Shown piece by piece: positions 1-45,171 of a DNA stretch of 45,171 nt. The notes beneath the pieces were generated by a model. The model did not search any database. It had not been told where the DNA came from and was given only the letters and a program-made list of their open reading frames with translations. Position 1 is the stretch's first letter, and every line of letters begins with the position of its first letter. The position numbers and the translations under genes were made by a program. Source of the stretch: an uncultured Pelagibacteraceae bacterium (lineage in GTDB: Bacteria; Pseudomonadota; Alphaproteobacteria; Pelagibacterales; Pelagibacteraceae); assembly GCA_905616445.1 (NCBI GenBank), contig CAJQSV010000013.1, forward strand, positions 1 through 45,171, written 5' to 3'.

Positions 1-699
1 TATGTTGGATAGAATTGGAATTTTTTTTAAATCTTCTATCGTGTATAAGTTTGCTCTTAACCCGTCTTCAAGATCGTGACTGTTATAAGCAATATCATCA
101 GAAATTGATGCTAGTTGAGCTTCTAATGAAGCGTTTAAATTATAATTAATTTTATTTTTAAAGAATTTTTTTCCTAAAATATTATCAATCTTTGTTAAGT
201 CTTCAACTGGACCATTATGTTTTACTAACCCGTCAATGGTCTCTAGTGATAAATTCAAACCTTTAAAATCATAATATTTATTTTCAAGAACATTAACTAT
301 TCTAAGGGTTTGAATGTTGTGGTCAAAACCACCGTATAATTCCATGCATTCATTTAATATATTTTCCCCAGCATGACCAAAAGGAGTGTGTCCTAAGTCG
401 TGGGAAAGGCTAAGTGTTTCACATAGGTCCTCGTTTAAATTAAAATGTTTAGCAAGTGTTCTTGAAATTTGAGCAACTTCCAACGAATGTGTTATTCTTG
501 TTCTAAAATGATCTCCTGTAGTATTAACAAAAACCTGGGTTTTATGTTTAAGTCTTCTAAAAGCAGTCGAGTGGATCACTCTATCTCTATCTCTTTGATA
601 AGGTGTGCGTAGTGGACTCAAAGGTTCATAATAGATCCTCCCTCTCGATTTAATAGGTGTTGCTAAATTTGAGTATTGTGGAGTTAAATTTTTTTGCAT
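1..699 (-). CDS. dgt: deoxyguanosinetriphosphate triphosphohydrolase-like protein, C-terminus cut off by window edge
   Basis: This is an HD-superfamily dNTP triphosphohydrolase, which cleaves dGTP (or other dNTPs) to the nucleoside and triphosphate and so affects the dNTP pool. The N-terminal 233 codons are present. The translation starts [15 protein letters not shown] and shows the family's [20 protein letters not shown] block (about 31-50). The metal-binding HD pattern is H71 in THSLEVAQ and H100-D101 in [15 protein letters not shown]. The frame stays open to base 1, so the gene continues outside the window. The ATG at 699 fits the usual family N-terminus. It diverges from erpA across about 39 bp, and its start codon overlaps the likely -35 box of the erpA promoter. 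The family assignment is clear; the exact nucleotide preference is not visible. Confidence 0.93.
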
Positions 700-722
700 A
701 AGAATTAGTAAAATTGTATAAT
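694..722 (+). promoter_or_regulatory. predicted sigma70-type promoter for erpA-xthA
   Basis: TTGCAT (694-699) and TATAAT (717-722) are separated by exactly 17 bases and sit 16 bases before the erpA ATG at 739. The predicted 5' UTR is only about 10 bases. The -35 box coincides with the complement of the dgt start codon, so the divergent genes must share this short stretch. Inferred from consensus match only. Confidence 0.55.
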
Positions 723-738
723 ACATCATTTACTAAAT

Positions 739-1056
739 ATGACTAATAAAATTGAATTTACTGAAGAAGCTACCAAACAAATAGCAAAAATAATATCTGA
801 ACAAGGTAAAAAGTCTTATTTTAGAATTTCGGTTCAGGGAGGTGGCTGTTCTGGATTTAAATATAATTTTTCTTTTGATAATAAAGTTGAAACAGAAGAT
901 GTAGTTTTTGACAAAACAATTATAGACGAAAATTCATTAGAAATAATTAATGGGTCTGTTGTTGATTATAAAAAAGAAATGATTGGTAATTCATTTACAA
1001 TTGAAAATCCAAAAGCAACATCGTCATGTGGATGTGGTTTATCATTTTCTATATAA
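739..1056 (+). CDS. erpA: A-type iron-sulfur cluster insertion protein (ErpA/IscA/HesB family)
   Basis: A small A-type carrier that receives and hands over Fe-S clusters to apo-enzymes in the cytoplasm. At 105 residues it is the normal family length. The three conserved cluster ligands are present: C37 in GGGCSGFKY, and C97 and C99 in the terminal SCGCGLSF. It lies immediately upstream of xthA, whose ATG directly follows the TAA (TAAATG, zero spacing), so the two are very probably co-transcribed. The ErpA, IscA and SufA paralogues cannot be separated on these motifs alone; erpA is the common alphaproteobacterial name for a stand-alone copy. One client type, the IlvD dehydratase, is encoded nearby. 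Confidence 0.9.
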   Translation: MTNKIEFTEEATKQIAKIISEQGKKSYFRISVQGGGCSGFKYNFSFDNKVETEDVVFDKTIIDENSLEIINGSVVDYKKEMIGNSFTIENPKATSSCGCGLSFSI

Positions 1057-1833
1057 ATGAAAATTGTTTCATGGAATGTTAATTCTGTAAGAGCAAGAAT
1101 AATTAATGTTTTAGACTATATTCATTTAGAAAAACCTGACGTTCTATTACTTCAAGAAATAAAAACAGAAAATATAAATTTTCCAACAGATGAATTCAAA
1201 AAATTAGGTTATGAATCATATATATTTGGTCAAAAAAGTTACAATGGCGTTGCATTTATATCGAAAATAAAAATAGATAATATTAAATTAGATTTTATTA
1301 AGGACGATTTAAAACAATCGAGAATAATTTGTGGAGATATAACATTAAATAAAAAAAAAATAAAACTAATCAATATTTATGTTCCAAATGGAAATCCTGT
1401 TAATACTGATAAATATGAGTATAAAATTAAGTGGTTAAAAAAGTTTTTAAAATCTATAAAAAAAACAATTTTAATCGAAAAAAATATAATTATTGCAGGA
1501 GATTTTAATATTATACCAGAAGAAATTGATGTACATGATCATGAAGCGTACTTAAATGATGCTTTGTTTAAAATTGAGATTAGAAAAATTTTTAGAGAAT
1601 TATTAAATTATGGATTTAAAGATATTTACAGATTAATAAATAGAGCTAAGCAAGAATACACTTTTTGGGATTATATGGCTGGCTCATGGCAAAAAAATTA
1701 TGGTTTACGAATAGACCATTTTTTATCTTCAGATAATTTATTAGAAAATATAAAATCAATAAATATAAATAAGAAACCACGCTCTAAAACTAAACCATCT
1801 GACCACACGCCTATAGAAATTGAAATTATTTAA
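1057..1833 (+). CDS. xthA: exodeoxyribonuclease III (AP endonuclease)
   Basis: Base-excision-repair nuclease of the exonuclease/endonuclease/phosphatase fold; it incises abasic sites and degrades 3' ends in duplex DNA. The 258-residue protein has all family blocks: SWNVNSVRAR (N8), LLQEIKTE (E34), NIYVPNG (107-112), GDFNI (D149, N151), WDYMAGSWQKNYGLRIDHF near 210-227, and the catalytic SDHTPIEIEI terminus (D249, H250). Translation starts at the first base after the erpA stop. The last 8 bases overlap the convergent guanylyltransferase gene, so there is no room for a dedicated terminator between them. Confidence 0.95.
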   Translation: MKIVSWNVNSVRARIINVLDYIHLEKPDVLLLQEIKTENINFPTDEFKKLGYESYIFGQKSYNGVAFISKIKIDNIKLDFIKDDLKQSRIICGDITLNKKKIKLINIYVPNGNPVNTDKYEYKIKWLKKFLKSIKKTILIEKNIIIAGDFNIIPEEIDVHDHEAYLNDALFKIEIRKIFRELLNYGFKDIYRLINRAKQEYTFWDYMAGSWQKNYGLRIDHFLSSDNLLENIKSININKKPRSKTKPSDHTPIEIEII

Positions 1834-3031
1834 TTCTTCCGTAGAGATCTTGATACCTAACTATATCGCTTTCTTTCAATGTGGTTCCTAATTGTGCCTC
1901 AACAATTTTAACAGGATCATTATATATATTTTCAATTCTATGCAATGAACCTTTGGGAATAAATACACTTTCATTTATTTTTTTAAAAAAAATTTTTTTT
2001 CCAATAGTTATCTTGGGTCTTCCTTCTGTAATAGTCCAATGCTCGGATCTGTGGTAATGTTTTTGAAGACTAATAGAAGATTTTTTATTGATTGTCAGTT
2101 CCTTTAATAAAAATTTTTCCCCTCTAAAAAAATTTTTATAATTTCCCCAAGGTCTAAAAAAAGTATTTTTTTTTATTAAATTAATATTTGCTTGGTTTTT
2201 TATTACTTTAAAAATTTCAATCCAACTTCCAAGATCAGACCACGGTGCATTCAAGATAATTGCGTTAATCTCCTTGCCTTTTTCTAAAATAGCATAATCA
2301 AAAGATATAGGATTAATTCTATTAAAAAATTTCTTATTTAAAATCAAAATATTTTTATTTTGATTTATTTTTTCTAAAGATTTTAAGCAATAATTAAATA
2401 AATTTTTTTGAAAATATTTAGCATTATTTATAATTGAATCTTTTCTAGCTAGAACAATACCAGAATTCCAAAGAGCATTTCTTTTTATCAGCGCTATAGC
2501 TTTATTTTTTTTTGGCTTTTCTATAAAATTAAGAACTTTATTAATATTTTTATTTTTTTTTTTAACTAGTAAATATCCATAGTCAGATGTAGGAACCGTT
2601 GGCTTAATTCCAAAAATAAAAATATTTTTGTTACTTAAATTTTTTATATTATAATTTAAAATTTTATTAAACTTTTCTTTATGAGTAATAAAATGGTCAG
2701 ATGGTAAAAATAAAATAGGCTGATTGATCTTAATTTCATCTAAAAGTGATGAGCTTATTATTGCGGCAGCTGTATTTTTTTTTGACGGCTCTAATATAAT
2801 TTTATATTTATTTATTTTTTTCTTCTTTAAAGCTCTTAGCACTAAATTTACATAAATCTTATTAGTGCTAATTATAGGAGTATCAAATGTAGAATTTTTA
2901 ATACGATCTAATGTTTTTTCAAATAGTGTCCATCCACCAAAATCAATAAACTGTTTTGATGGACTTTTTTTAAAATCGGGAAAAAGCCTTGTTCCTGAAC
3001 CCCCGCAAAGTATTACCGGTTTTATTTGCAT
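1826..3031 (-). CDS. manC: mannose-1-phosphate guanylyltransferase, type II, compact form
   Basis: Makes GDP-mannose from mannose-1-phosphate and GTP, feeding surface polysaccharide synthesis. The N-terminal nucleotidyltransferase domain shows GGSGTRLFPDFKKSPSKQF (10-28), LPSDHFI, FIEKPKK, NSGIVLAR, FDYAILEK and WSDLGSW. The C-terminal cupin domain shows RPWGNY, KHYHRSEHW and IPKGSLHRIEN. Bifunctional AlgA/ManC proteins are usually about 470-480 residues; this one is 401, shortened mainly in loops of the transferase domain. Its ATG directly follows the ilvD stop with no spacing, making it the last gene of valS-ilvD-manC. A GDP-mannose 4,6-dehydratase at the far end of the window uses its product. 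Whether the cupin domain still has isomerase activity cannot be read from the sequence. Confidence 0.9.
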   Translation of the reverse strand: MQIKPVILCGGSGTRLFPDFKKSPSKQFIDFGGWTLFEKTLDRIKNSTFDTPIISTNKIYVNLVLRALKKKKINKYKIILEPSKKNTAAAIISSSLLDEIKINQPILFLPSDHFITHKEKFNKILNYNIKNLSNKNIFIFGIKPTVPTSDYGYLLVKKKNKNINKVLNFIEKPKKNKAIALIKRNALWNSGIVLARKDSIINNAKYFQKNLFNYCLKSLEKINQNKNILILNKKFFNRINPISFDYAILEKGKEINAIILNAPWSDLGSWIEIFKVIKNQANINLIKKNTFFRPWGNYKNFFRGEKFLLKELTINKKSSISLQKHYHRSEHWTITEGRPKITIGKKIFFKKINESVFIPKGSLHRIENIYNDPVKIVEAQLGTTLKESDIVRYQDLYGRIK

Positions 3032-4750
3032 TTAAATATCTGCGTAACACTTGGTTTCTTTTTTTGCACCAGGATGAGTTGTTGCCCCTTTAAATGAAGA
3101 ACCGACAGTTTGAGCATACTTCCACAATGTACCGCTACCAAAATTAATCTTTTTAGGTTTCCACTTTTTTTTTCTTGTGTTCAACTCTTTTAATGTAAGT
3201 CTAACGTTTATAGTTCCTTTGTTAGCGTCAATATCAATTATATCTCCGTTCTTAAGTAATGCAATTGGTCCACCAACAAAAGCTTCTGGACCGACGTGTC
3301 CAACGCAAAATCCTCTTGTAGCGCCTGAAAATCTGCCATCTGTAATTAACGCTACAGTTTCTCCCTTACCTTGTCCGTATATCGCTGCCGTAGTAGACAG
3401 CATTTCTCGCATACCTGGTCCACCTTTAGGACCCTCGTAACGAATTACTATAACATCACCATCTTTGTATTTTTTATTTTGTACAGCATCAAAAGCTAAC
3501 TCTTCAGTATCAAAACACCTCGCTTTGCCTGTAAACTTTAAATTTTTTAAACCAGCAATTTTAACTATTGCTCCTTCAGGAGCTAAATTACCTTTCAAAC
3601 CAACAACGCCTCCGTTAGGAGATAAAGGATTGTTGTGTCTTCTAATAACTTTTTGATCATCGTTAAATTTTACTGTCTCTAAATTTTCTTTCATGGTCTT
3701 TCCAGTAACTGTCATACAATCCCCATGAATGTAACCACCTTCATATAAAGTTTTTAAAATTATTGGAACACCTCCTGCTTCAAACATGTCTTTAGCAACG
3801 TATTTACCTCCTGGTTTTAGATCAGCGAGATATGGTGTTTTTTTAAAAATTTTCGCAACATCCATAAGATCAAATTTTATTCCGCATTCATTAGCTATAG
3901 CGGGAAGATGTAATGCTGCATTAGTAGATCCGCCGGTAGCTGCTACTATTACCGCTGCGTTTTCTAAAGATTTAATTGTAACTATATTCCTAGGTCGAAT
4001 TTTTTTTTCTAATAAATTCATTACAGCTCTACCGCTTAGATATGCATATTTATCTCTTTCCAAATATGGTGCAGGAGTTCCCGATGAATAAGGTAACGCA
4101 AGGCCTATTGCTTCAGAAACACAAGCCATAGTGTTAGCCGTAAATTGACCACCACAAGCACCAGCGCTTGGGCATGCTACCAGTTCCAATTCTGTTAATT
4201 CTTTTTCAGAAATTTTTCCAGCAGAATGCTGACCAACAGCTTCAAAAACATCAACTACAGTTACATCTTTGCCTTTATATCTTCCGGGTAGTATAGAGCC
4301 ACCATAAATAAAAACACTTGGTACGTTCAATCTGCACATTGCCATCATCAAACCCGGTAAAGACTTGTCACATCCAGCAACACCAACAAGAGCATCATAT
4401 GAATGTCCTCTAACCGTTAATTCTGTAGAGTCTGCAATTACTTCACGAGAAATTAATGATGATTTCATTCCTTCATGACCCATAGCAATACCGTCTGTTA
4501 CGGTAATAGTACAAAATTCTCTTGGTGTTCCATCTGCTTCAGTGACACCTTTCTTAACTGACTGTGCTTGCCTCATTAAAGCTGTGTTGCAAGGAGCAGC
4601 TTCGTTCCATGTTGAAACAACGCCAACAAAGGGTTTGGCTACATCTTCTTGTGTTAAATTCATCGCATAGTAAAAAGACCGATGAGGAGCTCTATCTGGT
4701 CCAGAAGTAGTGTGTCTACTTGGTAATTTATTTTTATTGAATTTTGCCAT
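3032..4750 (-). CDS. ilvD: dihydroxy-acid dehydratase
   Basis: Third step shared by valine and isoleucine synthesis: dehydrates 2,3-dihydroxy acids to 2-keto acids using an Fe-S cluster and Mg2+. The three expected cluster cysteines are C54 (AAPCN), C127 ([13 protein letters not shown]) and C199 ([15 protein letters not shown]); K129 is the position of the modified lysine in the family. [18 protein letters not shown] and DGRFSG are also present. I start it at the ATG at 4750 ([13 protein letters not shown], 572 residues), 1 base after the valS stop. A start 21 bases further upstream would overlap valS and adds an atypical N-terminus. The pairing with valS puts valine synthesis and valine charging in one operon. 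Confidence 0.96.
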
Positions 4751-4751
4751 T

Positions 4752-7400
4752 TTAATTAATACTTGACACAATACTTTTTAATTTAGTTTGTTCAATCTTT
4801 AAATCTTTTAATAAAAATTTATCATTAGTTACAATATCTTTTGGTGCTTTTTTAACATAGTTTTTATTATTAAGTTTTTCATTTAAAGAGACAATTTTTT
4901 TCTCTAGCTCATTTAGTTTGTTTGCTAGTCTATGTTTCTGAGAGTTAAGATCTATATTTGTTTCAAATTTAAGACCTATTTTTTCTTTTAGAATTATAAT
5001 TTCAATAATTAAATTAGTTTTATCAGGTTTAGGAACAATATTGTTAACTCTACCTACTTGTTTTATAATTTCTATATTATTATTAATAAATTTTTTTATT
5101 TTTTTACTCTCTTGGAAATAAACAATATCACAATATTCTTTAGGCGGTATATTGAGCTGAACTTTTGTAGATCTGATTGAGGTTATAATATCAATGATAA
5201 AATCAATTTCTTCAGAGTTTTTCTTGTAAGATTGGATTTTTTTAAAAACAGGCCAATTCGCACTAATGAGACTAGATCTTTCTTCTTTATCAAACTTATT
5301 TTCACTCCAAACATGTTCTGTGAAAAAAGGCATAAATGGATGTAAAAGTTTTAGTATGTTTGAAAGCATATAGGAAGAGAATTGCTTGGCCTCAAGAATG
5401 GAAGTTTTATTATTTGAATTAAATATAGGCTTTAAGAATTCTAAGTACCAGTCACAATATGAATGCCAAACAAAATTGTAGAGCACTCTACACGCTTCAT
5501 CAAATCTAAATTCTTGAATATGCTTATTAATAGCTTCATTTGTTTTACAAAACTCAAAATATATCCATTGATTAATCTTTAGTTTTGTTTTTTTTATATT
5601 TATTTTTTTATTATATCTGCAGTTGTTTAGTTTTAAAAAATTATTTGCACTCCATATTTTTGTAATAAAATTTCTATAACCTGTAACTCGATCTTTAGAT
5701 AGTTTTACATCACGACCCGGCGAAGCCATGGAGATTAAAGTGAATCTAAGAGGATCTGCTCCATATTCATTAATTAACTCAAGAGGATCTATAACGTTGC
5801 CCTTAGATTTTGACATTTTCTGACCTTTTTCATCTCTTACGAGAGCATGAACATAAACTTTTTTAAAAGGAGTCTCTTTTAAGAAATAGTCTCCCATCAT
5901 TAACATTCTAGCAACCCAAAAAAATATTATGTCAAAACCCGTAACTAAAACTGATGTAGGATAAAATTTTTTTAACATATTTTTTTTTTCCGGCCAACCA
6001 AGAGTTGCAAAAGGCCATAGGGCAGATGAAAACCATGTATCTAGAACATCAGTTTCTTGTGTTAATTTAAAAGTTTTATTTTTATAGTGTTTTTTAGCTA
6101 ATGCTTCTGCATTTTTTTCATCTTCAGCTATAAACATCTTTCCATCATGACTGTACCAAGCTGGAATTCTATGACCCCACCAAATCTGTCTTGAAATACA
6201 CCATGGCTCTATATTATTCATCCATTGATAAAAAGTTTTTGTCCAGTTCTCTGGAAAAAAAGTTGTTTTTTTTGTTTTTACTGTTTGGATTGGTTTTTTT
6301 GAAAGTGATTTTGCATCTACAAACCATTGTTCTGTTAACAAGGGTTCTATTATTGTATTAGATCTGTCTCCATAAGGCACTTTATTCTTAATACTTTCTA
6401 TTTTTTCTAATAAATTTAAATCTTTAAGTTCACTAATAATTTTTTTTCTAGCTTCAAATCTGTCTAGACCTATATATGATTTAATTCCATTGCCATTAAT
6501 TTTTCCATCTTTCTCTAAAATATTAATAATTTCTAATTTATTTCTTTTTCCAACATCGTAATCATTAAAATCATGAGCAGGAGTAATCTTAACAGCGCCT
6601 GTACCTTGCTCTGGGTCTGCGTAATGATCTGTGATAATTTTAATCTTTCTATTAACAATTGGAATTATTGCAAATTTTCCAACAAAATTTTTAAATCTGT
6701 CATCTTTAAGGTTGACGGCAATAGCTGTATCACCCATCATGGTTTCCGGTCTTGTTGTAGCGATAGTAATCTGTTCTTTCGAGTCTGCTATAGGATAGTT
6801 AATATAATAAAGTTGCGACTGTACTTCATTTTGTACAACTTCTAAATCAGAGATAGCAGTTTGTAATTTTGTGTCCCAGTTAACCAATTTCTTATCTTTG
6901 TATATTAATTTTTTATTATAAAGGGCTACAAAAACTTTAGTTACTGCTTTAGACATTTGTTCGTCCATTGTAAATCTAGATCGGGACCAGTCACACGAAC
7001 AGCCAAGTTTTTTTAACTGCTCAAGAATTAGTCCTCCTGACTCGGCTTTCCATTCCCATACTCTTTCAATAAATTTTTCTCTACCGATATCATTTTTGTT
7101 TAAGTTTTCTTTTGCTAAATTTTTTTCAACAATTGCTTGTGTTGCTATACCGGCATGATCGGTACCAGGCTGCCACAAAGTTTCGTATCCATTCATTCGG
7201 TAATATCTTATCAAAACATCTTGCAAGCTATTATTGAGGGCGTGCCCCATGTGCAGTTTGCCGGTAACATTGGGTGGTGGGATAACAATTGAAAAAGTTT
7301 TTTTGGATTTTTTTGAATTTGCTTTAAATAAATTATTTTTTTCCCAAAATTCGTATATTTTTTTTTCCTGGATTGAGTGGTTATATTTTGTAAATTCCAT
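4752..7400 (-). CDS. valS: valyl-tRNA synthetase
   Basis: Class I aminoacyl-tRNA synthetase that charges tRNA-Val. From the ATG at 7400 it is 882 residues, normal for the family. The HIGH signature is in [15 protein letters not shown] (about 43-57) and the KMSKS loop is in [14 protein letters not shown] near 525. The CP1 editing domain contains [12 protein letters not shown]. The C-terminal 60-70 residues ([19 protein letters not shown]) form the usual coiled-coil arm. The frame also extends 5 codons upstream to a TTG at 7415, but the ATG is preferred because it gives the usual N-terminus ([20 protein letters not shown]). It is the first gene of valS-ilvD-manC. Confidence 0.96.
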
Positions 7401-7408
7401 AAGAATAT

Positions 7409-7425
7409 TTAACAAGTTTTGTTAA
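7409..7425 (-). promoter_or_regulatory. perfect inverted repeat just upstream of valS
   Basis: TTAACAA-GTT-TTGTTAA, a 7-bp perfect arm pair with a 3-base centre, ends 8 bases before the valS ATG. It could be an operator-type palindrome, or a small hairpin in the valS leader (a 3-base loop is tight but possible). I see no T-box or other known riboswitch signature here. Function unknown. Confidence 0.35.
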
Positions 7426-7515
7426 GGATTTTATATCAAACGAATATACTTCTTAAAATCATAGTTTTCTCTATAATCAAACAATTAAATGATTTAAATG
7501 CTATCTTTAGGTTAC

Positions 7516-7577
7516 TCTCAGACAACTGAGATTAAAAATAGTTGTATTTATATATAGAAAGCATAATGGCTGAGTAA
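7516..7577 (+). promoter_or_regulatory. MFS-gene leader with two mutually exclusive hairpins and a 3-codon mini-ORF
   Basis: Two perfect 6-bp inverted repeats share bases: TCTCAG(7516-7521)/CTGAGA(7526-7531) and ACAACT(7522-7527)/AGTTGT(7540-7545). Only one can form at a time. Downstream, ATG GCT GAG TAA (7566-7577) is a 3-codon ORF whose stop overlaps the MFS start codon as TAATG. This could be an attenuator or a translational-coupling leader, or chance in an AT-rich spacer. CTGAGA recalls the TPP riboswitch, but the rest of that motif is absent. Confidence 0.3.
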
Positions 7578-8893
7578 TGGTTAAAATTATAAAAAATTCT
7601 TGGGCACTTTTTACAGGATTTGGAATTATTGTTGTGTCGCATGGGTTTCAAGGCAATCTCTTAGGTATCAGATCTGTAATTGAAAATTTTAATTTTATTG
7701 AAACAGGTATAATGATGTCTGCATATTTTGTTGGATTTTTTATTGGAGCGACTGTTGTTCCAAGACTTGTGACTAAAGTTGGTCATATAAGAGTTTTCGC
7801 AGCCTTTGCTTCAATGGCTTCACTCAGTTCTTTAATTCATGTTGTTTTTGTAGATCCATATGTTTGGATCTTAGCAAGATTTTTAACTGGGTTTAGCATG
7901 ATTGGTATATTTATAATTGTCGAAAGTTGGCTAAATGATAGAGCTAACAATAAAACTCGTGGAAAAGTTTTGTCTCTGTATATGTTGATTACTTATGTGG
8001 GTATGGCTTTAGGAAATCTTTTATTGAACGTAAGTGACCCTAGGTATTACGAACCTTTTATTTTGATTTCTTTATTATTTTCAGTGGCATTAATACCTAT
8101 ACTTCTAACAAAACGTAAGCCTCCTAAGTTTAGAAAAAATAGTTCTATTAAAATTAAAGAACTTTTTAAAATTTCACCTTTTGGAACTGTTTCCATGTTT
8201 TGTACTGGTTTTATCTTTGCTCCTATATTTAGCCTTTTATCCGTTTATTCGGTCACAATGAAACTAGGTATTTTTGAAACTTCTTTATTGTTGGTTGGGG
8301 TAATGCTTGCTGGTGCTCTATTTCAATGGCCCATAGGATCTCTTTCGGACAACTATGATCGAAGAAAAATTATAATAGGATCTTCCTTAGCTGCTATTGT
8401 CTTTTCACTCTCTGCAATTTTTGCTTCAGGTGCAGGGAATTCTTTACCAAATTTATTTATAGAGTCCGCGGTAAGTTTTAATTATTTTTCAACTGCTATG
8501 GATAAAACAAAGCTTTTTATTTTTGTAATTTTACTTGCGGGCGTAACTCTTCCTTTATTTTCGCTTAATCTTGCACTTGTTAATGATTATATTCCAAAAG
8601 AAAAGTTTGTTGCGGCAGGTAGCGGGTTAAATATTTTATTTGGGCTTGGGGCAATGGCTGGTCCTATAATGTGCTCTATATTAATGCATTTTTTAGGTCC
8701 TAATGGTTTTTTTGTGCACCTTCTAATTTTTCTATTTGTGATAATTATATTTGGTTTTTATCGATTGAGTCAAAGAGAAATTGAAAATAACCCCGAGTCT
8801 ACTTTTACACCTTTACCTACAACTATTACACCTTTAGGTATTGAACTCGATCCTGAAACTGGTGTTGATTTATCGAATACTGAAGAAAAATAA
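7577..8893 (+). CDS. MFS transporter (YcaD-like)
   Basis: An inner-membrane major-facilitator transporter of 438 residues with about 12 predicted hydrophobic segments in two halves separated by a basic loop (LTKRKPPKFRKNSSIKIKEL). The first half carries the ARFLTGFSMIGIFIIVESW stretch, the second the loop motif GSLSDNYDRRKI near 255-266, a typical MFS loop 8-9 signature. The overall look resembles the YcaD group of MFS proteins. The acidic C-terminal tail after about residue 415 is probably cytoplasmic. The substrate cannot be told. It stands alone, divergent from valS across about 160 bp. Confidence 0.85.
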   Translation: MVKIIKNSWALFTGFGIIVVSHGFQGNLLGIRSVIENFNFIETGIMMSAYFVGFFIGATVVPRLVTKVGHIRVFAAFASMASLSSLIHVVFVDPYVWILARFLTGFSMIGIFIIVESWLNDRANNKTRGKVLSLYMLITYVGMALGNLLLNVSDPRYYEPFILISLLFSVALIPILLTKRKPPKFRKNSSIKIKELFKISPFGTVSMFCTGFIFAPIFSLLSVYSVTMKLGIFETSLLLVGVMLAGALFQWPIGSLSDNYDRRKIIIGSSLAAIVFSLSAIFASGAGNSLPNLFIESAVSFNYFSTAMDKTKLFIFVILLAGVTLPLFSLNLALVNDYIPKEKFVAAGSGLNILFGLGAMAGPIMCSILMHFLGPNGFFVHLLIFLFVIIIFGFYRLSQREIENNPESTFTPLPTTITPLGIELDPETGVDLSNTEEK

Positions 8894-8895
8894 AC

Positions 8896-8973
8896 TTAAA
8901 CTTTATCATCGAGAACAATCTCCCGCACAACTCCTGAGCAACTGTCACTGTTTTTTCTAAGCATACTCATCAT
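8896..8973 (-). other. GC-richer patch with a 25-codon ORF, status unclear
   Basis: The 148-base gap between the MFS gene and tRNA-Cys holds a stretch (about 8911-8950) of about 50% GC, well above the surroundings. On the minus strand an ATG at 8973 opens 25 codons, starting MMSMLRKNSDSC and ending REIVLDDKV, with stop at 8896-8898. It uses GTG and CGG codons that are rare nearby. It may be a tiny gene, the remnant of one, or part of a structured RNA. I do not recognise it. Confidence 0.2.
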
Positions 8974-9000
8974 TGATAAAATAATCTCTGATGATATAAA
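8973..9000 (+). promoter_or_regulatory. predicted promoter of the tRNA-Cys/tRNA-Asn unit
   Basis: TTGATA (8973-8978) and TATAAA (8995-9000) are 16 bases apart and end 42 bases before tRNA-Cys on the same strand. The spacing fits a sigma70 promoter giving a leader of roughly 35 bases. Consensus match only. Confidence 0.4.
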
Positions 9001-9041
9001 CCTCAGTAAGTATGTTCATCTTGAACCTCACAGACCTACTT

Positions 9042-9115
9042 GGCCACGTGGCGGAATGGTTACGCAGAGGATTGCAAATCCTTGTATCCCAGTTCGATTC
9101 TGGGCGTGGCCTCCA
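9042..9115 (+). tRNA. tRNA-Cys (anticodon GCA)
   Basis: The 74-base sequence folds as a cloverleaf. The acceptor arm is GGCCACG (9042-9048) with CGTGGCC (9105-9111), followed by discriminator T and an encoded CCA (9113-9115). The anticodon stem is GAGGA/TCCTT around loop TTGCAAA, giving anticodon GCA at 9074-9076. The T arm contains GTTCGATTC. It is followed 47 bases later by tRNA-Asn on the same strand. Confidence 0.97.
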
Positions 9116-9162
9116 AGAAATCGGTTGTTTTATTTTTTTAAAAAAAGTATGTTGCTTTTTAT

Positions 9163-9238
9163 TCCTCGGTAGCTCAGTTGGTAGAGCAGTTGACTGTTAA
9201 TCAATTGGTCGCAGGTTCGAGTCCTGCCCGAGGAGCCA
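9163..9238 (+). tRNA. tRNA-Asn (anticodon GTT)
   Basis: A 76-base cloverleaf with acceptor TCCTCGG (9163-9169) paired to CCGAGGA (9228-9234), then G and an encoded CCA (9236-9238). The D arm is AGCTCAGTTGGTAGAGC. Anticodon loop CTGTTAA gives GTT at 9196-9198. The T arm contains GGTTCGAGTCC. It ends 1 base before the stop codon of the convergent XRE-family gene, so there is no separate terminator. Confidence 0.97.
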
Positions 9239-9239
9239 A

Positions 9240-9605
9240 CTAACCCGTCTTGTTTAAATCTTCTGCATTACTTAAGACCTGTAAAATTTTATCTTTTTCC
9301 GTTTTAGACATAGAGATAAAAGTTTTTGTTAAAAATGAATAATTTAAACCTTCAGCCGTATCTTTTTCAGCGCTGAAAGCTGTGAAATCTTTGTATTCTT
9401 CATAGAAATAAGTAATTGGAACTTTTAAAAATTGTGAAATTTGCATTAAACGTGCAGAACTAACACCGTTTGTACCTTTCTCGTATTTTTGAATTTGTTG
9501 AAATGTTACATTGATTGCATCTGCAACTTTTGTTTGGGTTAAACCTAAAGATAATCTACGCATCCTAAGTTTTTTTCCTAAGTGATTGTTAAAACTTTCT
9601 TCCAT
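9240..9605 (-). CDS. XRE-family helix-turn-helix transcriptional regulator
   Basis: A 121-residue DNA-binding protein of the Cro/C1/SinR type common in alphaproteobacteria. The HTH domain spans about 8-65, with RRLSLGLTQTKVADAINV as the first helices and the recognition segment FQQIQKYEKGTNGVSSARL. The tail after about 70 (YFYEEYKDFTAF... LNYSFLTKTFISM) is of the kind seen in small chromosomal XRE regulators. A Shine-Dalgarno-like AAGGAAA lies upstream of the ATG. It is a stand-alone gene, convergent with the tRNAs, with a 148-bp AT-rich gap upstream. Its targets are unknown. Confidence 0.88.
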   Translation of the reverse strand: MEESFNNHLGKKLRMRRLSLGLTQTKVADAINVTFQQIQKYEKGTNGVSSARLMQISQFLKVPITYFYEEYKDFTAFSAEKDTAEGLNYSFLTKTFISMSKTEKDKILQVLSNAEDLNKTG

Positions 9606-9753
9606 ATGATTTCCTTATTTTTTAAATTTAACCGTAAAAATTAATTTAATGCAAGAATTAAAATCAATTTAAAAAATTATTTATAGGCAGAAAAAACCCA
9701 TAAAAATAAAGAAAAAGACATTGACATAAACATTAACTTAGTGCTGAAAAAAA

Positions 9754-10437
9754 CTAATTAATATTTTTTAATCTATACTCCCAGTGTCCAGTCTTATCAA
9801 AAGCTGCTTTTAGCCAAATATTAGTATGCTCATCGTACCAAACATCTATATTGAGTTTTTTACTTTCAGAAAGACTTTTATCAGTAGACAGTAAATTAAA
9901 ATGCAAAGTGTCATAAGTTTTCCCATATAATGTTATTTTTTCTTTTCCTAAAAAAATAACTTTTTGATCAATAATTCTGCCGGATATTGCGCTAATTTGT
10001 GCTTTTGCTTGAATAATTTCATGATTCCACCACGTTCCTACCAAATATTCTTTTGGTGATATCAATTGATTTTCTGATCCAGAAATAATTAATTTATCTT
10101 TTTCTTTATTAAATGTTATTTCAGTGTTTTTGATCTTTTTATTTTGATTTGTGTTTGATAAAAATTTTATCAATTGATTTTTTTTATATTTTTCTTCTGT
10201 TGAACCATAATAACTATAAAGATCTATGCCTAATTTTGTGATTTTAAAATCCATAATGCTTTTTACATTTAAATAATTCTTATTCCTTTCAAAATTATAG
10301 TTATGATATCCAATAGACTTATTGTTTCTAAATAATTCATATTCTAATGAGTTAAAATCGATATTATGCTCCGAATGAGCTATTGCTTTAGCTGAAAAGA
10401 GTAAAAACAATACAATTGAAAGAAATTTTTTTTTCAT
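9754..10437 (-). CDS. secreted protein of unknown function (DUF6134-like)
   Basis: 227 residues with a clear Sec signal peptide (MKKKFLSIVLFLLFSAKAIA, cleavage near 20), so it is exported to the periplasm or outer membrane. The mature part is rich in beta-strand-like alternation (YELFRNNKSIGYHNYNFER, LNVKSIMDFKITKLG, DTLHFNLLS, NIDVWYDEHTNIWLKAAF). It ends in a W-Y pattern, KTGHWEYRLKNIN. This matches my memory of the DUF6134/DUF3108-like alphaproteobacterial lipid-binding-type proteins, but that is a resemblance, not a domain search. Its start codon is only 12 bases from the start codon of the divergent cysK, so its promoter must lie inside the cysK coding sequence. Confidence 0.7.
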   Translation of the reverse strand: MKKKFLSIVLFLLFSAKAIAHSEHNIDFNSLEYELFRNNKSIGYHNYNFERNKNYLNVKSIMDFKITKLGIDLYSYYGSTEEKYKKNQLIKFLSNTNQNKKIKNTEITFNKEKDKLIISGSENQLISPKEYLVGTWWNHEIIQAKAQISAISGRIIDQKVIFLGKEKITLYGKTYDTLHFNLLSTDKSLSESKKLNIDVWYDEHTNIWLKAAFDKTGHWEYRLKNIN

Positions 10438-10449
10438 ATATTTAAAAAT

Positions 10450-11445
10450 ATGGAAAGTCGTAATATTTTAAAACAAATTGGAAATACACCATTAATCAAA
10501 TTAAAACAAGCTAGCGAATTAACTGGATGTAATATTTATGGTAAAGCTGAATATTTTAATCCAGGAGAATCAGTTAAAGATAGGGCAGCTTTATTCATTG
10601 TAGAAGATGCTATTAAGGATAAAAAAATTCAAAAAGGTGGTCTTGTAGTGGAGGGTACCGCTGGAAATACAGGTATAGGCTTGGCAGTCGTTACAAAAGC
10701 ATATGGCTTAAAATTAAAAATTATTATTCCAAAAACCCAATCAAAAGAGAAAAAACAAACTCTCAAAGATTTAGGAGCCGAACTTATTGAGGTCGACGCC
10801 GCTCCATACAGTAGTCCAAAAAATTATATTAAACAGTCAAAGCTAATTGCAGAAGAGTTATCAGGATCTAACCAAAATGGAGTTTTTTGGTCTAATCAAT
10901 TTGATAATATAGCTAATACAGAATCTCATATAAAAACAACTGCTAGAGAAATATGGACACAAACAGCTGGTCAAGTTCATGGATTTGTATGTGCAGTCGG
11001 TACAGGTGGCACTTTAGCTGGGGTATCTATTGGATTGAAAGAAAGAAATAAGAATATTAAAATTGCATTATCGGATCCAATGGGATCTTCTTTATATTCT
11101 CATATTAAATTTAATAAATTAGAAAATTCAGGTAGTTCTATTACTGAAGGTATTGGTACAGGTCGTGTTACAAAAAATTTTGAAAAAGCTTTAGTTGACG
11201 ACGCTTTTCAAATAACTGATGAGGAAGCTTTAAATATAATATTCAAGCTTAAAGAAGATCAAAATATAGAATTAGGTGGTTCTTCTGGAATTAATATTGC
11301 GGGGGCAATACAACTTGCAAAAAAATTAGGCCCAGGACACAACATAGTAACTATCTTATGTGACCCTGGAAAAAGATACGCAAGTAAGATTTATAATAAA
11401 GACTTTTTAAAGAGTAAAAACTTGCCTATACCTAGTTGGCTATAA
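10450..11445 (+). CDS. cysK: cysteine synthase (O-acetylserine sulfhydrylase family, PLP)
   Basis: A fold-type II PLP enzyme that makes cysteine from O-acetylserine and sulfide. Its N-terminus ([13 protein letters not shown]) is typical. The PLP lysine is K43 in [11 protein letters not shown]. The substrate loop is [11 protein letters not shown], and the phosphate-binding glycine loop is [12 protein letters not shown]. It is 331 residues, slightly longer than E. coli CysK. OASS family members also include cystathionine beta-synthases and O-phosphoserine users, so the exact substrate is inferred. It is divergent from the secreted protein gene, and its last 6 bases overlap the convergent aapP. 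Confidence 0.88.
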
Positions 11446-12171
11446 TATCTGGCTTAAAAAAAGTTTAGTTCTATCTGATTTTGGGTTTTCAAAAAAATCA
11501 TTAGTTTTAGCTCTCTCAACAATACGTCCCTCATCCATAAATATCATATTATCAGCAACCTCTTTAGCAAAACCCATCTCATGTGTTACAACAATCATAG
11601 TCATACCTCCTTTTGCGAGATCAACCATTACGTCTAAAACTTCTTTAATCATTTCAGGGTCTAGAGCGGACGTAGGTTCGTCGAATAACATTATTTTAGG
11701 TTCCATACATAAAGCTCTTGCTATCGCAGCTCTCTGCTGTTGTCCTCCTGATAATTGACCGGGAAATTTAGCTGCTTGATCTTCAATTTGCACTCTTTTT
11801 AAATTATCCATAGCTAATTCCTCTGCTTGTTTTTTAGGTAATTTTTTTACCCAGATTGGAGCCAACGAACAATTATCTAAAATTGATAAATGTGGAAATA
11901 AATTAAATTGCTGAAAAACCATTCCAACTTCAGCTCTAATATTTTCAATATTTTTAGTATTTTCTGAAATCTCTTTACCATCAACTACAATTAATCCTTC
12001 TTGATGTTCTTCAAGTCTATTAATACATCTAATTAAAGTAGATTTACCTGAGCCAGAGGGTCCACAAACAACTATTTTTTCTTTAGGTTTAACCTCTAGA
12101 TTAATTTCTTTTAAAACTTGAAATTTATCAAACCACTTGTTCACGTTCTTCAATTCAATTATATTTGACAT
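11440..12171 (-). CDS. aapP: general L-amino acid ABC transporter, ATP-binding protein
   Basis: The ATPase that powers amino-acid import with AapQM and AapJ. At 243 residues it shows Walker [10 protein letters not shown] (37-45), Q-loop [11 protein letters not shown], signature LSGGQQQR (140-147), Walker [14 protein letters not shown] (160-172) and the H-loop VVTHEMGFA, all of the polar amino acid (GlnQ/HisP) subfamily. It starts 2 bases after the aapM stop, so it is the last gene of aapJQMP. It converges on cysK with a 6-base overlap. Confidence 0.94.
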
Positions 12172-12172
12172 T

Positions 12173-13429
12173 TTATCTCTCTGTACTTAATTTTTTTTCT
12201 AAGTTTTGACTGTATCTACTCATTGAAAAACAAATAATCCAAAAAACAAATGCTGCAAAAACATAGCCTTCTGTTGCCATGCCTAACCATTCAGGATTAG
12301 TTTTAGCTAAACCTATCATACCAGCTAATTCAAGCAACCCTACAACAAAAATTAATGGCGTGTCTTTTACCAATGCTAAAAAAGTATTTGCAATGCCAGG
12401 AATCACTAATTTTAATGCTTGAGGCATAATAATTAAAAAATGCATTCTCCAATAACCCATACCAAGAGATTTTGCCGCATCATATTGACCTCTTGGAAGA
12501 GCCTGTAAGCCACCTCTTACTACTTCCGCCATGTATGCTGCTTCAAATAGTGTTATTGCAATAATAACTCTCATTAATTTGTCCATATAAGTTCCATCTG
12601 GTAAAAACATAGGGAACATAACTGCAGACATAAATAAAACAGTAATCAAAGGAACACCTCTCCACAATTCTATAAACCCAATAGAGGAATATTTTATTGC
12701 AGGTAAATCAGATCTCCTCCCTAATGCTAAGAAAACACCAATCGGAAAACAAAAAATTAAAGCAAAAGCTGAGACTATAAAAGTTAATGAGAGACCGCCC
12801 CACGCACCAGTTTCAATCCATTTTAAACCAAATATTCCACCTGAGATAAGGTTAAGAGCTATTATTGGAAAAATAAAAAGTAAAAATAAAATTATATATT
12901 TCTTAAATTTGTTAGGAAGAACAAAAATAGAAACAATTGATCCAAATAAAACTAGAAAAGAAGTATTAATTCGCCATTGTTCAGCATCTGGATACATTCC
13001 ATACATAAACCTATTAAACCAAACCTTAACAAATACCCAGCAAGCTCCATTACCAGTGCAATCTTCTTTTGTATTACCTAAAAAATTAGCATCAAAGAAA
13101 GCCCAATTTAATAAAGATGGGACATATTTTATTAAAATAAAAATTACAATTAGAGATAAAATTGCATTAATGTTACTTGAGTTTAGATTTTTGTTAATTT
13201 GATCTAATGTTTTGTTGCCACTATATTCAATTCTTATAAAGTGAAGACCAAGAATGCCTAATATCAAAGGACTGAGATAGCTAATTATGCTGGGTAAAAA
13301 TCCTGTAATATTAAAATTTAAAAAAGAATTACTAATGATATCAATAAATCCAATGCTTAAAAAGACAATGCCTAGAACTAAATAAGTCTGAAGATTTTCT
13401 TTGTTTGGTTTTAATATAATTAAATTCAT
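12173..13429 (-). CDS. aapM: general L-amino acid ABC transporter, permease M
   Basis: One of the two membrane subunits of the Aap importer. 418 residues: several hydrophobic segments, then a periplasmic part with paired cysteines ([15 protein letters not shown], about 121-135). The conserved BPD_transp_1 domain follows in the C-terminal half ([16 protein letters not shown] through GRRSDLPAI and [14 protein letters not shown]), with the EAA-type loop [18 protein letters not shown] and [13 protein letters not shown]. The long N-terminus and cysteine pair are typical of AapM rather than HisM. It is one base from aapQ and one from aapP. Confidence 0.93.
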
Positions 13430-13430
13430 T

Positions 13431-14606
13431 TTATTTTTCTTTAATAGCCACGCTTTGGTTGTACCAATTCATGAATGATGAAATCGATAGACTTAGCAGT
13501 AAATACGTACCCATTGTAATGCTTACAATCTCAATGGCCCTACCCGTTTGCATTAATGCAGTGCCCGCAAATACAAGAACAATATCTGGATACGCAATAG
13601 CAGCGGCTAAAGAAGAATTTTTTGTTAAGTTTAAGTATTGATTAGTTGTAGGTGGAATAATTATTCTCAGAGCTTGAGGTAAAACAACTAGTTTTAAAAT
13701 TTGTGCTTTAGTTAAGCCAATTGATGCTGCGGCTTCTTTTTGGCCTTTCCCTACACCTAAAATACCAGCTCTAACATTTTCTGCTATAAATGTTGCGGTA
13801 TACATAGACAATGCCATAGCTAATGCCATCAATTCTGGAATTATACTTACTCCTCCACGAAAATTAAAAATTGTAGCTGACATTTGTTTTAAAACAGGAA
13901 TTTCAAATTCAAGTTCAACACCCCCTATAAGAAAACTTAAAAAAGGAAGTGCAAATAATAACGTTATACCTATATAAAATGATGGAATATGTTTTCCAAA
14001 TTCTTCTCTTTGTTTTTTTGCGTGTTTAGAAACAAAAATAATAGCAATAAACGCAGCTATGACTGAATAAATAAATATGGAAAAATTGGTCCATATAAAT
14101 TTAGGCACATACCAACCTTTAACCGTTAAATACGAAATATCGTTAAAATTCATAGCTTGTTCTGGAAGCGGTAGCGCTCTTAAAGCAGCAAAATACCAAA
14201 AAAATAATTGTAATAATAAAGGTATGTTTCTAAAAATTTCAACATAAACTTCTGCAAATTTTGCAACTAGATAATTGGAAGAAAGCCTTCCGATTCCAAC
14301 AGTTACACCAATTAAAGTTGCAATTATAATACCTATAACTGAAACTAGAAGAGTATTTAATAAACCAACTAAGAATGCTCTGGCGTATGAACGAGAGCCA
14401 TCGTAATCAATTAATGAAAATCCTATGTCAAAAGAAGCTTCTTGTGTAAGGAACCCAAATCCAAAAGCAATACCTCTATTGTCCATGTTAACTTGAGCAT
14501 TAAAAGTAAAATAACTTATTAATAAAACAATAAATAAAAGAGTTAAAACTTGAGGTATTAATCTCTTCTTGTTTTTTAGATCTAATGAAAAAGTTTTAAG
14601 ATTCAC
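13431..14606 (-). CDS. aapQ: general L-amino acid ABC transporter, permease Q
   Basis: The second membrane subunit of the Aap importer, 391 residues. An N-terminal segment is followed by the conserved permease core (SYARAFLVGLLNTLLVS, GRLSSNYLVAKFAEVYVEIF, RNIPLLLQLFFWYFAAL). A long insert around 150-240 follows, then the EAA loop GVGKGQKEAAASIGLTKAQ and PQALRIIIPPTTNQYLNLTK. The start codon is GTG: no ATG gives a full-length protein, and a TAA lies 7 codons upstream in frame. It is separated from aapJ by 110 bp that contain a strong hairpin terminator, so aapQMP is probably expressed at a lower level than aapJ. Confidence 0.93.
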   Translation of the reverse strand: MNLKTFSLDLKNKKRLIPQVLTLLFIVLLISYFTFNAQVNMDNRGIAFGFGFLTQEASFDIGFSLIDYDGSRSYARAFLVGLLNTLLVSVIGIIIATLIGVTVGIGRLSSNYLVAKFAEVYVEIFRNIPLLLQLFFWYFAALRALPLPEQAMNFNDISYLTVKGWYVPKFIWTNFSIFIYSVIAAFIAIIFVSKHAKKQREEFGKHIPSFYIGITLLFALPFLSFLIGGVELEFEIPVLKQMSATIFNFRGGVSIIPELMALAMALSMYTATFIAENVRAGILGVGKGQKEAAASIGLTKAQILKLVVLPQALRIIIPPTTNQYLNLTKNSSLAAAIAYPDIVLVFAGTALMQTGRAIEIVSITMGTYLLLSLSISSFMNWYNQSVAIKEK

Positions 14607-14666
14607 TATTTTTTTTATCAGTAATTAATTTAATTTTAGTTTTATTCATTTAGAGTGATCATAAAA

Positions 14667-14693
14667 AAAAGGGCCAGATAAATCTAGCCCTTT
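14667..14693 (-). terminator. rho-independent terminator or attenuator between aapJ and aapQ
   Basis: On the minus strand, AAAGGGC-TAGAT-TT-ATCTG-GCCCTTT makes a nearly continuous stem with a 2-base loop at its tip, followed by eight Ts. It lies 24-50 bases after the aapJ stop and before aapQ. As in other binding-protein-first operons, it should end most transcripts after aapJ and let a fraction read on into the permease and ATPase genes. Confidence 0.85.
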
Positions 14694-14716
14694 CTAATTT
14701 TAAATTGGTGTTAATA

Positions 14717-15763
14717 TTATCTAGCTGGTGCTACGTAAAGTATACCGCCTTTAGTCCAAAGTTCATTTGGACCTCTGTCAGGCATAATTCCAGTGCTAGC
14801 TATGTGTTTCTCATAGATTTCACCGTAGTTACCAACTTGTTCGATAATTCTTAAGCTCCATTCGTTATCTAAACCAAAAGCAGAACCTAATTCACCTTCA
14901 GAACCAACTAATCTCTTAATTTGAGGGTTCTCTGAATCTTTTAGGCTAGAAGCGTTTGATGACGTAATACCATATTCTTCAGCTTCGATCATAACGTTTA
15001 GAGACCATCTAACAATATCTTCCCAAACAGCATCACCTTGACGTACAACTGGTCCAAGTGGTTCTTTAGAAATTGTTTCAGGTAATACTTTGTGATCATC
15101 AGGAGCAGTCATTTTAGTTCTTTGAGCTGCTAAACCAGATTTATCAGTAGTGTAAGTGTCACATCTTCCAGCGTCATAAGCAGCAACAACTTCATCAGCT
15201 TTTTCAAAAGCGATTGGTTCGTAGCTTATGTTTTTAGAATTAAAGAAATCTCTCATATTTAATTCAGTGGTAGTTCCTGTGTTTGTACATGCAGAAATAC
15301 CGCTTTGAAAATCGTTAACTGAATTAATTCCAGAGTTTTTTCTTACCATAAAACCTTGACCGTCGTAAAAGTTTACACCAACAAAAGTTAAACCAATATC
15401 AGCATCTCTTGATAGTGTCCAAGTTGTGTTTCTTGAAAGAATGTCTATTTCACCTGCGATCAATGCAGTAAATCTTTCTTTTGCACTTAATGGAGTATAC
15501 TTAACTTTGTCTGCGTCACCTAAAACAGCAGCAGCAACAGCTCTGCACACATCAACGTCTATACCAGACCAATTCCCAGCCGTGTCAGCATTTGAAAAAC
15601 CTGGAAGCCCTTGCGAAACTCCACATTTTACAAATCCAGCTTTTTGTGTGTTCTGTAATGTTTTAGATTTTTTTGATCCCGCTCCACCACCTTGTTGCCC
15701 ACAGGCAATAAGAACTAATGATGCAGAAACAATTAAAATCAAATTTTTAAATGTATTAAACAT
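14717..15763 (-). CDS. aapJ: general L-amino acid ABC transporter, substrate-binding protein (predicted lipoprotein)
   Basis: Periplasmic receptor for a broad range of L-amino acids. I start it at the ATG at 15763 (348 residues), because AAAAAGGA sits 9 bases upstream and this start gives a clean signal sequence; the frame is open about 15 codons further. The N-terminus ends in the lipobox LIAC with C21, then a Gly/Ser/Lys linker, so it may be membrane-anchored. The mature protein has GFVKCGVSQGLPGFSNAD, WSGIDVDVCRAVAAAVLGD, RFTALIAGEIDILSRNTTWT and GPVVRQGDAVWEDIVRWSL, which are characteristic of AapJ. It heads aapJQMP and is followed by a strong terminator. Confidence 0.93.
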   Translation of the reverse strand: MFNTFKNLILIVSASLVLIACGQQGGGAGSKKSKTLQNTQKAGFVKCGVSQGLPGFSNADTAGNWSGIDVDVCRAVAAAVLGDADKVKYTPLSAKERFTALIAGEIDILSRNTTWTLSRDADIGLTFVGVNFYDGQGFMVRKNSGINSVNDFQSGISACTNTGTTTELNMRDFFNSKNISYEPIAFEKADEVVAAYDAGRCDTYTTDKSGLAAQRTKMTAPDDHKVLPETISKEPLGPVVRQGDAVWEDIVRWSLNVMIEAEEYGITSSNASSLKDSENPQIKRLVGSEGELGSAFGLDNEWSLRIIEQVGNYGEIYEKHIASTGIMPDRGPNELWTKGGILYVAPAR

Positions 15764-15933
15764 ATTTAGATATCCTTTTTTTATTGTTAATTTATTTTGA
15801 CCGATCAAAATAATGATTAAGAATAGATATATTAGAATAACGGATCAAGCCTTAACGTAGAAAACATTGATATATAGTTCTGTTGATAAGAATTTATCTA
15901 GATATAGTTTTTTACACTACAATGATTCTAATC

Positions 15934-16989
15934 TTAATTAACATTAAGATTTAGAGAAGTAAGTTCAAACAATCTACTTATAGTTCTCTTGTAGGGACCA
16001 TCTAGTTTTTTTGATGATGTAAAATTTTCATAATTAAAATGCGCGCTAACCATAACTGCAATTTTTTTTTCATAAATTATATCTATTAGAGTAATAAATC
16101 TTTGTTGCTGGTCGGAGTTATCGTCACTAAAGTTTGGAATGTTTTCTATAGTTATAAAATTACATTTATTTGCTAAATTTATGTAATCCTCAGCTCCTAT
16201 ATTAACAGCACACAAATCATTAAAATTAAATCTAGTAAGCCCTTCAAAAAAGGGAGAGACTACAAGTGTCCTACCTTTTGTGTTTAATTTAACAGGATTG
16301 TTGTTTTTTCCTTTAGATAATTGTCTAAAAATCTGACTTATTTGAAAAGATGTTTTTTCATTTGCAGGATAGAAAAAACGCTCAAGCTTAGAGGCTATAG
16401 ATTTCCTGTAATCTAGATCGATAACTAGTTCGTGTTCAATACAAAATTTTTTAATGACACTAATAAATGGTAAAAACTGTTCTCTTTGCAAGCCATCTTT
16501 ATATAGATCATTAATTTTTATATTGGATGTAATTAAAATTTTTATATTTTCTTTAAAAATAGTTTCAAATAATTTACCTAATATCATTGCGTCAACAATA
16601 TTAGTTACCTGAAATTCATCCAAATAAATTACATCTATTTTTTCTTTTAGTTTTTTGACAAAAGACTCTATTGAGTTATCTTTTTCTTGTAATTTGTAAT
16701 TATGTCTAAAATCATGAAAGTTGATCATGAATTCATTAAAGTGCATTCTTTTTTTTTTAATCTTTAAATGATCGAAAAAAAAATCAAGCAGCATAGTCTT
16801 GCCGACCCCAACACCGCCATGCAAATAGAAACCAAGTTTTTTATCTGTTTTATTAAAAAAATTTAAAAATTTATTTTTTAAAACACTGCGTTGTTTAGAA
16901 AAACTAATTATTAAGTCTAACGTCTTAATTTGTTCGTCATTCTGATAGAATCCTTTGCTAGAGCAGTGTTCTAAAAATTTTTTTTTCAA
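15934..16989 (-). CDS. zapE: cell division protein ZapE (AFG1-like ATPase)
   Basis: An AFG1/ZapE-family P-loop ATPase associated with the division ring in proteobacteria. 351 residues with Walker A GGVGVGKT (58-65), Walker B IDVIYLDEF near 114-122, the KRMHFNEFMINFHDFRH block and a C-terminal YKRTISRLFEL region. It starts at TTG (16989): there is no ATG before the conserved P-loop region, and an in-frame TAG lies 15 codons upstream. It is divergent from the coiled-coil gene at 17080. Family assignment is good; the division role is by homology. Confidence 0.88.
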   Translation of the reverse strand: MKKKFLEHCSSKGFYQNDEQIKTLDLIISFSKQRSVLKNKFLNFFNKTDKKLGFYLHGGVGVGKTMLLDFFFDHLKIKKKRMHFNEFMINFHDFRHNYKLQEKDNSIESFVKKLKEKIDVIYLDEFQVTNIVDAMILGKLFETIFKENIKILITSNIKINDLYKDGLQREQFLPFISVIKKFCIEHELVIDLDYRKSIASKLERFFYPANEKTSFQISQIFRQLSKGKNNNPVKLNTKGRTLVVSPFFEGLTRFNFNDLCAVNIGAEDYINLANKCNFITIENIPNFSDDNSDQQQRFITLIDIIYEKKIAVMVSAHFNYENFTSSKKLDGPYKRTISRLFELTSLNLNVN

Positions 16990-17079
16990 GTAGCTTTTGA
17001 TATTTGTTAATAATTTGTTATGAAAAATTAACTAATTATATATTAATTTAAAAAAATAGGTTAGTTTATAGAAATTGTT

Positions 17080-17751
17080 ATGGACGACGTAACTACAAAA
17101 ACAAACAAAACTAAAGAAGACAAGGTAAATGTCGAAGAATTAGTTCTAGAAAATAAGCAAAAACCTGAAATAATGGACGTGTCAATCTTTGATGAAACAT
17201 TGAATGAAATTGATAAAATTCTTAATACTTTGGAGCAAAAATCAAATATTGAACGAAACCAATTAGAAAAACTTAATGTATTGCCTAAAATAAAATCTGC
17301 AATATCAAAAATTCATCTAGCAAAAAATGAGCTTATAAAAGAAGAAAATAATCTTATTAAAAAAAATAATTTAATAAAAAGAATTGAAAACCTTGAAAAA
17401 AAAATTAATAATTCAAATAAAACTAGCTCACTGTTTAACGAATTAAAAGATCAAACTATTAATGAAACTAAAGAACATAAAATTGATAAAAATCTTCTTT
17501 CTATTGATAGGTTCCACGATTTTGAAGAAAATGATGAAAAAAAAAATAAAAACACTTTTGGATTCTATAGTTATTTAATCTTAATTATTGTTATATTCTT
17601 TGCATTTTATGGAACTTTAGATATTTCAAAAGATATCATTGTTTTAAAATATCCAACAACAGAACCTTACATAAAATATTTTTTTGAAATAGTTCAGATG
17701 ATGACGGTTTCAATTCTTGGTGTTGTTGATTTTATTAAGAATAAAATTTAA
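17080..17751 (+). CDS. coiled-coil protein with C-terminal membrane segment(s), function unknown
   Basis: I do not recognise this 223-residue protein. The first 160 residues are hydrophilic, Lys/Glu/Asn-rich and strongly helical, with heptad-like stretches (ETLNEIDKILNTLEQKSNIERNQ at 39-61; NELIKEENNLIKKNNLIKRIENLEKKINN at about 83-111). The C-terminal third has a hydrophobic stretch, YSYLILIIVIFFAFYGTL (about 163-180), and a weaker one near the end (VQMMTVSILGVVDFI). It looks like a tail-anchored inner-membrane protein with a cytoplasmic coiled-coil. It begins 90 bp from the divergent zapE and ends 24 bp before aacS on the same strand, so it may be cotranscribed with aacS. Confidence 0.7.
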   Translation: MDDVTTKTNKTKEDKVNVEELVLENKQKPEIMDVSIFDETLNEIDKILNTLEQKSNIERNQLEKLNVLPKIKSAISKIHLAKNELIKEENNLIKKNNLIKRIENLEKKINNSNKTSSLFNELKDQTINETKEHKIDKNLLSIDRFHDFEENDEKKNKNTFGFYSYLILIIVIFFAFYGTLDISKDIIVLKYPTTEPYIKYFFEIVQMMTVSILGVVDFIKNKI

Positions 17752-17775
17752 AATTATAAGTAAAAATTTAATTCT

Positions 17776-19704
17776 ATGAATAAGCATTTGTGGCAACCTT
17801 CTGAGCAAAAAATTAAGGATTCAAGGTTGTTAGAGTTTACTAAGTTTGTTGGCTTTGAATCTAACAATAACTTTAAAAAACTATGGAAATGGAGTGTTTC
17901 AAATCCTGAAATATTTTGGACTAAATTTTGGGATTATTCGAAAATTATTGGAGATAAAGGGAAGGAAATAATTAGAAAAGATAAAGTTTTTAACAAAACT
18001 AAATTTTTTCCCGATTCTAGAATAAATTATTCTGAGAACATTCTCAAAAAAAAAAATGATAAAATTGCAATTAATTTTTTATCTGAAGCAGGATTTGAAG
18101 AAACTATTTCATGGAACCTCTTGTATGAAAAAGTCTGTAAATTTTCTTCTTACTTAAAGTCATTAGATTTAACAAAAGGAGATCGTGTCGCAGCTTATGT
18201 ACCAAATAAAATTGAGTCAATTATTTGTTTTTTAGCGTGTGCTAAAAATGGAATTATTTGGTCCTCTTGCTCTCCCGACTTTGGAACACAAGGTGTTATC
18301 GATCGATTTAAACAGATTGAACCTAAAGTTTTAATTACAAGTGACTATTATTTTTATAATGGAAAAAAAATTAATATATTGAATAAAGTGCACGACATAT
18401 TAAAAGCTATAACTTCTATAAAAAAAGTTATTGTTTTTCCATATAATAGAAATGAAAAAGTAGTTACTGAAGATTTTATAAATTTTGAAGATGTATTAAG
18501 TGAATCAGATTTTGATGAAACTTTTGAAAGATTTGAATTTAATCATCCAATCTACATTCTTTATTCAAGTGGTACTACTGGTAAGCCTAAATGTATTACA
18601 CATGGAACTGGTAACGTTTTAATTGAACACAACAAAGAATTCATACTTCATTGTGATGTTAAAGATAATGATAAATTATTTTATTACACTACAACTGGTT
18701 GGATGATGTGGAATTGGTTGGTTGGTGGTCTTGCTACCGGATCTTCAATTTTTTTATTTGATGGTGCTCCTACTTACCCAAAAATAAATGTTCTTTTAAA
18801 GCACTGTCAAAATAAACAAATAAATTTATTTGGTGTAAGTGCAAAATATATTGATCATCTCAAAAATGAAAAATTTAATAGTAATGGTTTGGATTTAAGT
18901 TCACTACGAATTATAGCATCTACAGGTTCTCCATTAGCGGAAGAAAGTTTTAAATATGTGTACGAAAATATTAAAGAAGATGTACATTTATCTTCTATTG
19001 CTGGCGGTACAGACATGGTGGGCTGTTTGGTTTTAGGCAATCTATATTCAGCCGTAAACAGGGGTGAAATTCAAGGCCAGAGTTTGGGTATTGATGTTGA
19101 TGTATTTACAGATGATGGGAAAACAACAAAAGATGGTGATAAAGGAGAGCTGGTAGTAAAACAACCATTTCCATCCATGCCAGTTAAATTTTGGGGAGAT
19201 ACTGATGGAGAAAAATACCACAATGCATATTTTACAAAATTTAAAAATATATGGCACCATGGGGATTTTATAGAAAGAACTACCAATAATGGATTTATTA
19301 TGAGAGGTAGGTCAGATACTACATTAAATCCAGGTGGTGTTAGAATAGGTACGGCTGAAATTTATCAGCAGGTTGAAGATATTAATTTCATTACAGAAGG
19401 ACTAGTTGTTGGTCAAAACTATAATGATGATGTCAGAATTGTCCTGTTTGTTACAACAAAAAATAATAAAGAAATAGATGAAGAAAAAATTAAATTGATT
19501 AAATCTAAAATTAGAAAAAATTGTTCTCCTAAACACGTGCCTTCAATTATTATAAAAGTTCCAGAGATACCAAGAACTAAAAGCGGTAAAATCGTAGAGC
19601 TTGCTGTTAAAAAAATAATTAGTGGTGAAGAGCTAAATAATTTAGAAGCAATAGCTAATCCTGAAAGTTTAAACTTCTTTAAAGATTTAAAAGAATTAAA
19701 ATAA
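17776..19704 (+). CDS. aacS: acetoacetyl-CoA synthetase
   Basis: An ANL-superfamily adenylate-forming enzyme converting acetoacetate, ATP and CoA to acetoacetyl-CoA. 642 residues, close to the family norm. The N-terminus (MNKHLWQPSEQKIKDS... WSVSNPEIFWTKFWDY) is specific to acetoacetyl-/acetyl-CoA synthetases. The ATP-binding P-loop is YSSGTTGKPK near 264-273, and TTGWMMWNWLVGGLATG is the acetoacetyl-CoA synthetase version of the substrate-pocket segment. The C-terminal catalytic lysine is in PRTKSGKIVE near 604. It converges on the thiolase gene with a single base between the two stops; together they convert acetoacetate to two acetyl-CoA. Confidence 0.9.
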   Translation: MNKHLWQPSEQKIKDSRLLEFTKFVGFESNNNFKKLWKWSVSNPEIFWTKFWDYSKIIGDKGKEIIRKDKVFNKTKFFPDSRINYSENILKKKNDKIAINFLSEAGFEETISWNLLYEKVCKFSSYLKSLDLTKGDRVAAYVPNKIESIICFLACAKNGIIWSSCSPDFGTQGVIDRFKQIEPKVLITSDYYFYNGKKINILNKVHDILKAITSIKKVIVFPYNRNEKVVTEDFINFEDVLSESDFDETFERFEFNHPIYILYSSGTTGKPKCITHGTGNVLIEHNKEFILHCDVKDNDKLFYYTTTGWMMWNWLVGGLATGSSIFLFDGAPTYPKINVLLKHCQNKQINLFGVSAKYIDHLKNEKFNSNGLDLSSLRIIASTGSPLAEESFKYVYENIKEDVHLSSIAGGTDMVGCLVLGNLYSAVNRGEIQGQSLGIDVDVFTDDGKTTKDGDKGELVVKQPFPSMPVKFWGDTDGEKYHNAYFTKFKNIWHHGDFIERTTNNGFIMRGRSDTTLNPGGVRIGTAEIYQQVEDINFITEGLVVGQNYNDDVRIVLFVTTKNNKEIDEEKIKLIKSKIRKNCSPKHVPSIIIKVPEIPRTKSGKIVELAVKKIISGEELNNLEAIANPESLNFFKDLKELK

Positions 19705-19705
19705 T

Positions 19706-20881
19706 TTATCTTTCAATGCACATGGCAATACCCATGCCACCACCGATACATAAGGTTGCTAGACCTTTATGTACATCTCTTTTCATCATTTCATGAATTA
19801 GGGTTACAAGTATTCTAGTCCCAGAAGCGCCAATTGGGTGACCTAAAGCGATAGCACCACCATTAACATTTACTTTTTCCTCCGGAATTGAAAGTGTTTT
19901 TAAAACAGCAATACTTTGAGCTGCAAATGCTTCGTTAACTTCAAAAAGATCTACGTCTTCAACTGACCAACCGGCAAGATCTAAAGCTTTTTTCGTAGAA
20001 GGAATTGGTCCTGTTCCCATCAAAGCTGGATCTACTCCGCAGCTTGCCCAGGATTTAATTGATACTAGTTTATCTAGTCCTCTTTTATCTGCCTCTTTAT
20101 TTGACATTAAGGTTACTGCAGCAGCACCATCATTTATGCCTGAAGCGTTTCCTGCTGTAACAGTTCCATCTTTTTGAAAAACAGGCTTTAGTCTTATCAA
20201 TGCTTCTAAGCTGATCCCTTCTCTTGGATGTTCATCTTTAATAAAATCTATTTCTGCTTTTTTTAATTTGATTTTAAAGTTTACTATTTCATCGTTAAAC
20301 TTATTATCTTTTTGAGCGTTCAAAGCTTTTTCTTGAGAGCTAAAAGCAAATTTATCTTGTTGATCTCTTGTCACTTGAAATTTTGTCGCAACATTTTCTG
20401 CGGTGATGCCCATGTGGTAACCATTAAAAGCATCCCATAATCCGTCCTTTATCATGGTATCTATTATTTGTGCATCTCCTAGTTTTTTACCATCTCTTAA
20501 ATGAATTGCATGTGGTGCTAAAGACATATTTTCTTGCCCACCCGCTATTACTATATTTGAGTCTGCAGATAAAATACTTTGAAATCCAGAAACTACAGAT
20601 CTAATCCCTGAGCCACAAACTTGATTTACAATATAAGCAGGTTTTTCTTTTGGAATACCCGCGTTAACAGCAGCTTGTCTTGCTGGATTTTGGCCTGTAC
20701 CACCAGTAAGAACTTGACCCATGATAACTTCGTCAACATCAGCCGGTTTTAATTTTGATCTTTTGATAGACTCAACAATTACAGAGCAGCCCAATTGATT
20801 TGCAGGTATATTTTTTAACGATTTACCAAGAGATCCAACGGCTGTTCTTGTTGCTGATGTTATTACTATCGAATTTGTCAT
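19706..20881 (-). CDS. acetyl-CoA acetyltransferase (thiolase)
   Basis: A thiolase interconverting acetoacetyl-CoA plus CoA and two acetyl-CoA. 391 residues with the full catalytic set in standard positions: C89 (NQVCGSG), H348 (LGHPIGASG) and C378 (LCIGGGMG). NEAFAAQ and the adenine-binding region are also as in PhaA/AtoB. It lies 1 base from the convergent aacS stop and 39 bases after the TRAP permease on the same strand. Whether it works in breakdown (with aacS) or in polyhydroxybutyrate synthesis cannot be decided; no phaB or phaC is in the window, so the catabolic reading is favoured. Confidence 0.93.
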   Translation of the reverse strand: MTNSIVITSATRTAVGSLGKSLKNIPANQLGCSVIVESIKRSKLKPADVDEVIMGQVLTGGTGQNPARQAAVNAGIPKEKPAYIVNQVCGSGIRSVVSGFQSILSADSNIVIAGGQENMSLAPHAIHLRDGKKLGDAQIIDTMIKDGLWDAFNGYHMGITAENVATKFQVTRDQQDKFAFSSQEKALNAQKDNKFNDEIVNFKIKLKKAEIDFIKDEHPREGISLEALIRLKPVFQKDGTVTAGNASGINDGAAAVTLMSNKEADKRGLDKLVSIKSWASCGVDPALMGTGPIPSTKKALDLAGWSVEDVDLFEVNEAFAAQSIAVLKTLSIPEEKVNVNGGAIALGHPIGASGTRILVTLIHEMMKRDVHKGLATLCIGGGMGIAMCIER

Positions 20882-20920
20882 GACTTAATATACAAATTTT
20901 AACGCTTTAATTACAGTCTT

Positions 20921-23248
20921 TTAATTCTTTTTTCTCTTATAGTTCAAATAACCAAAGCCAAAAAGAAGTAAGAATGAGAACGGATATACTATTGCTTTGT
21001 TTGGTCTTTCTAGATTTTCAACTTTAAAATTACTAATTATATCTCCAGTTTTAACTCCTGACTTTTTTGCTAAACTATCCCAAGTAATTTTGTTAATAAT
21101 TATTTTACTATTTTTCTCTAATAAGTTTATTCCGTAATCTTTAACTGTAAAATTTTGATTAAAGCTTTTTTTATTAATTACAAACAATTTATACCTATCT
21201 CCATATTCTGATGGTCTAGTTACTTTGATGTGTACTTCACGATTTGTATCAAGTGAGAGTGGTTCAATTTTTTTAACAGATAGTTGTTGTTGTTCAAATT
21301 TAGGATAAAATTTATTAAGAACTGCTTCAGGTGCTAAGAGAGATAGTGAAATAAATAAAAAAACAATTATTTCATACCATCTTAATTTATTAATAAACCA
21401 ACCCTGGGTTGCTGAAGTAAACACTAATATTCCTACTAAAGATGTAACTATGACAGTTAAGCCATGCCAGACGTTTTCTATTCCGATTAAAAGCAACTCG
21501 TGATTAAATAAAAAAACTATTGGAAGTATTCCAGTTCTTAAACTATACCAAAATGCTTGAACGCCTGTTCTTAGTGGGTCTCCACCTGAAATCGCAGCCG
21601 CAGCATAAGATGCTAAACCTACTGGAGGTGTGACGTCTGCCATTAAACCATAGTAAAATACAAATAAATGCACAGCTATAAGTGGAAATATATAACCAGA
21701 CGCATTGCCTACATCTACTAAAACTGTTGCCATTAATGAGGCAACAACAACATAATTTGCGGTTGTAGGAAGGCCCATTCCAAGAAGTAAACACAAAATT
21801 ATTGTTAAAAATAATAAAATTATAACATTGTCCTTAGCGATACTTTCGATAACTATAATTAAATTAGTACTTAAGCCTGTGGAACCAACAGCACCAACTA
21901 TTACACCAGCTGTCGCTATAGCAATACCAACACCAACCATGTTTAATGCCCCTTTTTCAAATCCTACTATTGTTTCACTAAACCAAATTTTGAGTGCATT
22001 TATAAAATTAGATTCTTTTACCACTCTGCTTGCCAGATTAACTATTAACAAAGAAATTGTTGCATAAAATATAGAATACGAAGCAGTAAATCTTACAAAA
22101 ACTAACAAATAAATTAAAACAAATATCGGGATTAAAAAATGAAGACCTGAAAAAAAAGTTTTTTTTAAATTAGGAACGTCGCTATCATCCATTCCTTTTA
22201 GACCAAGTTTTAAAGCTTCAAGATGTGAAATATAAAAAAGAGCCAAATAAGATATTATCGCTGGTAAAAAAGCGTGTTTAACTATTTCAAAATATGTAAC
22301 ACCAATAAAACTTGCCATAACAAATGCAGCTGCGCCCATTACAGGTGGCATAATTTGTCCATTAACTGACGCGGATACTTCAATAGCTCCTGCTTTTTCT
22401 TTTGAAAAACCAGATTTTTTCATAATTGGAATCGTAAATGTTCCAGTGGTAACGGTATTAGCAATTGAAGAACCTGATATTAATCCTGTCATACCTGAAC
22501 CAAGAATTGCAGCTTTAGCTGGGCCACCACGCATTTTTCCTACCATTGCAAAAGCTAAATCTAAAAAATATTTTCCTCCACCTGCTTTTTCTAAAAGTGC
22601 CCCAAAAAGAACGAAAAGAAAAATAAAATCAACTGAAACTCCAATGGGTATTCCAAATATAGCTTCTTGATCAAACCACTGAAAACCAACTAATCTTTTT
22701 AAAGAAAGACCTCCGTGAGATATAATGTCAGGAGCATATCTTCCGAAATATGAAAACAATAAAAAACAAAGAGCAATTATAACTAACGGCATACCTATCG
22801 CTCTTCTTGTTGCTTCAAGTAAAATAGTAATTCCAATCATTCCAATGATTATCTCAACTGGAATTGTAAATTGACCGATACTATATTTTAAAAGAATGCC
22901 CCCTCTGTCAATTAATTGATCATAAAAAAAATAAATATAAAGACAACAGAATGCCCCTATTAAACTAATTGAAATATCAATTATTGAAATTTTTTTTCTT
23001 TTAGAAAAAGGATATATCAAAAATACTAATGTTAAAGCAAATCCTAAGTGAATAGCTCTAGCAGGCAGTCCTTTAAACATTCCAATATCAAACCAGAAAG
23101 GAAATGGTGAAGCATACCAAAGCTGAAATAGAGTCCAAATTATTGCTATTGAAGAGACAATTTTTAAATGAATACCAGAAAGGTTTCTAGTGGGCGATAG
23201 ATCTTCATAAATTCTATCTTTAACATTACTTTTTAAATTTTTATTCAT
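20921..23248 (-). CDS. TRAP transporter fused permease (TAXI type, with C-terminal DUF3394-like domain)
   Basis: The sodium-coupled inner-membrane component of a TAXI-type TRAP transporter, with the small (4TM) and large (12TM) subunits fused. 775 residues from the ATG at 23248. Diagnostic stretches include FGALLEKAGGGKYFLDLAFA, GSGMTGLISGSSIANTVTTG, VNGQIMPPVMGAAAFVMA and LGMGLPTTANYVVVASLMA. The soluble part after about 650 (EVHIKVTRPSEYGDRYKL... WDSLAKKSGVKTGDIISNF) looks like the DUF3394 extension with a PDZ-like core, then a last membrane span. A longer open frame to 23287 is rejected because it runs through the terminator after the binding-protein gene. Confidence 0.92.
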   Translation of the reverse strand: MNKNLKSNVKDRIYEDLSPTRNLSGIHLKIVSSIAIIWTLFQLWYASPFPFWFDIGMFKGLPARAIHLGFALTLVFLIYPFSKRKKISIIDISISLIGAFCCLYIYFFYDQLIDRGGILLKYSIGQFTIPVEIIIGMIGITILLEATRRAIGMPLVIIALCFLLFSYFGRYAPDIISHGGLSLKRLVGFQWFDQEAIFGIPIGVSVDFIFLFVLFGALLEKAGGGKYFLDLAFAMVGKMRGGPAKAAILGSGMTGLISGSSIANTVTTGTFTIPIMKKSGFSKEKAGAIEVSASVNGQIMPPVMGAAAFVMASFIGVTYFEIVKHAFLPAIISYLALFYISHLEALKLGLKGMDDSDVPNLKKTFFSGLHFLIPIFVLIYLLVFVRFTASYSIFYATISLLIVNLASRVVKESNFINALKIWFSETIVGFEKGALNMVGVGIAIATAGVIVGAVGSTGLSTNLIIVIESIAKDNVIILLFLTIILCLLLGMGLPTTANYVVVASLMATVLVDVGNASGYIFPLIAVHLFVFYYGLMADVTPPVGLASYAAAAISGGDPLRTGVQAFWYSLRTGILPIVFLFNHELLLIGIENVWHGLTVIVTSLVGILVFTSATQGWFINKLRWYEIIVFLFISLSLLAPEAVLNKFYPKFEQQQLSVKKIEPLSLDTNREVHIKVTRPSEYGDRYKLFVINKKSFNQNFTVKDYGINLLEKNSKIIINKITWDSLAKKSGVKTGDIISNFKVENLERPNKAIVYPFSFLLLFGFGYLNYKRKKN

Positions 23249-23275
23249 TTTGAGGGAACATAACTTATTATAAAA

Positions 23276-23305
23276 AAAAAGGCCCAAAATAATTTGGGCC
23301 TTTTT
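23276..23305 (-). terminator. rho-independent terminator between the TAXI binding protein and the TRAP permease
   Basis: On the minus strand, AAAAAGGCCCAAA (arm), a 4-base loop and TTTGGGCCTTTTT form a 13-bp perfect stem followed by a run of nine Ts. It begins about 20 bases after the binding-protein stop and ends 28 bases before the permease ATG. Expected to cut most transcripts after the binding-protein gene, which is needed in excess over the permease. Confidence 0.88.
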
Positions 23306-23325
23306 AATTTAAATTATTACTTAGA

Positions 23326-24330
23326 TTACATCAAGCCGACTTCTTTGTAATACTTGATTGCACCTGGGTGTAATGGAGCAGATAAACCATCTTTAATCAT
23401 GTTTTTCTTTTCCAAAAATCCAAACGCAGGATGTTGAGCTTTAAAATCATCAAAGTTTTCCATCACGGCTTTTGTTACTAAATAAACAAGTTCATCGGAA
23501 ACAGTGGCGCTAGTTACTACTGTGGCTTTTACACCAAAAGTTGTAGCATCTTTTTTCTGATTTGAATAAGTTCCTTTAGGAATTACAGCTTTTGCATAGT
23601 AGTCTGCTCCACTGATTAATCCTTTTACTTGAGAGCCTGTTAGGTTTATTGGGCTAGCTTTTGCTCCGCAAGTAGCTGCTTGTTCCATAGCACCATTTGG
23701 AAATCCTACTGAGTATCCAAATGCATCTATTTTACCATCACATAAAGCTTTTACTTGTTCAGAAGAAGTTAGTTCTGTAGTTGATTTGAAATAACTATTG
23801 TCAACTCCCATTGCTTTCATAAGTTCTTCCATAGTTCCTCTTTGACCAGAACCAGGGTTACCTATGTTAACAGTTTTGCCTTTAAGACCTTTAAAATCTT
23901 TAACTTTAGATTTTTTGCTGGCCCAGATTTGAAAAGGTTCGTTGTGAACTGAGAATACAGCTCTTAAATTTCCAAACTTTTTTCCTTTCCATTTGCTAGA
24001 TCCGTTAACAGCATGATACTGCCAGTCAGATTGTGCTACACCAAATTGGAATTCACCATCTTTAATTTGACCGATGTTATAGTTTGATCCACCTGTTGAT
24101 GGAGCAGTACATCTATATGCTGTGTCTATACCCTTTTTTCTTCCATGCTCTTTGGCTATCGCTTGTTTGTGCAACATTTTACAAATTGCATTACCTGTTT
24201 GGAAATATACTCCAGTAGGTCCACCAGTGCCGATTGTAAAGAACTCTGCTGATTTTGCTATTGAAGTAAATGAGCTTGTTATAGCAAACATTACTAGAAA
24301 AGCAGAAATCAATGATGTTATTTTTTTCAT
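23326..24330 (-). CDS. TAXI-family TRAP transporter solute-binding protein
   Basis: Periplasmic receptor for the adjacent fused TRAP permease. 334 residues with a signal peptide (hydrophobic core then SIAKSA, cleavage near 28) and the TAXI hallmark FFTIGTGGPTGVYFQTGNAICKML. Other conserved segments are FQFGVAQSDWQYHAVNG, AVFSVHNEPFQIWASKKS and GKTVNIGNPGSGQRGTMEEL. TGAGGA lies 5-10 bases before the ATG. Characterised TAXI proteins bind glutamate or 2-oxoglutarate-like acids; the substrate here is not visible. It is transcribed after the aminotransferase gene (69 bp gap) and followed by a strong terminator. Confidence 0.92.
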   Translation of the reverse strand: MKKITSLISAFLVMFAITSSFTSIAKSAEFFTIGTGGPTGVYFQTGNAICKMLHKQAIAKEHGRKKGIDTAYRCTAPSTGGSNYNIGQIKDGEFQFGVAQSDWQYHAVNGSSKWKGKKFGNLRAVFSVHNEPFQIWASKKSKVKDFKGLKGKTVNIGNPGSGQRGTMEELMKAMGVDNSYFKSTTELTSSEQVKALCDGKIDAFGYSVGFPNGAMEQAATCGAKASPINLTGSQVKGLISGADYYAKAVIPKGTYSNQKKDATTFGVKATVVTSATVSDELVYLVTKAVMENFDDFKAQHPAFGFLEKKNMIKDGLSAPLHPGAIKYYKEVGLM

Positions 24331-24398
24331 TTTTTCCTCATTGTTTAATTTAATTCGTATATTAAACTACGTTAAGCTTAGAAGGTCAAAGAAGAAAT

Positions 24399-25637
24399 TT
24401 ATAATTTTTTAGCCCAATTTGAAAGGGCTTTTGTGCCATCAACAACGTTTGGTGCATATTTTTCTACATCAAAACTATTAATTTTTTTATTTAAAGTAAC
24501 GTTTTTTAAGAAATTACTTCCGTCAAAATCTGTAAAACTCAACCTTGCTAGCATTTTATTTGGTTTAAAACCGAATGCAGAGCCAGGTAATAACGCAACA
24601 CTAGTTTCTTTTAAAACCGCAGCACACATGTCTGATGAAGTTTTATATTTTTTATTGATAAATTCTGGCATTAAATAAAAGCCACCTTGTGGTGGATTAA
24701 TCAATACTTTATTTGATCTTAAATTTTTATAGACATACATGCCTACTGTTTCTAAAATATTTGTAGTTTTTAATTTATAGTCACTATAATTGCCTTGATA
24801 CGCTTCTAAGGCTGCATACTGAATAGGGCTGGTAACTGTCGAAAAAGTCTCACTTGCTAAAACTTTCAAATTATCCATTAGTTTTTTTAATTCTTTGGGC
24901 GCAGCAAAAAAACCAAGCCTCCATCCTCCTGCACCACACCACTTACTTAAACCACCAGTAATACAAGTTCCTTCAGGGTAGTGTTTAGCTATAGAATTAT
25001 ATTTTTTATTAAATTTAAGATCAGTATATATTTCATCAGAAAGAATTATAATTTTATATTTTCTGGCAACTTTACTAAGTTCTTCTAAATTATTACAAGT
25101 TGTCCCAGATGGATTGTTTGGTGAATTTAATATTAAAATAATATTTTTATTTTTAATCAATTTTATTTTTTTCTCTAATTCTGAGGCCGTAGGAAACCAA
25201 TTGTTGTCAGCAGAAGTTTGAATCCAATGAACTTTGTTAGAAGCAATATTTGCTTGTGGGGCGTAAGAAACCCAACTAGGTGCTGGTAAAATTATGTCAC
25301 CGTTGAATGCCATGTGCATTAAAAACATCCCTTCCTTAGAACCAGGTGTGATAATTATATCTTCTTTTAAAAAAATATTTCCAGTTTTTTCACTTAAGTA
25401 ATTTGAGATTGCCTCTCTAAGTTCCGGCAACCCTTGCATTGGAAGATAATCTTTTTTATAGGCATTTTCTTTTAAAACGGATACTATTTTTTCAGGCACT
25501 GGAAAAGGCGACTGTCCAAAACCAAAACGATAGACTTTTTTACCTCTTGATATTAATTCTTTTGATTTTTCGTTTATAGCTAATGTAGCTGAAGGTTCTA
25601 GCTTAATTAGATTTTTTTTAATTAAATTTTTATTCAT
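24399..25637 (-). CDS. class I/II PLP aminotransferase
   Basis: A fold-type I aminotransferase of 412 residues. FGFGQSPFPVPEKIV (about 38-52) and LPMQGLPELREAI are the usual N-terminal blocks. ILNSPNNPSGTTCN and ILSDEIYTDL carry PLP-binding Asn and Asp/Tyr, and the PLP lysine is in TGGLSKWCGAGGWRLGF near 231. The relatives I recall act on aspartate, aromatic or branched amino acids, so the substrate is open. It is upstream of the TAXI binding protein on the same strand. That arrangement suggests, but does not prove, that it handles an imported amino or keto acid. Confidence 0.85.
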   Translation of the reverse strand: MNKNLIKKNLIKLEPSATLAINEKSKELISRGKKVYRFGFGQSPFPVPEKIVSVLKENAYKKDYLPMQGLPELREAISNYLSEKTGNIFLKEDIIITPGSKEGMFLMHMAFNGDIILPAPSWVSYAPQANIASNKVHWIQTSADNNWFPTASELEKKIKLIKNKNIILILNSPNNPSGTTCNNLEELSKVARKYKIIILSDEIYTDLKFNKKYNSIAKHYPEGTCITGGLSKWCGAGGWRLGFFAAPKELKKLMDNLKVLASETFSTVTSPIQYAALEAYQGNYSDYKLKTTNILETVGMYVYKNLRSNKVLINPPQGGFYLMPEFINKKYKTSSDMCAAVLKETSVALLPGSAFGFKPNKMLARLSFTDFDGSNFLKNVTLNKKINSFDVEKYAPNVVDGTKALSNWAKKL

Positions 25638-25760
25638 ATTAGTTGTTATGTTTTACACATTTTAAAATTAAATACCAAAAATTTTTTTTATTTCAGAAAA
25701 ATATCTTACTAGGCAATGCATGTTGGACGGTATTTTAAATTCCTAAAAATTTGAATTTGT

Positions 25761-25837
25761 TGGTGCGCCCTGGAGGATTCGAACCTCCGACCCTCGGTTT
25801 AGAAAACCGATGCTCTATCCAACTGAGCTAAGGGCGC
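25761..25837 (-). tRNA. tRNA-Arg (anticodon TCT)
   Basis: On the minus strand, GCGCCCT pairs with AGGGCGC, followed by A and an encoded CCA (77 bases in total). The D arm is AGCTCAGTTGGATAGAGC. The anticodon stem TCGGT/ACCGA encloses loop TTTCTAA, so the anticodon is TCT (reads AGA/AGG). The T arm contains GGTTCGAATCC. The AGA codon is frequent in this AT-rich genome. Confidence 0.97.
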
Positions 25838-25904
25838 TCTTAGTTTAATTTAATACAACTTAAGTAATAGAAAAAGTTAAAATTAATTAAGTTTTAAGTT
25901 TCTA

Positions 25905-26963
25905 TTAGAAACAAACTATATGATCAATATTAATAGGTCTTTTAATGCCAAATTTTTCATCGACTTCATGCTGGTGAATGTGGTGTGAATGAACAAATAC
26001 TGGAATCATTAAATTACTTGGGGTTTTAAGTGTATATATAAAGTTAGTTCCTCGAAATTGTCTGTCGACAACTTCTAGCTTTAAATTACTTCCGTCATCG
26101 TGCTCTAAATCTTCGGGTTGTATTAACAGCTTGACGTCTGATCCTTTTGGGTAGTGCTTGATGAAATTACCTTTGATTGTGCCAAGATCAAGACTTTCTA
26201 GGGTATTTTCTCCAGTAACTTTTGCCGGTATCAGAGTTCCTCTATTTAAAAAATTTACTACTTCAATAGAGTTTGGAAAGTGATAAACGTTATACGGATC
26301 GTCGTATTGTTTGAGTTGACCATCTAAAATAATTCCACATTTAGTTCCTAAATAAAAAGCTTCGTAAGAGTCATGAGTTACAATTATAGTTGTTATTTTA
26401 TGTTCTGTTAATATTTTTTTTAGCTTAACTTGGATTTCCTCTTTAAAGTTTTGATCGATATTAGACAAAGGTTCGTCTAATAATAATAAGTCTGGATTTG
26501 ACAAAAGAGATCTAGCCAGTGATGCTCTTTGAGCTTCTCCAGAGCTTATTTGATGTGGATATTTATCTTTTATATGCTCTAAATGTAAAAATTTAATCAC
26601 TTCATTAATATTTAAATTTTTTTTCTTATCCTTGTTTCTCTCAGCTCCGAACTCTATGTTTTGAATAACGTTATAGTGTGGAAATAATGAATTATCTTGA
26701 AATGCTAAAGAAATATTTCTATTTTCTGGTTCAACATACGTATCATTGGAAGATATTACACGATTATTTAAAGTAATTTTTCCAGAATCAATTCTTTCGA
26801 GACCTGCAATAGTTCTTAATATTGTAGTTTTACCTATTCCAGAAGGACCCAATAAACAAATTATATCGCCTTTGTTTTCAATCTGAAAAGAAACATTGTT
26901 AACTTTATTTTTAGCGCTAGCTGTAAAAGTTACATTATCTATCTCTAAAAAAAATTTTTTCAT
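25905..26963 (-). CDS. fbpC: Fe(III) ABC transporter, ATP-binding protein
   Basis: The ATPase of the ferric-iron importer encoded in this operon. 352 residues with Walker A LGPSGIGKTT (38-47), Q-loop AFQDNSLFPHY, Walker B LLLLDEPLSNID (159-170) and H-loop IVTHDSYEA. The signature is the variant ISSGEAQRASLAR (139-151). The C-terminal about 110 residues form a TOBE-like regulatory domain (LIPAKVTGENTLESLDLG, LLIQPEDLEH). It begins 4 bases after the permease stop. FbpC, SfuC and FutC are equivalent names; the iron substrate is inferred from the binding protein and the Fur-type operators. Confidence 0.88.
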   Translation of the reverse strand: MKKFFLEIDNVTFTASAKNKVNNVSFQIENKGDIICLLGPSGIGKTTILRTIAGLERIDSGKITLNNRVISSNDTYVEPENRNISLAFQDNSLFPHYNVIQNIEFGAERNKDKKKNLNINEVIKFLHLEHIKDKYPHQISSGEAQRASLARSLLSNPDLLLLDEPLSNIDQNFKEEIQVKLKKILTEHKITTIIVTHDSYEAFYLGTKCGIILDGQLKQYDDPYNVYHFPNSIEVVNFLNRGTLIPAKVTGENTLESLDLGTIKGNFIKHYPKGSDVKLLIQPEDLEHDDGSNLKLEVVDRQFRGTNFIYTLKTPSNLMIPVFVHSHHIHQHEVDEKFGIKRPINIDHIVCF

Positions 26964-26967
26964 AATT

Positions 26968-28587
26968 TTAGTCTTTAAGAATATATCTAGATGTAATCAA
27001 AATAAAGAAACTTGCAATAATAATAAGAAATAAAGATGGTGCTGCAGCTGCTTCAAGTAAGTCTTGTGAAGCAAAGATGTAGGCTGTAGTTGCAAATGTC
27101 TCAAAATTGAAAGGTCGCATTATTAATGTTATGGGTAGTTCCTTTATAATTTCAATGGTAATCAAAATACCAATTAATAACATTGAATTTTTTAAATAAG
27201 GAAGATGAATATTTGTAAAAGTTTTAAGTTTTGAGTAACCTAACAAGTAAGCGCTTTCATCAATTGAATAATTAATCTTTAGATAACCTGACTTAAGACC
27301 ATTGCTTGCTAATGAGTAAAATCTAATAAAATAAACTAAAATTAGACCAAATACTGAACCAATAAAAATTGATTTAATTGTTTTAAGACCAAAAAAACTA
27401 ATGATGTTATTGTCAAACCAAGAAATAAAAGTAATGAAAGCTACAGCTAAAATTATTCCAGGTATAGCATAGCCTGAGACAGAAAAAGTAGTTAACACAC
27501 CTAATAGTTTACTTCTGGTTACTCTATTTCCATAATTAGAAATAAAACTTAAAGAAATTAGTAAAATACTTGATAAAATAACTAATAACATTGTATTTGA
27601 AAACAACTTTATTAAATTTAAATCTACTAAGTGTTTTGGAAAACTAATTGTCCAATAAAGCATCTGTAAAACAGGAAATAAAAAACTAACAAAAAAAACT
27701 AAAGCACAGAAACTGAATGCTAGAAAAGATTTTCGACCAGTAAGATCTATAAGCATTTTTTTTTTTAAACCACTTTTAGTAGGTGTGTGATATTGGGCTT
27801 TTTTCCTAGAAAAATTTTCCAAGATAAATAGACCAAGAATAAATATTAGCAGGTAAAAAGACAGTCTATTTGCTAGTGCAAGATCATCAAATGAAATCCA
27901 TGCATTGTATATCCCTGTTGTTAACGTTGAAACACCGAAGAAAGACACGGAACCAAAATCAGACAATGTCTCCATTGCTACGAGAGAAAGTCCAGCAACA
28001 ATAGCGGGTCTTGCAGAGGGTAAAATTATATTTAAAAAAGATTTTTTTTTGGAAAATCCTAAGTTTTTACCAAGTTCAATTAAGTTTTGTGATTGATAAT
28101 GAAAGGATGCTCTTGTTAAAACGTAAACATATCCAAATAACGAGAATGAAATAGACAGTATGGCTCCTGTCATGCCGTCAAATTTAGGTATATATGAATT
28201 GTAGTTGGCTTCACCAAATATATTTTTTAAAATTGAAAAAGCTGTACCGTAATTTTCAAAAAAAGCTGTCAATGAGTAAGCATAAATGTACGCGGGTACA
28301 GCAAATGACAAGATTAAAGCCCATTTAAAAAAATTAACACCGGGAAAGTTGTAGAAAGATACTAAATATGCACAAGTCACACCGATTAAAAATGTTAATG
28401 TTAGGACGCCTATTAAAAGAACTAAAGAATTAAAAATATATTCGTATAAAAAAGTATTTTTTAAAATTATTGAATAGTTTCCGGTGGTATCAAAAAAACT
28501 ACTAAAAACTGTTAGTATTGGTATTGCTACTATTAGAGATATTAAGAAGGAACTTAAATACCAAATATTAATTTTTTTAAAAAACAT
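26968..28587 (-). CDS. fbpB: Fe(III) ABC transporter, fused permease
   Basis: A single-chain permease of 539 residues made of two BPD_transp_1 halves with about 12 membrane spans. The two cytoplasmic coupling loops are visible: ELGKNLGFSKKKSFLNIILP (about 172-191) and ESAYLLGYSKLKTFTNIHLP (near 445-464). This duplicated layout is typical of SfuB/FbpB ferric permeases. The upstream gap is 70-240 bp depending on whether the small ORF at 28658-28840 is real, and includes a long hairpin. It is 4 bases from the ATPase gene. Confidence 0.9.
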   Translation of the reverse strand: MFFKKINIWYLSSFLISLIVAIPILTVFSSFFDTTGNYSIILKNTFLYEYIFNSLVLLIGVLTLTFLIGVTCAYLVSFYNFPGVNFFKWALILSFAVPAYIYAYSLTAFFENYGTAFSILKNIFGEANYNSYIPKFDGMTGAILSISFSLFGYVYVLTRASFHYQSQNLIELGKNLGFSKKKSFLNIILPSARPAIVAGLSLVAMETLSDFGSVSFFGVSTLTTGIYNAWISFDDLALANRLSFYLLIFILGLFILENFSRKKAQYHTPTKSGLKKKMLIDLTGRKSFLAFSFCALVFFVSFLFPVLQMLYWTISFPKHLVDLNLIKLFSNTMLLVILSSILLISLSFISNYGNRVTRSKLLGVLTTFSVSGYAIPGIILAVAFITFISWFDNNIISFFGLKTIKSIFIGSVFGLILVYFIRFYSLASNGLKSGYLKINYSIDESAYLLGYSKLKTFTNIHLPYLKNSMLLIGILITIEIIKELPITLIMRPFNFETFATTAYIFASQDLLEAAAAPSLFLIIIASFFILITSRYILKD

Positions 28588-28595
28588 TTATATTA

Positions 28596-28644
28596 TGCCC
28601 ATAACACATTTAGTGGGGTAATTCACTAAAAGTAATTATGGGCA
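28596..28644 (-). repeat. long interrupted hairpin between the iron-binding-protein region and the permease
   Basis: TGCCCATAA (28596-28604) pairs perfectly with TTATGGGCA (28636-28644), and inside it TTTAGTG (28609-28615) pairs with CACTAAA (28624-28630), leaving an 8-base loop. No T-run follows on the minus strand, so it is not a standard rho-independent terminator. It may protect the 3' end of the upstream mRNA, slow transcription or control the permease, whose ATG is 9 bases further. Confidence 0.6.
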
Positions 28645-28657
28645 CTTAAGAAAAAAA

Positions 28658-28840
28658 TTAATTAATTTCCTTCCATTTATTAATGTCGATTTTTTTACAC
28701 ACTGATGAAAAATAAAAATTTTTCATTTTCGAAGATAATGAACTAACTCCGTCAGTTGGATTATTTGTATCAACACCAAATAAATCTTTTCTCATTTCTC
28801 TCACTAAAAAATAAATAGAAGGGTATCTTTTTATTTCCAT
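28658..28840 (-). CDS. possible 60-residue protein inside the iron-uptake operon
   Basis: An ORF of 60 codons whose ATG lies within the last codons of the binding-protein gene (10-base overlap, in another frame), which would allow translational coupling. The protein starts MEIKRYPSIYFLVREMRKDL and contains GVDTNNPTDGVSSLSSK and a single Cys (SVCKKIDINKW). It is basic, without a signal peptide or membrane span. I do not recognise it. The gap it fills (about 240 bp) would otherwise be unusually long for this genome, which is mild support. It could also be chance. Confidence 0.4.
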   Translation of the reverse strand: MEIKRYPSIYFLVREMRKDLFGVDTNNPTDGVSSLSSKMKNFYFSSVCKKIDINKWKEIN

Positions 28841-29850
28841 TTTGCAGCTAACATTACTTCTAATGCATCAGCTTGTTTTTTTCCGTAAGAGACTACTTTA
28901 GTTTTAAGATCTTGTTTAAAACCAAGGCCCATTGCTTGAACCAACTCATGAGGCTCTACACCATCAATAATTGGATATTCAAAAGTATTATTAACTATAT
29001 GTTCTTGTGCATCTTTGGTTAATAAAAACTCAAGTAGCTTTATAGCGTTAGCTTTATTTGGAGCTGTTTTTATAATACCACCTCCGCTAATGTTCATATG
29101 AGTTCCTCTGTCATTTTGATTTGGGAAAAAAGGCAAAACTTTTTTTGCTGCTGCTTTTTGCTCTTCCCCTTTACTGCCTGATAGCATCAATGCGTAGTAA
29201 TAAGTATTAGCTACTGCCAAATCAGCTTCACCTGCAGCAACTGCTAGAATTTGTGCTCTGTCGTTTCCTTTTGAATCTCTAGCCATATTTGACACAATAC
29301 CTTTAGCCCATTTTGCTGTAGCTTTTTTTCCATTATTTTGAACTAATGACGCAACAAGAGATTGATTGTAAACGTTATTTGATTGTCTAATTACAACTTT
29401 CCCATTCCATTTAGGATCTGCAAGATCTTCGTATCTCATTCCGTTAAGATCATTTACATTAACTCTCTCGGGTGAATAATAAATAATTCTTGCTCTTTTA
29501 GCTATCCCAGTCCAATTTCTAGATCTTAGATTAGAAGGAACAGCAGCTTTTATTTTTGAAGACATTGAATTTTGAAACATCCCAGCAGCATCAAATGCAC
29601 CCAATCTACCTGCGTCAGCGGTAATATATAAGTCAGCTTTTGAATCTGCTCCTTCTTCACTTATTCTTTTTTGGAGAGCTTTGTCTTTACCAGAAACAAC
29701 GTTCACCTTAATTCCTGTTTTAGAAGTAAATTTTTGGTAAAGTTGAATATCTGAATCGTAATGTCTGGCGCTAAAAACGTTGACTTCGTTTGCAAACAAA
29801 GAAGTAATACAAAGCGTTAATGCGATACCTAATAGTGCTATTTTTCTCAT
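28831..29850 (-). CDS. fbpA: Fe(III) ABC transporter, periplasmic iron-binding protein
   Basis: Periplasmic ferric-iron receptor of the FbpA/FutA/IdiA group, 339 residues. A signal peptide ends near SLFA (about 20), and the mature protein begins NEVNVFSARHYDSD with the family's early H30-Y31. Other family blocks are ADLYITADAGRLGAFDAAGMF, LRSRNWTGIAKRARIIYYSPE and GKVVIRQSNNVYNQSL. The tyrosine cluster NTYYYALM (near 215) supplies iron ligands in relatives. It is the first gene of the operon, directly behind a promoter overlapped by Fur-type operators, which supports the iron assignment. Confidence 0.92.
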   Translation of the reverse strand: MRKIALLGIALTLCITSLFANEVNVFSARHYDSDIQLYQKFTSKTGIKVNVVSGKDKALQKRISEEGADSKADLYITADAGRLGAFDAAGMFQNSMSSKIKAAVPSNLRSRNWTGIAKRARIIYYSPERVNVNDLNGMRYEDLADPKWNGKVVIRQSNNVYNQSLVASLVQNNGKKATAKWAKGIVSNMARDSKGNDRAQILAVAAGEADLAVANTYYYALMLSGSKGEEQKAAAKKVLPFFPNQNDRGTHMNISGGGIIKTAPNKANAIKLLEFLLTKDAQEHIVNNTFEYPIIDGVEPHELVQAMGLGFKQDLKTKVVSYGKKQADALEVMLAAKWK

Positions 29851-29870
29851 ATTTTCTTTCTGTTAAGTTA

Positions 29871-29899
29871 ATTGTAATGTTAATGATAACTATTATCAA
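29871..29899 (-). promoter_or_regulatory. predicted promoter of the iron-uptake operon
   Basis: On the minus strand TTGATA (29894-29899) and TACAAT (29871-29876) are 17 bases apart and end 20 bases before the fbpA ATG. The -35 box is embedded in the Fur-type operator run, so repressor binding would block RNA polymerase directly. Consensus match only. Confidence 0.55.
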
Positions 29900-29914
29900 T
29901 GATAATGATTATCA
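29884..29914 (-). promoter_or_regulatory. three interleaved 7-1-7 Fur-type operators
   Basis: Within 31 bases there are three overlapping 7-1-7 palindromes: TGATAACTATTATCA (29884-29898, one arm mismatch), ATTATCAATGATAAT (29892-29906, perfect) and TGATAATGATTATCA (29900-29914, perfect). This closely matches the classical Fur box, built of GATAAT/ATTATC units. The position over the -35 region of the iron-uptake operon fits iron-dependent repression. Which Fur/Irr/RirA-type regulator binds in this organism is not known from the window. Confidence 0.85.
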
Positions 29915-30046
29915 ATCGCATATATTGTCGCACTAATTATTAAGAGTATATTGTTTACAGGAAGTCACATTTAAAAAATTATTACTTAATAAAAATCAGC
30001 TATTTTTTTTAAAAAAAATAAGAAATATTAAAAAAAATAATTAAAA

Positions 30047-31018
30047 TTATTCAGTGGATGTGGTTTTTTTTTTTTTGGTAGAAGTGTTTTCTTCTTGAGA
30101 TTTTTTAATTGGAGATATATTTGTTGCAATATTTGTCTTAGATAAAATTTCATTTAATTGGTTAATAGATGATAAAAGATCTAGTTTGTTGCTTTCGTAA
30201 ATAACTATTTGTTCTTTGGCAATTGCTAGTCTTCTTTTGATTACTTTATTTTCAATAATAGATTTTTCATAATTTTCTTTAAAAAACTCAGTTTCACGCT
30301 CTGTTTTTACAGAATAATTTTTTAAATTTATAAATATTTTTTTTTGTTTTTCAACTTGTTTATAAATAGACTTTAACTTTTCTTTTGTATGATTTATATA
30401 ATTACTATAATTTTTGAACTCATAAAATTTTTCTTTTTCCTTTAATAGTATTGTTTTATCTAGTTCTAAATCTATTATTCGTAGACGTAATTTCTCTTCT
30501 GTTTCTTTAAAGATTTCTACTTTTTTATTTAAAATTTCAATTGAAGAATCTTGTATCTTTAAAGATTTAACAACTTCATCTTTAAGAACTTCTGTGTTTC
30601 TAAAATTAAAAAAGGTTTTACTTTTTTTTTTATCATTAAAAGTTTTATCTTTAATGACAATTTTTTTTTGGTTGGTTTCAGTATTTCTTAATTCATTTTC
30701 TAAATTTTTTATTTTTGCATGTAATCGTGTAATGATTTGTGAATTATCTTCTTCTAAAGTTTTATTATAATTTTTTGGTGTTATTATATCATTTTTGTTT
30801 TGAGTTAAATTAACTTGTAGGGGCTTAAGTATTAATTTTTTTTTATATTCTTCGGCTTCAAGAATAAGCCTGTCAACATCTGGTGAAATTTGTAAGTCCT
30901 GATCTAACTTGGGGAAAAATTTTTGATCATTAATAACATTAGTTTTTATTTTTTTAGGCTTTAAGATGATTTCGTTAACAGCATTAAGAATACTATTAAC
31001 ATCGTCTATTTTGTGCAT
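30047..31018 (-). CDS. long coiled-coil protein, function unknown
   Basis: I do not recognise this 323-residue protein. The first 70 residues carry two similar hydrophobic-basic patches (NEIILKPKKIK and KKLILKPLQVN) around a LDQDLQISPDVDRLILEAEEY segment. From about 90 onward it is almost all charged coiled-coil (ITRLHAKIKNLENELRNTETN, IEILNKKVEIFKETEEKLRLR, EKLKSIYKQVEKQKKIF). It ends in a lysine/threonine tail coded by a run of 13 A (30064-30076 as T on the plus strand). No signal peptide or membrane span is seen, so it is probably a cytoplasmic structural or scaffold protein. It is 47 bp downstream of galE on the same strand. Confidence 0.7.
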   Translation of the reverse strand: MHKIDDVNSILNAVNEIILKPKKIKTNVINDQKFFPKLDQDLQISPDVDRLILEAEEYKKKLILKPLQVNLTQNKNDIITPKNYNKTLEEDNSQIITRLHAKIKNLENELRNTETNQKKIVIKDKTFNDKKKSKTFFNFRNTEVLKDEVVKSLKIQDSSIEILNKKVEIFKETEEKLRLRIIDLELDKTILLKEKEKFYEFKNYSNYINHTKEKLKSIYKQVEKQKKIFINLKNYSVKTERETEFFKENYEKSIIENKVIKRRLAIAKEQIVIYESNKLDLLSSINQLNEILSKTNIATNISPIKKSQEENTSTKKKKTTSTE

Positions 31019-31065
31019 TTCAAGATAATAGTTATTAAGTGATCCGATACAACAAATATCAAAAT

Positions 31066-32040
31066 TTATCTGTTAATTATTTTTTCCCATTTAATACAAG
31101 ATTTCACAATTGTGCTTAGTTTGTAATATTTTGGACTCCAGTTAATAGTTTCTTTTAATTTCTTATTATTTGCAACTACCATAGCTAAATCACCTGGTCT
31201 TCTTTTTTCGTATGATATGCTTATATTTTTTTTTGTTTGTTTTTTAAATTCATTTATTGTCTCTATTACCGAAATACCTCTATGGTAACCACAATTTACA
31301 ATTGTTGATTTACCAGTTTTAGATATTTTGCTTAGTATTTTAAGATGTAATTCTGCCAAATCAGTAACATGGATATAGTCCCTAATAGTTGTTCCATCAG
31401 GTGTATTATAATCATTTCCATAAATTTTAATAATTGGGTTTTTTTTCATTAATGCTACAGAGATATTTTTAAACAAAGAATCTGTATTTGCGATTAAACC
31501 TATTTTTCCTGAAAGACTTGCACCGCACACATTAAAATATCTGAGAATTGCGTAATTAATTCCTAGCTTTTGACAGTTTGAAATAATTATTTTTTCTGCC
31601 TTAATTTTTGTTTTTCCGTATACGCTTTTTGGCTTAATAATAGATTTTTCGTGAACAATTTTTTGTTTATCTTTATAAACTGCAGCTGTTGAAGAAAATA
31701 TAAAATTTTTTACAGAAGTGTTTTTACAAGCTAAAAGGACGCTTTTTGTGCCAAGTACATTATTTTTGTAATAGAGTTTAGGGTTTTTTTCTCCAGAGCT
31801 GATAATAAGACTTCCAGCTAAATGAATAACTGAGTCAATTTTGAATTTAATAATTATTTTTCTTATTTTTTTGCCGTCAAGAATATTAAGATTGTAAAAT
31901 TTAGCTTTTTTATTAATTAATTTTTTAAAACCAGTTGATAGATTATCTACGATAAATACTTTTTTTTTATTTTTTACTAAAAATTCTGTAACGTGAGATC
32001 CGATATATCCAGCTCCACCGGTAATCAAAATGTTTTTCAT
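31066..32040 (-). CDS. galE: UDP-glucose 4-epimerase
   Basis: An extended short-chain dehydrogenase interconverting UDP-glucose and UDP-galactose. 324 residues with the NAD-binding GGAGYIGSH (8-16), the catalytic SST (116-118) and YGKTK (Y141, K145). GalE-specific stretches are YFNVCGASLSGKIG, DYNTPDGTTIRDYIHVTDLA and KRRPGDLAMVVA. Its ATG overlaps the stop of the thymidylate-kinase-like gene by 4 bases. The neighbouring MsbA-type exporter suggests that the sugar goes to a cell-surface glycan. Confidence 0.93.
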   Translation of the reverse strand: MKNILITGGAGYIGSHVTEFLVKNKKKVFIVDNLSTGFKKLINKKAKFYNLNILDGKKIRKIIIKFKIDSVIHLAGSLIISSGEKNPKLYYKNNVLGTKSVLLACKNTSVKNFIFSSTAAVYKDKQKIVHEKSIIKPKSVYGKTKIKAEKIIISNCQKLGINYAILRYFNVCGASLSGKIGLIANTDSLFKNISVALMKKNPIIKIYGNDYNTPDGTTIRDYIHVTDLAELHLKILSKISKTGKSTIVNCGYHRGISVIETINEFKKQTKKNISISYEKRRPGDLAMVVANNKKLKETINWSPKYYKLSTIVKSCIKWEKIINR

Positions 32041-32615
32041 TTAACGATACGATCTATTCTTTTTAAAATTTTTGTTATTAATATTTTATATTGCTTATTA
32101 GTGTTTAGTATTAACACATTTTTTTTATTTGTAAAAAAAATAGAATACTTTTTAAGCTGATGTTTTAAATCTTCATCAGAAAGCTCAAATTTTCGTGATT
32201 TTAAAGTTTTGATAGATGGCTTTAAGAATATCCACAAATCAGGTTTAGGAAAAATATTTAATATCCATTTTGTTAAACTATTTGATAAATTATGCTTATA
32301 ACGCAAAGGGTCAAGAATAATATCGTGAGCATATCTGTCAAATATAAATAAATTTTTTTTTTTATTTCTAAAAAAGAATACTTTGTATGAAACAAGCCAA
32401 GAAAATAATCTTAATAAACTAATGGAGGAACTGCTCATTTTCTGTTTATAAGGTTCTTTAACAACAGTTCTTCTATCTTTACATAGAATGTACGGTTTTA
32501 AGTGAAGGTATTTTGAATTTTTAAAAAATTTAATTAATTTTTTTGCAAGTGTTGTTTTACCAGATCCGTCTACACCCATAAATGAAATTACTAGTGGTAA
32601 ATTTTTTCTGCTCAT
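32037..32615 (-). CDS. thymidylate-kinase-like P-loop protein
   Basis: A 192-residue P-loop kinase. Walker A is GVDGSGKTT (14-22), the DR motif region is LFIFDRYAHDIILDP (near 90-104), and PDLWIFLKPSIKTLKSRKFEL resembles the LID-adjacent part of dTMP kinases. It lacks the usual N-terminal FEGxDGxGK wording and the typical Tmk middle region, so it is probably not the housekeeping Tmk. Similar proteins are found in surface-polysaccharide clusters. It lies between the ABC exporter (11 bp) and galE (4-base overlap), so it is transcribed with them. Substrate unknown. Confidence 0.7.
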   Translation of the reverse strand: MSRKNLPLVISFMGVDGSGKTTLAKKLIKFFKNSKYLHLKPYILCKDRRTVVKEPYKQKMSSSSISLLRLFSWLVSYKVFFFRNKKKNLFIFDRYAHDIILDPLRYKHNLSNSLTKWILNIFPKPDLWIFLKPSIKTLKSRKFELSDEDLKHQLKKYSIFFTNKKNVLILNTNKQYKILITKILKRIDRIVK

Positions 32616-32626
32616 TAAATTTTCGT

Positions 32627-34384
32627 CTAGTAAGATTTTTTAAACTTATCCATATCAATAATTTTATCAAAATATTTAAGAGTGTTGTTGCTATGGGATA
32701 TCATTATTATAGTTATTTTTTTATCTAGCTTCATTATAGAGTCCATTACTAAGTTTTCAGTTTTAAAATCTAAAGCATTTGTTGGTTCGTCCATAATTAT
32801 TAAGTTAGAGTTTCGGTAAAGCGCCCTTGCCACGCCCAGCCTTTGTCTTTGTCCACCCGAAAGTCTAATGCCTCTTTCACCCACATTTTCGTTATATTTA
32901 TTTGGAAGTTTTTCGATAAAATCATTTATTTGCGCTAATTCAGCACATTTTTTTGCTTTAACAATGTCAATTTTATTATAATTTATCGCAATTGCAATAT
33001 TTTCAAGTATCGTTGCATCGTTCAGAAAAATTGTTTGGGGAACTAATGAAATATTTCTTTGCCAATTTTTTTTATTATTTTTGTCTACTTCAACTCCATC
33101 AACTACAATTCTTCCCTGTGTCGGATCTAATAAACCCGAGAGAATATTGATTAAGGTACTTTTACCAGAGCCTGTTTCACCTTTTATGGCTATTTTTTCT
33201 CCTTTGATAATTTCTAAATTTATATTGTTCAGAACTTTGGGAAAGTTAGTGTCGTATTGAAAAGAAAGTTTATCTAGTTTGATAATTTTATTGAAATTAA
33301 GCTTATCATAATGCGTGTCTTCTATTATTTTTTTTTTATCATCTTTTAAAATATTCAAAAAAGTTAAAACTGTGGGCGTGGCACCTTTAAAGTTAACAGA
33401 AAGTAAGTATAAACTATTAATAAGAGGTAGACACTTTTGCGCACCAAAAGCCAAAATTGCTAAATAGGAGATGTTTGTCTCAATTGTTCTTTCTGTAAAA
33501 CCTGAAAAATAAATAAAAAATACAGAAAAAACTATAATAAATGTTTCAAGATAAACACGAGGTATCATACTTATCGTTCTAATTTCAGCAGCTGAATGAG
33601 CGGTTACCTTGGACACATTAGTCAAAATTGAAGAAAAGAAATTCTTTAGATTGTAGATAATTATTTCAGGTAAATAACCTACGCTGTTTTCAAATATATC
33701 GATAATAAAGTTCTGATTAGAATTAATCTTTTCTCCTTTTTGCAAAATAGAATTAGATTTTATCTTAAAGATTATAAAAAAAAACAAACCAATAACTATA
33801 ATTATAATAGGTGTGTAAAAAGGTTCATTAAAAATAAGAATACTAATTATTGCTGTAGAAATTAAAAATGCATTTAACATATTAAGAGAGGAAAAAATAA
33901 AAACCATAAGTGTTGTCGTTTTTTGGGACAAGTTGCTCATCAATTCATTTGAACCGTGCTTCTGATAATAATTATAGTCTTGGTTAATTAAAAAATTAAA
34001 TATCTTTATTCTAAAATCACTAGTAATATTTTCTGCAGCTAAGTTAGAAAATTTTATATATTGTAACTTTATGATCCCGCTTACTAAGACAGCTAAAATA
34101 AAAAAAAAACTGATTAACGCTAATATTTCATTATTATTTTTTAAATTAAAAAAAAAGAAGATTTTTTCAAAAAAACTATTAAATAAATATAATTCAGGGT
34201 TGATAAAAAAACTCATAAAGGGAACTAGCATTGCTATAGAAATTGTCTCAACTATAGATGCAAATATTGATAATATTAATACTAAAACTAATTGATTTTT
34301 TCTCTTGGAATCTAAATGATTAATTATGCTTCTTAAAATACTTAAAGGTGCGGGTGTATTATTTTTTTTAAATTTTGTAATCAC
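32627..34384 (-). CDS. ABC transporter, fused permease/ATPase (MsbA-type exporter)
   Basis: A half-size exporter of 585 residues. The N-terminal about 330 residues hold six membrane spans (ABC_membrane type), with a PAPLSILRSIINHLDSKRKN N-terminal region. The ATPase domain has Walker A GETGSGKST near 401, Q-loop VPQTIFLNDATILENIA, signature LSGGQRQRLGVARAL, Walker B LIIMDEPTNALD and H-loop ISHSNN. It starts at GTG (34384); the first in-frame ATG lies too far inside the first membrane span. Heading a unit with a kinase-like protein and galE, it probably exports a lipid-linked glycan, by analogy with PglK/MsbA-type proteins. Substrate not shown. Confidence 0.85.
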   Translation of the reverse strand: MITKFKKNNTPAPLSILRSIINHLDSKRKNQLVLVLILSIFASIVETISIAMLVPFMSFFINPELYLFNSFFEKIFFFFNLKNNNEILALISFFFILAVLVSGIIKLQYIKFSNLAAENITSDFRIKIFNFLINQDYNYYQKHGSNELMSNLSQKTTTLMVFIFSSLNMLNAFLISTAIISILIFNEPFYTPIIIIVIGLFFFIIFKIKSNSILQKGEKINSNQNFIIDIFENSVGYLPEIIIYNLKNFFSSILTNVSKVTAHSAAEIRTISMIPRVYLETFIIVFSVFFIYFSGFTERTIETNISYLAILAFGAQKCLPLINSLYLLSVNFKGATPTVLTFLNILKDDKKKIIEDTHYDKLNFNKIIKLDKLSFQYDTNFPKVLNNINLEIIKGEKIAIKGETGSGKSTLINILSGLLDPTQGRIVVDGVEVDKNNKKNWQRNISLVPQTIFLNDATILENIAIAINYNKIDIVKAKKCAELAQINDFIEKLPNKYNENVGERGIRLSGGQRQRLGVARALYRNSNLIIMDEPTNALDFKTENLVMDSIMKLDKKITIIMISHSNNTLKYFDKIIDMDKFKKSY

Positions 34385-34503
34385 TATTTATATATTCTAA
34401 ATTAAATGCTTTTGTACTTATATAATAAGGCAAAATATAGTTCTAACCGTGTATATTATTTACAGCAAATATAAATTCAAAAATTTACTTAATATAATAG
34501 TAA

Positions 34504-35430
34504 TTACTCTTTTGCACCGGTTGGAATCGTAGCAGGTCTAGCGGCTATAGAAACAATTTTTTTTGATAATGTTATTTCTCTTACAATAATATAAATTCCA
34601 GCTGCTATAATTAGTATATTTCCTAGGTAGTTATTTAAGGTTGGGATATCACCAAATATAAAAAAACCGAGTGCTGCCCCAGCAAATATTTGAATGTATT
34701 GAGTTGGTGCAAATAAAGATGAAGGTAAGTGTCTTGCTGAATTTATAATAAATATTAATGCTATTCCTCTAATGATGCCGCTAGTAAAATTTACAATAAA
34801 ATCATTTAAATTCATTGTAACAAAGTTTGTAATTAAAAAAAAACCCGAAAATAATAATAAGAAAACCTTTCCATAGATCAAAAAAGAAAAAACATTTTCT
34901 GTTTGGCCATATTTTCTAACAATCAGCCAACTAATTGAAACAAATAATGGTGCTAAAAAGGTTAAATAAATATATTTATTTAAAGGTTCGTTAAATGGGT
35001 CTAAAGAAATTACGACACCTAAAAAACCAACGATGATGGCTGTATATCTTCTCCAGCCTACTTTTTCACCTAGAAATAAATTTGCTCCGATTGTGAGCAT
35101 TAATGGCGCTGTAAAAGCGACACTGTACATCACAACAAGTGATAAGTGACGTAAGCTAGTTATAAAAGCAAGCATTGCTAAAAACATCAATAAAGATCTA
35201 AAAAAATGTATCTTTAATTTCACTTTTTTTAACTTTACCCAGCCATTTCTTAATTGAGTAAAAAGAAATATTGGCAACAAAGCTGAAATAGAGTTTACGA
35301 ATATAATTTGTGACACATGATAAGAACCTGTTAATTTTTTATTCAAAGTATCAAATAGTACAAAAAGTACATAACCTAATACAGCTAGAGAAAAATCTAT
35401 TAAATAAATTCTTTTTGTTACAGACTTCAT
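34504..35430 (-). CDS. EamA/DMT-family membrane transporter
   Basis: 308 residues with about ten hydrophobic segments in two EamA repeats (about 14-145 and 160-295). The first repeat contains NSISALLPIFLFTQLRNGW, HFFRSLLMFLAMLAFITSLRHL and SVAFTAPLMLTIGANLFLGE; the second has the matching PTQYIQIFAGAALGFFIFGD. Proteins like this export metabolites or amino acids, or take up S-adenosylmethionine in some bacteria; the substrate here is unknown. Its ATG shares one base with the stop of the dioxygenase gene (TAATG), so the two are translationally coupled. Confidence 0.85.
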   Translation of the reverse strand: MKSVTKRIYLIDFSLAVLGYVLFVLFDTLNKKLTGSYHVSQIIFVNSISALLPIFLFTQLRNGWVKLKKVKLKIHFFRSLLMFLAMLAFITSLRHLSLVVMYSVAFTAPLMLTIGANLFLGEKVGWRRYTAIIVGFLGVVISLDPFNEPLNKYIYLTFLAPLFVSISWLIVRKYGQTENVFSFLIYGKVFLLLFSGFFLITNFVTMNLNDFIVNFTSGIIRGIALIFIINSARHLPSSLFAPTQYIQIFAGAALGFFIFGDIPTLNNYLGNILIIAAGIYIIVREITLSKKIVSIAARPATIPTGAKE

Positions 35431-36413
35431 TAAATAAGATTGATTAAATCTCTTTTCTTTCCTTTGAATGTCGGTGTCTGATATTTAAAAGTATACTTTT
35501 TAGGAAGACATCTTTGTTTGGCTTTTTCCCAAATAGATAACCATTGTTTAAAATTATAAATTTTAATATTTTTTTTATCTTTACTCCTCACACAAAAATT
35601 AGGAAGTAAATCTCTGCCGGAAGGTTGTCCAGATTTGTGGTACCTTAAATCAATGCTAATTCTAAAATTATTTGAAATATTTGGTAGAGAACAATGAACT
35701 GTATGTTTGCCCAGTAAAACAATATCACCAGGATTTGCCTCTAAAGCTACAGTTTTTAATTTATTTAACAGCTCACTATTTCTAATATGTGCCTGACCTT
35801 TGGAATCAGCGTCATGATTAAATAAACCTTTTTTCTGTAAGCCTGGAACTGTAATCATGCAGCCGTTTTTTTTAGTAGTTTTAGTAAAAGGTATCCAGCA
35901 TGTGATTAAATCAGTGTACTTTTGTCCTCTTTGGCTTAAGACACCAGCATCTTGATGCCAGGGCGTTCTTCCGCTTAAACCATCATATAAAATTTTTTTT
36001 TTTAAAAATTTTTCAGGTTGCTTAATTCTGGAATTTTGTACAGGGTTTGAATTTATTTCTGATCCAATTAATTTTTCGATTATATCTAAGATATGTCTAT
36101 TCCTAATTAAGTTCCAGACTGATTGAGAGGCAAAAAAATCACTGTCTTTTGTCAAATTTTCTTTAGGAGGTCTAATGTTAAAATACTGATCAAAATCTTT
36201 AATATTTAATTTTGATAAGAAGGTATATTTTTTCCAGAAATCATATTTAAATACGGTGTCACATTTTTTTTTCGCAACAAACTTATAAACCAATCTATTC
36301 ATTATAAATTCAACGTCATTCAAGATAGGTTTTAAATCAAAATTAAAATTTAAAACATTTCTAACAACTAAGAAACCCTGTCTATCAAACTTATCTTTAA
36401 GTTTTGAGGTCAT
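35430..36413 (-). CDS. phytanoyl-CoA dioxygenase (PhyH) family Fe(II)/2-oxoglutarate enzyme
   Basis: A cupin-fold, Fe(II)- and 2-oxoglutarate-dependent hydroxylase of 327 residues. The metal triad is H153-x-D155 in TPWHQDAGVLSQRG and H240 (or H237) in LGKHTVHCSLPN; R251 in FRISIDLRYH would bind 2-oxoglutarate. GLSGRTPWHQD and GDIVLLG are typical of PhyH. Substrates range from acyl-CoAs to small amines such as ectoine, and cannot be told here. It is coupled to the DMT exporter downstream and 53 bp after the reductase gene, all on one strand. Confidence 0.85.
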   Translation of the reverse strand: MTSKLKDKFDRQGFLVVRNVLNFNFDLKPILNDVEFIMNRLVYKFVAKKKCDTVFKYDFWKKYTFLSKLNIKDFDQYFNIRPPKENLTKDSDFFASQSVWNLIRNRHILDIIEKLIGSEINSNPVQNSRIKQPEKFLKKKILYDGLSGRTPWHQDAGVLSQRGQKYTDLITCWIPFTKTTKKNGCMITVPGLQKKGLFNHDADSKGQAHIRNSELLNKLKTVALEANPGDIVLLGKHTVHCSLPNISNNFRISIDLRYHKSGQPSGRDLLPNFCVRSKDKKNIKIYNFKQWLSIWEKAKQRCLPKKYTFKYQTPTFKGKKRDLINLI

Positions 36414-36466
36414 TTGTGAATTCTATGATTCTTTGAATTATTATTCAATATTAATCATCTTAAAAA

Positions 36467-37411
36467 TTAAGTGTAAACGCCTTCTTTCACTCGTATCATT
36501 TTATATAACATGTCGTTTAAGGGTGTTGGCACACCATGATTTTTACCAATCAAAGATACGGCTCCGTTTATAAAATCTATTTCACTTTTTCTTTTGTATA
36601 AAATATCAAATGCCATAGATGATTTATTTGTTTGATTTGAATCAACTATCTTATTAAACATCTCAAGACATTCATCTTCAGATACATCAACTCCGTCTGC
36701 TAAGGCAACACTTCGAGTTTCTAAAATTATTTTTTTTCCTAGATCTCTTGCAAAACTTTGATTTTTATTTGCTATATAAAGTTCAGTATGATTCATGTCA
36801 AACATAGCAGACAAAGGACCGATTGCTGTTAATGCAAATAACTTCATCCATTTTCTTTTTTTAACATTGTCGGATGCTATAGTTTCTAATCCATAAGCAG
36901 TAAAGGTTTCTGCTACATCTTTAACCCTATCACTCATTCCACCATCGTATTCACCAATCCAAGACGGTAAAGATGCGTGGTTTTTAATATTTCCTGGTCC
37001 TATAATGTTTGCAGCTTGTGTTGTTGTGCCGCCTAATACTTTTTCTTTTCCTGCAATTTTTTGCATAATAGCTTCGTGGCCAATACCGTTTTGAAAAGAC
37101 ATTAGAACTGTATTGTCACCAATAATATTTTTTGAATTTATTAAAGCTTGCTCTAAAGCAGTAGCTTTACACATTATAATAATTGCATCAACTTTATCTA
37201 ATGTTTTAGGATTTACAGTTGCTTTAATTTTAATAAATCTATCGCCACCATGTCCATCCATTTTTAAACCATTTTTATTAATCGCTTCAACATGTTCTTT
37301 CCAAACATCGATTAAAGCTACATCAAGACCCTTCTCGGCTAATAAACCTCCAAACAAGCATCCCATTGCGCCAGCCCCGAGAACAGCTACTTTTAAATCT
37401 TTTTTAATCAT
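36467..37411 (-). CDS. 2-dehydropantoate 2-reductase family protein
   Basis: A PanE/ApbA-family NADPH-dependent reductase, 314 residues. The Rossmann motif is VLGAGAMGCLFGGLLAEKG (9-27). MCKATALEQAL and SFQNGIGHEAIMQKIAGKEKVLGGTTTQAA are family stretches, and KWMKLFALTAIGPLSAMF holds the catalytic lysine region. True PanE makes pantoate for pantothenate and CoA; many paralogues reduce other 2-keto acids, and the first position in a dioxygenase-exporter unit makes a paralogue plausible. It is divergent from the Gfo/Idh gene across 133 bp (to the preferred start). Confidence 0.82.
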   Translation of the reverse strand: MIKKDLKVAVLGAGAMGCLFGGLLAEKGLDVALIDVWKEHVEAINKNGLKMDGHGGDRFIKIKATVNPKTLDKVDAIIIMCKATALEQALINSKNIIGDNTVLMSFQNGIGHEAIMQKIAGKEKVLGGTTTQAANIIGPGNIKNHASLPSWIGEYDGGMSDRVKDVAETFTAYGLETIASDNVKKRKWMKLFALTAIGPLSAMFDMNHTELYIANKNQSFARDLGKKIILETRSVALADGVDVSEDECLEMFNKIVDSNQTNKSSMAFDILYKRKSEIDFINGAVSLIGKNHGVPTPLNDMLYKMIRVKEGVYT

Positions 37412-37544
37412 TTTAAGTATAATTATTATATATATTTTTTATATATAATCTATTAATTTTATAATATTAAAATTCAATTATTTACTATGAATAATGAAAA
37501 TATTATTTGAAAATACATTCAAAAGTTGTAATTTTAATAAGTTT

Positions 37545-38579
37545 ATGAAAAAAGTTAAAATTTCAGTTGTTGGAATTGGTTTAATGGGAAATCAACACCT
37601 TAATGCCATTGAACGTTCTCATAAAGCAATTCTACATTCAATAGTAGATATTAATAAAGATTCTCGTTTGCATGCAAAAAAAAATAAAGTCCCCTTTTAT
37701 AAAACTTCTGGAGAACTATTAAAAAATAATAAACCAGATGCTGTTATTATTGCTACACCAAACCAGTTTCATGAAAAACATACTTCCAGTTTTTTAAAAG
37801 CAAAAATTCCTGTGCTTTTAGAAAAGCCTATTTCTGACAACCTTTTATCTGCAAAAAAAATAATTAATAATTCAAAAAAAAATAAAACTCATCTTTTAAT
37901 TGGTTACCACAGAAGGCATAATTCAATAGTTGCATCGTTGAAAAAAAAAATAGAATCGGGACAATTAGGTAAAATTGTCTCAGCAAATGTCATGTGTTGG
38001 GTCTATAAACATAAAGATTATTTCAAAGAAAAATGGAGAATAAAAAAAGGTGGCGGTCCTTTAGGCATAAACTTAGTTCATGATATAGATTTAATATGCT
38101 ATCTTCTGGGACCTGTAAATTCTGTTCAAGCACTGACATCTAACTCAATTAGAAGATATAGAGTTGAAGATACAGCAATTGTAAATCTAGTTTTTAAGTC
38201 TGGAGCTTTATGTACTTTGAATGTTTCGGATACAATTGTTGCGCCTTGGAGTTACGAATTAACTTCTGGTGAAAATCCTACTTATCCAGCTACTAATCAA
38301 TCATCTTATTATATAGGTGGCACAAAAGGTTCTGTCCAATTTCCTAATTTAAAACATTGGTACAATAAGAAAGAAAGAAGTTGGTGGAAAAAAATATTTT
38401 ATAAAGATGAGGGTGTAAAATCAAGTAAATATACATTGGTTAATCAAATAGATCACTTATGTGATATTGTTCGAAAAAAAACTAAACCAAAAATTAATGG
38501 AAATGATGGGTTAATCTCTCTTAAAATATTAGATGCAATTTTAAGAAGTTCAAAATCTGGCAAGAAAATAAAAATTTAA
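37545..38579 (+). CDS. Gfo/Idh/MocA-family oxidoreductase
   Basis: An NAD(P)-dependent sugar or cyclitol dehydrogenase, 344 residues from the ATG at 37545. I choose this start because MKKVKISVVGIGLMG begins the Rossmann fold; the frame is open to an ATG at 37494. Other family features are the AVIIATPNQFHEKH strand and VLLEKPIS (the conserved EKP with its catalytic lysine). GGGPLGINLVHDIDLICYLLG gives the HDID substrate-binding motif. Substrate not visible. It is 38 bp upstream of the DUF1907 gene on the same strand and probably cotranscribed. Confidence 0.87.
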   Translation: MKKVKISVVGIGLMGNQHLNAIERSHKAILHSIVDINKDSRLHAKKNKVPFYKTSGELLKNNKPDAVIIATPNQFHEKHTSSFLKAKIPVLLEKPISDNLLSAKKIINNSKKNKTHLLIGYHRRHNSIVASLKKKIESGQLGKIVSANVMCWVYKHKDYFKEKWRIKKGGGPLGINLVHDIDLICYLLGPVNSVQALTSNSIRRYRVEDTAIVNLVFKSGALCTLNVSDTIVAPWSYELTSGENPTYPATNQSSYYIGGTKGSVQFPNLKHWYNKKERSWWKKIFYKDEGVKSSKYTLVNQIDHLCDIVRKKTKPKINGNDGLISLKILDAILRSSKSGKKIKI

Positions 38580-38617
38580 CTGGACAATACTAATATTAAA
38601 AAATAAATAATAAACAA

Positions 38618-39586
38618 ATGAAATTAACAATTGAAAAAGCTAGTTTTAAAAAAATATCTTTAGACGAGATATGTAAAGCTTTGCAAAAAGGTCTTTCTAA
38701 CAATTTTAAAGAAGTAACGGTTTCTGTAGTAGACTGCCCTAACTTGAAGGATTGGGATTGTCCTGCTGAAGGTATGTCTGGAAATCAAAAAATTACTGAT
38801 GTTGGTGGTGAACCATATATGCATGACAAAAAATATATTGGAGCAGAATTTGATTTTAAAGAAGTTGCTAAATTAATTGGTTCAGAAAAATCGTATGCTT
38901 TTGGAGCTGGATCTGGTGCTATGTCTTGTTTAGGTGGACACTGCGGTGAACTAGTTATTAACGACAACTTTATAACAGAAGAATCTAAGTCAGTTATTGC
39001 TATGGTAGGAAAAAATAAAGAATGTGTAGCCAAAGATTATACCGATAGAAAGCATGGTGGACTGGGTAACATATTTTATACAGATGGTGAGCAAGGCAGA
39101 GTAATTAAAATTTTAATTAAAGGTAGATCTGGAGAACAGGGTTCTTTAACCCAAGCAATAAGAGCTGCTTTATTAGAAAATTTAGATTTAAAAGGTAATG
39201 ATCATTTAGGATTAGCTGGAGTTTTCAGGGTTTTAAAAGGAAAAATCAAATCTCATGTTCAGCCAGATTACGAAGATATTAAACACGAATACTATGATCC
39301 AAAACAAATGAAATGTGTCAAAGATTTTCTTCAATTTTATCAATCTGTTGGCTCTGAACTCCAATGCTACTCTGTTTTATGGACTGGTGATCCAACAGGA
39401 GGGGATATGAATTTAAGAGAATCTTCTGAACATACACATTTTCATTCATACAACAATAAACAAGAAGCTGGGCACTATCACTGTGATGTGACACCAGATG
39501 AAATTGAATATGAATGTTATTTTAATACCGCAGATGAAATCTATAGAATTAACAATATATACAAAGAACTAGCCTCAAAAGTATAA
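38618..39586 (+). CDS. DUF1907 protein, bacterial homologue of the human ester hydrolase C11orf54 (PTD012)
   Basis: 322 residues that align along almost their whole length with my memory of human C11orf54. Matching blocks include KGLSNNFKEVTVSVVDCPNL (24-43), VGGEPYM, YAFGAGSGAMSCLGGHCGE, GKIKSHVQPDYE, and the His-rich EHTHFHS followed by AGHYHCDVTPDEIEY. The histidines H272, H274, H276, H286 and H288 correspond to the zinc site of PTD012, as I recall H-x-H plus a later H. The family has esterase activity in vitro; the physiological substrate is unsettled. No signal peptide, so cytoplasmic. It lies between a Gfo/Idh enzyme and a MarR-like regulator on the same strand. Confidence 0.87.
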   Translation: MKLTIEKASFKKISLDEICKALQKGLSNNFKEVTVSVVDCPNLKDWDCPAEGMSGNQKITDVGGEPYMHDKKYIGAEFDFKEVAKLIGSEKSYAFGAGSGAMSCLGGHCGELVINDNFITEESKSVIAMVGKNKECVAKDYTDRKHGGLGNIFYTDGEQGRVIKILIKGRSGEQGSLTQAIRAALLENLDLKGNDHLGLAGVFRVLKGKIKSHVQPDYEDIKHEYYDPKQMKCVKDFLQFYQSVGSELQCYSVLWTGDPTGGDMNLRESSEHTHFHSYNNKQEAGHYHCDVTPDEIEYECYFNTADEIYRINNIYKELASKV

Positions 39587-39636
39587 AAATTAAACATTGC
39601 TATATTTTTTTATTTTCAATAAAATTTTAAAAAAAT

Positions 39637-40017
39637 ATGTCCAGCTCAATTTCAAAAAAAGAATTAAAAACTATAAAGTTAGCAGAAATTTCTCTTAAGG
39701 ATTTTACAGATAAAGCTAAAAATGATGTTCTTGATTGGTTTTCAATTAATCCAGCTCATTGGCTGATGCTTCATAAAGTTATGATTGCCTATCTTAAGAA
39801 TGAAACAATTACAAAGAATCAATTAATAAAATTTTCAGAACGCTCTTATTTAACTTCAAATACCTACATAGACCAAGCGGTTAAAAAGAATTATTTTAAA
39901 ACAATAAGAAATAAAAAAGATAAACGTTCGATTTTTATTTTACCAACTGAGCTTACGATAAAAATTTTTTCTGATTATGTTGATAAAAGAGCTTGGCTCT
40001 ACAAGTCTATCAAATAA
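39637..40017 (+). CDS. small MarR-like winged-helix protein
   Basis: 126 residues, all helical then a hairpin: NPAHWLMLHKVMIAYLKNETITKNQLIKFSERSYLTSNTYIDQAVKKN looks like an HTH, followed by the wing KTIRNKKDKRSIFILPTELT. The KDKRS wing resembles the DxRS motif of MarR proteins. It lacks the longer dimerisation helices of canonical MarR (about 145 residues). Placement at the end of the Gfo/DUF1907 unit suggests it regulates that unit. Assignment moderate. Confidence 0.6.
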   Translation: MSSSISKKELKTIKLAEISLKDFTDKAKNDVLDWFSINPAHWLMLHKVMIAYLKNETITKNQLIKFSERSYLTSNTYIDQAVKKNYFKTIRNKKDKRSIFILPTELTIKIFSDYVDKRAWLYKSIK

Positions 40018-40024
40018 GAAAAAA

Positions 40025-40801
40025 TTAAATTATTTTAGCTTTCACAGATCCAATTTTTTCTATTTGACCGTGGTAAATACCTTTGCTTAAAATTGGAGTA
40101 ACACCTATGGTAGATCCTGTGAATACATAAAAATCTTTATTAAGAACAATTTTATCATTCTTTAATTTGTTTAAAACAAATTTTAATGAGTTAAGTGGGT
40201 TTATATAAACAGTTTTTGTATGACCAAACACTAATTGTTTATTTTTTTTATTTTCTATGCGTGATTTTAATTTAGCAAAATTAATTTTTTTATATATACT
40301 TTTCCTGCCTACAACAAATTTAACATTTGCTCCAAAATCACTACATAGATCTCCAAGAAATTTTATTCCTTTCTTTTTTTGCCTGTAACCAACAACTTCA
40401 ATTGCCGACATCATGTGTGAAATATGTTTGTGTATATTTGTAAAATTTATTAAACCTTTTGATTGAAAAAAGCTTTTTTTTATTAGATACCCAACTTCAA
40501 GTTCAATTCCAAGGGTATAAGGGTTAACCTTAACTGATTTGCCGCTTTTTAAAACATTTTTTTTAAAGATAGATGCGTAAAAAGGTTCTTTCTCACCTAA
40601 TTTTTTTAATACAGGAATACCGGTTCCAGCAGCTTTAAAACCAATAATTGGATCTTTTATTTTGCTTTCACATAGCCTTCTTAAACTTTCAGCTTCCTGC
40701 ATATTTTTGGTGTATTTTATTGGGATAGAAGAAATAGTTTTATTGTTAGTAAATGCCTTAACAAGATTATTCGCTATTTTTTCTATCTCAAGATTTTTCA
40801 T
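40025..40801 (-). CDS. 2-keto-4-pentenoate hydratase-like protein (MhpD/FAH superfamily)
   Basis: 258 residues of the fumarylacetoacetate-hydrolase superfamily, MhpD branch. DPIIGFKAAGTGIPV near the start, the metal-binding acidic pair in GIELEVGYLI (about 98-107), SAIEVVGYRQ, and a GSTIGVTPILSKGIYHGQIEKIGSV C-terminus are the recognisable parts. Such enzymes hydrate or decarboxylate dienoic acids in aromatic-compound breakdown; no other pathway gene is nearby, so the real substrate is open. It diverges from the Fur-family regulator across 55 bp that hold the Zur-type palindrome. It is convergent with the winged-helix gene (7 bp gap). Confidence 0.75.
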   Translation of the reverse strand: MKNLEIEKIANNLVKAFTNNKTISSIPIKYTKNMQEAESLRRLCESKIKDPIIGFKAAGTGIPVLKKLGEKEPFYASIFKKNVLKSGKSVKVNPYTLGIELEVGYLIKKSFFQSKGLINFTNIHKHISHMMSAIEVVGYRQKKKGIKFLGDLCSDFGANVKFVVGRKSIYKKINFAKLKSRIENKKNKQLVFGHTKTVYINPLNSLKFVLNKLKNDKIVLNKDFYVFTGSTIGVTPILSKGIYHGQIEKIGSVKAKII

Positions 40802-40822
40802 TCCTAAAGTATATCTTTTTTT

Positions 40823-40850
40823 TTGACATATAGATACGTTATGTTATAAC
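40823..40850 (+). promoter_or_regulatory. predicted near-consensus promoter of zur, implying a leaderless mRNA
   Basis: TTGACA (40823-40828) and TATAAC (40845-40850) are 16 bases apart. A normal start site 6-8 bases after the -10 box would fall on or next to the ATG at 40857, so the mRNA would have little or no leader. The -10 box lies wholly inside the 18-bp palindrome. Confidence 0.6.
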
Positions 40851-40855
40851 ATAAC
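40838..40855. promoter_or_regulatory. perfect 18-bp palindromic Zur-type operator
   Basis: GTTATGTTATAACATAAC is a perfect palindrome directly before the regulator's ATG. It matches 16 of 18 positions of the Zur consensus I recall for the Agrobacterium group (GATATGTTATAACATATC). It covers the -10 box of the zur promoter and is 37 bases from the divergent hydratase start, so it could control both. Autoregulation by the Fur-family protein is the simplest reading. Confidence 0.8.
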
Positions 40856-40856
40856 T

Positions 40857-41246
40857 ATGAGTGAAAATAATAGACTAGTGCTAAACAGCTTAAAAAAAAG
40901 TCCTAAAGGGCTTACTGCTTACCAGATATTAAATATTGTACTTAAATCTAAATCTATACAGCCAATGACAGTTTATAGGGCTCTAAAGAACCTAACTACT
41001 AATGGCTTAATACATAAAACTAATAAAAATAAAACTTTTCATCTTTGTGATACAGCGCATGTTTGTAATACGACTAAAGCACATGAGCACAATGCTGTTT
41101 TAGCAGTATGTAATGATTGTGGTGTTGCTGAAGAATTAAAAACAGACTTATTTTCAAAAATAATTAAAAATATTAAATCAAAGAAAAGATTTAATTTTAA
41201 TAACTTTAACTTAGAAATAACAACAACGTGTAAGGAGTGCAATTAA
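40857..41246 (+). CDS. zur: Fur-family transcriptional regulator, Zur-like
   Basis: A 129-residue metal-responsive repressor. The winged helix covers about 1-70 (SENNRLVLNSLKKSPKGLTAYQILNIVL, MTVYRALKNLTTNGLIHK). The metal/dimer part has FHLCD, AHVCNTTKAHEHNAVLAVC, and the paired cysteines CNDCG and CKEC (C-terminal) of the structural zinc site. The long HEHN region and the Zur-type palindrome in its own promoter favour zinc rather than iron. The downstream membrane-protein gene starts within its stop codon (TAATG), so the two are co-translated. No znuABC genes are in the window. Confidence 0.82.
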   Translation: MSENNRLVLNSLKKSPKGLTAYQILNIVLKSKSIQPMTVYRALKNLTTNGLIHKTNKNKTFHLCDTAHVCNTTKAHEHNAVLAVCNDCGVAEELKTDLFSKIIKNIKSKKRFNFNNFNLEITTTCKECN

Positions 41247-41710
41247 TGAAAAAAGTAAGTCTTTTAACTGTAATAATATATATATTTAGCTTTGCTTTTC
41301 TTCGAGCTGCAGAAGGTCATTCACATAAGGTGCCAGAATTTCTTCACTTTATGGAAGAATTAATAGAGGAACATAGTATTTTAAGAGGTGCAACTTTTGG
41401 GTTTATTCATACTTTAATTCCTCTAGTTGGTTTTTATACAGGTTGGAGCATAAACCGTTTTTTAAAAATAATATCTAACGGTGCAATTGCTGGAATTGTT
41501 GGAATAGTTTTTGCCCATATTGTTGCAGACTTTATCGCTGCATTGGCTGATCCTGATTTAAAAAGTGCAGCTTTTGGAATAGTTATTGGTGGTTTTTTAC
41601 CTTTACTAGCAGTGCCTTTCTTGGAGAAATACGTTACCAAAAGTAAATATCACACCGTTGTTGGTGACCATGAAGATCTGAAAAAAGATTTAAAGAAAAA
41701 ACACAAATAA
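41246..41710 (+). CDS. small membrane protein cotranscribed with zur, function unknown
   Basis: I start this at the ATG at 41246, which overlaps the zur stop and has a near-ideal AAGGAG (41232-41237) 8 bases upstream; 154 residues. A signal-like hydrophobic N-terminus ending ...FLRAAEG is followed by a His-containing stretch (H25, H27, H34, H43). Three hydrophobic segments follow (around 48-68, 76-100 and 107-130). The second carries AHIVADFIAAL with H91-xxx-D95, a pattern that binds zinc in CDF-type transporters. The tail is charged (HEDLKKDLKKKHK). I do not recognise the family. The coupling to a Zur-like regulator and the His/Asp pattern suggest a metal role; this is inference. Confidence 0.75.
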   Translation: MKKVSLLTVIIYIFSFAFLRAAEGHSHKVPEFLHFMEELIEEHSILRGATFGFIHTLIPLVGFYTGWSINRFLKIISNGAIAGIVGIVFAHIVADFIAALADPDLKSAAFGIVIGGFLPLLAVPFLEKYVTKSKYHTVVGDHEDLKKDLKKKHK

Positions 41711-41729
41711 TTAAAATTCATAGTCAAAA

Positions 41730-41762
41730 AAAATACTCCAAGCAGATAACTTGGAGTATTTT
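41730..41762 (+). terminator. rho-independent terminator after the zur operon
   Basis: AAAATACTCCAAG (41730-41742), a 7-base loop CAGATAA and CTTGGAGTATTTT (41750-41762) form a perfect 13-bp stem ending in four Ts. It begins 20 bases after the membrane-protein stop and lies 46 bases before the pyruvate kinase ATG. The A-rich left arm means it would also work for transcripts from the other strand, but no gene reads in from there. Confidence 0.8.
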
Positions 41763-41808
41763 GTCGCTCAGACTTAAAAAAAGTGTTAATATAAAACAAA
41801 TCACTTTT

Positions 41809-43221
41809 ATGAACAAAAAAGCTAAAATTATTGCTACTTTAGGGCCAGCTATATATGACCAAAAAAAATTAAAAAGCCTTGTTGAAAATGGAGTTGATGC
41901 TTTTAGAATTAATTTTAGCCACAATGTTCAAGGTATTCAAAAAATAGTTACTAAAATAAGAAAAGTTGAGAAACTAACCAAAAAAAGACTTTCTATTATC
42001 GCTGATTTACAGGGTGTAAAATTAAGAATAGGAAAGATTGGTGCCAATTTTTTAAATTTAAAACCTAACCAGAAATATATTTTTGATAACAATAAAAAAA
42101 TAGGCGATCAAAATAGAGTATGTTTTCCATACCCTTCTATTCTTAAAAAATTAAAAAAAGGAAATAAAATATTATTAGATGATGGGAAATTTTCTTTCAA
42201 AGTAATCAAAAAATTACCAAACGGAGTTTTAACGGTTTGTCAAAATAGAAACTGCAAAATTAGCACTAATAAAAGTATACACCTGCAAAATTTTTTTATT
42301 CCTTTTGATAGGTTAACAAGTAAAGATAAAAAAGACATAAAACATGCCAAAAAATTAGGCTGTAATTGGATAGCCCTGTCCTACATACAAAATGCTAAAT
42401 TAATTCATGAATCTAGAAAATTAATTAATAATGATATGGGAATAATTAGTAAAATTGAAAATAAAACAGCTTTAAAAAATATAAATGAGATTATCGCTGC
42501 TACAGATGCAATTATGGTAGCTAGAGGGGATTTAGCTATTGATATTGGGCATAGCGATGTTCCTCAAGTTCAATTAGATTTAATAAAAAAGTGTTCTCAT
42601 TTCTCAAAACCTGTAATTGTTGCAACTCAAATGCTTGAAAGTATGATTGAAAGTAGCACTCCTACGCGTGCAGAAATTAATGATGTGGCAACAGCAATAT
42701 TTCAAGGAGCTGATGTAGTTATGCTTTCAGCGGAGACAGCAGTGGGAAGATTTCCCTTACAAACAGTAAAAGCTATGAGCGACGCTATAGTTTCAACTGA
42801 AAAATATAAAAAAAAAAATATTGAAGATTTTAAAAATAAAGTTAATATTAATCAAGACCCGAGAAAATCAGTTGTCTTATCTGTCAAAGATTTAGCTTAC
42901 AATCCAACAGTTAAAGCTATTATCGCTTTTTCAAATTCCGGTAGTACAGCAAAATTAGTTTCTACAATGAGACCGTCTGTCAAAATTATTACTATTTCTC
43001 CAAATATAAATGTTTCTAGACAAACCAGTTTGTATTGGGGTGTTGAATCTATTAATAGTAGAGATGCACATGGATGGAAAGACATGATGGATATTTCTAA
43101 ACAAATTATTAAAAAAGATAAATCTATTAAGAAAAATGATAACGTGATTATAACGGCCGGTTTGCCTTTTGGTCATGCTAAAATGACTAATATGATCAGA
43201 TTTTTTAAAACAGGAAATTAA
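41809..43221 (+). CDS. pyk: pyruvate kinase
   Basis: Last glycolytic step: phosphoenolpyruvate plus ADP to pyruvate plus ATP. 470 residues from the ATG at 41809. An open frame to a TTG at 41761 is rejected because it would start inside the upstream terminator and MNKKAKIIATLGPA is the normal N-terminus. Motifs: FRINFSH, MVARGDLAIDIG, ATQMLESMIESSTPTRAEI and GADVVMLSAETAVGRFP. The C-terminal domain (about 350-470) is present. Its stop overlaps the convergent gap stop as TTAA. Confidence 0.95.
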   Translation: MNKKAKIIATLGPAIYDQKKLKSLVENGVDAFRINFSHNVQGIQKIVTKIRKVEKLTKKRLSIIADLQGVKLRIGKIGANFLNLKPNQKYIFDNNKKIGDQNRVCFPYPSILKKLKKGNKILLDDGKFSFKVIKKLPNGVLTVCQNRNCKISTNKSIHLQNFFIPFDRLTSKDKKDIKHAKKLGCNWIALSYIQNAKLIHESRKLINNDMGIISKIENKTALKNINEIIAATDAIMVARGDLAIDIGHSDVPQVQLDLIKKCSHFSKPVIVATQMLESMIESSTPTRAEINDVATAIFQGADVVMLSAETAVGRFPLQTVKAMSDAIVSTEKYKKKNIEDFKNKVNINQDPRKSVVLSVKDLAYNPTVKAIIAFSNSGSTAKLVSTMRPSVKIITISPNINVSRQTSLYWGVESINSRDAHGWKDMMDISKQIIKKDKSIKKNDNVIITAGLPFGHAKMTNMIRFFKTGN

Positions 43222-44225
43222 ATTAAACTAGCTATTTGAATAGCTGTCTCACACATTCGATTAGAAAAACCCCATTCGTTATCATACCAAGATAACACTC
43301 TACTGAATTTATTTTTAATTACTTGTGTTTGAGTTGTGTCAAAAATTGAACTGTGCGGATTATGGTTAAAATCTTTTGAAACTAAAAGTTTATTATTTAT
43401 ACCAAGTATACCTTTTAATTCATTTGTTTTTGAAGCAGCAATCATTGCGTTATTAATGTCATCAGCACTAACATCTTTCTTTGTAACTACAGTAAAATCT
43501 ATTAAGGAAACATTAGAAGTCGGTACTCTTATTGCTGTACCATCTAATTTACCATTAAGACTAGGTAAAACCAAACTCATTGCTTTTGCGGCGCCTGTTG
43601 AAGTAGGTATCATTGAATCAGCAGATGCCCTTGCTCTTCTTAAATCTTTATGAAGCGTATCTAACAATTTTTGGTCTCCTGTGTAACTATGAATAGTTGT
43701 CATATACCCATATTCAATACCAAAACTTTTATCTAAAACCATAGCGACAGGTGCTAAACAATTTGTTGTACAAGATCCATTTGAAATAACATTATGTTCT
43801 TTTTTAAGCTCAGAACTATTAACGCCTTGTACTACAGTAAAATCTACTTCTTTAGCGGGTGCTGAAATGACTACTTTTTTTGCACCAGCTTTAATATGTT
43901 TATTAGCTGAAGCTTTATCTAAAAACAAACCAGTGCACTCTAATACAACGTCTACCCCTAATTTACCCCAAGTTAGATTTGCAGGATCTCTTTCAGCAAA
44001 AACTTTTATATCTTGATTTAATACTTTAAATCCACTCTTAGATGTTTCAACATCGTAAGGTAATGTTCCGTGAGTACTATCGTATTTAACCAGATGTGCG
44101 TTAGCTTCGATTGAGCCTAGATCGTTAATAGCAAGAATCTGTATTTTATCTTTGTAGTTTTCTAGAAGCGCTCTTAAAACAAGCCTTCCAATTCTTCCAA
44201 ATCCATTAATTCCTATCTTAATCAT
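43218..44225 (-). CDS. gap: glyceraldehyde-3-phosphate dehydrogenase
   Basis: Oxidises glyceraldehyde-3-phosphate to 1,3-bisphosphoglycerate with NAD. 335 residues with NGFGRIGR (7-14), the NAD-selecting acidic residue D35 in AINDLG, catalytic C152 in SNGSCTTNCLAP and H179 in TTIHSYTGDQ. RRARASADSMIPTSTGAA is the phosphate-binding loop and SWYDNEWGFSNRM is the C-terminal signature. It converges on pyk with a 4-base overlap (both stops share TTAA) and diverges from gmd across 64 bp. Confidence 0.96.
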   Translation of the reverse strand: MIKIGINGFGRIGRLVLRALLENYKDKIQILAINDLGSIEANAHLVKYDSTHGTLPYDVETSKSGFKVLNQDIKVFAERDPANLTWGKLGVDVVLECTGLFLDKASANKHIKAGAKKVVISAPAKEVDFTVVQGVNSSELKKEHNVISNGSCTTNCLAPVAMVLDKSFGIEYGYMTTIHSYTGDQKLLDTLHKDLRRARASADSMIPTSTGAAKAMSLVLPSLNGKLDGTAIRVPTSNVSLIDFTVVTKKDVSADDINNAMIAASKTNELKGILGINNKLLVSKDFNHNPHSSIFDTTQTQVIKNKFSRVLSWYDNEWGFSNRMCETAIQIASLI

Positions 44226-44289
44226 AAATACTTTTTATTATTTTATTTGATTGTTGTAGATATAGTTATTTTAGATTATTCAATAGATC

Positions 44290-45171
44290 ATGACAAACAA
44301 AAAACAAAAAATAGCACTAATAACTGGAGTAACTGGGCAAGATGGTTCTTTATTGGCTGATTTTTTATTAAAAAAAAACTATAAAGTTATAGGGGTAAAA
44401 AGAAGATCTTCTACTTTTAACACGCTAAGAATAGAGCATTTATACAATGACTTTCAGAAAGCAACAAATTTTGTTCCTTATTATGGGGACATGACGGACT
44501 CTACAAATTTAATCAGAATAATAAAAGAAACTAAACCTGATGAAATTTATAATCTTGCAGCTCAATCACATGTCCATACAAGTTTTGAAACACCTGAGTA
44601 TACAGCCAATGCAGATGCAATTGGAGCTTTAAGGCTTTTAGAGGCAATAAGAATTTTAGATCTTACAAAAAAAGTAAAATTTTATCAAGCGTCCACATCT
44701 GAAATGTTTGGTAATGGCAGTAAGATTCAAAACGAAAAAACTCCTTTCAAACCAGTTAGTCCATACGGTGTATCAAAGCTTTTTGCATATTGGATGACTG
44801 TATCTTATAGGGAGTCTTACAAAATGTTTGCTTGTAATGGAATTTTATTTAATCATGAAGGGCCAAAGAGAGGAGAAACTTTCGTTACAAGAAAAATAAG
44901 TAGAGCTGTAGCAGAGATTTCTAAAAAAAAAAGAGAAACTCTTTATTTGGGTAATTTAGATGCAAAACGTGACTGGGGTTATGCAAAAGATTATGTTGAG
45001 TCAATGTGGTTAATGCTTCAAAAAAATAAACCGGATGATTACGTTGTAGCAACAGGCATCACTAGAAGCGTTAGAGAATTTGTTGAAGAGGCCTTTAAGT
45101 GTGTAAATATTAAAATTGCATGGAAAGGAAAAAAAGACAAGGAAATTGGTTATAATAAAAAAACAAAAGAT
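44290..45171 (+). CDS. gmd: GDP-mannose 4,6-dehydratase, C-terminus cut off by window edge
   Basis: Converts GDP-mannose to GDP-4-keto-6-deoxymannose, the entry to GDP-fucose, GDP-rhamnose and GDP-perosamine for surface glycans. 294 codons are present (the full enzyme is about 340-370). ATG at 44290, then the Rossmann motif [17 protein letters not shown]. The catalytic residues are in STSEMFG (with T/S and E) and [13 protein letters not shown] (Y, K). [16 protein letters not shown] and [14 protein letters not shown] are diagnostic for Gmd. The frame is open to the last base. It uses the product of the manC gene at 1826-3031, 41 kb away. Confidence 0.95.

Follow-up and report, generated by a model that had tools for sequence, protein, structure and literature searches.

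A C11orf54-type DUF1907 protein, probably a metal-dependent decarboxylase, in a shuffled catabolic island of SAR11 bacteria

Introduction

What does a relative of the human protein C11orf54 do in a streamlined marine bacterium? The question arises from a contig of 45,171 nucleotides (CAJQSV010000013.1, assembly GCA_905616445.1; the whole stretch is called the window here) of an uncultured Pelagibacteraceae bacterium, a member of the SAR11 group. A preliminary description, made from the sequence, recognised in it a DUF1907 protein closely resembling C11orf54 and correctly placed it in a streamlined marine genome. It proposed that the neighbouring genes, a Gfo/Idh dehydrogenase and a MarR-like regulator, might reveal the natural substrate of the family, and suggested assays for esterase or lactonase activity.

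The premise of an unsettled substrate no longer holds. Before 2025 no reaction had been assigned to C11orf54 (PMC12435205); in that year it was reported to be a 3-dehydro-L-gulonate decarboxylase that forms L-xylulose (Malatesta et al., PNAS 2025, as related in the commentary by Galperin 2025, PMC12435205); the activity is also cited in PMC12921845. The family extends from mammals to fungi and includes some bacteria (PMC12435205), DUF1907 is listed among the domains in marine metagenomes (PMC3597751), and in rotifers it is fused to a 3HCDH-type dehydrogenase (PMC12435205). Among the matches listed in literature searches on C11orf54, PTD012 and DUF1907, no description of a SAR11 member or of its gene setting was found, and searches joining SAR11 with ketopantoate, or with uronic acid and xylulose, returned no literature. 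The DUF1907 family is thus known and the function of its human member has recently been assigned; new here are the SAR11 island in which the gene lies and its constant ApbA-type partner.

Results

Family membership of the DUF1907 protein

The gene coincides exactly with an open reading frame that begins with ATG (Table 1). Its product matched the Pfam profile PF08925 (DUF1907) over the full length of the profile (positions 1-285 of 285; residues 22-311) with 209.9 bits, far above the cut-off of 25, which confirms it as a bacterial DUF1907 protein. A phmmer search of the PDB gave one match, 1XCR, the human PTD012 (C11orf54) protein (E 1.5e-39, residues 8-313), and a profile built from 20 SAR11 DUF1907 proteins likewise retrieved 1XCR alone among PDB matches to E 1 (E 1.4e-43). 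The motifs named in the preliminary description were all present and aligned with the human protein: the DCP block (VVDCPNL in the window, VVDCPDL in human), FGAGSGAM (LGAGAGPF) and EHTHFHS...GHYHCD (EHTHFFS...GHYHYD). MAFFT paired 286 residues with the human protein at 38% identity, and alignments based on structure gave 30-31%; the homology is full-length, and a close resemblance is strong wording for it.

An alignment of nine SAR11 DUF1907 proteins with the human protein contained 71 invariant columns, which include EHTHF, S277, GHYH and D290, and E271, H272, H274, H286 and H288 were unchanged in all ten rows. The frame was open in 19 other aligned SAR11 proteins, 65-84% identical to that of the window, and together with the invariant columns this excludes a chance resemblance. 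The metal site of the family consists of three conserved histidines (PMC12435205). Conserved histidines are likewise present here and are predicted to act as metal ligands; the histidine block is shared with the human protein, which goes against the divergent active-site residues that the preliminary description had considered as an objection.

Predicted fold

An AlphaFold2 model of moderate confidence (pLDDT 73.7, pTM 0.80) was computed from a 20-sequence alignment. It matched 1XCR with a TM score of 0.75-0.77 (E 3.7e-23) in Foldseek and with Z 31.4 and rmsd 2.7 over 294 residues in VIA-align. The next nine VIA-align rows were acetolactate decarboxylases or an entry whose description likens it to one (Z 9.9-11.3, 204-216 residues, rmsd 3.7-4.4, identity 8-12%), and the first unrelated row had Z 4.9. 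Acetolactate decarboxylases were absent from the 50 Foldseek rows listed and lay beyond the reach of the profile of 20 SAR11 proteins in the PDB (E up to 1). These enzymes catalyse the metal-dependent decarboxylation of a 2-hydroxy-3-keto acid, and the match to them leads us to read the window protein as a putative metal-dependent decarboxylase of such an acid and not as a lactonase. The fold match of the model agrees with the structural argument in the Galperin commentary (PMC12435205).

Distribution

DUF1907 scored above the cut-off in 91 of 397 sampled genomes of the order, and in 31 of the 151 that are at least 90% complete. All 91 belong to one family and to three of 13 genera. In the samples of the class (385 genomes) and the phylum (398), the genome of the window was the sole match. 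With these bacterial members and the range from mammals to fungi, the earlier statement that DUF1907 is known mainly from animals proves too narrow. A scan of a genome collection confirmed 261 relatives; among the best 80 of these, 79 are titled Pelagibacteraceae or Pelagibacter, one is titled Flavobacteriaceae, and no donor lineage was found. In these samples DUF1907 is patchy within SAR11 and rare outside it, which suits horizontal acquisition. An origin from a mobile element was rejected, as none of the 27 pattern-matched stretches in viral contigs was confirmed and the plasmids and phages searched held no relative.

The contig titled Flavobacteriaceae (L060; CAJWFY010000124.1, 1-4460) encodes a DUF1907 protein 96% identical to that of the window, flanked by the same ApbA, Gfo/Idh and regulator genes. 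Since its neighbours are window-like and DUF1907 occurred in none of the other 295 genomes sampled from the phylum of this metagenome-assembled genome, it is probably a misbinned SAR11 contig.

Gene setting in the window and its relatives

The window was compared with 29 further loci from three genera (g1, g214 and g217), giving 30 loci. A second set of 80 closest-relative loci (81 rows with the window) overlaps the 29, and its counts are kept separate; its patterns were as in the 29 loci.

Table 1. Features of the DUF1907 locus in the window, with the PanB-like protein of related loci
Feature	Position	Strand	Basis
EamA-family transporter, 308 aa	34504..35430	-	PF00892, 55.5 bits
PhyH-family 2-oxoglutarate dioxygenase, 327 aa	35430..36413	-	PF05721, 72.9 bits
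ApbA/ketopantoate-reductase-like dehydrogenase, 314 aa	36467..37411	-	TIGR00745, 244.9 bits (cut-off 141.35)
Divergent intergenic region between ApbA-type and Gfo/Idh genes, putative shared control region	37412..37493		ORF coordinates
Gfo/Idh/MocA-type dehydrogenase	37494..38579	+	PF01408, PF02894; 38 bases upstream of DUF1907, same strand
DUF1907 protein, 322 aa, predicted C11orf54-type metal-dependent decarboxylase	38618..39586	+	PF08925, 1XCR, model match
Small winged-helix-like regulator candidate ("MarR-like"), 126 aa	39637..40017	+	SarA/Rot, 20.8 bits (cut-off 27)
2-Keto-4-pentenoate hydratase-like protein (FAH superfamily), 258 aa	40025..40801	-	TIGR03220, 35.5 bits (cut-off 408.8)
PanB-like protein, relatives	L031:9983-10795; L048:10182-10997	+; +	close copies in 38/44 positives

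In the window, the EamA, PhyH and ApbA-type genes diverge from the Gfo/Idh, DUF1907 and regulator genes, and the FAH-type gene lies behind the latter. The Gfo/Idh neighbour of the preliminary description is real, both of its Pfam domains being found. Its MarR-like regulator stands as a small winged-helix-like candidate, with the label itself weak, as SarA/Rot was the sole Pfam match at E up to 0.001 and fell below the cut-off. The FAH-superfamily protein matched no Pfam family; compared with a single representative of the FAH-like genes that lie divergent to DUF1907 in relatives, it showed 27% identity (E 3.7e-10).

The Gfo/Idh frame carries 17 residues ahead of its second methionine (window 37494-37545). 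Close relatives align to it from residues 2-18 onwards, and in many g214 cases the alignment crosses an in-frame stop, so the true start may be 37545. Beyond the FAH-type gene, window positions 40857-41710 encode a Fur-family regulator and then a small membrane protein whose similarity to ZIP/Mntp is weak and below the cut-off; the two are possibly a metal-transport pair.

Around DUF1907 in the relatives, a set of genes recurs that comprises the ApbA-type dehydrogenase, the PhyH dioxygenase, a second 2-oxoglutarate/Fe oxygenase, a PanB-like protein and an FAH-type hydratase-like protein, together with an SDR, Gfo/Idh, the small regulator, and EamA and Liv-like ABC transporters. Some islands add a CoA ligase, an enoyl-CoA hydratase, HpcH/HpaI-type lyases and an enolase-superfamily enzyme nearest a galactonate dehydratase. 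The Gfo/Idh, enolase-superfamily and HpcH/HpaI aldolase proteins fit sugar-acid catabolism.

The order of these genes varied, with at least four arrangements of the one set. The gene divergent from DUF1907 is the ApbA-type one in all 11 loci of g214. In g1 and g217 it is an FAH-type gene (17 loci; one more, L058, is truncated by a contig end), with the ApbA-type gene at another place in the DUF1907 region. Gfo/Idh directly adjoins DUF1907 in the window only among the 30 loci, and in the window and L060 only among the 81 rows. An ortholog of the small regulator follows DUF1907 immediately downstream in 9 of the other 29 loci. The EamA transporter is present in 15 of the 30, counting the window, and an SDR is near in 14 of 30. 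Some genomes have the ApbA-type gene and Gfo/Idh on the contig of DUF1907 but at a distance from it, 6-9 kb for the former and about 14-25 kb for the latter. The island is also present in a genome assembled as one contig of 1.44 Mb (G416). These results show that DUF1907 lies in a mosaic catabolic island, shuffled but recurring. The expectation that the gene setting would be informative was borne out; the context is shuffled in order, but it is not the loose one that was held to speak against the proposal.

Co-occurrence of island genes with DUF1907

Co-occurrence was surveyed in 76 Pelagibacteraceae genomes, 44 with DUF1907 and 32 without. The positives were 43 of the 91 from the order, with a listed completeness of at least 88%, and the genome of the window (64%); the negatives were 14 of the 20 listed for the order and 18 from another sample, each at least 87% complete. 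With identity limits for a close ortholog that were set after a gap had been seen, the ApbA-type gene (at least 75%) was found in 44/44 positives, in three of them as a copy cut at contig ends, PhyH (at least 49%) in 43/44, the PanB-like gene (at least 68%) in 38/44, the genome of the window being among the six without it, and Gfo/Idh (at least 66%) in 36/44, each against 0/32 negatives. The ApbA-type pattern held inside g1 (8 positives, 14 negatives), g214 (34 and 6) and g217 (2 and 1); Fisher values on this within-genus pattern ignore shared ancestry and were not taken as proof.

Below the limits, a PanB-like match was present in 75 of 76 genomes, mostly 26-35% identical where a close copy was absent. 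One negative genome (G450) had an ApbA-type match of 26-32%, five had PhyH matches of 28-38% and two had Gfo/Idh relatives of 42-44%; other Gfo/Idh proteins occurred in many genomes among the matches listed. Distances of DUF1907 and the island genes were correlated with r of 0.66-0.90 (19-28 of 30 loci per pair), the DUF1907-ApbA value of 0.66 being the lowest of the four DUF1907 pairs; such correlations do not separate function from co-inheritance.

The strongest partner of DUF1907 is thus the ApbA-type enzyme and not Gfo/Idh. The Gfo/Idh dehydrogenase retains the support of its co-occurrence, but its adjacency is rare, and its candidacy as the key partner is weakened accordingly.

An L-xylulose kinase as the following step showed no link: FGGY kinases were found in 37/44 positives and 17/32 negatives, and in neither of the two g217 positives. 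This survey is a blunt test, because glycerol kinases too fall under FGGY_N. The lack of a link between FGGY kinases and DUF1907 speaks against a plain L-xylulose route.

Likely chemistry of the partner enzymes

The ApbA-type protein passes the TIGR00745 cut-off. Its best PDB match was 3wfi, deposited as a 2-dehydropantoate 2-reductase, which we take to be a D-mandelate dehydrogenase; on this ground its sequence suggests a D-2-hydroxyacid dehydrogenase. Ketopantoate reductases act at C2 of the hydroxyacid and not at C3. The closeness of the protein to them counts against a role in making a 3-keto acid. Were it to oxidise C2, the product would be a 2-keto-3-hydroxy acid, a single tautomeric shift away from the 2-hydroxy-3-keto acid that DUF1907 would need; alternatively, the enzyme might act at C3. 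For the 3HCDH family (CRYL1, L-gulonate 3-dehydrogenase), the 3HCDH_N match of the protein was weak (24.9 bits, residues 7-46), and the 3HCDH C-domain was absent in Pfam at E up to 0.001. As judged by its domains, it does not belong to that family.

The best PDB matches of the Gfo/Idh protein were 3q2i and 3q2k, presumably sugar-nucleotide uronate 3-dehydrogenases. The PanB-like protein was rejected as a true PanB: the L031 copy scored 96.3 bits against a panB cut-off of 207.55, and in the L048 copy the positions of PanB Asp84 and Glu114, which we assume to be metal ligands, align to Ala and Pro, so that the ligands seem to have been lost.

Discussion

We consider it likely that the window protein is a C11orf54-type metal-dependent decarboxylase acting in a SAR11 catabolic island. 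This reading builds on direct observations, namely the DUF1907 and 1XCR matches, the fold match, the invariant histidine block and the gene linkage (44/44 against 0/32 for the ApbA-type gene), and on the reported function of the human protein. What follows on the chemistry, the sequence of steps, the part played by each neighbour and the substrate is predicted. A hydroxylated acid would enter by the EamA or Liv-like ABC transporter. It would be converted to the keto acid by an NAD(P)-dependent dehydrogenase, for which the ApbA-type enzyme (36467-37411) is the first candidate and Gfo/Idh (37494-38579) the second. DUF1907 would hold a 2-hydroxy-3-keto (sugar) acid by its carboxylate and keto group at the histidine-bound metal and release CO2 to leave a ketose one carbon shorter, as in the conversion of 3-dehydro-L-gulonate to L-xylulose. 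Aldolase-, hydratase- or SDR-type enzymes might then pass the product into central metabolism. Reduction of L-xylulose might fall to the SDR, but this gene is near DUF1907 in only 14 of 30 loci, a point against the reading. The rotifer fusions of DUF1907 with a dehydrogenase offer a parallel to the DUF1907-ApbA pairing (PMC12435205). As the identity to the human protein is 30-38%, the SAR11 substrate may be a different one. On a more tentative level, SAR11 may break down a common marine hydroxyacid or sugar acid by an unrecognised pathway, in which an ApbA-type and not the animal 3HCDH-type dehydrogenase feeds the C11orf54-type decarboxylase and which is encoded by a modular island exchanged between lineages.

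Two narrower forms of the decarboxylase reading can be considered. The protein might be specifically a 3-dehydro-L-gulonate decarboxylase that yields L-xylulose, in which case the ApbA-type or Gfo/Idh enzyme would serve as a non-orthologous L-gulonate 3-dehydrogenase. The activity described for human C11orf54 (PMC12435205; PMC12921845), the residues conserved with it and the co-occurring dehydrogenase are in its favour, but the FGGY kinase does not track DUF1907 and the route has no need of the oxygenases, CoA ligase, enoyl-CoA hydratase and PanB-like protein held by the islands of relatives, so we regard this form as doubtful. The substrate might instead be another 2-hydroxy-3-keto acid, possibly branched and acetolactate-like, that the ApbA-type enzyme provides as a D-2-hydroxyacid dehydrogenase, the PanB-like protein handling a related branched skeleton. 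This form, also on the unlikely side, would account for the acetolactate decarboxylase fold match and for two ketopantoate-type families as partners (ApbA/PanE-like in 44/44, PanB-like in 38/44); it is opposed by the low panB score and the replaced ligand positions, by the lack of a close PanB-like copy in the 64% complete genome of the window, and by the sugar-acid-type neighbours.

That the genes merely travel together in a variable genomic island, with no common pathway, appears improbable to us. The blocks are present or absent jointly in related, non-independent genomes, joint gain and loss is expected of genes that form an island, and the distance correlations are those of any co-inherited block, with the DUF1907-ApbA pair lowest. 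However, one gene set persists through at least four arrangements, and the link is kept even where the ApbA-type and Gfo/Idh genes lie kilobases away on the same contig; that the ApbA-type gene is retained in every arrangement seen speaks for a functional link. The earlier proposal of esterase or lactonase activity towards sugar lactones that the Gfo/Idh dehydrogenase would form, for which the adjacent gene in the window and the hydrolysis of p-nitrophenyl acetate by the human protein can be cited, is very unlikely and was rejected as the main reading, since that hydrolysis was the source of the "ester hydrolase" label (PMC12435205) and the idea thereby loses its main basis, the human member is now reported to be a decarboxylase, the fold matches decarboxylases, and Gfo/Idh adjoins DUF1907 in one of 30 loci.

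For the probable decarboxylase, a bacterial relative of C11orf54 with a tightly linked candidate dehydrogenase opens a genetic route to the substrate range of the family, and the SAR11 island may point to an as yet unknown carbon source of abundant marine bacteria. The constant ApbA-type partner makes the substrate question testable with two purified enzymes.

Several known systems can be compared with this locus. UlaD-type 3-keto-L-gulonate-6-phosphate decarboxylase performs a comparable step on a phosphorylated substrate, and to our knowledge its fold is unrelated to that of DUF1907. The ApbA-type partner resembles ketopantoate reductases in its TIGR00745 score. In alignment with 3hwr its residues give a mixed picture: the Lys and Glu, presumably catalytic there, are kept, whereas Leu and Gly replace two Asn. 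It differs from these reductases in being paired with DUF1907 in 44/44 positives, with no close ortholog among the 32 negatives. The acetolactate decarboxylases (4BT3, 6INC) share the fold of DUF1907 residues about 54-321, but the identity is 8-12%, the N-terminal part lies outside the match and the sequence profile does not reach them. With human C11orf54 (1XCR) the window protein shares full-length homology, the fold, the HTHF...GHYH block and the 71 invariant columns, whereas it is bacterial and 30-38% identical, its substrate is a prediction, and the dehydrogenase of its island is of the ApbA type and not of the 3HCDH type.
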